Made by a program: the position numbers and the translations under genes | From: Diphasiastrum complanatum | Lineage: Eukaryota > Streptophyta > Lycopodiopsida > Lycopodiales > Lycopodiaceae | Direction of reading: 5' to 3' | Assembly: GCA_029204225.1 (NCBI GenBank) | Contig: CM055113.1 | Coordinates: forward strand, 9,696,364-9,760,363 | DNA: 64,000 nt | The notes under the pieces: generated by a model | What the model saw: the letters and a program-made list of their open reading frames with translations, nothing else | Databases searched by the model: none | What the model was told of the DNA's origin: nothing | Part shown: positions 1 to 64,000 of the stretch, piece after piece | Numbering within the stretch: the stretch's first letter is position 1 | Layout: every line of letters starts with the position of its first letter

Positions 1-531
1 TGCTAACGATTCAGAAATCTCAAATGTCTAAGTGCTAATATCACCTATAGTAGTTGAACATCACATTTAGATCCTCCAAATCATCTTTGGGTTAAGAAGT
101 CATCATTTCAACAGAAAGATTTATTGATTTGCAAGTAATTTTGTTCACGTCCTGTTTTTAAGTATATGATATAAACCCAGTAAAACAAGAACACATAGTA
201 AATCTCACAAGATTAAGGCGTATGCAAGAAAATGATCCAGTAAAACATATTTTGTATTTGGCCAATCCTCTTTGCATATGGTACGCACATGTCTAACGAA
301 GAATCTTGTAACTCAGTTATCCAAACAAGATTCTATTTCTCAAAAGTAAATAACATATTTGGTAAATCTTTGAGGGGAATATTTCCATATTCATTTCCAA
401 CCATTACACTTTCTTCAAACCAATCAGCCTAACACAAGTTTTATTATAACCACCAAGACTAAGGTGACTTATATAGACATTCAAGACTCTAGGTTAAGAT
501 TAAAACTTTTGTACAATCCCAGAAAAGGGAA

Positions 532-554
532 GGGGGGAGGGGGGGGGGGGGGGG
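532..554. repeat. Poly-G tract
   Basis: A nearly uninterrupted run of G, with 16 consecutive G at its right end, stands out in AT-rich surroundings. It is a simple repeat and could form a G-quadruplex; no function is implied. Confidence 0.9.
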
Positions 555-730
555 CATACCAAGGAGACAGGCTGTGTGCATAGGCTTAGAATATGCATTC
601 TTCACAGGCCGGCCTTAGCTGCTACAATACACAACTTTTCGTTTCTTAGATATAGCCTCACTACAATCGGGTTCAAAAAATGGAGCCATATTAATCATTG
701 GTAGAAGTTCCTCCTACGTTTGTTGCACTA

Positions 731-875
731 TTTCAAGCTAACAACTGTTTACAACTTTTTCAAGTTGTTTTGAGTTGGGATAAGCACAGAAGAAGACGTT
801 TCCTGCATTGTTTCAAGCTGACCGCAGCCGTTCACAGCTTTCTCAAGTTGTCCTGAGTTGGGACAAGCATAGAAG
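731..875. repeat. Imperfect two-copy tandem repeat, period 80 bp
   Basis: A unit starting TTTCAAGCT at 731 recurs at 811. Both copies carry CTCAAGTTGT-like, GAGTTGGGA and AAGCA-AGAAGA blocks in the same order. The copies differ at scattered bases, so this is an old local duplication. Confidence 0.75.
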
Positions 876-1760
876 ATCTGAAGCCTCAAATTGTGATAAG
901 TCTACTGCACTTATTGGTAATTTGGCCTCATCTAGGCTCAAATTGCCAAACTAACTAAAAAGCTAGAAAATTAGTTGACAACTTTTGCATTGGGTCCCAA
1001 GGACAACGCCTAAATTTCGAGGCAGAGCCCCTATTGGTATCTCTTTTTTTTTGTAGGAAATTGCTCACAAATGGAATATCAAAGTGATAATTGAGGTGGG
1101 AGAATGCAACAAAATTAGATATTTCGATGAACAAAAGCATTATGTAGCTAAAGGCCTACATTTTGAGTTCAGACAACGAAGAAAAAAATTTCAAAAGTCA
1201 TAGCAAACTGTGGCAAAAGGTATTTTCAAGGGGATTAGCCTTTTAAGGCAATTTCCTACCAAGAGGCATAACTTGAAAATGGTGCGTTTGATTTGAACGT
1301 AGTTAGATATGTGATTGGTCAATTTTGTCCTGATTTTTTTTTTTTTCATTTTTGAGGTCATATTTGCATTTTGGAGCCATCAATTTATTGAAGGTCTTCT
1401 CCGGCGTTAAGCAAACTGGACAAAAAAAAAAAAAAATTCTTGTGTGAAAATTCAATATGCAAAATTTGCTAGTGATGGCAATCTTTGGGAGATCATATCA
1501 GACGAGGAGGAAAAAATGGAAGTCAATGAATGCATAGAATTCTCAATGATCACATTAAGCTGATGCATGTGAGACAAAGGGTGGATTTTCACTTATACAG
1601 CTTATTGGCAAACTCCCAAAAATGATTATGGGGTATTGTTTTGGTTGTTCGATGACGTGGCACTCCAGGCAACCATTTTAAAAATAAAAATAAAAATAAA
1701 ACAGTGACTCACATCGCGCCAAGCTGTCCGTGCCTCTTTGCCTCTTAGATACGAGCTTAT

Positions 1761-1836
1761 GTAATACAATGTGATTGGGACTAGGAGTGCCAATCAACTC
1801 CCAAGGGATTGCTCTGAAAGCCTATAACCTGTAATT
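1761..1836 (+). repeat. Direct repeat copy 1 (~80 bp) left of a LINE remnant
   Basis: This 76-bp block begins GTAATACAATGTGATTGG and ends CCTATAACCTGTAATT. It recurs at 3541-3622 with a few substitutions and a short insertion. LINE-derived coding sequence begins immediately after it. It may be an unusually long target-site duplication or a duplicated piece of the 5' region of the DUF1764 gene. Confidence 0.85.
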
Positions 1837-3540
1837 TTCTCTGAGCAGCTGGCTTCTCTTGGTTTGTCTATTCAACCTCGCAAGTGTTCAGTGTGGTCTC
1901 CAGCAAGTCTTCCCTCGGACTTTGTTCCTCCTCAAGGTTGTCTTGCTCCTTCGGATGGCATTCGCATTCTGGGTGTTCCTTTTGGGTCTGCTTCCTTCAG
2001 CTCTGCTTTTATTGGTGAGGCTCTCCAGGAGGATGTTGCTCATTCAGATCTGCTTCCCCGGTTGGGCGACACTCAGGTCGCGTTTGGCATCTTGACGTCT
2101 TGCTTTATCTAGTGTCTTTCTTATCTGCTGCGGACTTTCCCCCCTACTCCGGATTTTTTGCATTTCCTCTCTTCCTTTGACAACTCTCTTATGAATGTTT
2201 TTGGCCGCTTTGGGCCCAGGTTCTTTGGATGGTGTGGAGACCCTTTCAGCTCAGAACCAGGCTCGGTTACCCATTTCTTGTGAAGGTGTGGGTCTTCTCT
2301 CTACGGTTTCTTCTGCACCTGTAGCTTTTCTTGGGAGCTGGGCTCTTGTCACCTCTGCTTTGTCTTCTCGGTTCCTTTCTTGCTTTCGCCCTCTCTTGGC
2401 GGATTGCATTGCTCATGTGGATAGCGGTTCCCTGCCTTTCCAGCACCTCCTCATCGCTGCGCGAGAGCTCCTCCCCCTCTCTGCCCAAGCTTGTCTTCCT
2501 CCTTTTGAGCAACTCCTCACTTTCACCTCAGATCACTTGCAAGAGACCCTCTTGGAGCGCGTGCACAATCATACCCTTTCCAGCATGCTCTCTGAGGCTC
2601 CTTCGGTGTTGCATCGAGCTCGGCTTCTTTCTTGTGCGGGTCCTGGTGTCGGGGCTTGGCTGTCAGCTCGGCCTTCCTTTCGGTTGCTTCGGCCATCTTC
2701 ACCACTACTCTTCGTCTTCGCTTGGGGCTTCCTCATCCTTCGGTCTTGGGTCTCTCCAGATGAGTTTGTGGTCACCCTATTGATGCTCTTGCTATCCACC
2801 TCATCCGTTGTCCTTCTGGGAGTGAGCGCACAGCTACGCATGATGTTGTCAGAGATGCAGCGGCCGCTATAGCCAGAGATGGAGGATTCCATGTCCTCAG
2901 GGAGCAGTCTCATGTACTTCCTTCTTCTGCGTCCCACTCTTCTCGCAGGCGTGTTGACATTGTCCTCTCCCGGGATGGGCTTTGTACTTTGGTGGCAGAT
3001 GTTGTTGTTGTTGATCCCACGCGTGGTGACTTATTGCCTCTCTCTGCCTTCACACTAGGAGAAGCGGCAGACGTGGCAGCACAAGAGAAGGAAAAAAACT
3101 ACTCTGACTGGCACCCCACTGATGCTTTCCTTAAGGCCCTTGGCTATTGAGACTTATGGCACCTTGCATCGACGCTTTGAGGATTTTCTTCGCATGTGTT
3201 CTCATCAGGCGGCAGAGCGTCAAGGTATTCCTGGTTCTATTCTTGTGGCTTCTTTCAAACAACGTGTTTCCATTGCCCTGCAACGTGCTCAGGCCCTATC
3301 TATTCTGCAACGGGCGACGGTGGCTGGGTCTGCTACATCTCATCTCCCTTCATTAGCCGACTCACCCCTCTTCACTTTTCTGATCTGCTGTAGTCAATTG
3401 TTTGAGCCTACTTTTGCTTAAACTTCTCCTTCGGGGTGTATATATCTTTTTCATCAATGTACCTACTACTTTTTCCTATAAATAAATGCACCAGGGTTAA
3501 CAGATATTAAGGAAGGTGAAGTAGCCTGACTTGTATTTTT
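1837..3540 (+). mobile_element. LINE-type non-LTR retrotransposon remnant (3' half of ORF2)
   Basis: The forward strand encodes, in shifting frames, the C-terminal half of a non-LTR retrotransposon polyprotein. The first part (1837-2112) has a 'GLSIQPRKCSVWSP' stretch followed by 'GIRILGVPFGS', as in the end of LINE reverse transcriptase palms. A long second part (2195-2760) is Leu/Ser-rich with 'VAFLGSWAL' and 'RARLLSCAGPG'. Around 2770-2820 another frame gives a C-G-H...H...C zinc-knuckle-like cluster, then 'RRRVDIVLSRDG' near 2950. At least four stops or frameshifts break it, and its 5' end (endonuclease and the RT core) is missing. It belongs to a different LINE family from the intronic copies at 36-52 kb. 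Role in the host: none expected; it is a decayed copy. Confidence 0.75.
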
Positions 3541-3622
3541 GTAATACAATGTGATTGGGGCTAGGAGTGCCAATCAGCTCCCAAGGGATTGCCCTTGCCC
3601 TAAAAGCCTATAACCTGTAATT
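3541..3622 (+). repeat. Direct repeat copy 2 (~80 bp) right of the LINE remnant
   Basis: This is the second copy of the block at 1761-1836. It differs by about five substitutions plus an extra run near GCCCTTGCCCT. It ends about 57 bp before a splice-acceptor-like TTTTTCAG (3671-3678) that precedes the DUF1764 start codon. Confidence 0.85.
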
Positions 3623-3712
3623 GGTAACCCAAACCACATATTAAGCTGAAGTAACCAAACTTGTTTGTACTTTTTCAGGTTTTTGGCGAGCGAGCGATCA
3701 TTCATCCCAAAT

Positions 3713-4153
3713 ATGAGTAGTAGCTCTAAGAAAGCAAAAGGCGAAGAAGATGGTGTTCAAGGTGCTGCTGCTGCAAAGGAACATGAAATCGATGCAATTT
3801 TTGCTCAAAGGAGGAAGAACAAGCAGCAACCTGAAGGCTCTGAGAATGGTCAAGAAACACTCGGCGATAATAATAATCGACCAATCGGCAATTTAAAACA
3901 TGTAGCAGCATCAAGTAATAAGGATGCTGCTCAAGCCAAAGCTGCTGCAGTAAAGAAGAAGATTAGCAAGAAGCCGAGAAAAGATAAGCAAGAATCTAGG
4001 GCAAGATCAGCTGAGGGCAAAGAGCCGTCGTTGAAATCCCAAAAAACTACACAGGAGGGTTATAGGGTATACACGGAAGAAGAACTGGCATGGAATAAAA
4101 GAGATGCTGGAGGAACTGTTCTTTGTCCCTTTGATTGCAGCTGTTGCTTTTAG
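3713..4153 (+). CDS. DUF1764 family protein (146 aa)
   Basis: Small eukaryotic protein of unknown biochemical role. The diagnostic feature of the DUF1764 family is visible at the C terminus: 'YTEEELAWNKRDAGGT' followed by 'LCPFDCSCCF', ending exactly at the stop codon. The N-terminal two thirds is low-complexity, charged and Lys-rich, with an 'EIDAIFAQRRKNK' block (about residues 23-35) that is also typical of the family, and a Lys/Arg-rich stretch about residues 78-100 that could act as a nuclear or nucleolar signal (inference). I chose ATG 3713 because the frame upstream runs into a splice-acceptor-like TTTTTCAG ending at 3678. A 5' UTR intron therefore probably ends there, and the open frame upstream of 3679 is intronic. 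The CDS is uninterrupted and its length is normal for the family. No other gene is close. Confidence 0.88.
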   Translation: MSSSSKKAKGEEDGVQGAAAAKEHEIDAIFAQRRKNKQQPEGSENGQETLGDNNNRPIGNLKHVAASSNKDAAQAKAAAVKKKISKKPRKDKQESRARSAEGKEPSLKSQKTTQEGYRVYTEEELAWNKRDAGGTVLCPFDCSCCF

Positions 4154-6436
4154 GCGCGGGCCATCCACCAGTTGTGAGGATTTTCCCTGCGGAACAGGAT
4201 CTCCTTTCCTGGAGTTAGGGTTCCTTACAGTTTTGTATTCGGTTTATGAGGCATCAGAAAGCGTGAAATTCTTTTTGAGGGTACATTTCTTGACGCTGGA
4301 TACATTTTCGAGTACTTAAGATACTGGCCTTTTCATTTCATTTTACTTCCATCTCCATCACAATTTTTATTGCCATATAACATTATACTTTTGCTGCTTA
4401 CTTCCTGTGCCCGTAACGTAAATTCTTTAGCATGACATCTCCATTTGAGACTATCGATTTGGGGTTTTTGAAGATCGTACTGGGTATGATGTCCGATAGT
4501 TCAAACTTTGTGAAGGAGTTGGCTTTTTCACACATCCTGGTTCCCTTTTGCATAAGATCGCTTTCAATGGTTCTTTGACGACTAGTTAATCCTGTTGTTT
4601 CATTAAACCTACCTTGAAGCATTGTTGCCATCACATATTTCAGATAATACTTCCATTCAGCGAATCATGCCAGCGTTTACTACCTTTGAAGTTTCATTTT
4701 ATGCAGCTTCATGCTGTGCTAGTTTTATGTTGCTGTATTGACGCCTAGAAAAGAATCGTTGATTATAGTGCACACGACCATCATGAGAGATCATCCATAG
4801 TTGTTGGGTTGTATTTGATTCATAGTTACTGCAAGATTCTTTTGATATTCCTTTTCATCCAACATATTTCAAGAGTATGTGTAGAGCTTGTTTCCTTAGC
4901 CTTTTTGGTCTTTCGATCCATGTTATTGAATTTAAAGTGCTGACATTATTTGTTCAATCTATCTAGATCATCACACATATACTCAATAAGTTTCTATAGG
5001 GTAAAATTATCAAGAACTCAGCTTTTACTTGGGAGCTTAAGTTGATTTCGATGGAGGTCTGCGATACAATATGCATTCTATTTCTCATGGTTGTGGACAA
5101 AGTTTGGACCTTGTCGGGAAACCAATTACCCCTCCCCCTTTTATTATGTGCATCTAAGAAAGCCTGAAAGTCAACTTATGTACTATTTTTGAAATGCCAT
5201 TGAGTGATCAATCACTCAACTAGAATGCAATATGGTGTGACAAGACTTATCCTCCAACTCTTAGTTCCATAGTATATGAAAGCTAATGTACATGTTAGTG
5301 TATGTTACAAAAGGTTTTGTTGGGGGTATATGTATAAGGGTGTTTTCACACACAAGGGGACGCATTAGTGACGATGAGTTGCACTTACCCCCTCACTTGT
5401 TCCCTTTCTTTCAGCTTTCTTTCATCCCCATTTCACACAAAAATGTGCAAAGTGGGTCTATTGGCTTGCATTTTGAAACCTTCCTAGCCCTTCACAACCT
5501 ATTTTCCTTTCATAGAGATTTATTTTTATTTTAGCCTTTCCAGTTGAAAGTTTATTATTTCAGAAAACTTTATAGCACCCTTCAAATTGAGTAAAGCCTT
5601 TAATTATGAAAGTTGCTTGGATGCACCTTTTACCTAAAAAGTAAATACTCGCCGTTCAAAAAATAGGCATGGTGGGCCTTTGTTCTCTCTCCTCGATGTT
5701 CTCCCACTTAAGAATCCAAATCTCAAGGTCTCGTAAAAACTAGCGGCCCTCCAATAGTGGAGATACTAGGGGGCAGTGCCTGGCATCTTCACTTACCCCA
5801 AGTCAGCATTTTTTATGTCAAGTCATGTGCCACATGGGGGCCTTTGTTGTCTTATGTGAAATGGGGTAATTACTAATGGCCTCTCTATCTTTTCTCTCCA
5901 ATGAGTGTTGAGTTTTTTGACAAATAGACATGCCTGAGGCCTGTGTGTAAAAACACCTTAGGTATGTTGATGGTCCAAAACGACATTTCATGTTGAGGGT
6001 ATGCTACAAAAGGTTGAGCTGCTAGACATTAATGATAGTCGTTATGGTAGTTCATGTGCACATTGCTAGCGATGTGACCATTGTGGACAAAAGTTCAGGA
6101 GCACTCTCACTAGATGCAGGATTCACTTGATGGTAATAGAGCTGGTAATGCATTCAACATGTGTGTTGCCACATACATCGTCTCGAAGCATAATTGACAA
6201 TGTATGCTGCAAATTTATGAAGATGGCAACTTACGATAGGCCTTTAGCACCACCACCCCAACAAGTAAATAACAATAGCCAACCCCCCCCTCTTGAAGCA
6301 ACCAACCATTCACATTCTCCTATAGGATTGTTTAGCATGAATTGATGAGTTCGTCCATTTAAGGAGCTCACATAGTTTCTAGTCGTGAACCCAGATGACT
6401 GCACTTTGTATCGGATTTGGAAGTTGCTCCACATGA

Positions 6437-6438
<2 letters not shown>

Positions 6439-6500
<62 letters not shown>
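6439..6500. repeat. (AT)n microsatellite
   Basis: About 31 uninterrupted AT dinucleotides. Confidence 0.97.
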
Positions 6501-6504
<4 letters not shown>

Positions 6505-7768
6505 ATATATTGAGTACTTTATGGTTGATGAATGCCATTAAATTGAATTTTTTTGAGTTTGAAAAAAATTTGCAAACACTTTTTGGTGCCATTCAAAAAT
6601 TTGCTTTTGTAATGAACATCCTATACATACATGCATAACTCAAACCCAGTTCAAGTAATACCAAGAAAAGGGCCGATAACATCAAAAAACTTTTATTTGG
6701 CATTTCATAACTCGAATATGATTCAAGTTCAGATTTCACATATTGGATGGCTTCAAAAGTGGCCATACCACATTCAACCGATTTTCCCAAGTCGTTTGCC
6801 TAGCAATGCCATAGAAGAGATGAAGGGACCAAAACCCTAAAGCCATGTTGACAAAAAGTGCATCACACGCACCTTACTCTAGGAACAATAATGGATATTA
6901 AACTCTCTAGAAAAGGAAACCAAAACTTTGAAAAAACAAGTTAAAACTAGAAGCTTAGAAATTGAACTCTACATATCTGATTGAGAATTCACTAGATCAA
7001 TGAGTCGATAGAATATTGAAGATATTGCATTCATTTTTCCCAAGATCTTGCAATTAATCCTGTTCCAACAGGTTTTATGCTAAAATATATGGTTTCAACC
7101 AATTTCAGTTATATTTTGTAGAATGGGATAGAATCAAATCTAGGACGTTGTAGGCCTTGAATTTTTATGGATCAACCCTAAACCCTGAATGCAAGTTGAA
7201 ACAGTCACACTAAATTGTTGTTCATATCTCAATGTATTTGAGAATCGAGTTTAAAGAAAGTAAACTATTGCTAGTTTAAGGATTTAGGGCTTAGGGTGCA
7301 AACGACAGTTGCCTAGGTCCTTGACAACCGAGTGACTACAAAATCTTGAAGCAAAATCAAGTCTGAGCGTATGCATATCAATGCGTGCATGTATGGAATC
7401 GCATTGCTTGATTGATGCTCCTGATATCTGATGGACATATCCTATTCTCAAAGCAAGCTGATCCAAATGATCCTAATCAGTGCATCAACAATAGATATGA
7501 TGCATAGGCTGTTGCGGTTGTAGATATCCACAGCTCTAACATTTGCCAAAAGGCCTCCACATAATACGGTCATGACAGTGGGATGAGCATAGACCCTAAA
7601 CTCTAAATTAGTGAATCAGTTCGTCAGGACCCAATGAATCAACAATACCTACATATTATCAGGGATCTATAGGCTCCTGCAGTAAATAAAAAAATTTACA
7701 AAAAATATTGTCAATCCCCCCATCCCAAGAGTTGTTTTTGACACCCATATCAAAAAAAGAAAAAAAAA

Positions 7769-7807
7769 GCGTTTCAAAACAAAATCCCAGAACGTGTTTT
7801 GGAACGC
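7769..7807. repeat. Short inverted repeat, 12-bp arms
   Basis: GCGTTTCAAAAC (7769-7780) is the reverse complement of GTTTTGGAACGC (7796-7807) apart from one mismatch, with a 15-base loop. The outer GCGTTTC/GAACGC resembles the CG-containing palindromes at 39.7, 40.4 and 54.1 kb. Confidence 0.7.
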
Positions 7808-8884
7808 GTATGGCAACTATGCATTTGATATATACACCTATAGAGAAATTCTATTTCAAAATTTCAAAAGGAAAAAGTTCCTAGAAAATCTCTTTAAAAA
7901 AGTTAGATATGCATGCACAATGTATGAAATGACATGTTTTGTGCATGTACTATCTACGTATTTAGGTGTTATTAGGGTTGAGAGTCTTTGAAATTTGAAT
8001 ACAGAAGGATATACTATATGCAATAAAATAATTTTTGGTTTAGGTGTTAATTGGTCCCAAACCCTCATCATAAATAGTCCTCCCTTATCATAACAAAAAT
8101 ACACACTAGAATTTTAATCCTAACTATATATATATCTACATATAATTAACTCTAGCTTGCTCATACCATAATGCTATATAAATGACCAGACAATCATTAG
8201 CTTCAAATTAATCTTGATTGATACAAATGTATCATATATATTGCCTTCATACAATGAATCCTAATTTTTAAAATATCCTAGTTGCTAATAGTTACAAAAT
8301 AACAATAAAGTTCACAGGTTGATGCACATGCAAGTTGATATTTGTGAACTTACAAGTTTTCAAATAGTCACATGATTAGAAAAAAAATCATCATTTGACA
8401 ACATCTTTTTGCTTTTTGAATATTTGAAGATGTTATTTAGGGTTGATTAAGGTTATCTATGGAGGGGACAAGTCCACCCACATTTGAATGGTAGAGTAAA
8501 CATAAAATGCATAATGGTTGACAGAGAAAGATCAAAATCCACTAATCCCAATTTTGTTCAGGATAGGAGTAAATATGATCATAATGTTGAGTCTGAAATA
8601 TCTGTATTGAATTAATCTAATCTTAATTTGAGTACTAGGATCAGTGTGAGGTTGATTGTTTAAATGGCAAAAATTATGTTGTTAGAGGTAAGTTGGGTTG
8701 GAAAATTCACATGAGTGGTTATGTTTCTCATCTGAATAAAAATTTATCAAAATTAAAAAGAACTTTTGTAGGGGCTATATTTTGCAAACTAACCTTCCTA
8801 TAGACTTCAATGAGCTATTAGGAATATGAAAAGACTTCAGTAAGAATGGTGAGAGTTAATAAAAAAATTTATCAAAATTTGAAG

Positions 8885-8886
<2 letters not shown>

Positions 8887-8917
<31 letters not shown>
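8887..8917. repeat. (GT)n microsatellite
   Basis: About 15 GT dinucleotides. The 140-codon minus-strand open frame across it is a by-product of the repeat and is not called as a gene. Confidence 0.95.
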
Positions 8918-8918
<1 letters not shown>

Positions 8919-9702
8919 TTTGCCATTTTTGGCTTCCAAAACCAGTCAGGAACCCTTGCAAAAGTCAAAGAAAGACTAATTTGACAATCTGGAGGTGGAA
9001 AAAGCTTGGTTGACCAATTAAAAGACTTTGCTTTATGAAAAATGTTAAGGGGTTTTTTGTGTTTTCGGTTGTCTTTTTGCAAGTTTTGGAAAATGGCTAG
9101 AAAGTAACCTTTACCCTTTAAATTGGAGCTACTATGCAATAGGGTGGTCCTGTCTAAATTGGCAAGGGTTAGTTCACAAAAACAGAAATTGATGACAATT
9201 ACTTTCTCCTCCAAATTATAGCAAGCGAATATTTTCTTTTTTGAATTTTTGGTTTTCAAGAGGATCTCACCAATGATGTACCATCTCCCTTCCCTACTTC
9301 GTGATTACAAGTAGGCAATCCAATCAAATTCACTCAAAACATCAAAATCTAACCTTAAAACACCACAAAATGCAAATCTAACACTACTATGCCAATACCA
9401 AGGTGTCTAATGCATGCTAACTACCATGCATTATCACAAAGATGCTAACAAATTGAAAATAATGACCATTGCTCTTCGACAATGGAGCCAAAATTGTAGG
9501 AGATTTTTTCTCATCCACTTTCAAACCATATATTCAAGATCCAAGCACAGACAATGCAAATAGGTTAAAGGGTAGTTTCTCCTTTCCTGTCACATGTTAG
9601 TTTGCTCCCAAGTGGGTAATGTCTATTTACAAAATGTTAGTTAAGTAAAAGATGAAACGCTAAACTCTAACAAGCATTAATCCTAAATCATCAAAATTCA
9701 AA

Positions 9703-9729
9703 CCCCCCCCCCCCCTCTCTCTCTCTCTC
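9703..9729. repeat. Poly-C then (CT)n tract
   Basis: Thirteen C followed by about seven CT dinucleotides. Confidence 0.9.
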
Positions 9730-10263
9730 AAAAATAGCAATCACAAAAAAATCCAACAAATAGCAAGACAGCAATAAACATGAGAGAGAGAAAAGAAAAA
9801 GTAGAGCAAGGACATTCAATGTCAAAATGGTATACTCTCTCCCTTTTTTTTATTGAATATGAAAAATGAAGGACATTGTGCCACTAATTTTAGTGGAGAG
9901 TGGGCATTTAGCCCCATTGGCCATTGGCCAATTTCCACCTCCCTAACTATTTGAGTTTCAAATTAGGTGGAAAAAACCTTTTATTCATTAACATTGCAAG
10001 TAGGCTTCTACTTGATTTGATTTTCTCAATGGACTTATAGTCACTTTTATATCTAACTAATGAATGAAGTACCAATTTGATCATTGGCTTGAACTTACAC
10101 ATGCAGGCTGTCAGACCCCTCACACGTATTCTTCTAATCTAAGATCTATAGAATCTATATACATGGTGTATTGCCAAATGCCCAATATTGACACATATTT
10201 ATTCAATGTCTTCTTACAATCAATATATTAGGGCACTAATTCCATGCTATTAGTTAAATGAGC

Positions 10264-11570
10264 CAACTTATGTTCATCACTATGTTGATCGCCCGGAGCT
10301 TAAAATTATTGTAGTTGCATCTATGTTAGAGTCATTTTCATTAGATCATTTCATGCAATTGGCTATTAATTGTGAAGAGAGACTTCGGAAGGACAAATGA
10401 GAACAGATAGTAAAATTGTTCAATGAAGCAAGCCAACAATCTATGACAACCAATAGTGTGCCAATGAATACTCAAATGTCCAAGTAAAGAATACCGCTTC
10501 AAGATTTCAATTTTAAAAGACTTCTAGTTCAAGAAAGCAAGAAAGTGACAAGTCAAGTGATTGACGATTTTTCATCGACGTCATCAAAGGATTGAATGAT
10601 AAAAACCAACAATCATTCAAGAATATGCCATTCAAACTTCTCTCAAGTGAAGTAGAAGTTCATGATCAAGAAGGACCGTTGAAGGACATTTGACACAAAA
10701 TCAACAATTATGTTTGCAAAGTCAAGTCACAATAACACACAAGAAAAGTATAATATAATGGTGTCAAGAGGGTGTAGATGAGAAGCAAAGTGAAACAAAT
10801 GATTTAAGGGACTCAAGCCAAATGGTCGAATTAACCAACTACATTGGCAACCCTTGCTCTTCTATTGAATCCACAAGAAGTGGGCATTCAACATTCATGC
10901 AATGCTAAGAGTATTCATAGGATACACAACACTAATATAATATTTCACTTGGTGCAAATGATGAAACTTCAAAAGAGAATAGAGCATCAATGTATGGATG
11001 CCAAAAATTAACAAAGAATAGAGGAATTCATGTGTAGAATTTTGAGGCAGTTTGTTTATCGCCAACATTGAATTTCAAAAGAACGTTTCAAAGGCCAATT
11101 CAGAAATGAAGTTGCCAAGGAGGAGAATCACTCAAGGTCTACATCTTCTTGTAAAATGAGATTACCAGACAATCGTGAAATTGATATATGTGAATGTTTT
11201 ATATTCAACACATGGTGTATTATGGAATGTGATAAAACTAGTGATTTACAAACTAAAAAAATGAGCACTAAGATGGTACAAGTACTTAAAGATCCTATTT
11301 TTGAAAGGTTTTAGTTTCTGGGCCAATACATTAGATATAACAATAATTCTAAATGTGATTGTGTGTCCGTTGAAAGATTTTTTTTCTATAAAAATTTTGA
11401 GTGAGAAAGATATTATTACTTTTTGCAAACAACTTATTCATTTTAATTCATTAGAAATGAATGCTCAATTTTTTTCCACATGGGATCTCAATATTCCAAA
11501 TGTAAAATCATTGGTTATCGATGAAGCATTTGGACTAATCAACAAAGTAGCTATTGAATGACATAAACTA
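10264..11570 (+). other. Possible decayed coding sequence, unassigned
   Basis: The forward strand around 10264-10400 translates to a protein-like run ('VVASMLESFSLDHF', then 'EERLRKDK') that ends at a stop. Another open stretch lies at 11301-11561 (86 codons). I do not recognise either. The context is Copia debris, so a decayed gag-like or unknown transposon ORF is possible. No conserved motif supports this. Confidence 0.2.
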
Positions 11571-11726
11571 ATTTTCAAGCTAGAAGAACCGGATGCAAGA
11601 CAAAAACATTAATCCAAGGGAATCAGATAAATCATTCAAGATGGCATGATGTCGAAGAACAAAAAAGAGAGGATATTGTGTACCCATCCATTCAAATTTA
11701 GGTTACAAAAAGAAAATAACATTATG

Positions 11727-11905
11727 GCAATGTAACCTTCAGGTTGCTGCATGTAGATATCTTCGTGGATGAAACCATTCAAAAATGTAGTTTGTACATC
11801 CATCTGATGCACTTCGAGGGCTTCGACTACTACAATTGCCAACATGATTCAAATAGATGCAAGTTTAACAATAGAATTGAAGGCCTCTGTATAGTCGATT
11901 TCTGG
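11727..11905 (-). pseudogene. Ty1/Copia reverse transcriptase fragment
   Basis: On the minus strand this encodes the first part of a Copia RT domain: 'EIDYTEAFNSIVKLASI', a stop codon, then 'EVHQMDVQTTFLNGFI' and 'EDIYMQQPEGY'. The H-Q-M-D-V...FLNG block is the RT motif with the first catalytic Asp. The fragment is about 60 codons long, has an in-frame stop, and lacks the YxDD box. It lies about 550 bp beyond the PBS at 12437-12448, on the same strand, so it may be the deleted interior of an element that started at the LTR 12453-13401. Confidence 0.85.
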
Positions 11906-12049
11906 TACTCGTGTTGTTTATTTGTATCTATCTTGCTTTTATGTTTTGTCTCTACCATTAATTATTCATTCTTTTGGTGTTGATTGTATGTTTAAAAACT
12001 TTTTTTTCTTGCTTTTCTTATATAGCCTTGCTTTGCAATTAAAAACACG

Positions 12050-12052
<3 letters not shown>

Positions 12053-12127
<75 letters not shown>
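12053..12127. repeat. (GA)n microsatellite
   Basis: About 37 GA dinucleotides. Confidence 0.97.
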
Positions 12128-12131
<4 letters not shown>

Positions 12132-12436
12132 CATATCACGTATTGCAAGGTGCTTTGGTTTGCTTTGTATTCCAAAGGCACCTTCAAAGATAGAATATGC
12201 ACCTCGATTCTCTCTCCATCATTTCAAAACGTCGCTATGTTCTCTCTCGAAAAACTAACATTCTCTCTCCAAAACTAAGACTTTCTCTCCTTGCACCTAC
12301 CCTAGCACTTGCTCATTACGCAAAGGAAGGCCCTCTTCCTCTTGGGCCTTCCTCCTACTCGGGCTCCCTCTTTTTGCGATGTGCCCAGTTGTTGGATTTG
12401 TATGATGCGAAATAAGTACTGGGATTTATTTTATCA

Positions 12437-12448
12437 GCTCTGATACCA
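12437..12448 (-). other. Copia primer binding site (initiator Met-tRNA type)
   Basis: The minus strand reads TGGTATCAGAGC, the usual plant Copia primer binding site complementary to initiator tRNA-Met. It sits 4 nt (ATAG) beyond the CA end of the LTR at 12453-13401, the normal spacing for a 5' LTR read on the minus strand. Confidence 0.85.
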
Positions 12449-12452
12449 CTAT

Positions 12453-13401
12453 TGTTGAACAAGGAGTACAGTCAAGAGAAAAAAACATATAAATTATGAC
12501 ATGATCTTTACCAACTGTTGATTCAGACTATTACTTAGATCGACCAGAGGAATATCTTAGTAGGTGTCGATGACAACCATGAAGGAAGCGAAAGAATTAG
12601 GTGTCTATGGCAACCATGCTTCCTTCGAGATAGATATTCCAAATGAGTCATGGAACGAGTATCAGAAATCATTCGTTAGTGTAAAACACACATAAAGAAA
12701 ATAGAGAATCCGTGTTAAGTTGTTGTGAATACAACGATCAGATCACAATCTTGTGCCCGAGAATGGTTCATAGCAGTAAGCACAATGGTTCATCTTACTA
12801 CAATAGTTACAGATTAAATACTATCTCTACTTCTTGAATTACTTTCACTCTCTCTAGAATCTTTGATTCTGTGGAATCAGATAGTCTAGTATAGAGGAGT
12901 TCACGGAGGAACTCTGATTCATGGTGCCACTGATTGACTTCGATTCTCTGATCTCATACATCATACATGTGTGTCAGTTATGTATATACATATACAAGTT
13001 ATAAAAATTGTGTAAGTGACGGTTGTGAAGTAATGCAGCTACTGAAAAGTACTGAATTGAACTGTGACGTAGTTTGTGTCGGACATGGTAGAGATAGAGC
13101 TCCATTTTGACTAGTAATAGTCGACAACCAGCAAAGGTTTCAAATAAGTTGAGTCGACTAGTTTGCCCTAGAGAAGATGTCGATGGAGTCGAAGTCGGGA
13201 TGTTTGATAGACTTTGGTCGAGTCGGTGAAGTCAAAGTCGATGAAGTCGATTCTGTTTCTGCTTCAATCTCGATATATTGCATAGACTGTTCGACTTTGT
13301 GTGAGTAGACTGCATGCTATTGTAGAGAGAGAATATTTACATAGTGTACTGGTACTCAGGAAATAAATTTAGGAGAGTAGGAGTGAAGATTAACTCCAAC
13401 A
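12453..13401 (-). repeat. Copia LTR (~949 bp) flanked by both PBS and PPT
   Basis: The boundaries are the inverted ends TGTTG (12453) and CAACA (to 13401). On the minus strand it begins TGTTGGAGTTAATC right after a purine tract, and it ends TTGTTCAACA before a Met-tRNA PBS. It therefore acts as the 3' LTR of the RNase H fragment to its right and as the 5' LTR of the interior to its left. A cluster of GTCGA motifs lies at about 13119-13294. Confidence 0.8.
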
Positions 13402-13411
13402 CTCCCCTTTA
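13402..13411 (-). other. Copia polypurine tract
   Basis: The minus strand reads TAAAGGGGAG directly before the LTR start TGTTGG. This is the standard position of the plus-strand primer in LTR retrotransposons. Confidence 0.8.
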
Positions 13412-13414
13412 AGC

Positions 13415-13744
13415 TTAACTCTTAGGATCCTGAATGAATCTTAGCAATACAACATGCTTTTCCCTCGACAGAGGCTTTGTCAAAATATCAGCCAACATAC
13501 TGTCGGTGTGACAGTAACTTAATTCAACAAACTTGTTCAGAACTTTCTCTCTAAGAAAATGAAATTGAACTTCAATGTGTTTAGTTCTAGAGTGAGTTCG
13601 TGGGTTCAGAGATAATGCAAACGTAGATTTCAAATTTGAGTGCTTTGATTGCTCCATGTGTAAGAAAAATTTGAGAAAAATATAAAGAGAATCTTTACAA
13701 AGGGTCCTTTTTGGATTTAGAACTCCTGTAATGAGAATGCTCAA
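13415..13744 (-). pseudogene. Copia RNase H C-terminal fragment
   Basis: The last ~65 residues before the stop are the end of a Copia RNase H domain: 'HSRTKHIEVQFHFLREKV' and 'LADILTKPLSREKH'. These are the usual C-terminal signatures (SKTKHI..., DILTKPL). Codons upstream of about 13620 do not look like RNase H, so the element is broken there. It abuts the PPT and LTR at 12453-13411 and is the 3' coding end of that element. Confidence 0.85.
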
Positions 13745-15257
13745 TAAATAGGTGAAATTTCATGTGAAAAGCCATAGTTTTGTAAGGCTACTTATAGGCC
13801 CTTTAAAAATTTGTCAAAAAAATACGTTCCAAAGGTTCTTAAACTCTCATAAAATCAAAATGTGTTTCTAGATAAAGGTGATCCACATTCGATCTAGTTT
13901 TGAGACTTGAGTACATAGGCTTAGGTGTAGTTATCATTACCTCCAATATGGGGAATGAATCATGATTCATTTCATGGTTGGATGGGTAATCATCAACCTG
14001 AGTGGAGGTATAAGACTTTTCCAATCTCTCATTTACTTGTTCATTTGTTATGGTCACTTTTAATTAAACAAAACTAATAAACCATATGTAAGCAAATTGA
14101 ATCATTACAAGTAGTCAACGCTTAGTTTTGATATTCACTAGATAAAATAAAAAATTAAAGAGATGAAATTAAACCATAAGCCATTCAACTAAATTGCATA
14201 CATGAGCTATCTCTTGAGATTTTTATCCATTTATATGTAGCTATATTTTCGTTGGTCACGTCTATGTTTGATGCATGTCAAATGATTTGATTGCACTATG
14301 AATTTTCAAAATTGTACAAAATCTAATATCTAGGAATTGGATGGCAAACATGGAATTGTATATGATAAGAAAAAATTATGCCTTGTGGCCCATAATAGTC
14401 ATGATATATTTTGTAATATATTCCAACTTTTCTATGAATTAGAAAGAAAAGACCACCCAATTTTGCCATGTTAGGACATCAAGCATTATGCACATTTTCA
14501 CATAACCAATTTTTTTCAAAAAGAAACCAACTCAAGAAAATGACAAAGCTTAAAAGGGTTTTGACATGAGTTACAAAATTATTAGAGTAGCAAATTTGAA
14601 ATAATCAATTTGGAAATGAATGAATCAAAAGATTTAACTTCGCTTATACTATTCAAAAATACCTTTTGAATACGCAGATGGTATTTAATATATACATAAT
14701 TTTTACAGATGTGCAGACGAAGAAAGTACAAAAGTGGTTGTGATGTCTGTGGGAGATGATGGGTGGCTGCTGTCATTCTCAAATCTGATTGCACAGTGCA
14801 TGGGATGAGCGTGAGAAGGCTGCGATGTCAGTCTTCACTAAAATTAACATTGATGAAAATGCGAAAAACGCCACACTCTGACAAATGCCTTAAAAATTGA
14901 TTTACAGGGGTACCTTCACTTTTTCATAAGGGTACCTTCGCCTTTCCATAAGGGCACCTTTGGCTTTTGTAGGGCACCTTTGCATTTGTAGGATAGTGTC
15001 ATCTTTTTTGCCTTACTTGCCTTTTTCATCTGTTCAAATTTGCCTATATTTCTGCAAACTGTCGCTTTTCTGGAAGTGTCGCCAACACTTGGTTGCTCAG
15101 GGTGGCTCGAAGGTGAAGAAGCGACAATGTTGCATTTTTTGTTGTCTTATTTTACATGTAAATTTGTAGACTATGCGACAACACAAGTAAAATACAGCAG
15201 CATGAATGGAGGCAGATTAACATAGGATTTAGGAGAGTAGAGGAGATAAATGCAACA
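13745..15257. other. Intergenic/LTR region of Copia element A
   Basis: No gene seen. The right end (to 15257, ...GCAACA) has the sequence expected for the start of the 3' LTR of the minus-strand Copia element A. It shares a TTTAGGAGAGTAG block with the LTR at 12453-13401. I could not find the left LTR boundary. Short direct repeats of the type AAGGGTACCTT / AGGGCACCTTTG occur near 14908-14980. Confidence 0.45.
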
Positions 15258-15280
15258 TTCGCTGGCTTCTCAAACAAAGC

Positions 15281-15667
15281 TTAACTGAGTGGCTTTGTAA
15301 AGATATCAACTGTCATTTTCTCTGTAGGTATGAAGATTGTCTTCAATATCTTCTTTTGGACTAAGTCTCGAATAACATGATACTTGATAGCTATATGTTT
15401 TGTTTTTGAATGAAACATAGGATCTTTTGTAAGATAGATTGTTGAAGTGTTATCCATTAGTAAGACATAAGTTTCAGAAATAGTTTCATCAAATTCTTCC
15501 AACATTTGTTTGACCCATATTAGCTCGTTTGCCATCTTAGTTGTTGCTACATATTTGGCCTCACACAAAGATTGAGCTACTGCTGTTTGCTTCTTGCTTA
15601 TCCAAAGTATGGTTGTGCCAGATGCTAGAGTACAACCTCCTGAAATACTTTTTCTATCATCCTTCAT
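15281..15667 (-). pseudogene. Copia A RNase H domain
   Basis: This 128-codon frame gives most of an RNase H domain: 'SISGGCTLASGTTILWISKKQ', then 'QSLCEAKYVA', 'LLMDNTSTIYLTKDP', 'FHSKTKHIAIKYHVIRD' and 'DIFTKPLS' at the end. The Glu of the SxxEAKYxA block and the Asp of DNTS are the catalytic acidic positions of Copia RNase H and are present. It degrades the RNA strand during reverse transcription. The frame upstream is broken at about 15670-15790, so it is detached from RT. Confidence 0.88.
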
Positions 15668-15787
15668 GGATGCCCAGCTTGTTTCAGATTCGATTCAAAA
15701 TCCAGCTTCCTTCAAATAACACAGTCCATAGTCTTTCAATTCTTGGAGAGATTGTACTACTCTTTTTGCTAATTTCCAATGTAACGA

Positions 15788-15979
15788 TCATGGAATCTGA
15801 TTGAATTGGCTTGGCCTGTATATCGCAAATGCTATATCAGGTCTACTGTTGTCTACAAGATACAACAATGATCCAATTAGCCTTCGATAGGGTGTATCGG
15901 CCATTTGTTTATCTTCTTTGAGAGTCTGTGGGAAATCTGCCTTGCTCAGTATTGTTCTAGGTATCATGGGAGTATGCAC
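15788..15979 (-). pseudogene. Copia A reverse transcriptase C-terminal part
   Basis: The frame contains 'DTPYRRLIGSLLYLVDNSRPDIAFAI', the conserved block between RT thumb and RNase H of Copia elements. The next piece to the right (about 15980-16256) is in other frames. This segment should hold the YxDD catalytic box, and the minus strand near 16150-16200 does translate to a Val-Asp-Asp-like box followed by 'LIFSKK', but frameshifts disrupt it. Confidence 0.8.
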
Positions 15980-16256
15980 AGCATGTTGAAATCTTCAATG
16001 ATTTCTCGAATATATTTGGTGAAGATACAACTTGCCACCTTCAAAGTCTCTTTCGATCTGTAAGCCTAGATAGGTTTTTGCTTCTCCTAGGTCAGTGATC
16101 TTGAATGTTCCAGAAATGTCTCTTTTGACATCCAACTCTCAATTTATCTTTTTTTTGAGAAGATAAGAGTGTCATCAACATAAATAGCTAAAATGATAAT
16201 TTCATCTTTGACATGTTTCATATAGAAATTCGACTCGACGAATAAAGGTTCGAAGC

Positions 16257-16892
16257 CTAAAGAACGTAGTGCTTCGTCCTTCTTCTATACCATTGTCTGG
16301 CTGCTTGTTTCAGACCATAGATGTTTTTATTCCTGTGACATTCGAATTCTGGATATTCTTGGCTTATAAAACCAAGTGGTTGATCCATGAATAAATCTTC
16401 CTCTAATTTTGCATGCAAGAAAGCAGTTTTTTCATCCACAATATGGATTTTGAGATCATGAGCCACTGCATAAGCAAATAACAAGCGAATTGATGTGTGT
16501 TTGTTGACTACTGGTGAGAAAGTATCAGTGTAGTCGATCCCATATTTATGTGAAAAACCTTTCGCAACCAACCTTGCCTTGTATCTGATGTTATCTTCAT
16601 CAGGACCTGTTTTGATCTTGTAGATCCACTTGCATTTAACTGGTCTTCTTCCATTAGATACAGGTGCAAGTGTCCATACATTGTTCTTATACATCGATGA
16701 CATTTCGTCCTCCATTGCTTGAATCCAATGATCTTTATTTGGTCCATCAATAGCTTCCTCGAATATTTGAGATTCGTATGTGAAGCCACAAAATTTGATG
16801 GCTATATTTGTTGAAATATCTTGACGAAACCTTACTGGTGGTTTTCTTTGTCTATCAGATCTTCTCACAGTTTCTATAGGTCTTGAATTCAA
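16257..16892 (-). pseudogene. Copia A reverse transcriptase N-terminal part
   Basis: This 211-codon frame covers the RT start: 'HWIQAMEDEMSSMYKNNVW', 'CKWIYKIKTGPD', 'YKARLVAKGFSHKYGIDYTD', 'TFSPVV', then 'IVDEKTAFLHAKLEEDLFM' and 'GLKQAARQWY'. The usual Q-M-D-V-x-T-A-F-L-N is altered to V-D-E-K-T-A-F-L-H, so the first RT aspartate is kept but its surroundings are degraded. The frame ends in a stop after the 'ARQWY' block. Upstream (16893-17105) an in-frame but stop-containing linker leads to the element B insertion point. Confidence 0.9.
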
Positions 16893-17105
16893 TTCTGCAT
16901 TTTTGGGTTCGAATGATTCTGCTTGAATTCGAACTGGTGATTTGAGTCTTTCAGGTACTCAAATTTGAACTCCCTTTGAATCACTACTATGTCTAGATGG
17001 TAATTCTTGTTTATCGTATGCTTGCTTTACTTCTGTTGTTGGCAACTCATAATAAGTTTTAAGAATTTCATAGCCGATTAAATCACTATCTGTTATGTAC
17101 TCCGA

Positions 17106-17110
17106 CTCAT
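17106..17110 (+). repeat. Target-site duplication, left copy (CTCAT)
   Basis: CTCAT precedes the 5' LTR of Copia B and recurs directly after its last 3' LTR (23035-23039). A 5-bp duplication is the standard Copia integration footprint. Confidence 0.9.
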
Positions 17111-17479
<369 letters not shown>

Positions 17480-17491
17480 TGGTATTAGAGC
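17480..17491 (+). other. Copia B primer binding site
   Basis: TGGTATTAGAGC directly adjoins the LTR end. It matches the initiator Met-tRNA type site with one substitution (TGGTATCAGAGC is usual). Confidence 0.88.
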
Positions 17492-18020
17492 AACGATAGT
17501 CCTGCATGCCTGATCAGTGGATACAACATGTCATAGGCTCCGCAACGAAGTGAGAAAGTCCTTCACAAGAGGTGAAAGCCTGGAGAGACAAAAACGGCTG
17601 GAAGAAATCCTTCTTGATGTATTTTGCAGGTTTTGGAGCTCACAGTTATTATTGGGGAATGAAGACACAGTCCCGGAGGCATCGGAAAGGCCAGGGCAGC
17701 ATCAGACAGATTGAAAATTTATTGAGTGGAAAAATTTTTACAGTTTTTTTTAGTCTTTGTGAAAAGTGTCATTTGTCAGAGAGTTGTGCCAAGAAATCTC
17801 TCATTTGTTTGTTTGGGGTACTGCAAATCACACCAGACAGTGTCTAGTACTGCCATTCAGAGCTTTGAGGCTTCATGCCTTTCACATTACTGATATCTGT
17901 CTGTTTGAACGATCACTCATTTTTAAATCTAAGCAAAGAGGAGGAGGCGTAGCCGCCGCACCGAAGTAGAAAATCTGGAATATTCCCTCTGAAAGTTCTT
18001 ATATTCTCTCTTTTTTATGT

Positions 18021-18260
18021 CCATACCAATATCGGATCCAAGCGCGCTAGCTGAAGAGAAACCCGGGCAATTGTACATCCACGCTCCGGTCTGATATTGT
18101 CCGTACCGATATCGGATTTGGGCGCATGACCTAAAGAGAATTCCGAACAGTTGTACATCCACACTCCAATCCGATATTGCATGCTCCAATATCGGATCCA
18201 CACGCACAAGTTAAAGAGAATCTTGAGCAACCGTACTTCCGCGCTCCATTCCGATATCAG
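18021..18260 (+). repeat. Three-copy tandem repeat, exact 80-bp period, in the Copia B leader
   Basis: Units start at 18021, 18101 and 18181. Each begins near CCAATATCGGAT or its variant, has (A/T)AAGAGAA in the middle and TTGTACATCCACRCTCC-like sequence later, and ends near TCCGATAT. The start (ATATCGGA) and end (TCCGATAT) of each unit are reverse complements, so each unit could fold into a hairpin. It lies between PBS and gag, where LTR elements often place packaging or dimerisation signals (inference). Confidence 0.88.
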
Positions 18261-18382
18261 GTGTATAACCAAAAAAATATACAGTTCTGTGGTGTGATAA
18301 ATTATTGATCCGGACTCATCTGTAGAGTGTCCTCAATGAGTCAAGTAAATTGGAAGGAGCCGACAACTATGCAATTTGAAAA

Positions 18383-19156
18383 TTGAAACTGAAAAACATT
18401 TTGATGGAAAAGGAGCTATGGGAGATCGTGACAAGTGAAGAGACAAGGCCAGTGATTGAAAAAGATTTGCGGGCATTTGACAGGAGAAAAAGAAAAGCAC
18501 AAAATGTCATCAATTTATCAGTTAGAGATGCAATTATTCCCTACATTTCAGATTCAGAAAGACCAAAAGAAGCATGGGATACATTGAAGACATTGTTTGA
18601 GATCACAAACACATCTCAAGTGCTATTCCTGAAGATGAAGCTGCACACATTGCGAATGGATAATGGTCCAACTTTTGCTGATCACCTACTGAAGATCAAA
18701 GAGATTCGTGACCAATTAGCAGCAGTTGGAGAGCGAGTACAAGACCGTGAGATCGTGCAGTTGACATTGAATAATTTGAGTGAGTCACATCAAATGTTTG
18801 TGACAAGTATAGCCACACGGGAAAATCTTCCAACCTATGAAGAGTTAGGTGGATTGCTTTTGCTGGAAGAACAATGTCAAGAGAACTTGAGTCATCGCAA
18901 CAGGGGATTTGATCAAGCTCTTGCAGTGAGAGGATGTGTTGGCAGATTTGGTCATGGAAGACACCAATCAAGAGGTGGAAACTCATATCATGGATCGTTC
19001 CAACAATTTCAAGAACAATCCAGTGATGGCCCAAATCGAAGCAATTGGAATCAAGGCCAAGGTCAAGGACACGGCTATTCCAAGCAAAATAAACCTGGAA
19101 ATTGTAGGTACTGCAACAAACCTGGCCATTGGGAGCATGAATGCTTCAAAAAATAG
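18383..19156 (+). pseudogene. Copia B gag (UBN2-type capsid with CCHC knuckle)
   Basis: Nucleocapsid/capsid protein of a Copia element, 257 codons from the first in-frame ATG. The true frame extends further left to a 'KLEGADNYAI' start block, but a TGA at 18376-18378 replaces the Trp normally found there. Visible features are 'MEKELWEIV' (residues ~9-17), 'AWDTLKTLFE' (~72-81), and 'LLLLEEQ' (~157-163). A Gly/Gln-rich tail precedes the zinc knuckle 'CRYCNKPGHWEHEC' (CX2CX4HX4C). The frame ends at TAG 19154, which separates gag from an otherwise in-frame protease, so a Gag-Pol readthrough arrangement or a simple mutation is possible. Confidence 0.92.
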
Positions 19157-19558
19157 AAGGAGATAGAACAAAGAAAAGACAAATGGCAAGCGGGCAATTA
19201 TGCTTATCAACACCAATTTGATGATGATTATTATGAAGACAATTATGTTGATCAACATCAATACGATGATGATCAATATGAAGATGATACAGGTAAGAGT
19301 ACAAACTTGTTCATTACAACATTAATGACAAGTGGTGAAGCCAAGGATACCTGGTACATTGATAGTGGTGCATCCAAGCACATGACTTCAAGGAAAGAGT
19401 GGTTTTCAGAACTCAAGGAAACTCACAATGGTGATGAAGTTGGACAAGCCGATGGAAAATTGCTATCTGTTAAAGGAGTTGGAGTGGTACTAGTGAAGTT
19501 ATCCAACGGGAAGATAAAACGGAATAAGCAATGTGCAATATGTACCTGGCTTAGCTAA
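19157..19558 (+). pseudogene. Copia B protease region
   Basis: In the gag frame, after the stop, comes an acidic Asp/Tyr/Gln-rich spacer and then 'TWYIDSGASKHMTSRKEWF'. This holds the catalytic D-S-G-A of Copia aspartic proteases, which cut the polyprotein. The frame ends at a stop at 19558, while the continuation ('YVPGLANNLLSVGT') lies in another frame starting near 19533. A frameshift of about one base therefore interrupts protease-integrase continuity. Confidence 0.9.
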
Positions 19559-20570
19559 TAATCTACTATCTGTTGGGACGATGGCTGATCAACAACTCAA
19601 GGTTGAGTTTGATAGTGACAAATGTCTTGTTAAAGACATCAAGAATCACTACAAACTGATTGCTACAAGAGCTAGAGTCAACGAGAATCGACTCTACAAA
19701 TTGAATGCGAGATCTTTTGCTCAAGCTATGGTAAGCATGGTTGATAGTCAAAGTGATCTTTGGCATCAACGATTTGGTCATGCTAGTGCTCAAAGTTTAC
19801 AGATTCTCAAAAGAGGTAATCTAGTTATAGGATTGTCTGATATTTCTTTTGAAGGAAAAATTTGTGAAAGTTGCATTTTGGAAAAACAACACAGAGAGAG
19901 GTTTCCCAAAAGTGGAGCAAGGAGAGCCAATGGCATCCTAGATCTTGTCCACAGTGATCTATGTGGATCTATGCAGACTAGATCTCTTAGTGGCTACTAT
20001 TACTTTATCACCTTCATTGATGATTATAGTAGATGCATTTGGATTTATTTCATAAGCAAGAAATCATATGCTTTTGCTAAGTTCAGGTTATTCAAGGCAT
20101 AAGTTGAAAAGCAAACAGGATGTTGCATCAAGATTTTGAGATCTGATGGAGGTGGTGAGTATTTTTTGACAAAATTTATTGATTTTTGCAAAGATCAAGG
20201 GATCAAGAGGCATACTACAACACCTTATTCACCACAGCAAAATGCAGTTGCAGAACGAAAGAACAGATCTATTGTTGAGATGGCCAGGGCGATGCTCAAA
20301 AGCAAGGGTCTGCCAAACACCTTTTGGGCAGAAGCTTGTAGCACAGCTACGCACATCCTGAATCGGTGTCCTACAAAATCCGTGGAAAGTACGACACCTC
20401 ACGAAGCTGTTACTGGAAAGAAACCTAATATTTCTCATTTGAGAGTATTTGGTTGTGATGCTTATGCTCATATTCCTGATGAGAAACAAAGAAAATTGGA
20501 TGCAAAAGCTATCAAGTGTATTTTCCTTGGATATGATGAGAAGGCCTTGCAAGGCATACATGATGTATGA
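19533..20570 (+). pseudogene. Copia B gag-pre-integrase and integrase
   Basis: This region encodes the integrase that inserts the element's DNA. 'LWHQRFGHASAQSL' and 'CESCILEKQHRERF' form the HHCC zinc-binding module (about 19758-19905). The core follows: 'DLVHSDLCG' with the first catalytic Asp, 'ITFIDDYSRCIWIYF', 'LRSDGGGEYF' with the second Asp, and 'TPYSPQQNAVAERKNRS' with the catalytic Glu. One in-frame TAA (20100-20102) splits the core. The C-terminal part has 'HLRVFGCDAYAHIP' and 'KCIFLGYDE', then a frameshift near 20545 moves the reading to the frame that ends at 20778. All three catalytic residues are present. Confidence 0.93.
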
Positions 20571-20928
20571 CACAAATGCACAGAAGCTTGTAATTTCTAG
20601 GGATGCTACATTTGACGAGATGGGCCGAGGTGAACAATCTGAAGTAATCACTGAACCTTTTGATGAGGGAGCGAAAGTACAGGTCAAGAAGGAAGTGGAT
20701 TTTGATACAGAAAATCCATTGGACAAAGGCAAGCCTGACGCTGAAATTCCCAAGAGAGTACCTAATGGTACTTATTAGTCACAGATGGTGCAAAGAAGGG
20801 AGATACTCCCGAATCTAGTGAGTAGGGAGAGCTTAGAAGATCAATTAGAAATCAAAAACCTCCTGCAAGATTAGAGATGAATCTAGCCCTAATGGGCTCT
20901 ATGCTCAAGGCTCAAGAACCAAAAACTT
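20571..20928 (+). pseudogene. Copia B integrase-RT linker
   Basis: In the frame open to 20778 the translation reads 'KLVISRDATFDE', the block that follows the Copia integrase core, then an acidic spacer. After the stop the frame continues with 'RRSIRNQKPPARLEM' and 'EEWREAMETEMEA', which lead into RT. Two stops or shifts interrupt it. Confidence 0.75.
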
Positions 20929-21788
20929 TTGATAAAGCAAAGGAGCACGAGGAGTGGCGTGAAGCTATGGAAACAGAAATGGAAGCTATATCAAAAAATT
21001 AGGACGTGGAACTTGGTTGAGCTACCTGATGGTAAGACGCCTATCACTTGCAAATGGATATACAAGATCAAATATGGAGCTGATGGGCAACTCAACAAAT
21101 ACAAAGCACAGTTGGTTGCGAGAGGATTTGTGCAGCACGAAGGTATTGATTTTGAGGAAACTTTCGCACCCGTAGCTAAGATGGTAACTATATGTTCTGT
21201 CATTGCTATTACTGCTTTCTATGGTTGGAAGATCCAGCAAATGGATGTTAAATCTGCTTTTCTTAATGGAGTGCTGGATGAAGAGGTGTACTTAGTACAA
21301 CCTCAAGGATTTATTGAACTAGGGACAAAGTACCTTGTAAGCTCAACAAAGCTATTTATGGATTGAAGCAAGCACCACGGGCATGGTACTCTTGCATTGA
21401 TGAACACTTTAAGCGAAGGAGAATGGTAAAGAGTGATGCTGATCCTAATCTTTACATTCTAAGACAAGATTCAGATATAGTGTTCATTGTGTTGTACATG
21501 GATGATTTGATTATTACAAGAAGTAATGAGAGCTTAATTGATGAAATCAAATCAAATCTTTCCAATGCTTTTGACATGAGCGATTTAGTATTGATGCACT
21601 ATTGTCTTGGCATTGAAGTATGGCAAAAGGAAAACGTGGTCTTCCTTACACAAAGCAAATATGCACAAGATTTGCTTTATAAGTTCAATATGCAGGATTG
21701 TAAGCCTTTGAGTACACCTATGGATGTCAACACGAAGCTTACTACATATGATGAATTTGAGAAAGTGGATGCTTATTTGTATAGATAG
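20929..21788 (+). pseudogene. Copia B reverse transcriptase
   Basis: The RNA-dependent DNA polymerase of the element lies in two abutting frames, 20929-21366 and 21363-21788, joined by a frameshift near 21310-21365. Motifs in order: 'TWNLVELPDGKTPITCKWIY', 'YKAQLVARGFVQHEGIDFEE', 'TFAPVAKM', 'QQMDVKSAFLNGVLDEEVYL' with the first catalytic Asp, 'GLKQAPRAWY' across the frame break, then 'VLYMDDLIIT' with the Y-M-D-D box, and 'CKPLSTPMD'. The catalytic residues are intact, so the element looks recently inactivated. Confidence 0.94.
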
Positions 21789-22050
21789 CTGGTGGGTAGT
21801 TTGATTTATTTGACACACACACGACTAATATTTCTTATGATGTTGGTGTTGTTAGTCAGTTTATGCAAGATCCTAGTCAAACACACTGAAAGTCTGCTAA
21901 ACGTGAGAGAAAATTCTTGATGGAGTCATTGATCTTGTTTTCTGTAAATCTGAAGATCAAGTGACAGATATTTTTACTAAGTCATTAGGTAGATGTAAAT
22001 TTGAAAAGTTTTGTACTCTACCAGGAATAGAAGAATGTAATTTTATCATT
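21789..22050 (+). pseudogene. Copia B RNase H remnant with internal deletion
   Basis: Only the edges of RNase H remain. After the RT stop the frame reads 'LVGSLIYLTHTR' and 'QFMQDPSQTH'. It then jumps within about 30 bp to the extreme C terminus 'DQVTDIFTKSLGRCKFEKF'. The catalytic middle (GxxxS...EAEY...DN...SKTKHI) is absent. Copia RNase H normally spans about 130 residues, so about 90 are deleted. Confidence 0.85.
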
Positions 22051-22059
22051 GAGGGAGAG
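22051..22059 (+). other. Copia B polypurine tract
   Basis: GAGGGAGAG lies directly upstream of the first TGTTAGAAATC of the 3' LTR array. Confidence 0.88.
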
Positions 22060-22170
22060 TGTTAGAAATCAATGATAAACTTTATTGTTACACTTATTAG
22101 TTACTGTTTACGATTTACTTTATTACCTAGCTGTAACTAGCCATAGGCTAGTCTAGTAGTCTACTCCTAG

Positions 22171-22173
<3 letters not shown>

Positions 22174-22208
<35 letters not shown>
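22174..22208. repeat. (CT)n in 3' LTR unit 1
   Basis: About 17 CT dinucleotides, the shortest of the four LTR-embedded tracts. Confidence 0.93.
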
Positions 22209-22210
<2 letters not shown>

Positions 22211-22445
22211 GGTTCAGGGTTTATATGTACATTTTACATTCAGTATAAGTTAGTGTGATAGATTGATACTGCATGTTCTTCTTTCGGCTTTTTTGGTGAT
22301 TACTTATGGTGAATGCTTGATGTTGCATATCTGATTATTAGAAATCGATGATAAACTTCATTGTTACACTTCTTAGTTACTGTTTACGATGTACTTTATT
22401 ACTAGTTGTAACTAGTCGTAGGCTAGTCTAGTAGTCTACTCCTAG

Positions 22446-22570
<125 letters not shown>

Positions 22571-22795
22571 GAGGGTTCAGGGTTTATATGTACATTTTAC
22601 ATTCAATATAAGTTAGTGTGATAGATTGATAGTGCATATTCTTCTTTCGGCTTTTTTGGTGATTGCTTATGGTGAATGCTTGATGTTGCATATCTGATTA
22701 TTAGAAATCAATGATAAACTTCATTGTTACACTTCTTAGTTACTGTTTACGATGTACTTTATTACTAGTTGTAACTAGTCGTAGGCTAGTCTAGT

Positions 22796-22896
<101 letters not shown>

Positions 22897-23034
22897 CTTA
22901 GGGTTCAGGGTTTATATGTACATTTTACATTCAGTATGAGTTAGTGTGATAGATTGATAGTGCGTGTTCTTTTTTCGGCTTCTTTGGTGATTGCTTATGG
23001 TGAATGCTTGATGTTGCATATCTGATTATTGACA

Positions 23035-23039
23035 CTCAT
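23035..23039 (+). repeat. Target-site duplication, right copy (CTCAT)
   Basis: Matches 17106-17110 on the other side of Copia B. Confidence 0.9.
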
Positions 23040-23245
23040 CAAATTTAACATCTCGAACAACTTCTATTCTTCCAGTTTTGGGTATGTAGACTCGATAATA
23101 TGAAGAATGTAACTCGAATCCTACCAGAAAACCTTGTTTTGTCTTTTCATCGAGTTTCTTTCCCAATTTGTCTGGTATGTACATATAAACTACACCTCCG
23201 AATGTCCGAACATGAGCCAGATTTGGCTTCGACTTCCAGCATATT

Positions 23246-23700
23246 TCATGAATCCGGTATTGTAGATTTCAGAATTCGATTCTGAAGATAGTTAAACATA
23301 GCTTCCATTAGTGTACGATTTTTTCGTTCAACAATTTCATTGTGTTGAGGTGTGTATGATGCAGTCTTCGTATGCATAATACCTCGATCATTACAGAAAG
23401 TTTTGAATTCGTTGGAAATGTACTCACCTCCACGATCTGTGTGAATTTGCTTCAACTTGTTGCCTGCTCAGTTCATATACTCAACGAATTTCTCAAAAGC
23501 TTTTGATTTTGTACGAATAAACTATACTACAACGAACTTGCTGAAGTCATCAATAAATGTTACGAAGTATTTTGCATCCCCTAAAGACAATACTCCGAAT
23601 GGTCCATAGATATCCGAATGTACAATTTCCAGTACCTTGGTTGCTTTATAAACATCTTTATAAAGGTGTATGAGTCATTTTGCCTTTAAGACAAGATTTG
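23246..23700 (-). pseudogene. Copia A integrase core
   Basis: The minus-strand frame at 23246-23455 gives 'IHTDRGGEYISNEF' (second catalytic Asp), then 'TASYTPQHNEIVERKNRTLME' with the catalytic Glu. Further right, to about 23700, other frames carry the first half of the core in degraded form, and the sequence near 23600-23640 is consistent with the 'SDIYGPF' block. The stop after 'KSTIPDS' and the frame changes show it is dead. Confidence 0.88.
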
Positions 23701-23717
23701 CAGGTAGTTCGAATATC

Positions 23718-24190
23718 TCAACTCTTGATTTCTTCTCCTTCAATTCTTTGACTCTTATTGGCTTGGTACAAGGCTTCCATGTTCATGTGACATAACCTCT
23801 TGTGCCACAGAATATCTGTCGATTCTTGAGTTTGATTTGCTTGCTCGACTTGAGTTCGAATGCTCAAGTGATACAAATTACCATTTCTGTTACCTATAGT
23901 AACTACGTTATCAGAATCTTCATCGAACAATTTACAAGAGTCCCTTGTGAAAGTTATTGTGTCGACTATCTTTGCTACAGATAGAAGATCTTTATTGAGA
24001 GTAGGAACATAGAGAATTTGTGTCTCTAATCACAATACACGAGTTCCATCAACTTCATGCTTAGAACCATCTCCAAGTATAATGAATCTCGAAGAATTCA
24101 TCTTCTTATAGTCAGATAAAATTTGTTTCGAGAAAACAAAATGCTTTGCCACCAATGTTGTCACAAGTTTTCTACTAATAAGAGTCATTA
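23718..24190 (-). pseudogene. Copia A protease remnant and gag-pre-integrase
   Basis: The frame open at 23718-23930 contains 'DILWHKRLCHMNMEALYQ', the H...H part of the integrase zinc module, preceded by 'NRNGNLYHL'. The same strand to the right (to ~24190) reads 'FIILGDGSKHEVDGTRV', a stop, then 'ILYVPTLNKDLLSVAKIVD', the block between protease and integrase. The D-S/T-G-A protease active site is not recoverable. Confidence 0.85.
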
Positions 24191-24200
24191 CAAATTTTCC

Positions 24201-24870
24201 TCCTTTTTATTTCTAAATAAAGTTGCTCATGAATCTACTAGTTTAGATTCCTTGCTCCACGTAAAATCATTTTTTCCTTTATCATGAAGAAAGAGGAAGT
24301 GCCTCACACAACGGAATCTGTGCGCCTCCTTTTTTCTTTTCTTTTTCCTGATTTTTTTACATGCACCTTCCGCATCTGGGAAGGTGCATGTAAAAAAAAT
24401 TTACGACCAAAAAAAAGAGAAAAAAAAGTTTTAATGCCGCAGAAGGTCACCCTCGAGCGTTCCACCATGGGAAGGGCCTTGCCTCAGGATACCGCCCTTG
24501 GCCGAAGGCCTTTCCCTGGCGAAACGACCGAGGAGAGTGACTTGTCCCACCCATTTCAAACCTAATCATATACCTAAATAGTTTGGCCAACCAACTTGTT
24601 CATAGCTATTCACGTATTTCTCTTTGTCAATCCTTCTTTTGATAATCTTAGTCAAAGAATCTCCACTGTATAGGTACGCTACAAAGATGATGTTTATATA
24701 AAGATGAAAGTAGTGAGAATGGATTTGCATAACATATAACAGTACAGAGAAATGGCAATGTATCCAATGTCTTTATCTATCTCTCACACAAGAAAGTAGC
24801 AAAAATAAAGACAACATCTTCTCTTACTATTGTTTTCTAAGATTCATCTATATTTATAAAAATCTTAGTC
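24201..24870. other. Unassigned spacer with a strong hairpin
   Basis: No gene recognised. It contains the 20-bp perfect hairpin at 24352-24398 inside a pyrimidine-to-purine asymmetric block, then a short GC-richer patch (24435-24545) open for translation but without domain character. Confidence 0.5.
24352..24398. repeat. Perfect inverted repeat: 20-bp stem, 7-base loop
   Basis: TTTTTTTACATGCACCTTCC (24352-24371) pairs perfectly with 24379-24398 around the loop GCATCTG. Flanking T-rich (24329-24350) and A-rich (24399-24429) runs could extend the stem imperfectly. It may be a MITE core or a foldback; no target duplication was established. Confidence 0.9.
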
Positions 24871-25514
24871 TTTCCGAGCAACGGACAACGCTCATGCGTG
24901 ACGGACAGTGTGAGCGTTGCTCGGAAAACCCCCCCTTCACGCTTTCCTACTGTATGTCACAGCGCACGGGCAGCTTGTGCTGCCTGTCACACTGTGACGG
25001 GTGGAACCCCCCTCCCCTGTTGAGCCTTAAAGGCACTACCCTAGGGTTTGGCCCCAACCCAGTGTCATTGCACCATGTGGCATGGGTAGGGGCAGCCAAA
25101 AAGTTGGGATTTTGCGGGCGCGAGTGCCAGGCTACGCAATCTCGGGCAGGGCAGCCGCGGAGCGCGTAGGTTGGCGCCAGGCAACCACGACACATGGGCA
25201 CCGGGCAGACGCAGGGTGATGCCGAGCAGGGTGGCATCAGCGCCGACAGCCTAGAAGTGGCACCGAGTATCTGTAGGGGGTGGCGCCAGACACCTACATC
25301 ACCGGGCACACACACATAAGGCATTGGAGGGGTTTGCGTATATATTCCCTCTGCGTAATCCCATCGAAACGCTTATGGGATAAAGTTTGGTTGCTTGGAC
25401 ACGTGGCGCCCGGGCAGCCAATTTAAAAAAAAAAAAGTGTGGCTATGGTGGAGCTTGGGCCAAAGTGGGCAGTGCTATGAAGATGTAGCCCCCCCCCCCC
25501 CCCCCCCCCCCCCC
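24871..25514. other. GC-rich island with short repeats, ending in poly-C
   Basis: This block is clearly richer in G+C than its surroundings. It starts with a 13-bp perfect inverted repeat (24871-24883 TTTCCGAGCAACG and 24915-24927) and has repeated GGCGCCAG, GGCACCG and CCGGGCA words at 25150-25310. It ends with 26 C (25489-25514). Open frames exist on both strands, but none has a recognisable domain. A solo LTR or other unclassified repeat is possible. Confidence 0.4.
25489..25514. repeat. Poly-C tract
   Basis: 26 consecutive C. Confidence 0.95.
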
Positions 25515-27978
25515 TCCCGCTCTGACGTTCAAAAACGTGTGCCTACCCACTTGGGTGGGCAAACTTCACTAGTTTACCATCAAAGAAATAGAGACATAGA
25601 ATCAGTCTTGAAATGCAAGCAAAGGAGAAGAGTTCCTAATTTCTCTCTATGGAATGAATGAATGAAGGGCGTTAGTTTCTTAGATCTCTCACTGCATCTG
25701 AAATGGTGTAACATCTGAGTAGCCAAAGAACAATGGACTTATGAATAGCTACTACTAATGTTGCGTATAAGGCTCTAATGGAGAAATAAAGAGGTGGTTG
25801 TATCAAGACATTGAGGTTTGATTGTGTTGGTGAATAACTTTCAATAAATTTCATAGAGTTTTGATCAACACCTCCCTGTCTTTCTGCTCTTAACAATAAT
25901 GCTTCTTGATTTTGAGATTATTTCAATATGTAGATTCATGAGCACAAGATCTCCCATACCATTAAACACATTTTGTCTTTGAAGTAGTGGAAATAATGCC
26001 AATCTCCTTCATAGATTCATTTTATGACTCACCATATATGTAAACTTGAATTGGTGTATCTAAAAATCAAGATCTCCTCTCTTTTTCCCTTAAGAATACT
26101 CTACGATTGAATGAAATTCATATCTATTGTTCCATCTTGAATGATCTCCTCCCTCTGGATTTAACTATGGTGAAATCTTTGATAACCTTCTAGCTCATTA
26201 CCTAAACATCATGATTCATCTAAGCTATCACAAAATCTCGGTGTACTCCCTTTGATCTCAATTTCCAACTCAAAATTTCAACTAAAACCCAATCAAATCA
26301 AAAGAATGGAAACTATGAAATAGAAAAGATGCTAGGCCTTTCTACAAACTAGTTATTAAAATTCATACTTCTTAATTAATGAAAGCTAACTACTCATCCA
26401 TTAGGATTTTCAAATTAAGCAATGGAACTAGACAATTACGCCTATAGTTGAAACAAAAAATGTGATCATGCACTAATACTACATCTATTATCTCTCTTAT
26501 CTAATAATAACTATTTCAAAAAATAGATTCCCAAATATATCGATTTTATAAATCCTTAGATTTTTGAATCAACACACACAAAAATAACACAAATGCAAAG
26601 TATGCTATATGCAAAATTTCACATCTTTTCAAACAAAATTAACTAGCTATGTCGAAGAAAAAATATACAATCATATGTAGAATATTAGGAACCATGCAAA
26701 TCTGTGAACAGTTTTGTCGAAGATCTTGGCTCAAATTAATTTTTGAAGAAATCTTACTCCTTTTGTATTTTCCTCGGCCTATTGCATGTCATACTATAAG
26801 GTCTCGCAACTTCAAACATCAAAATAAACTAATCTTAATTTTTTTAATATAAAAGACAAACTTATCAAGATCATTAAATACGCGACAATATGAAAACAAT
26901 ATGCAAATTTGATATGAATCACCTAAAAAGTGCATTAAATCCTATTTATTTTATCACGCTCTCATGCCACATGCAAAAGCAAAGCAAAGAATCGATCAAT
27001 CATCCACGTCCTCATCTTCTTATTGACAACTATGGTGCACATTACCACACCAAATACTTACCCTACAATCTTCAATGACCTCGAAGACCTGTGCCAATTT
27101 TCACTTTCATGTAGTAGGTTTTAGATTGGAAAGCAAAGGCAATTAAAAAAAACATAAGCAGAGTCTATTATACAACAATATGACATGGCAAGACCTTGGG
27201 GGCACAATACTAGATTTTATTTCAAATGCAATCTTTGTTCTTTGATATTTGAATGCCACACCCTCCCTTATAAGAGGGCAAGCATTCTCCCATATATCAA
27301 TCTCTCACTTTTTTTGATCAAAGCAGGGTTTTCTCCCCTTTTTAGTGTCTAATATTAAGGTTTTGGGTGGGTGTATAGGTGCCTGGGTGGTATCAGCATT
27401 GGTATCAACAATGGTATCGTAGAACATACCTGACCGATATATGATTTTGTGATACTATGGTCGATACCTGACCTGGGTTGGTTTTAGCCCATGAATGCAC
27501 ATATCGATACTCGGATTACGGGCAAAACATTCACATTTAAGATGGTATCAATATAGGATCCATTTTTAGTTAGTTTCCAAAATTTACGTATGTGATAAAT
27601 ATTATGCATGGTGTCCCAAAGACATTGGTGGGCACAAACAAAGTATTGGCCTTTAAAATCATATGCATATTATATATAAAAATTTCATTCTTTTCATTAA
27701 ATGCATATTACCCTTTTTAAAATGGCTAATTAAAAAAAAATTATATACTCATATCTGGATTTATACTCGGCTCGTATCACCCCTGCAATACGTAGGCCAA
27801 TTCACACCAGTCACCAATTTACAGACATGATGATACTCATACCCGGCTGGTATCAATTTTTTTTTAAAAGTATAATACCAGAACTCGGGTGGTATTAAAA
27901 ATATCAATATTGGCCCAACACTGATTTTAACTATCAATATCAAACCCAAAGACATGGACATATATGTGTGTGTGTGTA
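25515..27978. other. AT-rich intergenic stretch
   Basis: No coding sequence recognised. Around 27370-27960 a word resembling (G)GTATCA / GATAC recurs many times in both orientations, giving a loosely repetitive texture, but no unit length could be defined. Confidence 0.5.
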
Positions 27979-28008
27979 CTAGTAAAGAGTGCCCGTCATT
28001 GACGGGCA
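27979..28008 (-). mobile_element. Candidate Helitron 3' terminus (hairpin + CTAG)
   Basis: Read on the minus strand, the 9-bp-stem hairpin TGCCCGTCA-A-TGACGGGCA (28008-27990) is followed after 7 nt by CTAG and then T. Helitrons end in a short hairpin about 10 nt before CTRR and insert before T. The Helitron Rep fragment at 28868-29169 lies upstream on the same strand, which supports the call. Confidence 0.55.
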
Positions 28009-28327
28009 ATGATGGCCAATCTAGGTGACGGTCGATGATTTGGATGGCGACCGATCTTGCACATCTCGCATCTCGAATATCTAACATATCTCACACATAT
28101 CGGCCATAGTGGGGATTAAAATTTCATGTTCAACAATAGCACATGGAGTATCTTAATAAAAAGGTTGACGACGATCTGGGTGATGGCCGATGATTTGGAT
28201 GGTGGCCGATGGTTTAGGAGGAAAGCCGATGGTCGTTGGCATGTATGTGTGTATGTATGTGAGTGCATGTGTTTATGTTTGTGTGTATTAGTGAGAATGC
28301 GTATATTTGCGCATGCGTGTGGGTAGT

Positions 28328-28356
28328 CTAGCATAGTGTGCCCACCGATGGTGGGC
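28328..28356 (-). mobile_element. Second Helitron-like terminal hairpin
   Basis: On the minus strand GCCCACC-ATC-GGTGGGC (28356-28340) is followed after 8 nt by CTAG (28331-28328). The arrangement is the same as at 27979-28008, but the next base is A, not T, so it is a weaker candidate. The two may be nested or related non-autonomous copies. Confidence 0.35.
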
Positions 28357-28519
28357 GACCGATGATGTGTGTGTGTGTATGGATTTGCGGGGAGTGTGCG
28401 TGTGTATCTATGTGTATGATTTGTGTCCAATGGTGTGTGTGATTTATGTGTCCAATGGTGGTGGCCGATGCTTTTGACGATGGCAAGAGGCTGGTTGTGG
28501 ATTGTTTTCTCATGCAGCT

Positions 28520-28642
<123 letters not shown>

Positions 28643-28867
28643 GGCATCCTAAGCTTAATCGAATAGCTAACGTAATTTATACAAACGATTTAACAAAGCA
28701 TGATTTATGACTGTATGAGCTCTGAAATTCAATTGTACTCATATATTAAATTTACAAACATTTCATGAAAGTCAATCCATAAAAACTTGATAAATCCAAA
28801 AGGGTATGCATCTCAATAGGACGTAGAGTTTGAATGTTACAAAATTTCATCAATAAATTCATGCATA

Positions 28868-29169
28868 AGGTGAATTTGAACGACTGAAACAACTCACAGT
28901 CAGCCGTGTGCGCAAGTCCTCAAAGCTGGTTGCACCTCTGACATGAGCCAAAGAACTCGCATATAGAACCTCTCCCCTTCGGAGGGGTGTACAAAATATA
29001 TGCCCCCAATGGCAGGGGTCGTATGCATGTTGAGTCGACGAATCCTTCTACGCGTTCTCTTGTTGTACCAATATTGTCTTGTCAAGTCCTGGTACAACAA
29101 CTCTCGAGCCTCCGAATCACCACTTCTATTTAGCTCAAAGAATGCTGTAAGTGGTATTTGAACGCCCAT
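28868..29169 (-). pseudogene. Helitron Rep/helicase-protein fragment
   Basis: The minus strand encodes a piece of the Helitron replication initiator-helicase, the protein that moves rolling-circle transposons. Visible blocks are 'LTAFFELNR', 'ARELLYQDL', 'YWYNKRTRRRIRR', then 'IGGIYFVHPSEGERFYMRVL'. In a neighbouring frame, after a one-base shift near 28945, comes 'HVRGATSFEDLRT'. These correspond to the conserved 'GRIYFVHPxxGERFYLRxLL...GxTSFEDLRT' region between the Rep and helicase domains. Only about 100 codons remain of a protein normally above 1000 residues; no HUH motif or Walker box is present. Confidence 0.85.
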
Positions 29170-29192
29170 CTACGACCTCTTCTAAATTCGAC

Positions 29193-30345
29193 CGACGGGC
29201 CTAGAATCCCAAGACTATATTTAGGGTTTCTGGATTAGGGTTTAGGGTTTAGGATTTTCTGACCATTTTTTATTGAATCCGACCAATTTTTGGGCTCGAT
29301 GGGCCTAGAACCCCAAGAGTGAGTTTAGGATTTCTGGTTCGGACGCATGTTTCGCTTTTAGTATTGAAACTTTTGGAGCCCGGTTTAGTCTTGTAGGTTC
29401 GTCTCGGCATGCACAAGATGGAACAAATGGTCTGAAAAATGAACTTCGCTCAGCGACACTGGACCGGTTCTCGGGGATGCCGGAAAGCAGTCCATTTAGT
29501 GGCATCCCCCTTGGCAAAATGGTCGTTTCTGGACAAACAACGTTAGAATTGAGCTGCAAATGGTCCCATGGGTTCATGTCGAGCCCACGAACTTGTGGAC
29601 ACCTCATGTCCGAAGTTCTGACCGTTTTCTACTGAATCCGACCAATTTCTGGCTCTATGGGCCTAGAATCCCAGGACTACGTTTAGAGTTTCTAATTCGG
29701 ATGCACATTTCGCTGTGTGCTCTGAATCATTTGGAGCCTGATTTAGTCCTGTAGGTTCGTCTCGGCGTGCAGCACAGGACGAAAAAAACTTCTTGGAAAA
29801 TGGACTCCGTTCGTTGCCACTGGACTAGTTCTAAGGGATGCTGGAAAGTAATCTATTTAATGGCATTACCCCCAACAGAAAGGGCGTTTCCAGACAAACA
29901 ACATCGAAATCGAGCTGCAAATGGTCCTGCAAAATTGTGTCAAGTCCACAAATCTCTAGAGACCTCCCGTCAGAAGTTCTGATCGTTTTTTATTGAATCT
30001 GACCAATTACTGACTCGACGGGCCTAGAATCCCAGCACTACGTTTAGGGTTTCTGGTTCGGATGCATGTTTCGCTATGATTACTGAACCATTTGGAGCCC
30101 GGTTTAGTCTTGTAGGTTGTATCGGTGTGTAGCACAGGACGGAACAGACTGTTTGAAAAATAGACTGTCTGAAAAACAGACTTCGTTCGGTGACACTGGA
30201 CCGGTCCTTGGGGAGGCTGGAAAGTAGTCCATTTAGTGAGTGGCATCTCCCCCCGACAAAAAAGTCGTTTCCAGAAAAATGGTATCAGAATTGAGCTGCA
30301 AATGGTCTCATGGGTTCATGTCGAGCCCACGGACTTGTGGACAGG
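29193..30345. repeat. Tandem repeat, three units of ~360 bp plus a partial unit
   Basis: The word TGACC(A/G)TTTT(T/C)TA(T/C)TGAATC recurs at 29261, 29619 and 29980 (third copy TGATCG), giving spacings of 358 and 361 bp. Each unit continues with GGGCCTAGAA, TTTGGAGCC, TAGTC(T/C)TGTAGGTT and GAGCTGCAAATGGTC blocks in the same order. A partial unit precedes (29193-29233). Units differ by perhaps 15 percent. It adjoins the Helitron fragment and could belong to that element. Confidence 0.9.
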
Positions 30346-30433
30346 CGGCTGGAGGTCAAAGGCAGCAGAAAATGTATTAGTATGAAATGTGTGCTTGTAT
30401 GTGATGTGTTAGTACGAAATGTGTGTTTGTATC

Positions 30434-30506
30434 TGTTGTGTGTGTGTATGTGTGTGTGCCATGTGTGTATTTATGGAGGGTGTGTGTGTATGCCTATGTT
30501 TACGGA

Positions 30507-30540
<34 letters not shown>

Positions 30541-30541
30541 A
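30434..30541. repeat. Imperfect (TG)n-rich tract
   Basis: Runs of TG interrupted by short unique words. Cys/Val-rich open frames across it are translation artefacts. Confidence 0.85.
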
Positions 30542-30674
30542 TTTGGGCTGAGCTTCTACCTCAACAAAGCTCAAGCTGATCACTTGAGCTCTGAGTTCAA
30601 CAATGCCCTGGCCTAATCAACCCAACATTTGTTGAGCTCAAAAGTGTGTGAGTGTGTGCACGCTTTAACTAGTA

Positions 30675-30728
30675 ATTAATCATTAGGGTTAGGCTTTATA
30701 CATTAATCATTAGGGTTAGGCTTTAGGC
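30675..30728. repeat. Two-copy 27-bp tandem repeat
   Basis: ATTAATCATTAGGGTTAGGC starts at 30675 and again at 30702. The TTAGGGTTAGG core resembles plant telomeric sequence, but two copies do not make a telomeric tract. Confidence 0.85.
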
Positions 30729-30820
30729 ATGCCCGCTGTGGAAAATGCCCGCCGTTGGCGGCCAAAAGTCAAAGGCGACCCAAATTCAACTCCCCCTCCT
30801 CCTGTTTTACTCTGATTTCT

Positions 30821-30843
30821 CCCCCCCCCCCCCCCCCCCCCCC
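30821..30843. repeat. Poly-C tract
   Basis: 23 consecutive C, followed by a CCT-rich stretch to about 30900. Confidence 0.93.
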
Positions 30844-31499
30844 AACTACCTTCTCACCCCCGCTACCTCCTCCTCCTCCCCCTCCCCCTCCCCCCCCATT
30901 GCCTTCTCCCCCCGCTGCCTTCTCTTTCTTCCCTGCTGCCTCCTCCTCCTTTCCCGCACTAGATAAGGTGAAACTATGCCCACCCAGGTTGGTTTGAAGA
31001 CCATGACATACTATTCAGAAATAATGAATCTAGAATATTATTGGTCTAGTTCATAGTCATCACAAGTCAGGATTTTCATATCATCTGACTGCAAATGTAC
31101 TCTCAATTTGCAACTCTAATATTTGAGATGGATGTCATTGTATCCTCATGTAATATTGATTCACAGTAGAGAAATTTGCGAAAACAAAAACAGATAATCT
31201 AGTCAAAACTAATGGAAAAATTATTCAAATTTTTTATGGCCTTTAAATTAACTCAAATGGCCTGCCTACTTATTCAAAAGGAACACCCTCAAAGCTTTCA
31301 CATTTCCATTTGTTAAGATGGTAGAGGAGAATGTACCAACCGTAGTTGTTTTTTTCAGCTGTTTTTTTCCAGCCTATGTTGTTAGCAGATCATTTGCACC
31401 CTTCCTTGGCATTAATGGTGGCATCACGCATATCCCAATATTTCAAATTTGTCGAACTTTGTTGCTGCAAAAAAGCAACTCAGTTAGCTAGCACACACG

Positions 31500-31619
<120 letters not shown>

Positions 31620-32340
31620 TCACATCATTGTTATTTTTTATCCCAAAACCCTAATTCTAAGAACCCTAACCCTAACAACCTATCTAAATAATACCTCGCG
31701 CTATTCTCACATTCTGTCTCCTCGCTAGCATGATGCTCATGCTCGTGCTCGTGCTCGTGATCTCGAAATCCCTATCGATGGATCTAACTTGCTCAAAATT
31801 TGAGAGAAACAAAGAAACAATGTTGGCAAGACCTTACGATCCACACATATGCACCTTTCAATCCTCATGCAGAATCTCCAAAACAAACACATAATCAAGA
31901 AAACCCACACCCAAATGCACCAAATTTTAGATCATGTGGTGATTCTTCTCTCCTCTTCGTTGCTGCATTCTTCACTTATGTCTATCAGTCTAATTCTCAT
32001 CACATGAGCTATATGTAAACAAAAACAAATATCCACTTGAAGGGGGCAGATGATCCATCATCCGTTTGCTCCAATTCGCATCACAATCAATCAAAACTCT
32101 GTCAATATCTTTGTAATGCAACAAAAATGCTGAATTCAGATGAGAGGAGCAAATCTGTGTTATACATTGATATCAGCTCTTCCATGACAGATGAAATAAG
32201 CAACCAAGCAATTTTTAAATTCTGGCCGTTTAGCTTCAGTTAAAGAACAACTGATGAGCAAACTACCTCAAACTATTGCAGTAATGCCATATTAACAGCG
32301 AGGTTGCATCTCCATATAGAATAATTCAGCAATTGCTTGG

Positions 32341-32700
32341 TTACGATTGGATAGTAAAACAAAGAATAAGAAGCCAAAGGTATCTGCATCCTATTGACTC
32401 AGTTTCCGTTAGGATTGATTCACCCATGCACTCTGCAAGAAAATATTTAAGGCTCGAATACGCTTCTGTGACGTCCTCTGGGTTGTTTCTTGGTCTCAGT
32501 ATCGCAAGAGCTATTGGTAGTGGCGCATCTTTCCTCTGGCAGCTTCCACCTTCAACTCTGCGATTAATATTCGCTCAATTAAAAATAATAAATCTATAGT
32601 TATGAGATTGGCATTTTCCTTTGGTTCGATGTAGAAAGTGGTCATTCTCACGGTAATGCTTTTGGAACCACACTTGCTGGTGATACGCTGAGCAAAATCG
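32341..32700 (-). other. Candidate exons of an unrecognised minus-strand gene
   Basis: A minus-strand frame at 32557-32341 reads protein-like, for example 'APLPIALAILRPRNNPEDV' and 'EAYSSLKYFLAEC'. It follows a splice-acceptor-like ATCGCAG (ending at 32558). A donor-like GTGAGA (32651-32646) lies 94 nt upstream. Joining the two sites keeps one open frame across the junction, although a stop lies about 60 nt further upstream. The frame at 32511-32840 overlaps it. I do not recognise the protein, so this could be a real small gene, a pseudogene or chance. Confidence 0.25.
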
Positions 32701-33339
32701 TGGGAGTGCTTCAAGCTATTGGGAACATTCCACACAACAGACGCATTGGTTCCAAGAAAGGGTGATTCCATGGAGCCCCATAGCAAGGATGTGCGGATGA
32801 TCGTAGATTTTTTGAGGCAAACATCGATGTAGGTAGACAACGTACTGAAAGATCACAATTGCAGGCATCAATTTAGGATATTGAATAGTTTGAAGTCTTG
32901 AGGAAAGAGGATAAATGAAATACCATTCTGGCAGTAATTGTGACGTTTGTTATATTGCCAAAAAAGAGAGATCCAGTTGCAAGTGAGGGAAATTGCAAGC
33001 ACCAATAGGCCAGAGAAATGGTGCGATGGAGGCCAGAGGAGTGAGATGGAGGCCTGAGGAGGGAGTTGTATTTTTGAATATGCATGGGAGGAGAGCCATG
33101 GCCATGGCTATGCATCCTCTTCCCCATACATGCATCCTCTTTTTTTAATTCTTAGTTCAAAATTGTGTATGCATGGGTGAGGGGAGAAGGATGCAACTTT
33201 ACATAAGTTTAAATATATATATAGATTATATTTATACTAACAACTATTGTTGTTTCATCTCTAGATCTATCTCTGGCTCTTGCCAGGCAATCGCTAGTCT
33301 TTAGATCCACTACATCGACATCGTTCACGAAGACGCTCG

Positions 33340-33353
33340 GTGTGTGTGTGTGT

Positions 33354-33420
<67 letters not shown>

Positions 33421-33421
33421 T
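33340..33421. repeat. Compound (TG)n(AG)n(TG)n microsatellite
   Basis: Three adjoining dinucleotide tracts with one interruption (ATAG). Confidence 0.95.
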
Positions 33422-33912
33422 ATGTTGCGATGGTGAAAACCTGACGCGTGCCGTGCATTTTGGTCGGTCCACGACGGAGCGATTTTTTCTAGGGTTTACC
33501 TAACATGGAGTCTTCTTGCGAAACCTTTCCCACGCACAAGGTGCAACGTGCTGCTTTGTCTGAATTGTTTGTGATGTAGTGGTGCGATCTAAATGCAGCG
33601 TCGCAGCGGGCTGATCAGCACGATCATGTAGTGGCCTGATCCGTGCAGGTGTGTTATAGCAAGGCAACGTGTTGTCTCTTTAAATTCTATGAAAAGCTTC
33701 TGGCACTGTGCTTGGATTCTGAGAGAAAAGCTTCTGGTGGGTGTGTTGGGAGAGGCGCATCTGTTTTTGGAGTGCAACTCTGTGTGTGTGTGTGTGTGGG
33801 TGGAGGGGGGGGTGTTTGGTTTCTGCATGCAAAAACTCGAGAGAATGTCAGTTGAGAGAGAATAGAATGATATCATTCAAATAATAACTAGGAGTTGATG
33901 AGGCAGTAAAGA

Positions 33913-34015
33913 ATGATGCAATGGCAATGGGAAAGTGCAACTGCCGGAGCAGTAGCAGGCTTTGCCACTGTGGTTACTCTTCATCCTCTTGACATTGTAC
34001 GCACCCGCTTTCAAG
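33913..34015 (+). CDS. FOLT1: Carrier gene exon 1
   Basis: 34 codons plus one base, from ATG (a second ATG follows directly) to CAAG|GTGGTT. It encodes helix 1 and the first carrier signature PLDIVRTRF. Phase-1 donor. Confidence 0.88.
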
Positions 34016-37000
34016 GTGGTTGTTTTCCTCCTCGCATGCATCATTCATTCACCTTCTTTCAAGGATTGTATCTGACGTTCTGACTATTTGGGTATCCATT
34101 ATCGTTAAAGTTCTTTGGACTAATCTATTATGCCAAGGAAGGATATAGTCAGTCTTTCAAGCCCTACAAGCAATAGCAGAGGACTAATCTACCTACTGAC
34201 TAAAGAAAGACTGAACCAGATTATAAGCTCTTAATCAACAAATTCAACCCTATATCATTTCGATCAAACTCTATGACTGTTTTGTGTTTATGATGTGCAC
34301 ATGAATAATTGAAAGGTATTTCGCTTGCTTTTGTCTATGAATAAAGTTGCGAATCTTAATTGTTTTGTGCAGTGAGTGATGGACACACAAGATTACCCAA
34401 GTATAAGAACACCCCACATGCCTTGTACACAATTGCACGTTCAGAGGTAGGATTGGAACTAGCTCCTGTACACATTTTTTGATGCAAGTGTACACGACAT
34501 TTACCTTTTTTTGAGTAGCCAAGAAATCCTCAAAGACTATGCTTGTATCAACTAAGCAATAATAATTTTGTGAGCAATTTTTATATGTTAATAGTATTTG
34601 TCGATTTTTAACAAGTTTTCATGGTTTGTTATATATGAATGGCTCATTTGTGATAATGTTCAAGCACAAGTAGTGCATCCAATTTTACAAGCATAAAAAA
34701 AGTGCAAAGCATCTCCTGGTGAAAGATGATTCAAGATATTATTATGGTAAAAAAAAGTGACTAATTGAGATTTGTCTAGAGCTATCAATTGTGAGATAAT
34801 GTTCAAACTTCATGCTAACAAGCTTACAATCAAGCCATGAGAGTCTTGACATTTGTGAAGAAATACCACAATATACACTAGAAAGCACTATCTTTCATGC
34901 TAACAAGCTTACAATCAAGCTATGAGAGTCTTGACATTTGTGAAGAAATACCACAATATACACTAGAAAGCACTATCTATAAAGGTGGCTATGATTGATT
35001 TGTCACATTTGCTGAAACATATCAGTGTTTGATTTGCACAATGCAAACTAATTTGAAATGGCTCTCAAAAATAGAACCTTTGGATGGGATCTCTAAAAAA
35101 TCAAGTTTTGGCTTTTGTTAAAACAATGACAAGTTATGGTGTAGGGTTTAGGGTGTGAACTACAACGTCACAATGCAATTACTTTGTAGAGCGATTGTTG
35201 CGCCGATGCCTCAAAGGGCGTTGGGACTTGAGCAGTTTCTCCAAGACACGCTTAAGTCTAATATTCATCCGACATGAACTCATTGAGAAGCAAACTTAGA
35301 AAACGCAACAAGCCTAACCATTCAGATTTAGGAAAACAGGAATCCCAACCAACCCGAAAGCCAACTTAGAATTTGTTCCCAAAAGATAACCAAAGGCAAA
35401 GACAAGTCACTCATGAAATCCTAAAGCATAGTGGTCGCCAAACTGACCAAATGGCATAGCGGCGGGCCTCACATTGGTGACGTACCCTTAGGCGCCAACA
35501 ACGCAAAAAGGTTGTAGTAAGGGTCCTTCCACTTGGACCAGTCCTGGAGGTGAAACTGAAATGGTAATCATCCCCAAGTATCAATCTTATCAAATTTGGA
35601 AGAGGTTACATTCATACATAGATTGACTGGTCTCGGGGCCACCAACACGTGTTGGGCATTGTGCCTGGCTCGCGCTGGTAGAGGGAGCTGAGACCTGGCG
35701 ACTGGATTCCTGGCGCTAGTTGAGCTGCCCAAGTTTTTGTCTGCTGGACTCCCCCTATAGTTTTGCTGTGATTCGGCGCGGCCCCTTTGTCCTGGAATAT
35801 AGTGTGGTCTGGTAAAGCACACTTTTTTGGATTTAGTTTTTATTTGCTGATTAAGCTTGGCAGATTCAGTCTAGCTTTGGATTTGGATCCCAGGAGTTGT
35901 CCTGGTGGGCAAAATCAGCTTGGCTCCTGGACATGGGTCCCAGGAGCTGACTAGGCCATGACTCGAGCTCTAGAGCTAGCTTATGACTTGTGACTACTTG
36001 ATTGGCTCACCACAAGTCGGAGGCTCAGTCCTTGACTTCCTAACTGTTACCTGGGTATAAATTGTTGATTCCTGAATCATAGATGTTGATTGGTCAGTGG
36101 CTTCAATGCTCAATGTGACAAACTTGAACTTGAGAAGAGTATACGAAATCCCATCTGTACCCTGGGAAAGTAGGTAGTCCTCTCTCCTCATGAGTCTCCA
36201 TGAAAAGCAAGAAATCTCTACCAATGATGAAATCAATTAGGTCTCCAGCTGGGGATGATGAGTGTATACCGTCACAGTTCCATAATCCAATCTTGAGATG
36301 CTGTGGATGGGGCTTAGGGGCTCTCCCGAACCCAGGGACCCCAAATCCCTAGCATTGGGAGCTGCTAGGAGCACTATAAAAAAAGTGCACCCGCCCATCT
36401 CGATAGATAGCCCGTCTGCCAGACTCACGAGCCGCCTAAAAGGCCTTACGCCTCTCCTCCACCTGGATATAAGTGAGGTCGTCATCCATATAGATAGTGG
36501 TACCATGTAGCTTAGCTCTGCACTGCAAGGCCTCTCTGCGACTCTCCAAGGAGGGCGGATGATAAGTTTGTGGCTGCATCTTTGGTAGTCTTCCATGCAG
36601 TATCTAGTCTGTCGGTCCTGTGCCCTAGGGTGATGTCGAGGAAGCGTTTGGCTTCGTCCATGGCATTTTGTGTATCTAGGATCCCACAAACCCTAATGTT
36701 ATGGGCTTTTTGGTTTTGAGATCTCTCTTCGAAATGGTGGCTGAAATGACTGATGAGATGGGAGCACTCGGTTTGGTGCCTTTCTTCAAAACCGATGACC
36801 AAGAAAGGGCCTCTTCTTTTTGCTTCTTAATCTTGTTTTCGAGTTCCCGTATCATTGTGCCAGTGAACTCCGAAACTGCAGCCTGCTTGGTTCCAATTGA
36901 TTGCTCGAGTGATGTGACTTTTGCCTGCAATAGGTTCTTCTCATTGACCAAAGAGGTCACGAGCCCCTTCGGCATTGCAATTTCAAGCTTCGAAGTATGG

Positions 37001-37284
37001 AAATCTGATCAATCTGCCAAGCTGAAAAAAGTGCAATTGATTTCGAGGGTGTGTACGGAGGAATACTTATTGTAGGCTGTGATTCTTGGAGGGAAGAAGA
37101 ACTGGCAGCAGTAGAAATGATAGGAACGGGGAGAAGAGGAGCAGTTCCAGGAGGAGTAGTACACACGGAGGAGGCGGCCACAGGCAGGGTAGGCGCTGCC
37201 ACACAGGCAGACAACGCTGCCTACGTGGCAGCACCGCCACATCAGCAGGGGTGGGGGAGCGGGCAAGACGGCGAGGAGGAGGCT

Positions 37285-37342
<58 letters not shown>

Positions 37343-40300
37343 TTATGGTTTAAGTTTGATCAATTTCACCATGTATTTTAGCGCCACACAATTTTAATTT
37401 GCGTTGTATTCTCTCAAAGTTTAAATAGGCTTACCAAGTTTGTGAACATTATAAAAATTTATTGTAAAGGTTTTTAAACCTTGAGTAGGCCCATAAGTTG
37501 TACATGGGACCCTAGGGGGTAATTTTACATGCTACCAACTATATGTTGGAACTACATGAATTTTCTTATGCTGTAGGAGGGCGCATTTTTCCTATATAGG
37601 AAACTTGTGGACCAAGGCAAATCATTGCATGAAGAGAGAAAGTGCATGCTTAGCATGTGGGACACCTATTTTACCTACTTAGCATGTGGGACACCTATTT
37701 CACCTACTTTTGACACTTGGAAGCCATGTACATCACATATCATTTCTTTTCAATCTATAAATGATACCTCCTCCTCCTAGATGGGCGCACTATTGGAGAG
37801 AGAGATTTCTTCTCACATGTGCTCTTGTGATTTGTTTTTGTGGTAGAATCTCTTGCTAATTAATGCTAGTGTAATGCTATCGTAGATTGGTGTCTTGTTG
37901 GATCTGATTTATTGCTTTGTATTCTTGCTGGAAATTCATGGACAGCAAGCATTCGTGATCCAATCGACCCAATTGGAGGAGCAATTTCCAGGATTAATGA
38001 TGTTAGAATGCTCCTTGCAGCATATACTATCATTTTAGTTTACGTAGCAAGTTTCTGACGAAAGTTTCATGCAAATTTTTGCTCGCATCCTCTTCATCTT
38101 GCTTGCTGCCCTCCCTAGCCAGCAGATCCGATTACTTCGAAAGTTTGATCTATTCATTGCATGTAGACAAAATTACAATTTGCTATCAATTTCCATTTGC
38201 ATGTGCAAGTACTAGTCCATGCATGTTGCATGCATGCCTCTAGAATTCTTCAGATTGCTTGCATGTTTCCATAGTTGCTTGCATGTTGATTGCATGTCAT
38301 TGTATTTGCTTGCATGTTGATTGCATGTCACTGTATTTGCTTGCATGTTGTTGATTTTGATCTATTTTGAGTTGTAGAAGACCATCGAGGATTCCTAGGT
38401 AAATCTCGATTTAACGATCTTTTCTATCTCTATTTTCAATTCTATAACAGTACTATAAGAGCAATGGCTTCTACTTCTACTTTTCAAGCAAGGACAACGA
38501 TCCTAGATGGATCCAACTATCCTGCATGGAGATCAAAGACTCGACTGATCCTGCAAGCTGAGAAGCTATGGCCTTATGTTGATGGGACCATTCCCAAACC
38601 GCATGTACCTGATGTAATAAATACAGCAGCTTATGAAGAAGATTTAAAAGATCTTCATGCCTGGTTGCATGCAGATTCGAAAGCTAAAGTAATTATCTCC
38701 CAAACCGTTTCGGAAGATATCTTTCTCACTGTTGTCGATTCTGCTACAACAAAGGATATGTGGGATGAACTTGCTTGAAGATTTGAGTCCAAATCACAAA
38801 CTCAAATCTTATATCTGTTTGAGCAACTTACTAGTTTAAAGTGGGAGGGAATTTCAGATTGTGATACTTTTCTTTTCAAGTTACAATCTTTGTTTAGTGC
38901 TCTACAAAGTGCAGGTAGAATAACTCCCAAGGAGGAGAAGCTTACGTACCTGCTGCGAGCACTACCACCCTCCTACATCTACATGCGACCTGTTCTTACA
39001 GGTAAATCCTTTGAAGAGGCCATTCAAAGCCTTCGAGAGGAGTATCTCATGCGGCAAGGAAGTTCACCTTCTCAAGGAGGAGCTAGAGCTTTATATGCGA
39101 CGAAAGGAAAGGGCAAGGCAAAAGGACGCGGAAACCAGTTTCAAGCTACTAGCATGCAAGATCTAAACAATAAAGATTCTAAAGTGGAATCATCTGAGCC
39201 TAAGTCAAAGAAATCTTTTTGCAACTATTGTAAAAAGCCAGGACATACTCTTGATAAATGTTGGGCAAATGGTAAAAAGCATTTGGAATGTGGTGTTCAA
39301 ATCTCGCTAGGCGTGCCGTAACGGCTGAAACTGACGCCGTAGGAATCACCGTGGGCATGAAGAAAGGTGGTTTAGAGCCAAACTACGCTCGATTTGGTTG
39401 CCTATAGCTCAATGTCAACACTTGCAAAAAATCAAGCCTACACTTACCAAAAATCAAAAACTGATCGTTTCGCTCTCCACGAAGCTCAGATCCCCCTAGC
39501 ACCGTGCACACCACCTCCGTATCACCGAGTAGATGCCTGCCGACTATGCACACGCCTCGATCGGACACCTGTAGCTCAAAATAAAAAAATTTACCTCCAC
39601 GGCTGGCGTGACTCTGGCTGTGAAGAGGAGAATTTTTTTTTTATAAACTGTTTTGTTTTAATCACGTTTCTGGGAGGAGAAACGCGTTTCTCAGAAACGC
39701 GTCCTCCCATAAACGCGTTTCTGGGCATCTATGTTATGGACACATGCTCGTTACTAAATCCTCATCAGTATGTAATTTAATCCGGCAGAGAAAATCATGG
39801 ATTTGAGTAATTAGACAAGCAACTGGACCTACAACAATGGTCACAAAATTTCAAATAGCTAAAGTTCCAGCAACAAAAGAGGAATAGAAAGTGTTTTTCA
39901 TAGAATGTAAAAGTACCCCCTTCGACAATATTTTATATTGTAGTAACTTTTGGAAGAGAACTCAAATCATTCTGTTGCTTGCTTTTGGAGGTGCACCTTG
40001 ATCATGTGCTCCCAAAAATGTATGCATTTTTCAACTTTTGTCTCAAAAAATACATTTGAGATGACCTCCTTCAAATGTAAAAAATTAGGGTTTTTAGAAA
40101 ACATCTAGAGGACTTGTCCAAGGGCAATTAACTGCTAGGATGTCAATGCAGTTGGCAAAACTCAATTTTGGTGCCAAACAAAAGGTTATGGCAAAAGATG
40201 TCTATTGAGTGCGAGAGACAGAAAATGGTCATAGAACAAAAAATGTCTAGAGATAGAAAAAATGTCAACAACTAAAGAAGGTGAAAAAGTGCTCTGATAC

Positions 40301-43300
40301 CATGTTATGAATTTAATTATATATATTGGCATCAAGTAAAACAGACATTCAAAAACCATTCTCCAACTAAGAAACTTAATGCACATCAATGGCTATTGAT
40401 AGCTCACGATAGATCTCCAACCATAGATGCAGCGCGTTTCTGAAACGCGTTTCAGAATCGCGGTCAGAAACGCGGTTCAGAAACGCGTTTCTAAAATTTT
40501 CCAAAAAATTCTAGAAATGTTTTTTTTTATATATATATTTTTTGATTTTTTTTTTTGGGCAATATGGGTATCAGATGAAAGCTCTAATTAAGAGCATTAT
40601 TACTGTGTAGTTTGCCGAATGGTTCGGGTGCATTAACTCCCAGGTTTCGCTATATCTCCTTTTAATATAAAAAATTAATAAAAAAACGCACCTCAAGATT
40701 GATACACATAGGGCAGAAATTTAGCGGAATGAAGGACACATGCAACTCTAGATTTCAATTAAAAGCTTTGGAGCAGAAATTGGTCAGCACAAGTAGGCCA
40801 TCAAAACATGGGCGGTGGTCGTCCTTATAAAAAGGAAGATGGTAAGACATCTCCTCAAATGTCAAAGTCCATTGGAGCCACTATGTCTGAAGAAAAATCA
40901 TGGGAACAGAAGAGACATAAAGCGAGGGTAACATGCCCTTTTTAAGGGGCCAAACGATTATTGGAAAATACACTAAGCCACCATTGCCAAGGGGTAGAGC
41001 GAGCTTGGAGAACCAAGAAGGATAACGATACCTTGATGATTTGTTTTGATTCTTTGGAAGGAACAAGGTCAGTATCATGTCTAAAAGCCAAGCTAATAGA
41101 GACACACATCTTTTTAGACGATGATCTCATATATATGCAAGTGGAAGAACGTAGGAAGGCCTTTCAGGAAGTCAAGACCCCAGACAAGAGAATAATTTAT
41201 AAATTACAGAGATGGGGGCAAATGAGATACATAGATGGGAATAGCAACAGGAAATAGGCAATTGGGTCCTTCGGGTATGGGAGCAACATGGGGACCTACC
41301 TAATCCATTGAGAATTTGGAGGAATTGTAGTGGTATACTCAACAATGTGGGATTTGAGAGACTTTGTGGATAGTCGGGATATCCTCGTCTTTACAAAGGC
41401 ACATGAGAGCCCAGAGCGAGAATTATTTTATTTTTCAGGCTTCAGATGGGAGTCAGTTTACAGAGCAGAGACTAGATCAGCCAATGGATGAGGTTTTGGT
41501 GGGTTGCCTTGTTTGTACAGGGACACAACACAATGGGGGATACAGAGATGATCAGGCGAGATCTATGTGGATTAGACTATGGGGATCGAGCATAGGGTTG
41601 GACAAAGATACTTATCTCACAACTTGTTATTTCGCCCTAGACACTTGTGCATGTATTGAGGGAGTGGGCTCACCTTACACATACTTTTTCACTTGTCAAA
41701 GAGAGGCATGTTCTCTTGATGGGTATTTCTAATGCTAGGATCGAGGCAGACAACGTCTCATGCAACAGACCAAGATTCCTTATGTATTTGGGCACTAGAC
41801 ATTGAGGATTTGGGTATTACTAGACATAGATGGACCAATCACATGTTATGGAGAGCATTTTCTACTGCTTGGGGAAGCGCATGAGTTAACCATTTCTTCA
41901 GGTGACTTTACTTGCTAATTGCATAGCGGTGGACATAGCGTGGTCAACTTTCTCATGAGATCACCTTCTCTCCTCCCTTGGATTACAACTTTCAATTCTC
42001 GTGGTAATCTCAAGCAACATGTTTTACCAGACTTTTGGTATATCTATATTTCACCTTGCAAAGGGTACCCATTAGTGCATTCGACGTTTTCATTATATAC
42101 TTTATATTCAAAGAGCATGGGCAGCTAGGTGTAAAACTACTCTACTACAGGTCATATTTCTTGGAGCTAGACACAATAGGATGCCCTAGGCTACCTCGGT
42201 ATCTAGACATCAGTTTATCCGATGGCAGCTCTGAGTCTCATCTCACCAACTTTGCATAGAGACAGGTCGGTTCCAGGGCACACCATGGGAGAGCAGGATT
42301 TGTAAGATTTGTACATTGGGCTTGTGTTGGATGAGGAGCACTTCATTATTCAAATGCCCTATATACTTTGACATTAGACATTACGACATATGACAATGTA
42401 TTAGAACAAGACATGGTATCAAACGAGAAGATAGCCACAAATACACAGGAGGGTAGGTCATCGAGACATACATTCATGGCCACCATCTAGACAGGGATGA
42501 CATCATGAGAAGCCTCCAATACAGACCACCACTATCATTGCTTTCTTGAACTGATTGATAGTCGCATGAGAGTGTTTTTTGAGCATATCATGGCTTAGCA
42601 TATTGTTATTGGACTTGTATATACATTATATGTACTACATTTTTGAGTGGGAGGAGATTGAGCTACTTTAGAGATATGTTGTTTTATTCAACTATTTCCT
42701 ATGGACATTTTTTTTGTACACCCTAGTTTTTACACACTTGAGATGTCTGCTCTTTTTGTCTTACGTACCCAAGACATCAATAAAGGTTTCTTTCTAGTAT
42801 AGTACATGGTTAGACAAGACATCAATAAAGCTTTCTTTCTATTACAATACATGGTTGTAGGTTTAAGGTGCTAGACTCTCTCACAACTAGACTCACCATG
42901 GGTGCTCCACTTGATCCCTTGACAAGCTAAGCTACTCACTACTTGTGAGGGTGTTTTGTGCCTAGTGAGCAAGCAAGGAGAGAGCATGGAGGTAGAAGGG
43001 TTCCATGAATGAATCATGATGGATGTTTGTAAAGTAGATAGTTGAACCTTTTCAATGGTGTCTAGTGTATCTACTTAAGCTCATTGTCATGTGAATGCAT
43101 GATGAATCATGATTATCAATTATCCTTCTAAAATTGTAATATGTCAAAGGTATTTCAAAAGAACTTTGACACACAGTGAAATCTTATGTCAACTTGATTG
43201 AATTGTTGAAGGTAGCTCTACAACCAATGACCTAGACAAGGACCAATTATATGCGATAACCATCGAGTGCCAAATAAGAGGCCAACCGTGATATAACCTT

Positions 43301-46300
43301 GGTAACCGTAAATGATGAATCATGGGAAAAAGAAACCCTTTGATTTTTTGGCGGAGCCTTGAAAGTAAAATTGATTGTCTTAGGCCACCCAAGAATTGCT
43401 TTTTGGTCAAGTTTTTTGTACCATTGAGGATAAAAGTTCTCTTATTTACCTATTTTGTTTAGTGAGTATAGCCAAAGTCCAAAAGATATTCACTAAACTA
43501 CAAAAGTTTGGCAAAAAAAGGAAAGGGCTCCCCTTTGTTGCTAGAGGAGTGGGAAGCTAGGACAAGGATGGGGCTAGAAACAAGTACAACCTTGAGGGAG
43601 GAAGGAGGGGCCTTCTATGAGAGTTGTAGATTTGCTAGCAAGGAGAGGCTTATGGATGATAGTAGAAGCATTTAGGTAGTATAGTGGTTTCAATGGCTAA
43701 GAGGAGAGGGGGATAAAGGGAGGGAGGTGTAACTTCTCATAATACTTTAAAATATTTTAGTTGACTTTTACAATTCCCAAATCATACCCTTATAGTTTGT
43801 TTAGCTACAAAGCCAAATAGTTTTAGAAAGTTATTTCTGTTGTTGAAATATGCATAGTTTTCTATTTAACTCTTCAAAATTCAATCAAAAGGTAGTGAAT
43901 TGTTTTAATTTCTTATACATATGCATCGTGTTTGGCATGTATAGCAGGGCTTGAGAGGACTATATGCTGGGCTTTTTCCTGCAATACTTGGCTCAAGTTT
44001 GTCATGGGGATTATATTTCCTATTGTAAGCTCTTCTCACTAGCTATTAATCTTTTCTATTTTGAGGTTGTTATATATGAGAGAGAGAGAGAGAGAGAGGA
44101 CGCTTTGTTAACGTTTTTTCCATGCCAAAAGGCATATAAGACAAAACTGTACATCACATAAGATGGCAACCAACGGATCAATGCCGTCAAAGCAATAGAA
44201 TTAAAACCAAAACTAACTAAGAAGAGATTTTATAATCCTGGTACGTAGACCATTTAACAAGTCAAGTGGACATCTCTTCATTTCTCTAACTCCGGTTCTA
44301 TCTCAGATTTCAAACTCTCGTTAATAGCATGAGATTTACGGTCTACAAATCAGATAATTCCATCACGATAAATAAGTCACTTTCCAATTGTGATAGCTTT
44401 TTGTCTCTTTTTTCCGTTCTTGCATGTGGACGAAGGTAAGATCTTCGTCCAAGTAAATTTTGGTATCCTGCAAGTTCATGCAATGGTCACAGCTTCTCGA
44501 GAAAATTAAAGTGTTTTTTAAAGTTAAACAGGCCTTTGGCCTGGTTATCTCCCAGACTACATCACCTATCACTACATGTACGTACTTAAAAGCACAACCT
44601 GCACATGTTTAGATCGGTTTTGCCATTGGTTAAACATAGTCCTCATCATTCCTACTTGGTTTTATGAGGACTCTGATGAAGGTTCTGAGTTTGTGAATGA
44701 AACTGTGTCTCTGCACTAGCACTTCACGACGGTAACACACTGAAGTGAAGCGTATGACAAAATAATCTGGATCCTTCTTAGGCTGGTAGGTAGTTTCCAT
44801 ACCTTGGTTGTGATGCTGGAGATTCTCTTCCAAGATGCCGCTGCAGACCTTCCCTCGTCCTCGAAAGCTAAACCACATCATCAGCATATAATAGAATAGT
44901 GATAACGAGGTCACCCAATGTTCATCCCTCACCTCCCTCTGTCTGTATAACCTGCTCAAGCTCATCTATATGCAAACCAAAGAGTGTAGGTGAGAGAGGA
45001 CATCCCTGCTTAACCCCCCCAATGGTACTCTCTATCGCTGGTGATACAACTCCTGATACTCGGATCCGGCCAATAACTCGTCTGTACAATGCCACAATTG
45101 CCTGTATGATATCCTCCTGGAAGCCACGGTCCTGAAGTCTCTGTATCAGTAAATGTTGAGGCACAGAGTTAAAGGCTTTGCGGAAATCCACAAAGCAGCA
45201 GTATACACACTCTCTCCTGGCCTTAGCCTCCTCAATGATGGATCTGAAGGTGAAAATATGATCTGATGTAGTATATCCTGGTCTGAAACCTGCCTGACCT
45301 ATGGCATGTAGTGCTCTGGTATCCATCTCTGTACTGATCTCTGACTGAAGAATAGACCAATAAACCTTGGCAAAGAGGTGGCTGATCATGATGGTACGTT
45401 AGTTGTCGGCTTTCATGGGATCACCGCCTTTATGGATAGGATGAATAAGGTTTGTGGACAAGGGGAGGGGAAACCAGATGTGATAGCGCGGTTAAAGAGT
45501 AAAGAGAGGAAGGGTGAGAGGATGTCAGCGGCCTGCTTCAAAAGTTCAGCCTGTAGATCATCAATGTCTTTGGCCTTATGTAGGTTTAATCGGTCGATGG
45601 CCTCTTAGCCTTGCCATCCCGATAAATTACCCTCTTCCCCAAAGCTTTTGCCTCACTGAATGCTTTTTTCCGATCCGCAACTAATATGGGAGTGAGATCA
45701 TCATCCATAAATATAAGTGTACCTCTAAGCTTGGCCCACAGTTTGAGGGTTGCCCGTCTCTCTTCCAAATTCGTGAAGCGGACTATGAGTGTAGAAGGGT
45801 CTCTCTTGGTTCTCCAAGCTCTATCCAACCCTTCGGAGTGGTGGGAGAGTGTGCTTGAAAGAAAGCTGGCTGCTTCGATCATTGGATCGTTGGTGTCTTC
45901 AACTCCGCGGACCCTAATATTCAGGGATTTGTACTCTCGCATTCGCTCTTCGGATATGGTGGCTGAAATGACTCGGTTGAAGGATGGTGTACCCTCCTTA
46001 ACATCCTCCTTGAAAAGAGAAGCCCACGATTTCGTCTCAGCCTTATGTTGCTCTATCTTCTCTTCCAGCTCTTGAATCTTTGTAGGTTCTCCTTGTTTAC
46101 TTATTGCTGCCTCCAAAGAAGTAATCCGGGTTAACATGATCTCTCGTTCAGCGGCCATTGATTGAATGATCGTTTGAAGCTGTCCCATTTCCTTTCGTAG
46201 AGAGGTGGATTTGTTTTTGATTTGCTCGATGTAAGAGAAAATGTATTGCTCAAATGACTTGGCAGGTGTGTAGATCTCGGGTATCAAGAAAGAGGAGTGA

Positions 46301-46813
46301 GCAGGTGGAGGGCAAGGAGTGTGGATTGTAGGCAACACTGACTCCCTCACCTTGCGTAAGGCTCCATCTGTAACAGCAGTAGTACCATCATTAGGGCTCT
46401 GAGCAGCATCGGAAACAGTTGCAAAAGAATTGGAAACAACAGTGATGGACTCTGTAGCGCTGGTGGAGAGCGAAAAAGGTACTATTTCAATGATGGGATC
46501 TGCAGCGCTGGTGGACAATGGAGGGGAATCTGTAGCGCTGGTGGAGATAGTACTGATGGGGGATGCAGCGTTGGTAGACCCTGAGTCTGCATCGGTGCTG
46601 TTGGTCAACAAAGAGGGGACCAGCGATGAGGGTGATGGAGGGACCAGCGAGGAAGAGTCATGGCCAGCCAGTGATGGAGGTGAAGGATGGGCTAACATGG
46701 AAGTAGCCTGGACACGGGCAGAAGTGCGTGGGGGGAGCGTGGGCTCCCCTTCCCTTTCTTGGCCATAGACAACGGTAGAGAAGAAGTGAGGCCCTACAGT
46801 AGCGCCATCTCCC

Positions 46814-46844
<31 letters not shown>

Positions 46845-49800
46845 GAAAGAAAGAAAGAAACCTTTATTAATGTCTTTTCCATGCCAAAAGGCATATAAGA
46901 CTAGTAAATGTACATGTCAATATGTGGTAACCATAGGAGCGTATGAAACGTCTCCAAAACAGTAACAAAAGTAGCAAGTCTAGAGCTAAAGCTATAAACT
47001 GAAATAGATGTGATGCTATAAGAAACAAGTGGGAGCATGTATACTGCTAACAGTCATGAGTGAGGTATGACGCTATCATCTAGTCCTGTCCTGCTGGTGC
47101 TGATGCTATAGAAGGATGTTATACGGCCTGCGGCATGAAGGGCCACTAGTGGTCTTTGACGTCGTCTGAGAGGATGAAGAGGTCTCCTCGTGATAGGTCG
47201 AGTAGCTCGTGCTGCAACATGGGTATGTGTGAGACGCTGTCTCTGGTCTCTGTGGGCAAGTAGGTCATCATCATCATCGTCGTCACCGTCATCAAATCGT
47301 CCTCTCCTCCTGAAGAAGAAAGAAGTGATCTGAGGCTGAGAAACCTGAATCGGCTGGGCTGTTTGATACAAATCCTGTCGTAGTATAAACATCTCTCGTA
47401 TCATGAGTGCCGCGCATCGGGAATCCTCATAAGCTATGAGCGATCGTAAGGTGATTGGTGTGTCTCGGAACAAACAGTGGTATCGCCCTCGGATCTCGTA
47501 GTATACCGGGCACCTAAAGATAAAGTGCTCCTCTGACTCCACCTCCTCTAAAGAGCATAACTGGCAAATCCGCTCCTCTCTCGGGGTACCCTGGAATCTA
47601 CCAGTCTCAATAGCCAACTGATGTGATGACACGCGGAGCTGTCCCAATGTAAATCTGAGGCAATGTGATAGTCTCGAGTCCAAATAATGCGGCAAGGCCG
47701 GGAACCCTGCTATGTCAAGCTCAATAAAATGAGTCCAGTAGTAGCCGGGTTTAACCCCAAGCTGTCGCCCCCAAGTACGGTCGAGATATGCCCGATATAA
47801 GATGCGCCTGATATACTGATGAGTACCGAAGGGGAGCTCTGCGAGAACCACGATAGTCGATAACCCTGGTCATGAAGAAAGTGTGAGGAAACAAGTGTTG
47901 TCTGTGTATATTTGTGAATGTATGTGATAAGCTGGGACGCGACATATATCTGAATAGGTGGAACGACAAACTCTGCAAGAAGGATCTCATGTGGAACCAA
48001 GGGCTTCGCCCGAATCATACGAGCTAACATGGTGGTCTGCAATCGTGAAATGTTGGCCCAATGTGATGAAGGGAGGCCGGTACACCATGTCTCTGCTGCA
48101 TATAAGGCTGTGGGGGTGACAATAGTATCAAAGAGTCTACACTTACTGCGAGCATCTCGGATGAGCTTCCTGCAACAGAACCGCTCAAGCTGAACAAGAG
48201 AGGTATTCCCCTTCCCAAATCGGGTGGTGGCAGCCTGCCGCATGCTGAAGGTAGGACCAGAAAAGAGTATCCCCAAATAGGTATAAGAGGAAACTACCTC
48301 TAAGGTCTGTCCATCTAGGATGAGCTCTTGGCGCTGCATGAAGGCTCGAGAAGTGTTGAAGACCATAACCTTGGTCTTCGCAGTGTTCACCCCCAACCCC
48401 CATCTGGCACAAAATCCCTGTAAACAATCCAGCTACCTCTGCAAACCCTCTCTGGTCGGGGATACTAGTACTACATCATCCGCATAAAGGAGAATAGCAA
48501 TTAGAATTGTGCCAAGTCTACAGCCACCCCCGCCACACTGTGAGATGACTCGCTCTAACTCATCAATATACAATCCAAAGAGAACCGGTGAAAGAGAGCA
48601 CCCCTGTTTCACCCCAATGGTGCTCCAAATGTGATCAGATAGGCCACTGCTATGTCGGAAACATCCCAAGACCTTCTCATAAAGAGCCATCACTGCTAAA
48701 ACAATATCTGTGGAGAAACCAAGGTCACGAAGTCTCTGAATGAGCAGGGAGCGTGGTACAGAATCGAAGGCTTTACTGAAATCTACAAAACAGCAGTAAA
48801 CCCTCTCTTTCCTGTACTTAGCTTCCTCAATCAAGGCTCGAAGTGTAAAAATATGGTCAGTGGTGGAATAATGAGATCGAAAACCTGCCTGCCCCAATGC
48901 ATGTAATCTCCGAGCTTCCGCCTCTGAACTCACTGCAGACTGGAGTATGGTACCATAGAGCTTTGTGAGAACATGTCCGATCATGATGGTGCGGTAATTA
49001 CCTGGAATCATGGGATCACCATTTTTATGAATAGGGTCGATGATGTTGGTGCATCAGGATGAGGGGAAACCAGAGACAATGACGGAATTGAGGAGAGTGG
49101 CTAGTGTGGGAGCAAGGAGGTCGGAAGCATGGGTTAGGAGTTCAGATTCAAGGTCTTCGATATCTCTTGCTTTATGGGACTTCATTCTCTTGATGGCCGT
49201 AAGTACCATGTCAGATGTGAAGAAGGTGAACTTAGAGGGGCGTGGGGAGATAGAGATGGGTGCGTCAGTGGGTATGGTATATAGTTTGGTAGCATATTCG
49301 GTCCATATGCGAAGGTCATCCAGGAGGGGTGGTGGAGCACGAGGGATAAACTCACGCCAAAAGGCGCCTGAAGAGGAACTGAAGAGAAGATCAACAAGAC
49401 GCGTTCCTTCGGAGTCATCATAGATACCCTTTTTTCGGCGGAGTGTGTGACGGGAAGAGCGCCTGACGGAGTGGAGGAGATGAGGATCGTGAGTGCGGGC
49501 ATGGGTGACAAGCTGATGAAGAGAGCGACATTCAGCATCATACCACGGGGGGTGTGTGGGTCGTATCGATGAGGAGCAGGTGCCTATGCTTTTATGGGGT
49601 TTAGATGGAAAAGCAAGGGAAGCAGCGGTATGAAGAGAAGTGCTAAGAAAGGCAGCTTGAGTCTCAACTTTACTATCGTGAGGGAAGGAATGGAGCAAGG
49701 AGGTTAGGAACTCCTGGTAGACTGTTGTATAGAGAGAACTGAATGTATACCTGGGTGCCCGTGTAAGCAGGGGGTGTGAGGATGGCTGGGGAGGTGGGAG

Positions 49801-50893
49801 GCGGCCGATAGCAAAGGAGAGAAAGGAGTGATCAGAGAGAGTGGTGAGAGATACATGAAAATCAGAGATGTGAGGTATGGAAGATGGTGATCCCATGAGG
49901 TAATCCACAACACTATGTCCACCACTGTGAGGGTGACAAGTATAACTGCCGGATTTTGGCCAACAAGTTAGGCCATTGTAAATGGCTAACTCATGGGCCT
50001 CTCCAAACTGCAACAAATGCTCACCGTAAGGGGTAGTAGGTCCCAAGTTGTCCTCTGAAATCCTGGTAACTCCCATGTCATTGCTGTCAAGGGCATGAAC
50101 GCGGAGCTGGTCGGTGATGTCACAAAACTCTGATTGCCGTGAAGAGGTTCGGGCATTAAAATCCCCAGTGGGGAGAATATGCCCCCGCTCTGCGAATATG
50201 ACAATATCAGGCGATAAATCAAGGTAGGGTGAACCTGTGCCCTCAGCAAAGGACGAAGGCTCTGGAGGAAAATAACATGCCGCCACAAAGAGGTCCCTGT
50301 CTAAACCAATATCCTGCCCAGCAATATGAATCCATATATACCGTGCATGCTCGTCGCGTCTGATGAACTTGATGCTCGGATGAAGAGACTCTCTGTATAA
50401 ACATGCAACACCTCCGGATCCACGACCGCTAGCTGATCTAGTCTCAAGTTTGTACATGGAATCCCATCTGTATCCCGGGAAAATTAGCAAGGGGGGGTGA
50501 GGGATCAGCGAGGGGGTGAGGTGAGGGGGCAGCGAGAGGGGGGGTTGGGGTGGCAGCGAGAGGGGGTGAGGAGGGTGGATGAGTGGAGGGGTCAGCGAGG
50601 AGGATGGGTGAGGGGGTGGCATCTAGGAGATTGGGGAGGTCAGCGAGGGGGAGGGATGGAGCAGTGAGGGGGGAAGGAGAAGGAGAAGGAGCAGCAAGGG
50701 GGGAACGGGAAGGTGCAGCGAGGGGGTTAGGGGAGTGGTGAGCGAGGGAGGTGAGTGAGGAGGTGACTGGGGAGCGTGAAGATCTGCGAGCAGGGGCGCG
50801 AGGAGGAGGAGGGGCCATGGTGGAGGGCGGACCAGGGCAGGGCAAGGGCAGGTTCTAGGACAGGGCAGCCATCGCTAGAGAGGAGCAGCCATC

Positions 50894-50962
<69 letters not shown>

Positions 50963-53900
50963 CCAAGATGTTCCAAGTGAAGAATACGGCGAAAGTGCTT
51001 TTTCTACCTAATCAACTCTCAACATTGAAGATGCAAGAGGGTGATACGCTTTCAAATCACTTAATGAAGAAAGAAAGAAAGCTTTATTAATGTCTTTTCC
51101 ATGCCAAAAGGCATATAAGACTAATGAAGTACATATCAAGTATGTGGTAACCATGGGAGCGTATAAACCGTCTCCCAAACTGTAATAAAGAAAACATCTA
51201 GCACAAACTAAAATAGACGCATATGCGAGAGTATGTGTGAATAATAATCCTATGTATCCATGTCAAGATGTCAAGATTGTGTTGATGCTGTAGAAAGATG
51301 TAATGCAAGCCGCAACATGAAAAAGCGCTGGAGCCTGCTAGCGTCGTCTATGAGCATGAGCATGTGTAGTAGTACGTCTTTGTGTATGATGTCTGGTGAT
51401 CCTGGCGGTAACGTGATGATGGGAAGTCTATCATCCTCATCGTCGTCATAATCCTCATCCTCAGGCACTAAATCATGCGATCTCCGCCTACTAAAGAAGG
51501 AAGTAATCAATGGCTGTGAGGTAAAATGCTGGGATGTCCCGTATACATCTCTCTGCAATATGAACATCTCGCGTAGCATCAGAGTGACACATCGTGGGTC
51601 CTCATAGGCTATGAGAGAGCGTAGAGTGGTAAGCCTGTCTCGAAACAAGCAATGATATCGCCCTCTGATCTCATAGTATATAGGGCATCTAAAGATAAGA
51701 TGCTCCTCAGACTCCACCTCACCTAGAGAGCATAATTGGCAAATCCGCTCCTCTCTAGGAATACCATGGAACCTCCCAGTCTCAATAGCTAGCTGATGAG
51801 AAGACACCCTGAGCTGTCCCAGTGTGAATCTGAGGCAATGTGATAGTCCCGAATCCAAGTAGCGTGGCATGACCGAGGTCCCTGATGCATCAAGCTCCAA
51901 GAGATGGGTCCGGTAGAAAGCTGGCTTAACCCCTAACTGGTTATGCCAAGTCCGCTCTAGATATGCGCGATAGAGAAATCGTCTGATATACTGATGGGTG
52001 CCCTTTAGAAGTGATATCTCAGTTGAAACTATGAGTTCCAAACCAATTGTGCATTGTACACACCGAAAAGTCTTGAAGTACGGAAAAATGCTAGTCTGAA
52101 AATAGCTCTACCTATCTCAAAATCTACTAACTTGATTTGAGAAAATTCTTAACTTATGATTCAAACCTACTCTCATAGATGGAAGAATAACAAACACACA
52201 TGAACTAAAAGATCCCAACTTATCATGAGTACGCATTGAAAGAAAACAAACCCAAGAACTCAATGGCAAGCTCCTTAATAAAATTTTTTCTCTCAAACAC
52301 AACCTATTCCATCTTGCAACATATACTACCCAACAATAAGGCTCTCTCAAGTTGCAAGTAAGCTCCAATGATTACCCTCACTTTCAATTCAATTACTTCA
52401 AAACATCCTTGAACAACCAACACTTAGCAACACATTTCCAACAACAAGTTCTCACCCTCTCCAACATTCACCACACACCACAAATCGACAACAAATGATA
52501 TGTTAACTACCTCTCATCCCAAGAACCTCAATCCAAAACAACTCCATGCTTACAATGCAAGCATGTTAGTGAAGATCAAGCAACCCTCAACCAATCAATC
52601 ATGGAAATGAGTAACCCCTTCTATTCTCAAACAATTTACATCACTCAAGATTTAGCATACTACTCTCTCGAATGATAATGCTAGTATGGGAAGCAATGAG
52701 ACTACAAGACACACAAAGTGAATTTGACCTCCCACCTCCCATCTCCCACACAAAGCACTAGCATGGAGAAACAGGAACCAAAGCATACAACACCTCCATA
52801 CTAAACAACAAGATACAAGAATCCAAGAAAGACTATGGTCTCAACCCAACAACTAAACAACTACAAGACAAACCAAATCTCATAAAGCTCTCCACTCATA
52901 TGAGGCAAGACAACAAGGATCCAAAACTACTAACTCCCAAAATCATCAGCTCCTAAATGTACCAACTCCTAAAAATACTAACACTTGAAATACAAGGAGT
53001 TGGTTCCTTCTTATAGGAAAATCCAATGGATCCCCTTCACAATGCCATCTTGCCATTCTTCTTGCCCTTCAAGCCCTCTTTGCCATTTGTCCCCAACCCA
53101 TTGGATAGTACACCTAGTGGCCTCCATAAGAGAGTGGGGGCGTGGTGCAGTAAAAGCTCCCTTCCAAAACTAGCCAAGATGCCATTTTTGTCAAAGGCTA
53201 GGGAGGCCATTAAAGTTTCCCCTTTTGTACACCCTAGAAGCCCAAAATGTCAATGGCTAGTGGGTGTACCTCCCAATTTTTTAGCCTTCAAGGTGTTTTG
53301 GCATTTATTATTCAAATTTTGGGTGAGGCCCTTTCTCAACCCCTATTTTTAGTAGGCGACCTTCATTTTCCTTTAGGGTAGCTTTGTTTTGGCTTTTCTG
53401 CGATTTTTCAAGGGCCGTGCGCCTATTGCTCATTTTTTTGGGTTTTTGGTCTGTTGGGTAGCCACTTGGCCCGCGTAGTTCGTTAATTGCCCGTAAATTG
53501 CCCAAACTTTGCCGTTAGGGATTCTGTGATTCCTTGACACTGAATCCATATTTCCCGGTCCCATTTTTACTCAAAATTTTCTTTCTCGGTTTTTTCTTCT
53601 ATGGTTGTCTTTTTCGGCATTCATGACTAAGGCTCTCACGACAAAACGGTTTCCCTAAAAAATACACTGAGTGATCATATATTAGTGAAAAATGGACTCA
53701 GTACATGGTGAGATTTTAGCAAGGTCATACCGGCTATTTTTTTACAATTGGCCATTTTTTGGAGAAGCCGTAAAATATTTACCGGCCATTTCTAAGGCCT
53801 CAAAGTTTGCTCTAGCCTCATTTAGGGCGGCCTGGGACCCAGTTCTAGGTGGACTGGCACTTTTGGCTCGGTCTTACGAAACTTGACCATACAAATTATT

Positions 53901-54908
53901 TTTTGACGGTTCTTAAGACCGTTACAAAAGTCTATTCTTTACCTTGTCTAGCCACTTTAGGGGCGGGCTGGGACCCAAAACCAAGGCAAATTTATGCCAA
54001 TTTTTTCTAATAACCGGGTTTCACATGCCGGTTTTTTCCCAGTTTTGCGAATTTAAACTTCAATATTAGCCCGATTTTCCGTGCGAGTTTCCACCTGGAA
54101 ATGGGTACATGTGAACGCCCGGTTAGGTGGGGAACGGGGAACGCGTTCCCTGGTGACTATGGTTGCAATGCAGTGATTGGTTTCAAAACTATGTCAAATG
54201 TTTGACAGTCCCGTCCAGAGCTCTATCTCAATTAGGTGAACATGTTCTGAATTTTTGATTGACATAAAAACAATTCAAGCATACAGTGATGATTTCAGCA
54301 GTATATTCTAGTAGATGAGTATTATAGCTAGCTTTGCTTAACAAGCTCGGTTGGTAGAGTTGAGGTTGACAGCACTAGTTACAATGGAGTTGAGTGGTGG
54401 ATCGTTTATGTCCCACTATCCAGTTCTGTCTCAAGTTCTATTGTGTTACTCCAGCAATATTTCAGAACCTTTCTGACACCTCTTTTTTAAACTTTTAATT
54501 TCAGCTGTTAACTTTGTCAATGGCTGGTTATTGTAACCTCTATTTGTTGAGAAAAGTTCATATTGATTTGCACTTAAACTAAAAAGCTTTAGGTTTGTAG
54601 ATCTGAAGCTGTACCTGAGCCTATCCGTCAGATTCCATTCAGAATGTGCTCAGTAGTAACTTGATAATACTTACAAAAGAAGAGTGTCAAGCATAATGAG
54701 TGACTAGGTGGCCAGCGTCTTGTAGTCTTATGTGCAGTTAAAACTTTGTTCTCAAATGTCTCCTGGACATTCATTGCTATATCTTTATATATGAATTATG
54801 TGGATCTTTTTCAGCTACAATAACGCCAAGGTCAGACACCAACAAAGAGTTGGTGGTGAACTGGGACCTGGTCTTCATCTCCTTTCAGCTGCAGAAGCTG
54901 GTGCTCTG
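33913..54908 (+). CDS. FOLT1: Mitochondrial carrier family protein, folate/FAD-transporter type (5' four exons, gene runs off window)
   Basis: Six-helix membrane carrier of the SLC25 family, matching the plant folate transporter FOLT1/SLC25A32 group, which moves folate or FAD across an organelle inner membrane. Four exons (33913-34015, 34373-34446, 43948-44024, 54815-54908) join in one frame through GT-AG introns of 357, 9501 and 10790 bp, giving 116 codons. Visible features: 'TAGAVAGFATVVTLHPLDIV' (helix 1 ending in the P-x-D-x-V-R signature, residues ~10-29), 'RTRFQ', 'YKNTPHALYTIARSE' (matrix helix), 'GLRGLYAGLFPAILGSSLSW' (helix 2), and 'GPGLHLLSAAEAGAL' (start of helix 3). A family member has about 310 residues. 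The second and third carrier repeats are not in the remaining 9.1 kb, so intron 4 must exceed that length. The start is ATG 33913; an in-frame TAA lies just upstream at 33907. The subfamily assignment is from memory of the family, and substrate is inferred. Confidence 0.85.
34373..34446 (+). CDS. FOLT1: Carrier gene exon 2
   Basis: Acceptor TTTTGTGCAG, donor GAG|GTAGGA. The first two bases complete a Val codon with exon 1. It encodes 'SDGHTRLPKYKNTPHALYTI' and 'ARSE', the matrix loop after helix 1. It ends in phase 0. Confidence 0.88.
34811..34980. repeat. Nearly perfect 85-bp tandem duplication
   Basis: CATGCTAACAAGCTTACAATC starts at 34811 in the first copy, and the same block starts at 34896 in the second. 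I see one substitution (AAGCC/AAGCT) over the unit, so the duplication is recent. Confidence 0.93.
36110..37285 (-). mobile_element. LINE copy D: ORF1 and start of endonuclease, truncated
   Basis: On the minus strand this is the 5' part of the intronic LINE family. It opens directly at a (CT)n tract (37286-37340). The ORF1 pieces are in shifted frames: a Pro/Ser/Ala-rich N terminus, a coiled-coil-like segment ('QAKVTSLEQSIGTKQ', 'MIRELENKIKKQ'), then 'NIRVCGILDTQN' and 'RLDTAWKTTKD', which align with the ORF1 C-terminal domain of copy A. Near 36140-36200 the endonuclease start is seen as 'ETHEERGLPTFPGYRWDF', including the catalytic-type Glu. It stops there and lacks RT and the 3' end, which is unusual because LINE truncation is normally 5'. 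Confidence 0.82.
37286..37340. repeat. (GA)n tract at the 5' edge of LINE copy D
   Basis: About 27 GA dinucleotides, (CT)n in LINE orientation, directly upstream of the element's first bases. Confidence 0.95.
37554..38449 (+). repeat. Candidate Copia 5' LTR
   Basis: Starts TGTTGGAACT and ends CTATAACA, one base before a degenerate Met-tRNA-type PBS and a Copia gag. A TATA-like TCTATAAAT lies near 37754. The 3' third holds a 31-bp tandem repeat with the words GCATGTTGATTGCATGTCA (38281 and 38312). No second LTR was found, so the right half of the element is lost. Confidence 0.6.
38451..38462 (+). other. Degenerate Copia primer binding site
   Basis: TACTATAAGAGC matches TGGTATCAGAGC at 9 of 12 positions and lies between the LTR end and the gag ATG. 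Confidence 0.55.
38464..39320 (+). pseudogene. Copia gag (capsid with CCHC knuckle), one stop codon
   Basis: One frame from ATG 38464 to 39320, broken only by TGA at 38776-38778. Features in order: 'LDGSNYPAWRSKTRLIL' (~residues 14-30) and 'DMWDELA' before the stop, as in UBN2-type gag. After the stop come 'LTYLLRALPPSYIYMRPVL', a basic linker, and the zinc knuckle 'CNYCKKPGHTLDKC' (CX2CX4HX4C). It is from a different Copia lineage than element B. Protease, integrase and RT are absent downstream, so only the 5' part of an element remains. It is in the sense orientation inside carrier intron 2. Confidence 0.92.
39665..39724. repeat. Palindrome cluster with AAACGCGTTT cores (left)
   Basis: Contains the perfect 16-bp palindrome GAGAAACGCGTTTCTC (39677-39692), nested in GGGAGGA...TCCTCCC arms (39672-39678 and 39702-39708), and a further AAACGCGTTT at 39711-39720. 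Confidence 0.9.
40436..40494. repeat. Palindrome cluster with AAACGCGTTT cores (right)
   Basis: Contains the perfect 16-bp palindrome CTGAAACGCGTTTCAG (40440-40455) and a second AAACGCGTTT near 40481-40490, with CAGAAACGCGG words between. Confidence 0.9.
40840..42858 (+). mobile_element. LINE remnant P (sense strand): ORF1 end, endonuclease, zinc-knuckle end, RT missing
   Basis: Plus-strand relative of LINE copies A and B. At 40880-41257 it carries the ORF1 C-terminal domain ('LSHHCQGVERAWRTKKDND', 'IFLDDDLIYMQVEERRKAF'). At 41364-41990 there are degraded endonuclease blocks ('DILVFTKAHES', 'SMWIRLWGSSIGLDKDTYL', 'HSGGHSVVNFLM'). From about 42090 it jumps to the ORF2 C terminus ('LGVKLLYYRSYFLELDTIG') and a zinc-knuckle-like 'RICKICTLG'. 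Reverse transcriptase is absent. The 3' end (about 42771-42858) has two copies of AAGACATCAATAAAG followed by TTTCTTTCT, the family's tail. Many stops show it is the oldest copy. Confidence 0.8.
42771..42858 (+). repeat. Duplicated LINE 3' tail
   Basis: AAGACATCAATAAAG + (G/C)TTTCTTTCT occurs at 42771 and 42816 (period 45), the same tail word as at the ends of copies B and C. Confidence 0.75.
43948..44024 (+). CDS. FOLT1: Carrier gene exon 3
   Basis: Acceptor TGTATAGCAG, donor CTATT|GTAAGC. It encodes 25 codons 'GLRGLYAGLFPAILGSSLSW' + 'GLYFL' plus two bases, covering carrier helix 2. LINE copy A's tail begins only 55 bp past the donor. Confidence 0.9.
44079..44099. repeat. (GA)n tract at the 3' edge of LINE copy A
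   Basis: About ten GA dinucleotides, (CT)n in LINE orientation, between the element's tail and unique intron sequence. Confidence 0.9.
44122..44135 (-). other. LINE 3' terminal hairpin (copy A)
   Basis: ATGCCAAAAGGCAT in plus-strand reading, a 5-bp stem with an A4 loop. The same 14 bases occur at the 3' ends of copies B and C. Confidence 0.85.
44363..44965 (-). pseudogene. Degraded LINE ORF1 C-terminal piece downstream of RT (copy A)
   Basis: Frames at 44630-44965 and 44363-44572 read 'ENLQHHNQGMETTYQPKKD' and 'DTKIYLDEDLTFVHMQERKK'. These align with 'LSHHSEGLDRAWRTKRD' and 'GTLIFMDDDLTPILVADRKK' of ORF1 in the same element. So a second ORF1 copy lies 3' of RT, where the ORF2 C terminus should be. 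Confidence 0.75.
44866..45600 (-). pseudogene. LINE reverse transcriptase (copy A), endonuclease missing
   Basis: The reverse transcriptase primes at nicked target DNA and copies the element RNA. The longest frame (45389-44922, 155 codons) has 'ALHAIGQAGFRPGYTTSDHI', 'YCCFVDFRKAFNSVPQHLLI' with the catalytic Asp, and 'GGVKQGCPLSPTLFGLHID'. The Y-A-D-D box follows in another frame near 44880 ('LLYADDVV'). Upstream the minus strand reads 'KAKDIDDLQAELLKQA', which fuses directly with the end of ORF1. About 350 codons of endonuclease and linker present in copy B are therefore missing. GVKQGCPLSP rather than GLRQGDPLSP separates this family from common plant L1. Confidence 0.9.
45586..46698 (-). 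CDS. LINE ORF1 protein (copy A), uninterrupted, 370 aa
   Basis: Putative RNA-binding ORF1 protein of a LINE. ATG at 46698; open for 370 codons. Residues ~1-150 are Ser/Thr/Pro/Ala-rich and probably disordered. Residues ~150-235 form a predicted coiled coil ('EMGQLQTIIQSMAAEREIML', 'KIQELEEKIEQHKAETK'). Residues ~245-365 are a compact C-terminal domain with 'SLNIRVRGVEDTN', 'SHHSEGLDRAWRTKRDPSTL', 'FMDDDLTPILVADRKKAF' and 'GKRVIYRDG'. The coiled coil followed by an RNA-binding-type domain is the layout of L1-like ORF1 proteins. The stop comes where the frame runs into RT sequence after the endonuclease deletion. It is the only LINE ORF in the window without a stop. Confidence 0.85.
   Translation of the reverse strand: MLAHPSPPSLAGHDSSSLVPPSPSSLVPSLLTNSTDADSGSTNAASPISTISTSATDSPPLSTSAADPIIEIVPFSLSTSATESITVVSNSFATVSDAAQSPNDGTTAVTDGALRKVRESVLPTIHTPCPPPAHSSFLIPEIYTPAKSFEQYIFSYIEQIKNKSTSLRKEMGQLQTIIQSMAAEREIMLTRITSLEAAISKQGEPTKIQELEEKIEQHKAETKSWASLFKEDVKEGTPSFNRVISATISEERMREYKSLNIRVRGVEDTNDPMIEAASFLSSTLSHHSEGLDRAWRTKRDPSTLIVRFTNLEERRATLKLWAKLRGTLIFMDDDLTPILVADRKKAFSEAKALGKRVIYRDGKAKRPSTD
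46813..46860. repeat. (GA)n/(GAAA)n tract between LINE copies A and B
   Basis: In LINE orientation copy B ends AATAAAGG-TTTCTTTCTTTCTTTC, then (CT)n, then copy A begins GGGAGATGG. The tract therefore serves as the 3' tail of B and the 5' flank of A. Confidence 0.95.
46881..46894 (-). other. LINE 3' terminal hairpin (copy B)
   Basis: ATGCCAAAAGGCAT in plus-strand reading, 20 nt from the (TTTC)n tail, with TTTATTAATGTCTTTTCC between. Confidence 0.88.
47054..47851 (-). pseudogene. LINE ORF2 C-terminal region with zinc knuckle (copy B)
   Basis: Frame of 265 codons: 'LGVKPGYYWTHFIELDIAG', 'LRFTLGQLRVSSHQLAIETG', then the putative zinc knuckle 'CQLCSLEEVESEEHFIFRC' (CX2CX9HX4C, residues ~95-113). 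A C-terminal part with an Asp run and a basic, Arg-rich end follows. In LINEs this C-terminal Cys-His cluster contributes to RNA or DNA binding. It is joined to the RT frame by a frameshift near 47860. A homologous frame with the same knuckle is present in copy C. Confidence 0.88.
47852..49011 (-). pseudogene. LINE reverse transcriptase (copy B)
   Basis: RT core in one frame with a single stop at 48433. Motifs: 'MIPGNYRTIMIGHVLTKLYG', 'ALGQAGFRSHYSTTDHIFTL', 'YCCFVDFSKAFDSVPRSLLI' (catalytic Asp), 'GVKQGCSLSPVLFGLYIDEL', 'AILLYADDVVLVSPTREGLQ' (catalytic Y-A-D-D), then after the stop 'GLGVNTAKTKVMVFN', 'SSYTYLGILFSG' and 'ALYAAETWCTG'. The catalytic residues are all present. The motif set (VKQGC, TKVM, YLGIL) points to the RTE/Jockey side of LINE diversity rather than standard plant L1; this placement is inference. 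Confidence 0.93.
49054..50622 (-). pseudogene. LINE ORF1 stub fused to endonuclease and RT linker (copy B)
   Basis: 522 codons open. Residues ~1-50 are Pro/Ser/Leu-rich low complexity from the ORF1 N terminus. From ~50 the AP-type endonuclease begins without its first ~60 residues: 'GYRWDSMYKLETRSASGRGS', 'GGVACLYRES', 'IWIHIAGQDIGLDRDLFVAA', 'ILPTGDFNARTSS' (G-D-F-N-A block), 'HSGGHSVVDYLMGSP', and 'LSDHSFLSFAI' (S-D-H block). The N-terminal Asn/Glu metal-binding part is lost, so the nuclease should be inactive. A linker with 'MKSHKARDIEDLESELL' leads to RT. It ends at a single TGA (49054) that interrupts an otherwise continuous ORF2 frame. Confidence 0.9.
50897..50958. repeat. (GA)n tract at the 5' edge of LINE copy B
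   Basis: About 31 GA dinucleotides, (CT)n in LINE orientation, directly upstream of the leader CGATGGCTGC. Confidence 0.96.
51068..52010 (-). mobile_element. LINE copy C: 5'-truncated 3' end
   Basis: Minus-strand copy consisting of the ORF2 C terminus and 3' UTR only. The frame (to 51271) reads 'GTHQYIRRFLYRAYLERTW', 'LRFTLGQLRVSSHQLAIETG' and the zinc knuckle 'CQLCSLGEVESEEHLIFRC', then an acidic tail. The match to copy B begins at about 52010 ('KGTHQYIRRF'). Upstream codons are unrelated intron sequence, as expected from incomplete reverse transcription. It ends with the family hairpin (51101-51114), AATAAAG and CTTTCTTTCTT. It has one open frame and few lesions, so it is fairly young. Confidence 0.9.
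51101..51114 (-). other. LINE 3' terminal hairpin (copy C)
   Basis: ATGCCAAAAGGCAT in plus-strand reading, in the same position relative to the tail as in copy B. Confidence 0.88.
54137..54150. repeat. Perfect 14-bp palindrome GGGAACGCGTTCCC
   Basis: Perfectly self-complementary around ACGCGT, the same core as in the palindromes at 39.7 and 40.4 kb. Confidence 0.92.
54815..54908 (+). CDS. FOLT1: Carrier gene exon 4
   Basis: Acceptor GATCTTTTTCAG, donor GCTCTG|GTACTG. The first base completes a Phe codon with exon 3. It encodes 'YNNAKVRHQQRVGGELGPGL' and 'HLLSAAEAGAL', the loop after helix 2 and the start of helix 3. It ends in phase 0. Confidence 0.88.
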
Positions 54909-57397
54909 GTACTGCGCTCAATCACTGTAATCTGATGGATCTAACTTTTTTCAACCCTAGGCATTATGATATCAGTAAATTGGAAGCCAGTAATTGTTAA
55001 TACAGATCAAATAAAGCCTCGACAGTTTGAATCAGAAATGTTTGTTTCTAATGTATTGTTCCATACGTAAGGGGGGTTAAATATACTGAGCTAAAAAAAG
55101 CACACTTGAATTCATTGCTGATTTTAAAGTTCAAATCATGCGTAACATTATTAACACAGACTTATGGCAGCAGAACTTGATAATGGGCTTACAAATTGAA
55201 AGGTGATTTGACCTCAACATGCAATAATCAATTAAAGCAAGAGCTAAAGGATAAGTAATGTTGGTGACAATTGTCATCAGTTTTTCTTGGTTATTCACAT
55301 AATTTCTTTTTCAAACTGTTTTGCTTGAAAGGCTTCAAGTTCTTATTCTGTAAGTCTCATTATTCATTCACCTTGTGATTATCCTAGAAAAATAACACTT
55401 TTTGTATGTCCTAACTTTTCTTAATCAAATAATCTGGTTCTATGTAATTCACTTTTTGGTTATTGTTTCTGGGCATTTTTCTCATTCGAGACCATTCACA
55501 TTGTCTTTTTTGGCCATGAGTTTCGTGAGATTAGAGCAACATACTTTTGCAAAAAACAATTGCAATTATTTGTTTCATGTAATCTGCACGAAGTCTTAAT
55601 TATCAAGTTTACCATGCAGTATATTTTATCTTAAAGCTCTGTTCATTCCTGCTGTCTGACTAGCTACATGTAGCATGCATGAAGATACATGTTAATCTTC
55701 CTATAATGATGTGAAGTCAAATGTGTCGAGTCTCTTATCACATCATTTGAGGGAGGAGCAATAATATGATCTGGGCTATTTAATTTGATTTTCACCATAT
55801 ATACAACAATACCAAGATGAGTTAGCTTGGGTGTTTTTTGATACTAGAAGTGGCTCATGCTAGAAAGGCATATTTAAAAACAGATTATATTCGATCTCGA
55901 TTAAAGTTCTTTTCTGATCGTACATTTTCTCTGCAATGTAACTGTGTGAGCATGAAATGTTCTCCGTGCTATGGTTGCTAGTAGCTACTAGTATCAATAA
56001 ATAAGGGCTTTATTACAATTTTGTCATAAAGTTTTGAATGCCATTTAGCCGAATCACACATCCTCTAAAGCAAAAAGAGGCGTGCAAATATTAAGACCTC
56101 TACACCATACTCAATTAGTTTTTCCCTTGGAGACTTATCCATGCCAAAAGCATCTGTGATGACTTGATATATAAAGGTCCATAACTCATAAACCTCTTGT
56201 GCTGCCAAGGCATTGTCCCATTTTGTTGTCAAATTCTTTAGTCAAAAAACAAAGTTGAGCTCCTTAAAATCATTAGAAAGGGTTGACTTCTTTCCTGCTA
56301 GAGCTATATGAATTATTAGAAATGGTAAGCAACTTCCGCCCAAGATCCATGAAAGAAAAGAACTTGCTTGGTACCATATTAATAGTTAACATGAGCCTAA
56401 GGCCAAATTTAAGAAGTTTACCTTATCCATATCATGAGTGGAAAAAGTGATGAAAGGTTTTAGTCGTTAGAAATCTTGTATTTCAGGTAGATATGGCAGG
56501 CAATTGTCAGCCCTTTAAAAAGCATTGCTAAATGTAGCAGAAAGCCACCCAATTAACATGATTTGCGGTTGGCTTTTATGCACTAAATTTTTTTAATTTT
56601 CTGGTAAGTGGTAAAAGCTCTATGTAACAAGAATGATATTTTGGAAGTTAGAATTTTAGATAAGAAGGGAAGCCTAGAAAGAGAATTCACATTTTGGACT
56701 TAGAGTGAACAGTAATTTTATTATTTCAAAACAACTTTCTAACAGAGTGTTGATGTGGTACTACGAACTAACAATGTTGAGATTTGCACGTCAGTATATG
56801 GAGTTAAGAACATTCAACACATCCACAATAAATCATACATAAAAGGTATGGTAGAATTTCAAGCTACTAATTGATGATCAAATTCCTCAAGAAAAACAAC
56901 TCCCTTGTAGGCATGCTTACAATACTGAATTCTTTAACTCTAAGGCTTGATAATCAAAACTAGCAATGAGGACCTATCTAGGAGTGTGTTATTTTAGCCT
57001 CAGATTAGCTTTAGAGCCCACCTCTTGTGCTCCTTTCAGAAGGCTCCCTTGGGCTTAAGAACAATCAACTATACTTTGGGGATCCAATTTAATTGTTTGA
57101 GCCCCAAGTAATTTGTTAATGAACCATGTTTACTTACTCTTACCTCTCCTCTACCAACAAAAAGTATTATTCTGAATGTTTTCCAAATCGTAAGAGAATG
57201 AGTGTGAACATCTGTGCTTCAAAATGCAAAATCCGATCCAGGCAAAAGATTGTAAGACTCCTAATGGCACTATTGTACCTTGATGATCAACATCGTCACT
57301 CCAGTCTTTCCTTGTCATGTATCATGTATATGATGTATGACTAACCACATGCATGTACATCTACTGATGTCATTCTTCTTCCGCATATTCAGCACAG

Positions 57398-57797
57398 TTA
57401 TGTGACGCCTATCCGTTTTCCTCCATGACATTTAGTGAGCTCATCCAACTTTTTAAGCAGCTGCCTCAACTCATTTCGTTTTGTGAATTCTTCTACAACA
57501 TCTATCTTTTGCAGCACCTTTGTTGTGACCATTTGTGTGACACCTTTGACATCTTCCTTTAACGCAGCATGGTTTTTAGCATATGCGCACATTATTCTTC
57601 TTTTTGCAATATTCTATTCCACTGGCCATCTCATCATGTGAATGTTGTGGAGAAAAACAGAGTTGTGAGCAGCGTATTGGAGGTTTGACCAAAACTTTTG
57701 AGATTACAAATGCAAATTTTTGGATAGGAGGACCTACTTTATCTATCAATTGACACACAAAAACATGGTGAAAACTTTCATACTTGTGTCGATGCAA
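57398..57797 (-). other. Unrecognised charged frame, possible gene remnant
   Basis: Two overlapping minus-strand frames (57797-57576 and 57592-57398) could be one sequence with a frameshift. The second is charged and helix-like ('ALKEDVKGVTQMV', 'FTKRNELRQLLKKLDELTK'). I do not recognise it. Chance open frame or a decayed coding element are both possible. Confidence 0.2.
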
Positions 57798-58726
57798 GAG
57801 ACATAGCTTGTGATCAACATGTGTGTGTGAAAAGACCCAATACTATATTTGAAAGAATCCGGTAGCTAGCAATATTCCAAGGAATTACTGTTTCCACTTG
57901 ACCTTTTCAGAATCGGATGAATCAGCATGAATTGTGGTTCCCAGCTTATTACTTGTTTGTATAATTGATCTTTTTTACACTCAAAGAGGTGTTACTGAAT
58001 GCATCTTTATAAATATTCTTTAATGACCAGATCTTCTATATTTAATAAAAGAGCAAATACAATGATATATCATACTATTGATACTTAAAGCTTCCTTACA
58101 GAAAATGATATCTTTTATATTACACTTATATCTTATGAAGTAGATTCAGTAAGCCATGACATATGCTGAGTTTCTGGAGTCATTGTTGAGGAAGAAGCAA
58201 GTACTCAAAAATGTAAAATACTACTTTGTGATTCAAATCAAATCTTCCCAGACAAGTGGCTTTTCTGCTGAAATAGAATACCATCTGTTCAGATGTAACA
58301 TTCGTCTTACGACTGTTAATGTCTAACCTTAATACACAAAGGAGTGGAACTATTTAAAAGATTGCAATGAATATTGTAATTTATGATTTTTCGTTGATCG
58401 AAGATTGAACAATAAACTTTGAAGTGACCAAACATCCATCACACACCAATAAGTAGTAATTTGCAAGTAGTAAGTACATTGGATAAACATTTGAATAGAA
58501 ATTTAAAAGCTCCAACTTAAATTGAAAAGCAAAATCAAATAGCATCATAGCGAACAATGAACTATATAGTGAATAGTTGGTATCAAAATGTACACATCAC
58601 ATGACACATATGATATCAAAATGAGCTGAATCTTGAATCCTGATATCATGACTCATGAGTCAATTGTCATAATAATGTAGATGAAAAATTGACCTTGATT
58701 CTAGACTATGAACTATATCTAGGTCC

Positions 58727-58890
58727 TCCTAGAGGAGGGTGGCCCCATAGCCTCCTGCTCTTGTTCATGCTCATCATCATCATCATCATCATCCCCAGCC
58801 TCTAGGGCCTCATAAAACAGACACCCCTCACTCTCCTCTGTAAAGCTACTGAAGCTGCTCTTTGAATGCCACTGAGCAACCTAAGCTCAT
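58727..58890 (-). other. Acidic-tailed minus-strand coding remnant
   Basis: The minus strand reads 'SKSSFSSFTEESEGCLFYEA', then 'LEAG' and a seven-Asp run encoded by the (CAT)n tract, then 'EHEQEQEAMGPPSSRRT' and a stop. It looks like the C-terminal end of a protein, perhaps transposon-derived, but no domain is visible. Confidence 0.22.
58769..58793. repeat. (CAT)n microsatellite
   Basis: About eight CAT trinucleotides. Confidence 0.93.
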
Positions 58891-61104
58891 GATGCAGCTC
58901 GAGTCATAGTTCATGCATGCAAAAATTTGCAGCTATTAAAAAGTACCCAAGATTTCAAGACTCAGGAGGTAACCTAGATAGTAGATAGTAGATGGAGTAA
59001 GTACAATATTGATTGAAATACATGTAATCGATCATCAAGCAAGTGTACCTGATTGTGCAACAGACTCACGAAGCAAGATGGCATATATGTATGTCTTCCT
59101 CCTCTTGTGACCTAGGAAATGAGTGTCATCGATTCAAATTGACAAGGTTCAAACTTCAAACTTGAGACTAAACCATAAAATGGAAATGAAAGAAATTAGA
59201 ATGGCCAAGGGTTATAGTGTATACCTAGCGAGAGACTCAGCTCAGTACAATGATGAAGTTGCTCACCCAACCTATCCATAACTTGTCGAGAAGGCTGATG
59301 TTGAATCCCTCTCTATCTATGAGTCGTAGAATATTGTGTAGTGTCTACAACCCAACAACAATCGACCTTGCCTTGTGACAAGACTATATTTTGAAAGTTT
59401 TGGATCGAGACTCAGCCGACCCACTCCACTCTCTCCATAGGTTAGAAACAACCATTTACGTGAGGGTGTGGTGTACTTTCAGGACCTTCTCCAAGACTAT
59501 AAGTATGAATGCAAACCTAAATACAAAGGTTAAACAACCATCAATGCATCAAACTTTAAAGCAACATCCAAATAAGTAAGCTACTAAACCCTAAACCCCA
59601 ATGTCCATTGTCCAAACCCAAATTCTGGCATTGAGAATGAGACATCAAGAATCAATTTTCAAGAGTTGAATTCAAACTTCGTACCTCATGGGAGTAGGTC
59701 TCAAGATCTTTAAATTCTTAAACCCTCTATAAATTGCGAGGACCTTTGGTTTCTTGGTGACAAACCTCACCAAGAATTGTGTAGTATCAAGGACCTCTTT
59801 TTCCTGGGGAAGAGTTGGGCAAACGCAAAACTATGATGACAAATTAAAGATATGTAAATGAAAAGCAAAGACAAAATAGGTCCAAGGAGATACATGATTT
59901 TGAAAATTGAGGGCAAAAGCAATTTGCAAGTCAAGAGATGTAAAATCTTCAAAGTCCAATCTAGATGCAAAACTGTGGAATCTAAACAAAAGTTACTATC
60001 ATTATTACTAGGATATACTTGCTATGTCCTCAATCAATAGGTTGATGTTGTGTGGAGCTTTTGACTAGAAATGAGCAATGAACATTGAAATATACACGTG
60101 TCATGAACTTGTTACTCACCTAAAACGATGGTGCTAGGTGTCGATGTGTCAATGGCTCTCAAGGACATAGGCCCCACACGGGAAGACACTAAGATATTAA
60201 TGATGTGTCGCCTCCTGTTGTCACTTCAACCATTAGTCATGGTGGTGCACCCGAATTATTTCCATAATTCACGAACGAGCTCTAGTTCCTTCCGTACATC
60301 CCGAACCTCCATCATCAAATGTGGCACACGTAATGACTCCATGCTAGGTCCATGGTAGGTGGCCCCTATTGAGGCAACATTCGCTACCATTTCCCTCCAA
60401 CGAGAGTCTTTGCTAGATGGTAGGGGAGGTCACAAAGGTAGAACAATCTTTGGATAGACACAGTTGCCCCAGTCTTGTTGTCATCGCGAAATGATGGGTC
60501 ATAATACTCTCTACAGCCTTGCCACCTCTAGAAGTAGAGGAGCCAACTACATCTACATGTGTGTAGATGTGCCAGCATCTACCTCTGTTTGCCATTAAGT
60601 CGAGGTGCATGCATGCCTAGCTGAAGCAGTTGATCCTATTGCAAAAATATGCATTGGGCCACTCACGAGACAATAATTGCATGTCCATCTGTTTGTGCCT
60701 GAGCTACTAGATGTTGAAGAAATTGTGACATGCTCCCATCCGGGATCTCTAGATCTCACCATGACTATCTGACTATCTCTAGAGTCTAGTCTCTAACTCC
60801 TAAAAGATAACTCTAGTCTTGACTCTCTTCTAACTTCCAACTCCCCACTCCCAACTCCTAACTCTCCTATCTTCTAACTTTTAAGCTGTACATCTCTACT
60901 ACCTAACACTAGATTCACACCTCTATTGCCTAGGACTACCTCCTCTCCTATTCTCTCTCTTAATTCATATTCTTCATTTACCTAATATTACTAAATAGTA
61001 AATAACTCACTCCTCTTTCCTCCTCTCCCCTCTTTTCTCCTCCTTTCCCGTTTCCTTATCTCCTCTCGTTTTTCTCCTACTCTCTCTCTCTTCAAAATAG
61101 AGCA

Positions 61105-61260
61105 ATGGGTCAAACAACGAAGGATAGAAGGCTGACAATCCTTAATTGGTCAAGGGGATTTGAACCCCCTTGCCCAAACAAGGGTGAGCCATCCAGTAAC
61201 CAAGTTCCCACCATGAAGTGCACATCCTTGAAACCAAGGGCCTCGCTACCCAACTGTGTT
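61105..61260 (-). other. tRNA-like sequence, possible SINE head
   Basis: On the minus strand GGTTCAAATCC (61166-61156) matches the pol III B-box consensus and is enclosed by GGGG/CCCC, as in a T-arm. An A-box-like TGGTTACTGGATGG lies at 61202-61189, about 25 nt upstream. No full cloverleaf or anticodon arm could be drawn. A tRNA-derived SINE is possible; chance or a tRNA pseudogene is not excluded. Confidence 0.3.
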
Positions 61261-64000
61261 GGGGCTAGTCAGATTTGTAGTAGCTCTCGCATATGGAGTC
61301 CTCTTCTACGATCCCAGCAAAACACTCCCTCATGTAGGAAAGCGCGGGACTCAACACGCACTTGTAAAAGGGACCACCTTGTGTAAGGTCGGGAATCCCA
61401 TTTTTGTAATAAAGGTAGCAAATTTCCACGAGGTGGCAAGTTGGATTCCAGTTTCTGGCCAACTCAGCCAGCCTCTTCTTTTGTAGCCATCTTCTAGTAG
61501 CATAAACTTTGTAAACTTTGTTTCAGATATAGTCAATAAAAAAAAAACCAAGATCCAAAATAGAGCAATGAAGCGCAAGACTTTGAATCGGACCTTGGGT
61601 GAGATTTTCTTTACAATTGTGATTCTTTCCAATTCGAATCAGGACTGATCGTTTGAATGACAAACTGTGATTCGCCAGCCAACGAATCATGATTCATGGA
61701 AACCCTACAAGGAATGGCGTCACAAACAATGAGATGTGGAAGCAAATAGGAAAGCTTAGTGAATGTGTCACTATACCACCAAACGTCTTTTCAATGCTTT
61801 GTGTCACTATACCACCAAACGCCTTTTTACTGCGTCAAATAGTGATTGAAATTTTCCTAGCTAGAAAGTCTATCAATTTGCTGTTAAAACTCCAAAATAT
61901 TGAGTCTGTGTGTCATCTACTAATTGGAACGTGGCCATCTATATGTATTTCTTCTACAAATCAATCTTTTATTTACAGTTCTTTTGATACATATCAAATA
62001 AACCTCGAGCTTAGGAAACTAATTTCTCAGCTCATTAACATTTGGATGAACCAAGAGTGATAATATGGGGCCCAACAGATTGCTCAGACTTCGGTACAAC
62101 CTCGATCGCCCAAGACCAACGTTGATGCAAAATAATCTTCATGAGGTCACCCATTTTGGCTTTCATAGCTAGTTTCTTAGCATCTGGCTGCAATGATGGC
62201 CCTATGAACTATGAAAGGTGTTTCTGAGATTCGGTCAAAGTCAAGCTGTTGTCTGGGGCATGCCATGGAGTACTGCAAAAACTTGCAATGAATGGCAGAG
62301 CCTATCAAAAGTGTGGCAACAATGGTCGAATGGTGACATAATGGATGCGGAAGATAGATGGGTCAGTATGGAAGTCATATACATCCTGCAGGAAGTGTCA
62401 ATGTGCCAGAAAATGATGTACAAGTTCTAGTTTGGAAAAGCCACCAGAATTCACAAAAAACTTGTTCAACATTGTCGAAAATGGCTCTAAAAGTGTTCTA
62501 TTGATGATGTTTTTTTATATTCACTTTGATTTACAAATAGTGTGATCAAGTAGATACCAAAGTGTGGTACACCTTTTATTTGTGGACAACTATGAGAATC
62601 AATAAAATACTTGGTCAAATACGATTAAGATTAGCTCCAAAAAGTTGTCCTAATTTGAGAGAAGCAAAGTCAAAACGAAAAAGATGAAGTTGGGACAACA
62701 AAATTCTAGGACGTTATCTTTTGGGCATCTATTCTATTCTAAAATATGAAAAAATATTGTTCAACACTCTTTTGTTAAGAACCAAAATATGATAAAATGT
62801 AAGAACTTTTATCCTAGCAACACAGGAAGATGAAGATTTGAGAAGTGGAGCTTTAGTTATTTAACTTTTAGATATCCAACTCCAATTTGGAAGTAGATTT
62901 CTCAAACCGTATAGAGAAGTTCAACTTTGCAACTAGAATTGGCAAACTTGTGCACGAACAGTTGAAAAAAGTGAGTATAAAAAAATGTGGTGTTTGGCAA
63001 CTTAATTTCTTGTGATTGGAATCAAGGCATAACCCTAAAATTTTGAATGAGTTTGAGTAGAATTGCTGCCAGTTTTAAAAATATGTGATGACTCTTCAAT
63101 ATGGACTAAAAAATTAGGGTTTGGTTTCCTCTTTGTTGACTCATATTTGTGCTATTTTACGTTCTTTGGTGTTCAAGTGCTACAAAGAAAAAAAGAAAGA
63201 AGTGTAGCGCTATCTTTCTATTTGTTTGTGGCCTTGGATTAAAAATAGAGTATCCTCTTCTTTGAAGAATGATATGATACATAGTAAAGAATACTGTGAT
63301 AAACAATTAGTTATAAAATGGGAAGTTAGAATAGAAAAGTCTTTGTTAACAATCAATCTCCAACTAAACTATAAGAACGACTTACAACTACTTGCCTTGC
63401 AAGCCCTCCTTGTTGGTTGTGGAGCTTGATTATCTTCCTGTTTCGTAGGTCTTCGTTCAGCCGCGTTTGATATCCACTTGTGTTGTTGGGGGATCGGGGA
63501 GGGGGTGGCAACACAATGTCTTCTAAAATGTTGTAATTTTGTGGTCAATCTGGACCGTTCATTATCAGGTCACAGGTCTAACGGTAGAAGTTATGTTGGC
63601 TTTTTTTTGTTCTCTTTGCCCTAGAAGGTGACCCTCTTCTGATGATGTGGATTGTATTGTGGCTACGTGTAATGAGTGTAGAGGAGCATGTAGCAGATGT
63701 GCTATATGTTGTATCTCTTTCATTTTTCCTCTAGACAAAATAAAAGAATGGTTGACTTGGTTTCTCCGTGGATGTAGCCCATATCGGGTGAACCATGTAT
63801 ATTTGTGTTATTCCTTTATTGTATTCTTCTATGTTTTATTTCCGCATTCAGTTTGATTGTATTGCTCAAGGATCCTATTCCTGACACTCCTTGGACCAGC
63901 CAAAGCAACACACTCACCAAGTCCTCCCTAGAAGAAAGTCAAAGACTCATTATCAGAATTACCAAATGGGGACCCATTTGTGAAGGCATTTGCCATATTA

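Follow-up and report, generated by a model that had tools for sequence, protein, structure and literature searches.

A lycophyte LINE family with a probable oriented, non-exclusive preference for (CT)n microsatellites

Several LINE copies in the 64-kb window of the Diphasiastrum complanatum genome analysed here (the window being the whole stretch, of 64,000 nucleotides) abut (CT)n microsatellites, which raises the question of whether this family selects (CT)n tracts as targets or seeds them from its own tail and then accepts new insertions there. The features concerned, with their positions in the window, are as follows.

50896..50958, minus strand: (CT)n tract directly 5' of copy B, pure, 31.5 units
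46814..50895, minus strand: LINE copy B, with 5' end, partial endonuclease (EN), reverse transcriptase (RT), C-terminal zinc-finger region, 3' UTR, hairpin and tail
46872..46901, minus strand: 3' hairpin of copy B, stems GTCTT/AAGAC and ATGCC/GGCAT
46814..46858, minus strand: tail of copy B, which doubles as the flank 5' of copy A; (TTTC)4 then (CT)n, with a single G interruption
44100..46813, minus strand: LINE copy A, composite, from the homology map
45586..46863, minus strand: open frame of copy A ORF1
44836..45601, minus strand: broken EN/RT part of copy A
44717..44845, minus strand: ORF1-like remnant of copy A, then a different 3' UTR ending in the common hairpin
44078..44098, minus strand: (CT)n tract 3' of copy A
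51063..52044, minus strand: LINE copy C, 5' truncated, with a non-CT 5' flank and a (TTTC)n tail without CT
37287..37340, minus strand: (CT)n tract 5' of copy D
36141..37286, minus strand: LINE copy D, which retains part of ORF1 and has lost its 3' portion; its first 300 bases were placed by eye
40826..42856, plus strand: diverged LINE copy E, with ORF1, EN and C-terminal pieces; homology at about 40826-42378, TTTC tail near 42795

Along the minus strand, copies C, B and A come in that order: about 120 bp of other sequence and a (CT)n tract separate C from B, (TTTC)n(CT)n separates B from A, and a further (CT)n follows A. The parts of copy B were assigned from a homology map and Pfam domain matches (RVT_1, Exo_endo_phos and zf-RVT); its start, abutting the pure (CT)n on the minus strand, is GCGATGGCTGCTCC..., and the ORF1 start region of copy A lies directly after the (CT)n tail of copy B. 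The 3' end of copy A consists of the hairpin, AAAGCGTC and then (CT)n. The tracts that an initial annotation had described on both sides of copy A are present (46858-46814 and 44098-44078, minus strand), as are the pure tract ahead of copy B (50958-50896), the (TTTC)4 and (CT)n of its tail, the tract ahead of copy D (37340-37287) and the TTTC tail of copy C, which lacks CT in a copy whose 5' end is also off CT. That copy D starts right at the end of its tract is a call made by eye, its ORF1 homology beginning at 36984, and the inspected flanks of copy E contain no CT run of 10 bp. The 3' hairpin is matched three times in the window versus not at all in shuffles, and CT/AG runs of at least 10 bp number 17; CT is thus frequent in the window, yet too rare for the junctions to have arisen by chance.

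Copy B encodes a LINE-type RT (RVT_1, 2.3e-22), for which R2 and then L1 are the best matches among solved structures, with no R1 or Tx1 RT among those matches. The EN match (Exo_endo_phos, 7e-4, 19.9 bits) is under the Pfam cutoff of 24.5, and its sole match among solved structures has an E value of 1.2; the C-terminal zf-RVT match (0.032) is likewise under the Pfam cutoff. CCHC zinc knuckles in ORF1 are a feature of the R1 clade. The ORF1 of window copy A gave 11 weak family matches, none of them a CCHC zinc knuckle, and for 12 ORF1 pieces no zinc knuckle occurs among the 25 listed of 82 weakly matched families. ORF1 comprises a coiled coil and a conserved C-terminal part, and its comparison with solved structures found no LINE protein.

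The 1.74-Gb genome contains 4111 exact copies of the 3' hairpin, and AAAAGACATTAATAAAGC is matched 2215 times forward and 2274 times in reverse; scanning viral contigs for the hairpin gave none. The combination of AAAAGACATTAAT and (CT)6 within 10 bases gave 998 forward matches, where the reversed control gave none; in reverse, overlapping matches inflate the count, which is 3087. We sampled 47 copies, i.e. the first 44 of at least 100 on one contig and the three in the window. A CT run of at least 10 bp starts no more than 45 bp from the hairpin in 38 of the 47 and is absent from nine; the median length of the 3' run is 60 bp, with some lengths clipped by the 170-base inspection range. The tails that could be parsed by script, 38 of the 47, have from 0 to 5 TTTC units. 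CT lies near AAAAGACATTAAT at no fewer than 48 places, where different 3' end forms join CT directly, with 22 join forms among the matches listed, including one in which CT immediately follows ATTAAT. Some copies, on our reading, combine ORF1-type sequence with a different 3' UTR and the same last 50 bases; from their sequence, these copies look non-autonomous.

The 3' stem-loop is kept by paired changes, as in LINEs of the stringent type, on two of four measures applied to 12 variants that we chose: the cells changed on both sides and the covariation score were each reached by 2 of 500 shuffles, and the other two, pairs changed on both sides (matched by 70 of 500) and further pair types (253 of 500), were ordinary. 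A single fold of the 3' end was insignificant (z -0.85, equalled or bettered by 36 of 200 shuffles).

The 5' boundaries, which were set by homology between copies and then judged by eye in the same sample of one contig plus the window, were readable at 35 ends, 17 of them at CT or at the CT-ending tail of an older copy.

At CT or a CT-ending tail (17): L011, L012 (two), L014, L015, L019 (two), L020, L024 (two), L027, L028, L034, L036, L044, window A, window B
Off CT (18): L009, L010, L013, L017, L018, L021, L023, L025 (two), L031, L033, L035, L037, L041, L042, L043, L045, window C
Unreadable (12): L016, L022, L026, L029, L030, L032, L038, L039, L040, L046, L047, L048

One of the two L019 junctions is (TTTC)n with CTCT only. 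By our reading nine of the 17 CT-start copies are 5'-truncated, and 3' CT is also present in 15 of the 17 and in 14 of the 18 copies that start off CT. The sequence fetched for tract statistics (315,695 bases) holds 107 oriented CT tracts of at least 10 bp, from which the CT-adjacent junctions expected by chance among 35, within 20 bp, are 107/(2 x 315,695) x 20 x 35 = 0.12, a density that includes LINE-linked tracts; the Poisson tail for at least 16 CT junctions, leaving out the CTCT-only case and assuming random placement, is 8e-29. Chance abundance of CT, against which the initial annotation had proposed to weigh the flanks, is accordingly rejected, with CT, or a tail ending in CT, found at 17 of the 35 readable 5' ends where about 0.12 were expected, and in a strand-oriented manner.

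With respect to orientation, LINE sequence from other loci is found within 20 bp downstream of 14 of the 107 tracts in sense and of one in antisense, the 14 including joints between neighbouring copies and the L040 tract, which lies inside a continuous copy, and the script having missed some joints seen by eye, e.g. the L044 5' end. Upstream of the tracts there are 51 sense cases, a count raised by the selection of copies, and no antisense case. The best-hit positions of the downstream LINE parts range from 223 to 5014 bp from the 3' ends of reference copies, nested inserts included. The many 5'-truncated copies with a common 3' end are those of a non-LTR retrotransposon. The possibility that the (CT)n is simply part of the element's own 5' UTR, which the initial annotation had named as fatal to its proposal, is rejected, because CT lies on the LINE sense strand and LINE parts follow it at many different positions, many of the CT-start copies being 5'-truncated at different points.

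Full-length starts of the GCGATGGCTGCTCC type occur at 33 sites in total, excluding those with G at the first place. By eye, 17 follow clean CT (including window B), five follow CT-rich or TTTC/TTC tail-like sequence, nine lie inside longer element starts and two are unrelated; by script, 18 of the 33 have upstream CT of at least 8 bp. Among the clean-CT rows, window B aside, at least three pairs resemble each other in their upstream bases, possibly through duplication. A different 5' type follows CT with the same junction at six distinct sites, in a search confined by design to CT-flanked sites. Microhomology at 15 CT-LINE joints averages 1.37 bp versus 0.41 bp at random points of the element, and reaches 2 bp or more at five of the 15 joints versus 8% in the control, in a small set that includes L040 and some joints back-extended without gaps.

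The proposal that new copies land in the CT tails of older ones, building head-to-tail stacks, is supported by the 5' ends found at CT-ending tails. Head-to-tail joints at tails, e.g. in L012, L019, L024 and window B-A, would also be produced if the RT moved from RNA to RNA in one event, leaving tails between the copies; however, the left flanks of CT-flanked window B, window D, L014 and L027 were not recognised as LINE, and neighbours can be of different type, as window B and A are, such that we consider template jumping extremely improbable.

Insertion into existing (CT)n is most directly addressed by a repeat family, Y, to which the left flank of L014 belongs. The reverse strand of Y resembles, in our reading, the start of a transposase frame. 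A query of the joined L014 flanks gave 981 candidates, of which 40 were scored; 39 match to the end of the query CTCTCT, the remaining one ends two bases before that end, and none of the 40 reaches the right flank. The last 14 bases of Y occur exactly at 168 places and, among 100 listed, 92 continue into CT and eight do not; the count was made by eye, and the 92 include one 7-base CT run as well as the filled L011 and L014. In ten other Y copies the left flank, (CT)n and right flank are contiguous, with a right flank that is common between copies. L011 has, in order, the Y left flank, CT, an insert of about 5 kb that holds the LINE, CT, and a Y-like right flank. Against five Y copies this right flank scores 74, 73, 90, 29 and 65, compared with largest shuffle scores of 31, 40, 28, 29 and 28, i.e. 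above every shuffle for four of the five and tying with the best shuffle for the fifth. The first approximately 350 bases of the insert, ahead of a second CT tract, match nothing recognised. L014 has the Y left flank, (CT)52 and then a truncated LINE of 1.8 kb, with no Y right flank within 400 bases. Judged from these alignments, the CT tract in family Y predates the LINE, with both flanks kept at a single site and the right-flank homology being partial; an empty site with uninterrupted repeat, as for microsatellite-specific LINEs, is thus seen in one site family.

The same sites bear on whether CT acts as a recombination or repair hot spot, with LINE pieces having been joined by post-insertion exchange between tracts, without target choice. 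The retention of only one Y flank by L014, the CT inside a related 3' region of L036 (by eye versus L026), and the differing left ends of the duplicates L041 and L042 are consistent with such exchange, but L011 retains both Y flanks in order, and exchange would leave the initial contact of CT with many truncation points in sense unaccounted for; we regard this reading as highly unlikely. The overall results argue that this is probably a LINE family with a strong, oriented, non-exclusive (CT)n preference, the CT strand being the one that carries the sense strand of the LINE. The targeting proposed in the initial annotation thus holds as a preference, from the 17 of 35 readable 5' ends and the filled and empty site, but not as exclusiveness, 18 of the 35 being off CT.

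Insertions almost only in the repeat, as for microsatellite-specific LINEs, were not observed (17 of 35 ends at 5', 38 of 47 at 3'); the family behaves in part like such LINEs but is not classed with the strict ones. The initial annotation had held that non-CT 5' flanks with ordinary target duplications would count against targeting; non-CT ends do exist, but in none of 17 such copies do the flanks have a common stretch of at least 8 bp, L013 being omitted because its right flank is too short, and the mean common stretch is 5.06 versus 5.33 in swapped pairs. Ordinary target duplications at non-CT copies are therefore rejected, and these copies are in this respect unlike ordinary insertions. 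The left flanks of eight of the 18 (L009, L017, L018, L021, L031, L035, L037 and L041) match other fetched loci, either repeats or LINE parts; L041 and L042 duplicate one another but differ in their left ends, and a search for their flank as a repeat found only its own two places, which reflect the duplication. Some non-CT 5' ends look secondary.

Since 14 of the 18 non-CT copies have 3' CT, part of the 3' CT could be derived from the tail. A rival reading has the 3' (CT)n come from the element or from later slippage of (TTTC)n, and the 5' CT from landing in older tails or CT by chance or accessibility. It fits with the many tails in which (TTTC)n is followed by CT, with the 3' CT of those 14 copies and with the abundance of CT, which, as L040 reveals, can grow within a copy. 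We nonetheless consider it unlikely, given that CT at 5' ends greatly exceeds the chance level and keeps to one strand orientation, that family Y has the tract without the LINE, and that 3' ends without TTTC units also pass directly into CT, although later loss could explain the last of these. Targeting and tail seeding, posed as alternatives in the initial annotation, may both be acting together.

With respect to the mechanism of the (CT)n preference, the LINE enzyme would nick the GA strand of the tract and the U/C-rich 3' tail would pair with the GA primer end, enabling target-primed reverse transcription, with the 3' hairpin perhaps acting as a recognition structure; the second LINE end could be joined in the remaining CT, sometimes aided by short CT homology. 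Because such an insertion would leave CT beside the tail, each copy would become a further landing site, giving same-orientation stacks like B-A. We tentatively propose, as a possibility that we do not favour over all others, a self-propagating target, in which an APE-type LINE enters (CT)n through tail-GA pairing, joins its other end there, leaves fresh CT and builds arrays, with non-autonomous ORF1-type relatives that have the same hairpin following the same route.

Animals have microsatellite-specific LINEs in the Tx1 and R1 clades, and the specificity of these elements is described as strict; the Tx1 clade includes Kibi, which targets (TC)n, and Koshi, which targets (TTC)n. Such animal LINEs were reportedly described by Kojima and Fujiwara in 2004. 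The present LINE likewise inserts in one orientation in a simple repeat but, in contrast with the strict animal elements, only 17 of its 35 readable 5' ends are at CT. The part covered of Kojima and Jurka (2015, PMC4640811) assigns most target-specific LINEs to the early-branched, Tx1 and R1 clades, and describes Togen as (TG)n-specific fish LINEs related to NeSL, a clade among those with a restriction-like endonuclease. Togen likewise has a dinucleotide microsatellite target, but is related to that restriction-like-endonuclease clade, whereas in the present LINE a putative APE-type domain is weakly detected. Sequence-specific LINEs are reported mainly from invertebrates, according to the section considered of a further source (PMC6530143). 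Amongst plants, the L1-CS elements of Cuscuta europaea likewise show, in the portion consulted (PMC8091179), a target preference for repeated DNA, here a satellite interlaced with simple repeats; they insert at TTCTA/TTTCAA sites of the satellite monomer rather than in a dinucleotide tract. Celine, a poplar centromeric LINE with 84% of its copies in CENH3-binding domains, exemplifies regional targeting, not targeting of a sequence tract as in the present LINE (PMC11288735, in part). Ohshima (2013, PMC3747384) describes L1-clade LINEs of plants whose stringent 3' stem-loop is likewise kept by paired changes; their stem and tail differ, and CT targeting is unmentioned in the part of that paper covered. 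A limited search of the open-access literature found no microsatellite- or dinucleotide-targeted plant LINE and, on our best reading of that search, microsatellite-targeting LINEs are known from animals and a (CT)n-preferring plant LINE family appears to be new.

If the preference is real, a LINE present in thousands of copies that makes an oriented choice of (CT)n would provide a tractable case of target choice by endonuclease and RNA tail, and would give a reason for the occurrence of CT microsatellites and LINEs together. If the self-propagating reading were also true, the family would be one that enlarges its own target.

The (CT)n tract of one repeat family, here termed family Y, is a host site for LINE insertions. 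The tract lies directly ahead of a transposase-like start (MPRDRDPLWDHV, reverse strand), and the members of the family include ten loci (L051-L060) and the left flanks of the LINE-filled loci L011 and L014; there were 981 first-look candidates, 40 of which were scored. At two positions in the genome (G000), C3:34593700-34593871 and C6:31336590-31336801, a full-length LINE start follows CT at less than 200 bases from a family Y end. The two are mutually similar and are perhaps duplicates.

Locus L040 (minus strand, 2216-2268) has 52 bp of (CT)n, apparently expanded in place, within a single continuous LINE copy. At L025 (plus strand), about 1680-1730 bp 5' of the hairpin, there is a related 3' end whose tail is (TTC)n; a truncated LINE comes after it. 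The LINEs at L010 and L021 contain a tRNA-like repeat (ATTCGAACC, ACCACTGAGCTATC), about 700 bp and 3445 bp, respectively, from their 3' ends, that looks like a reverse-strand SINE. A motif (GGTTCGAACC / CACGGTTC) recurs in several flanks (loci L014, L020, L033 and L042).

Some sequences combine ORF1-type sequence with a different 3' UTR:

Window 44100-44750, minus strand: putative non-autonomous LINE relative
L016; L024 (about 2990-3331); L034: putative relatives of the same composition

These share only their last ~50 bases with the LINE; they are apparently its non-autonomous relatives, comparable to half-L1 elements.
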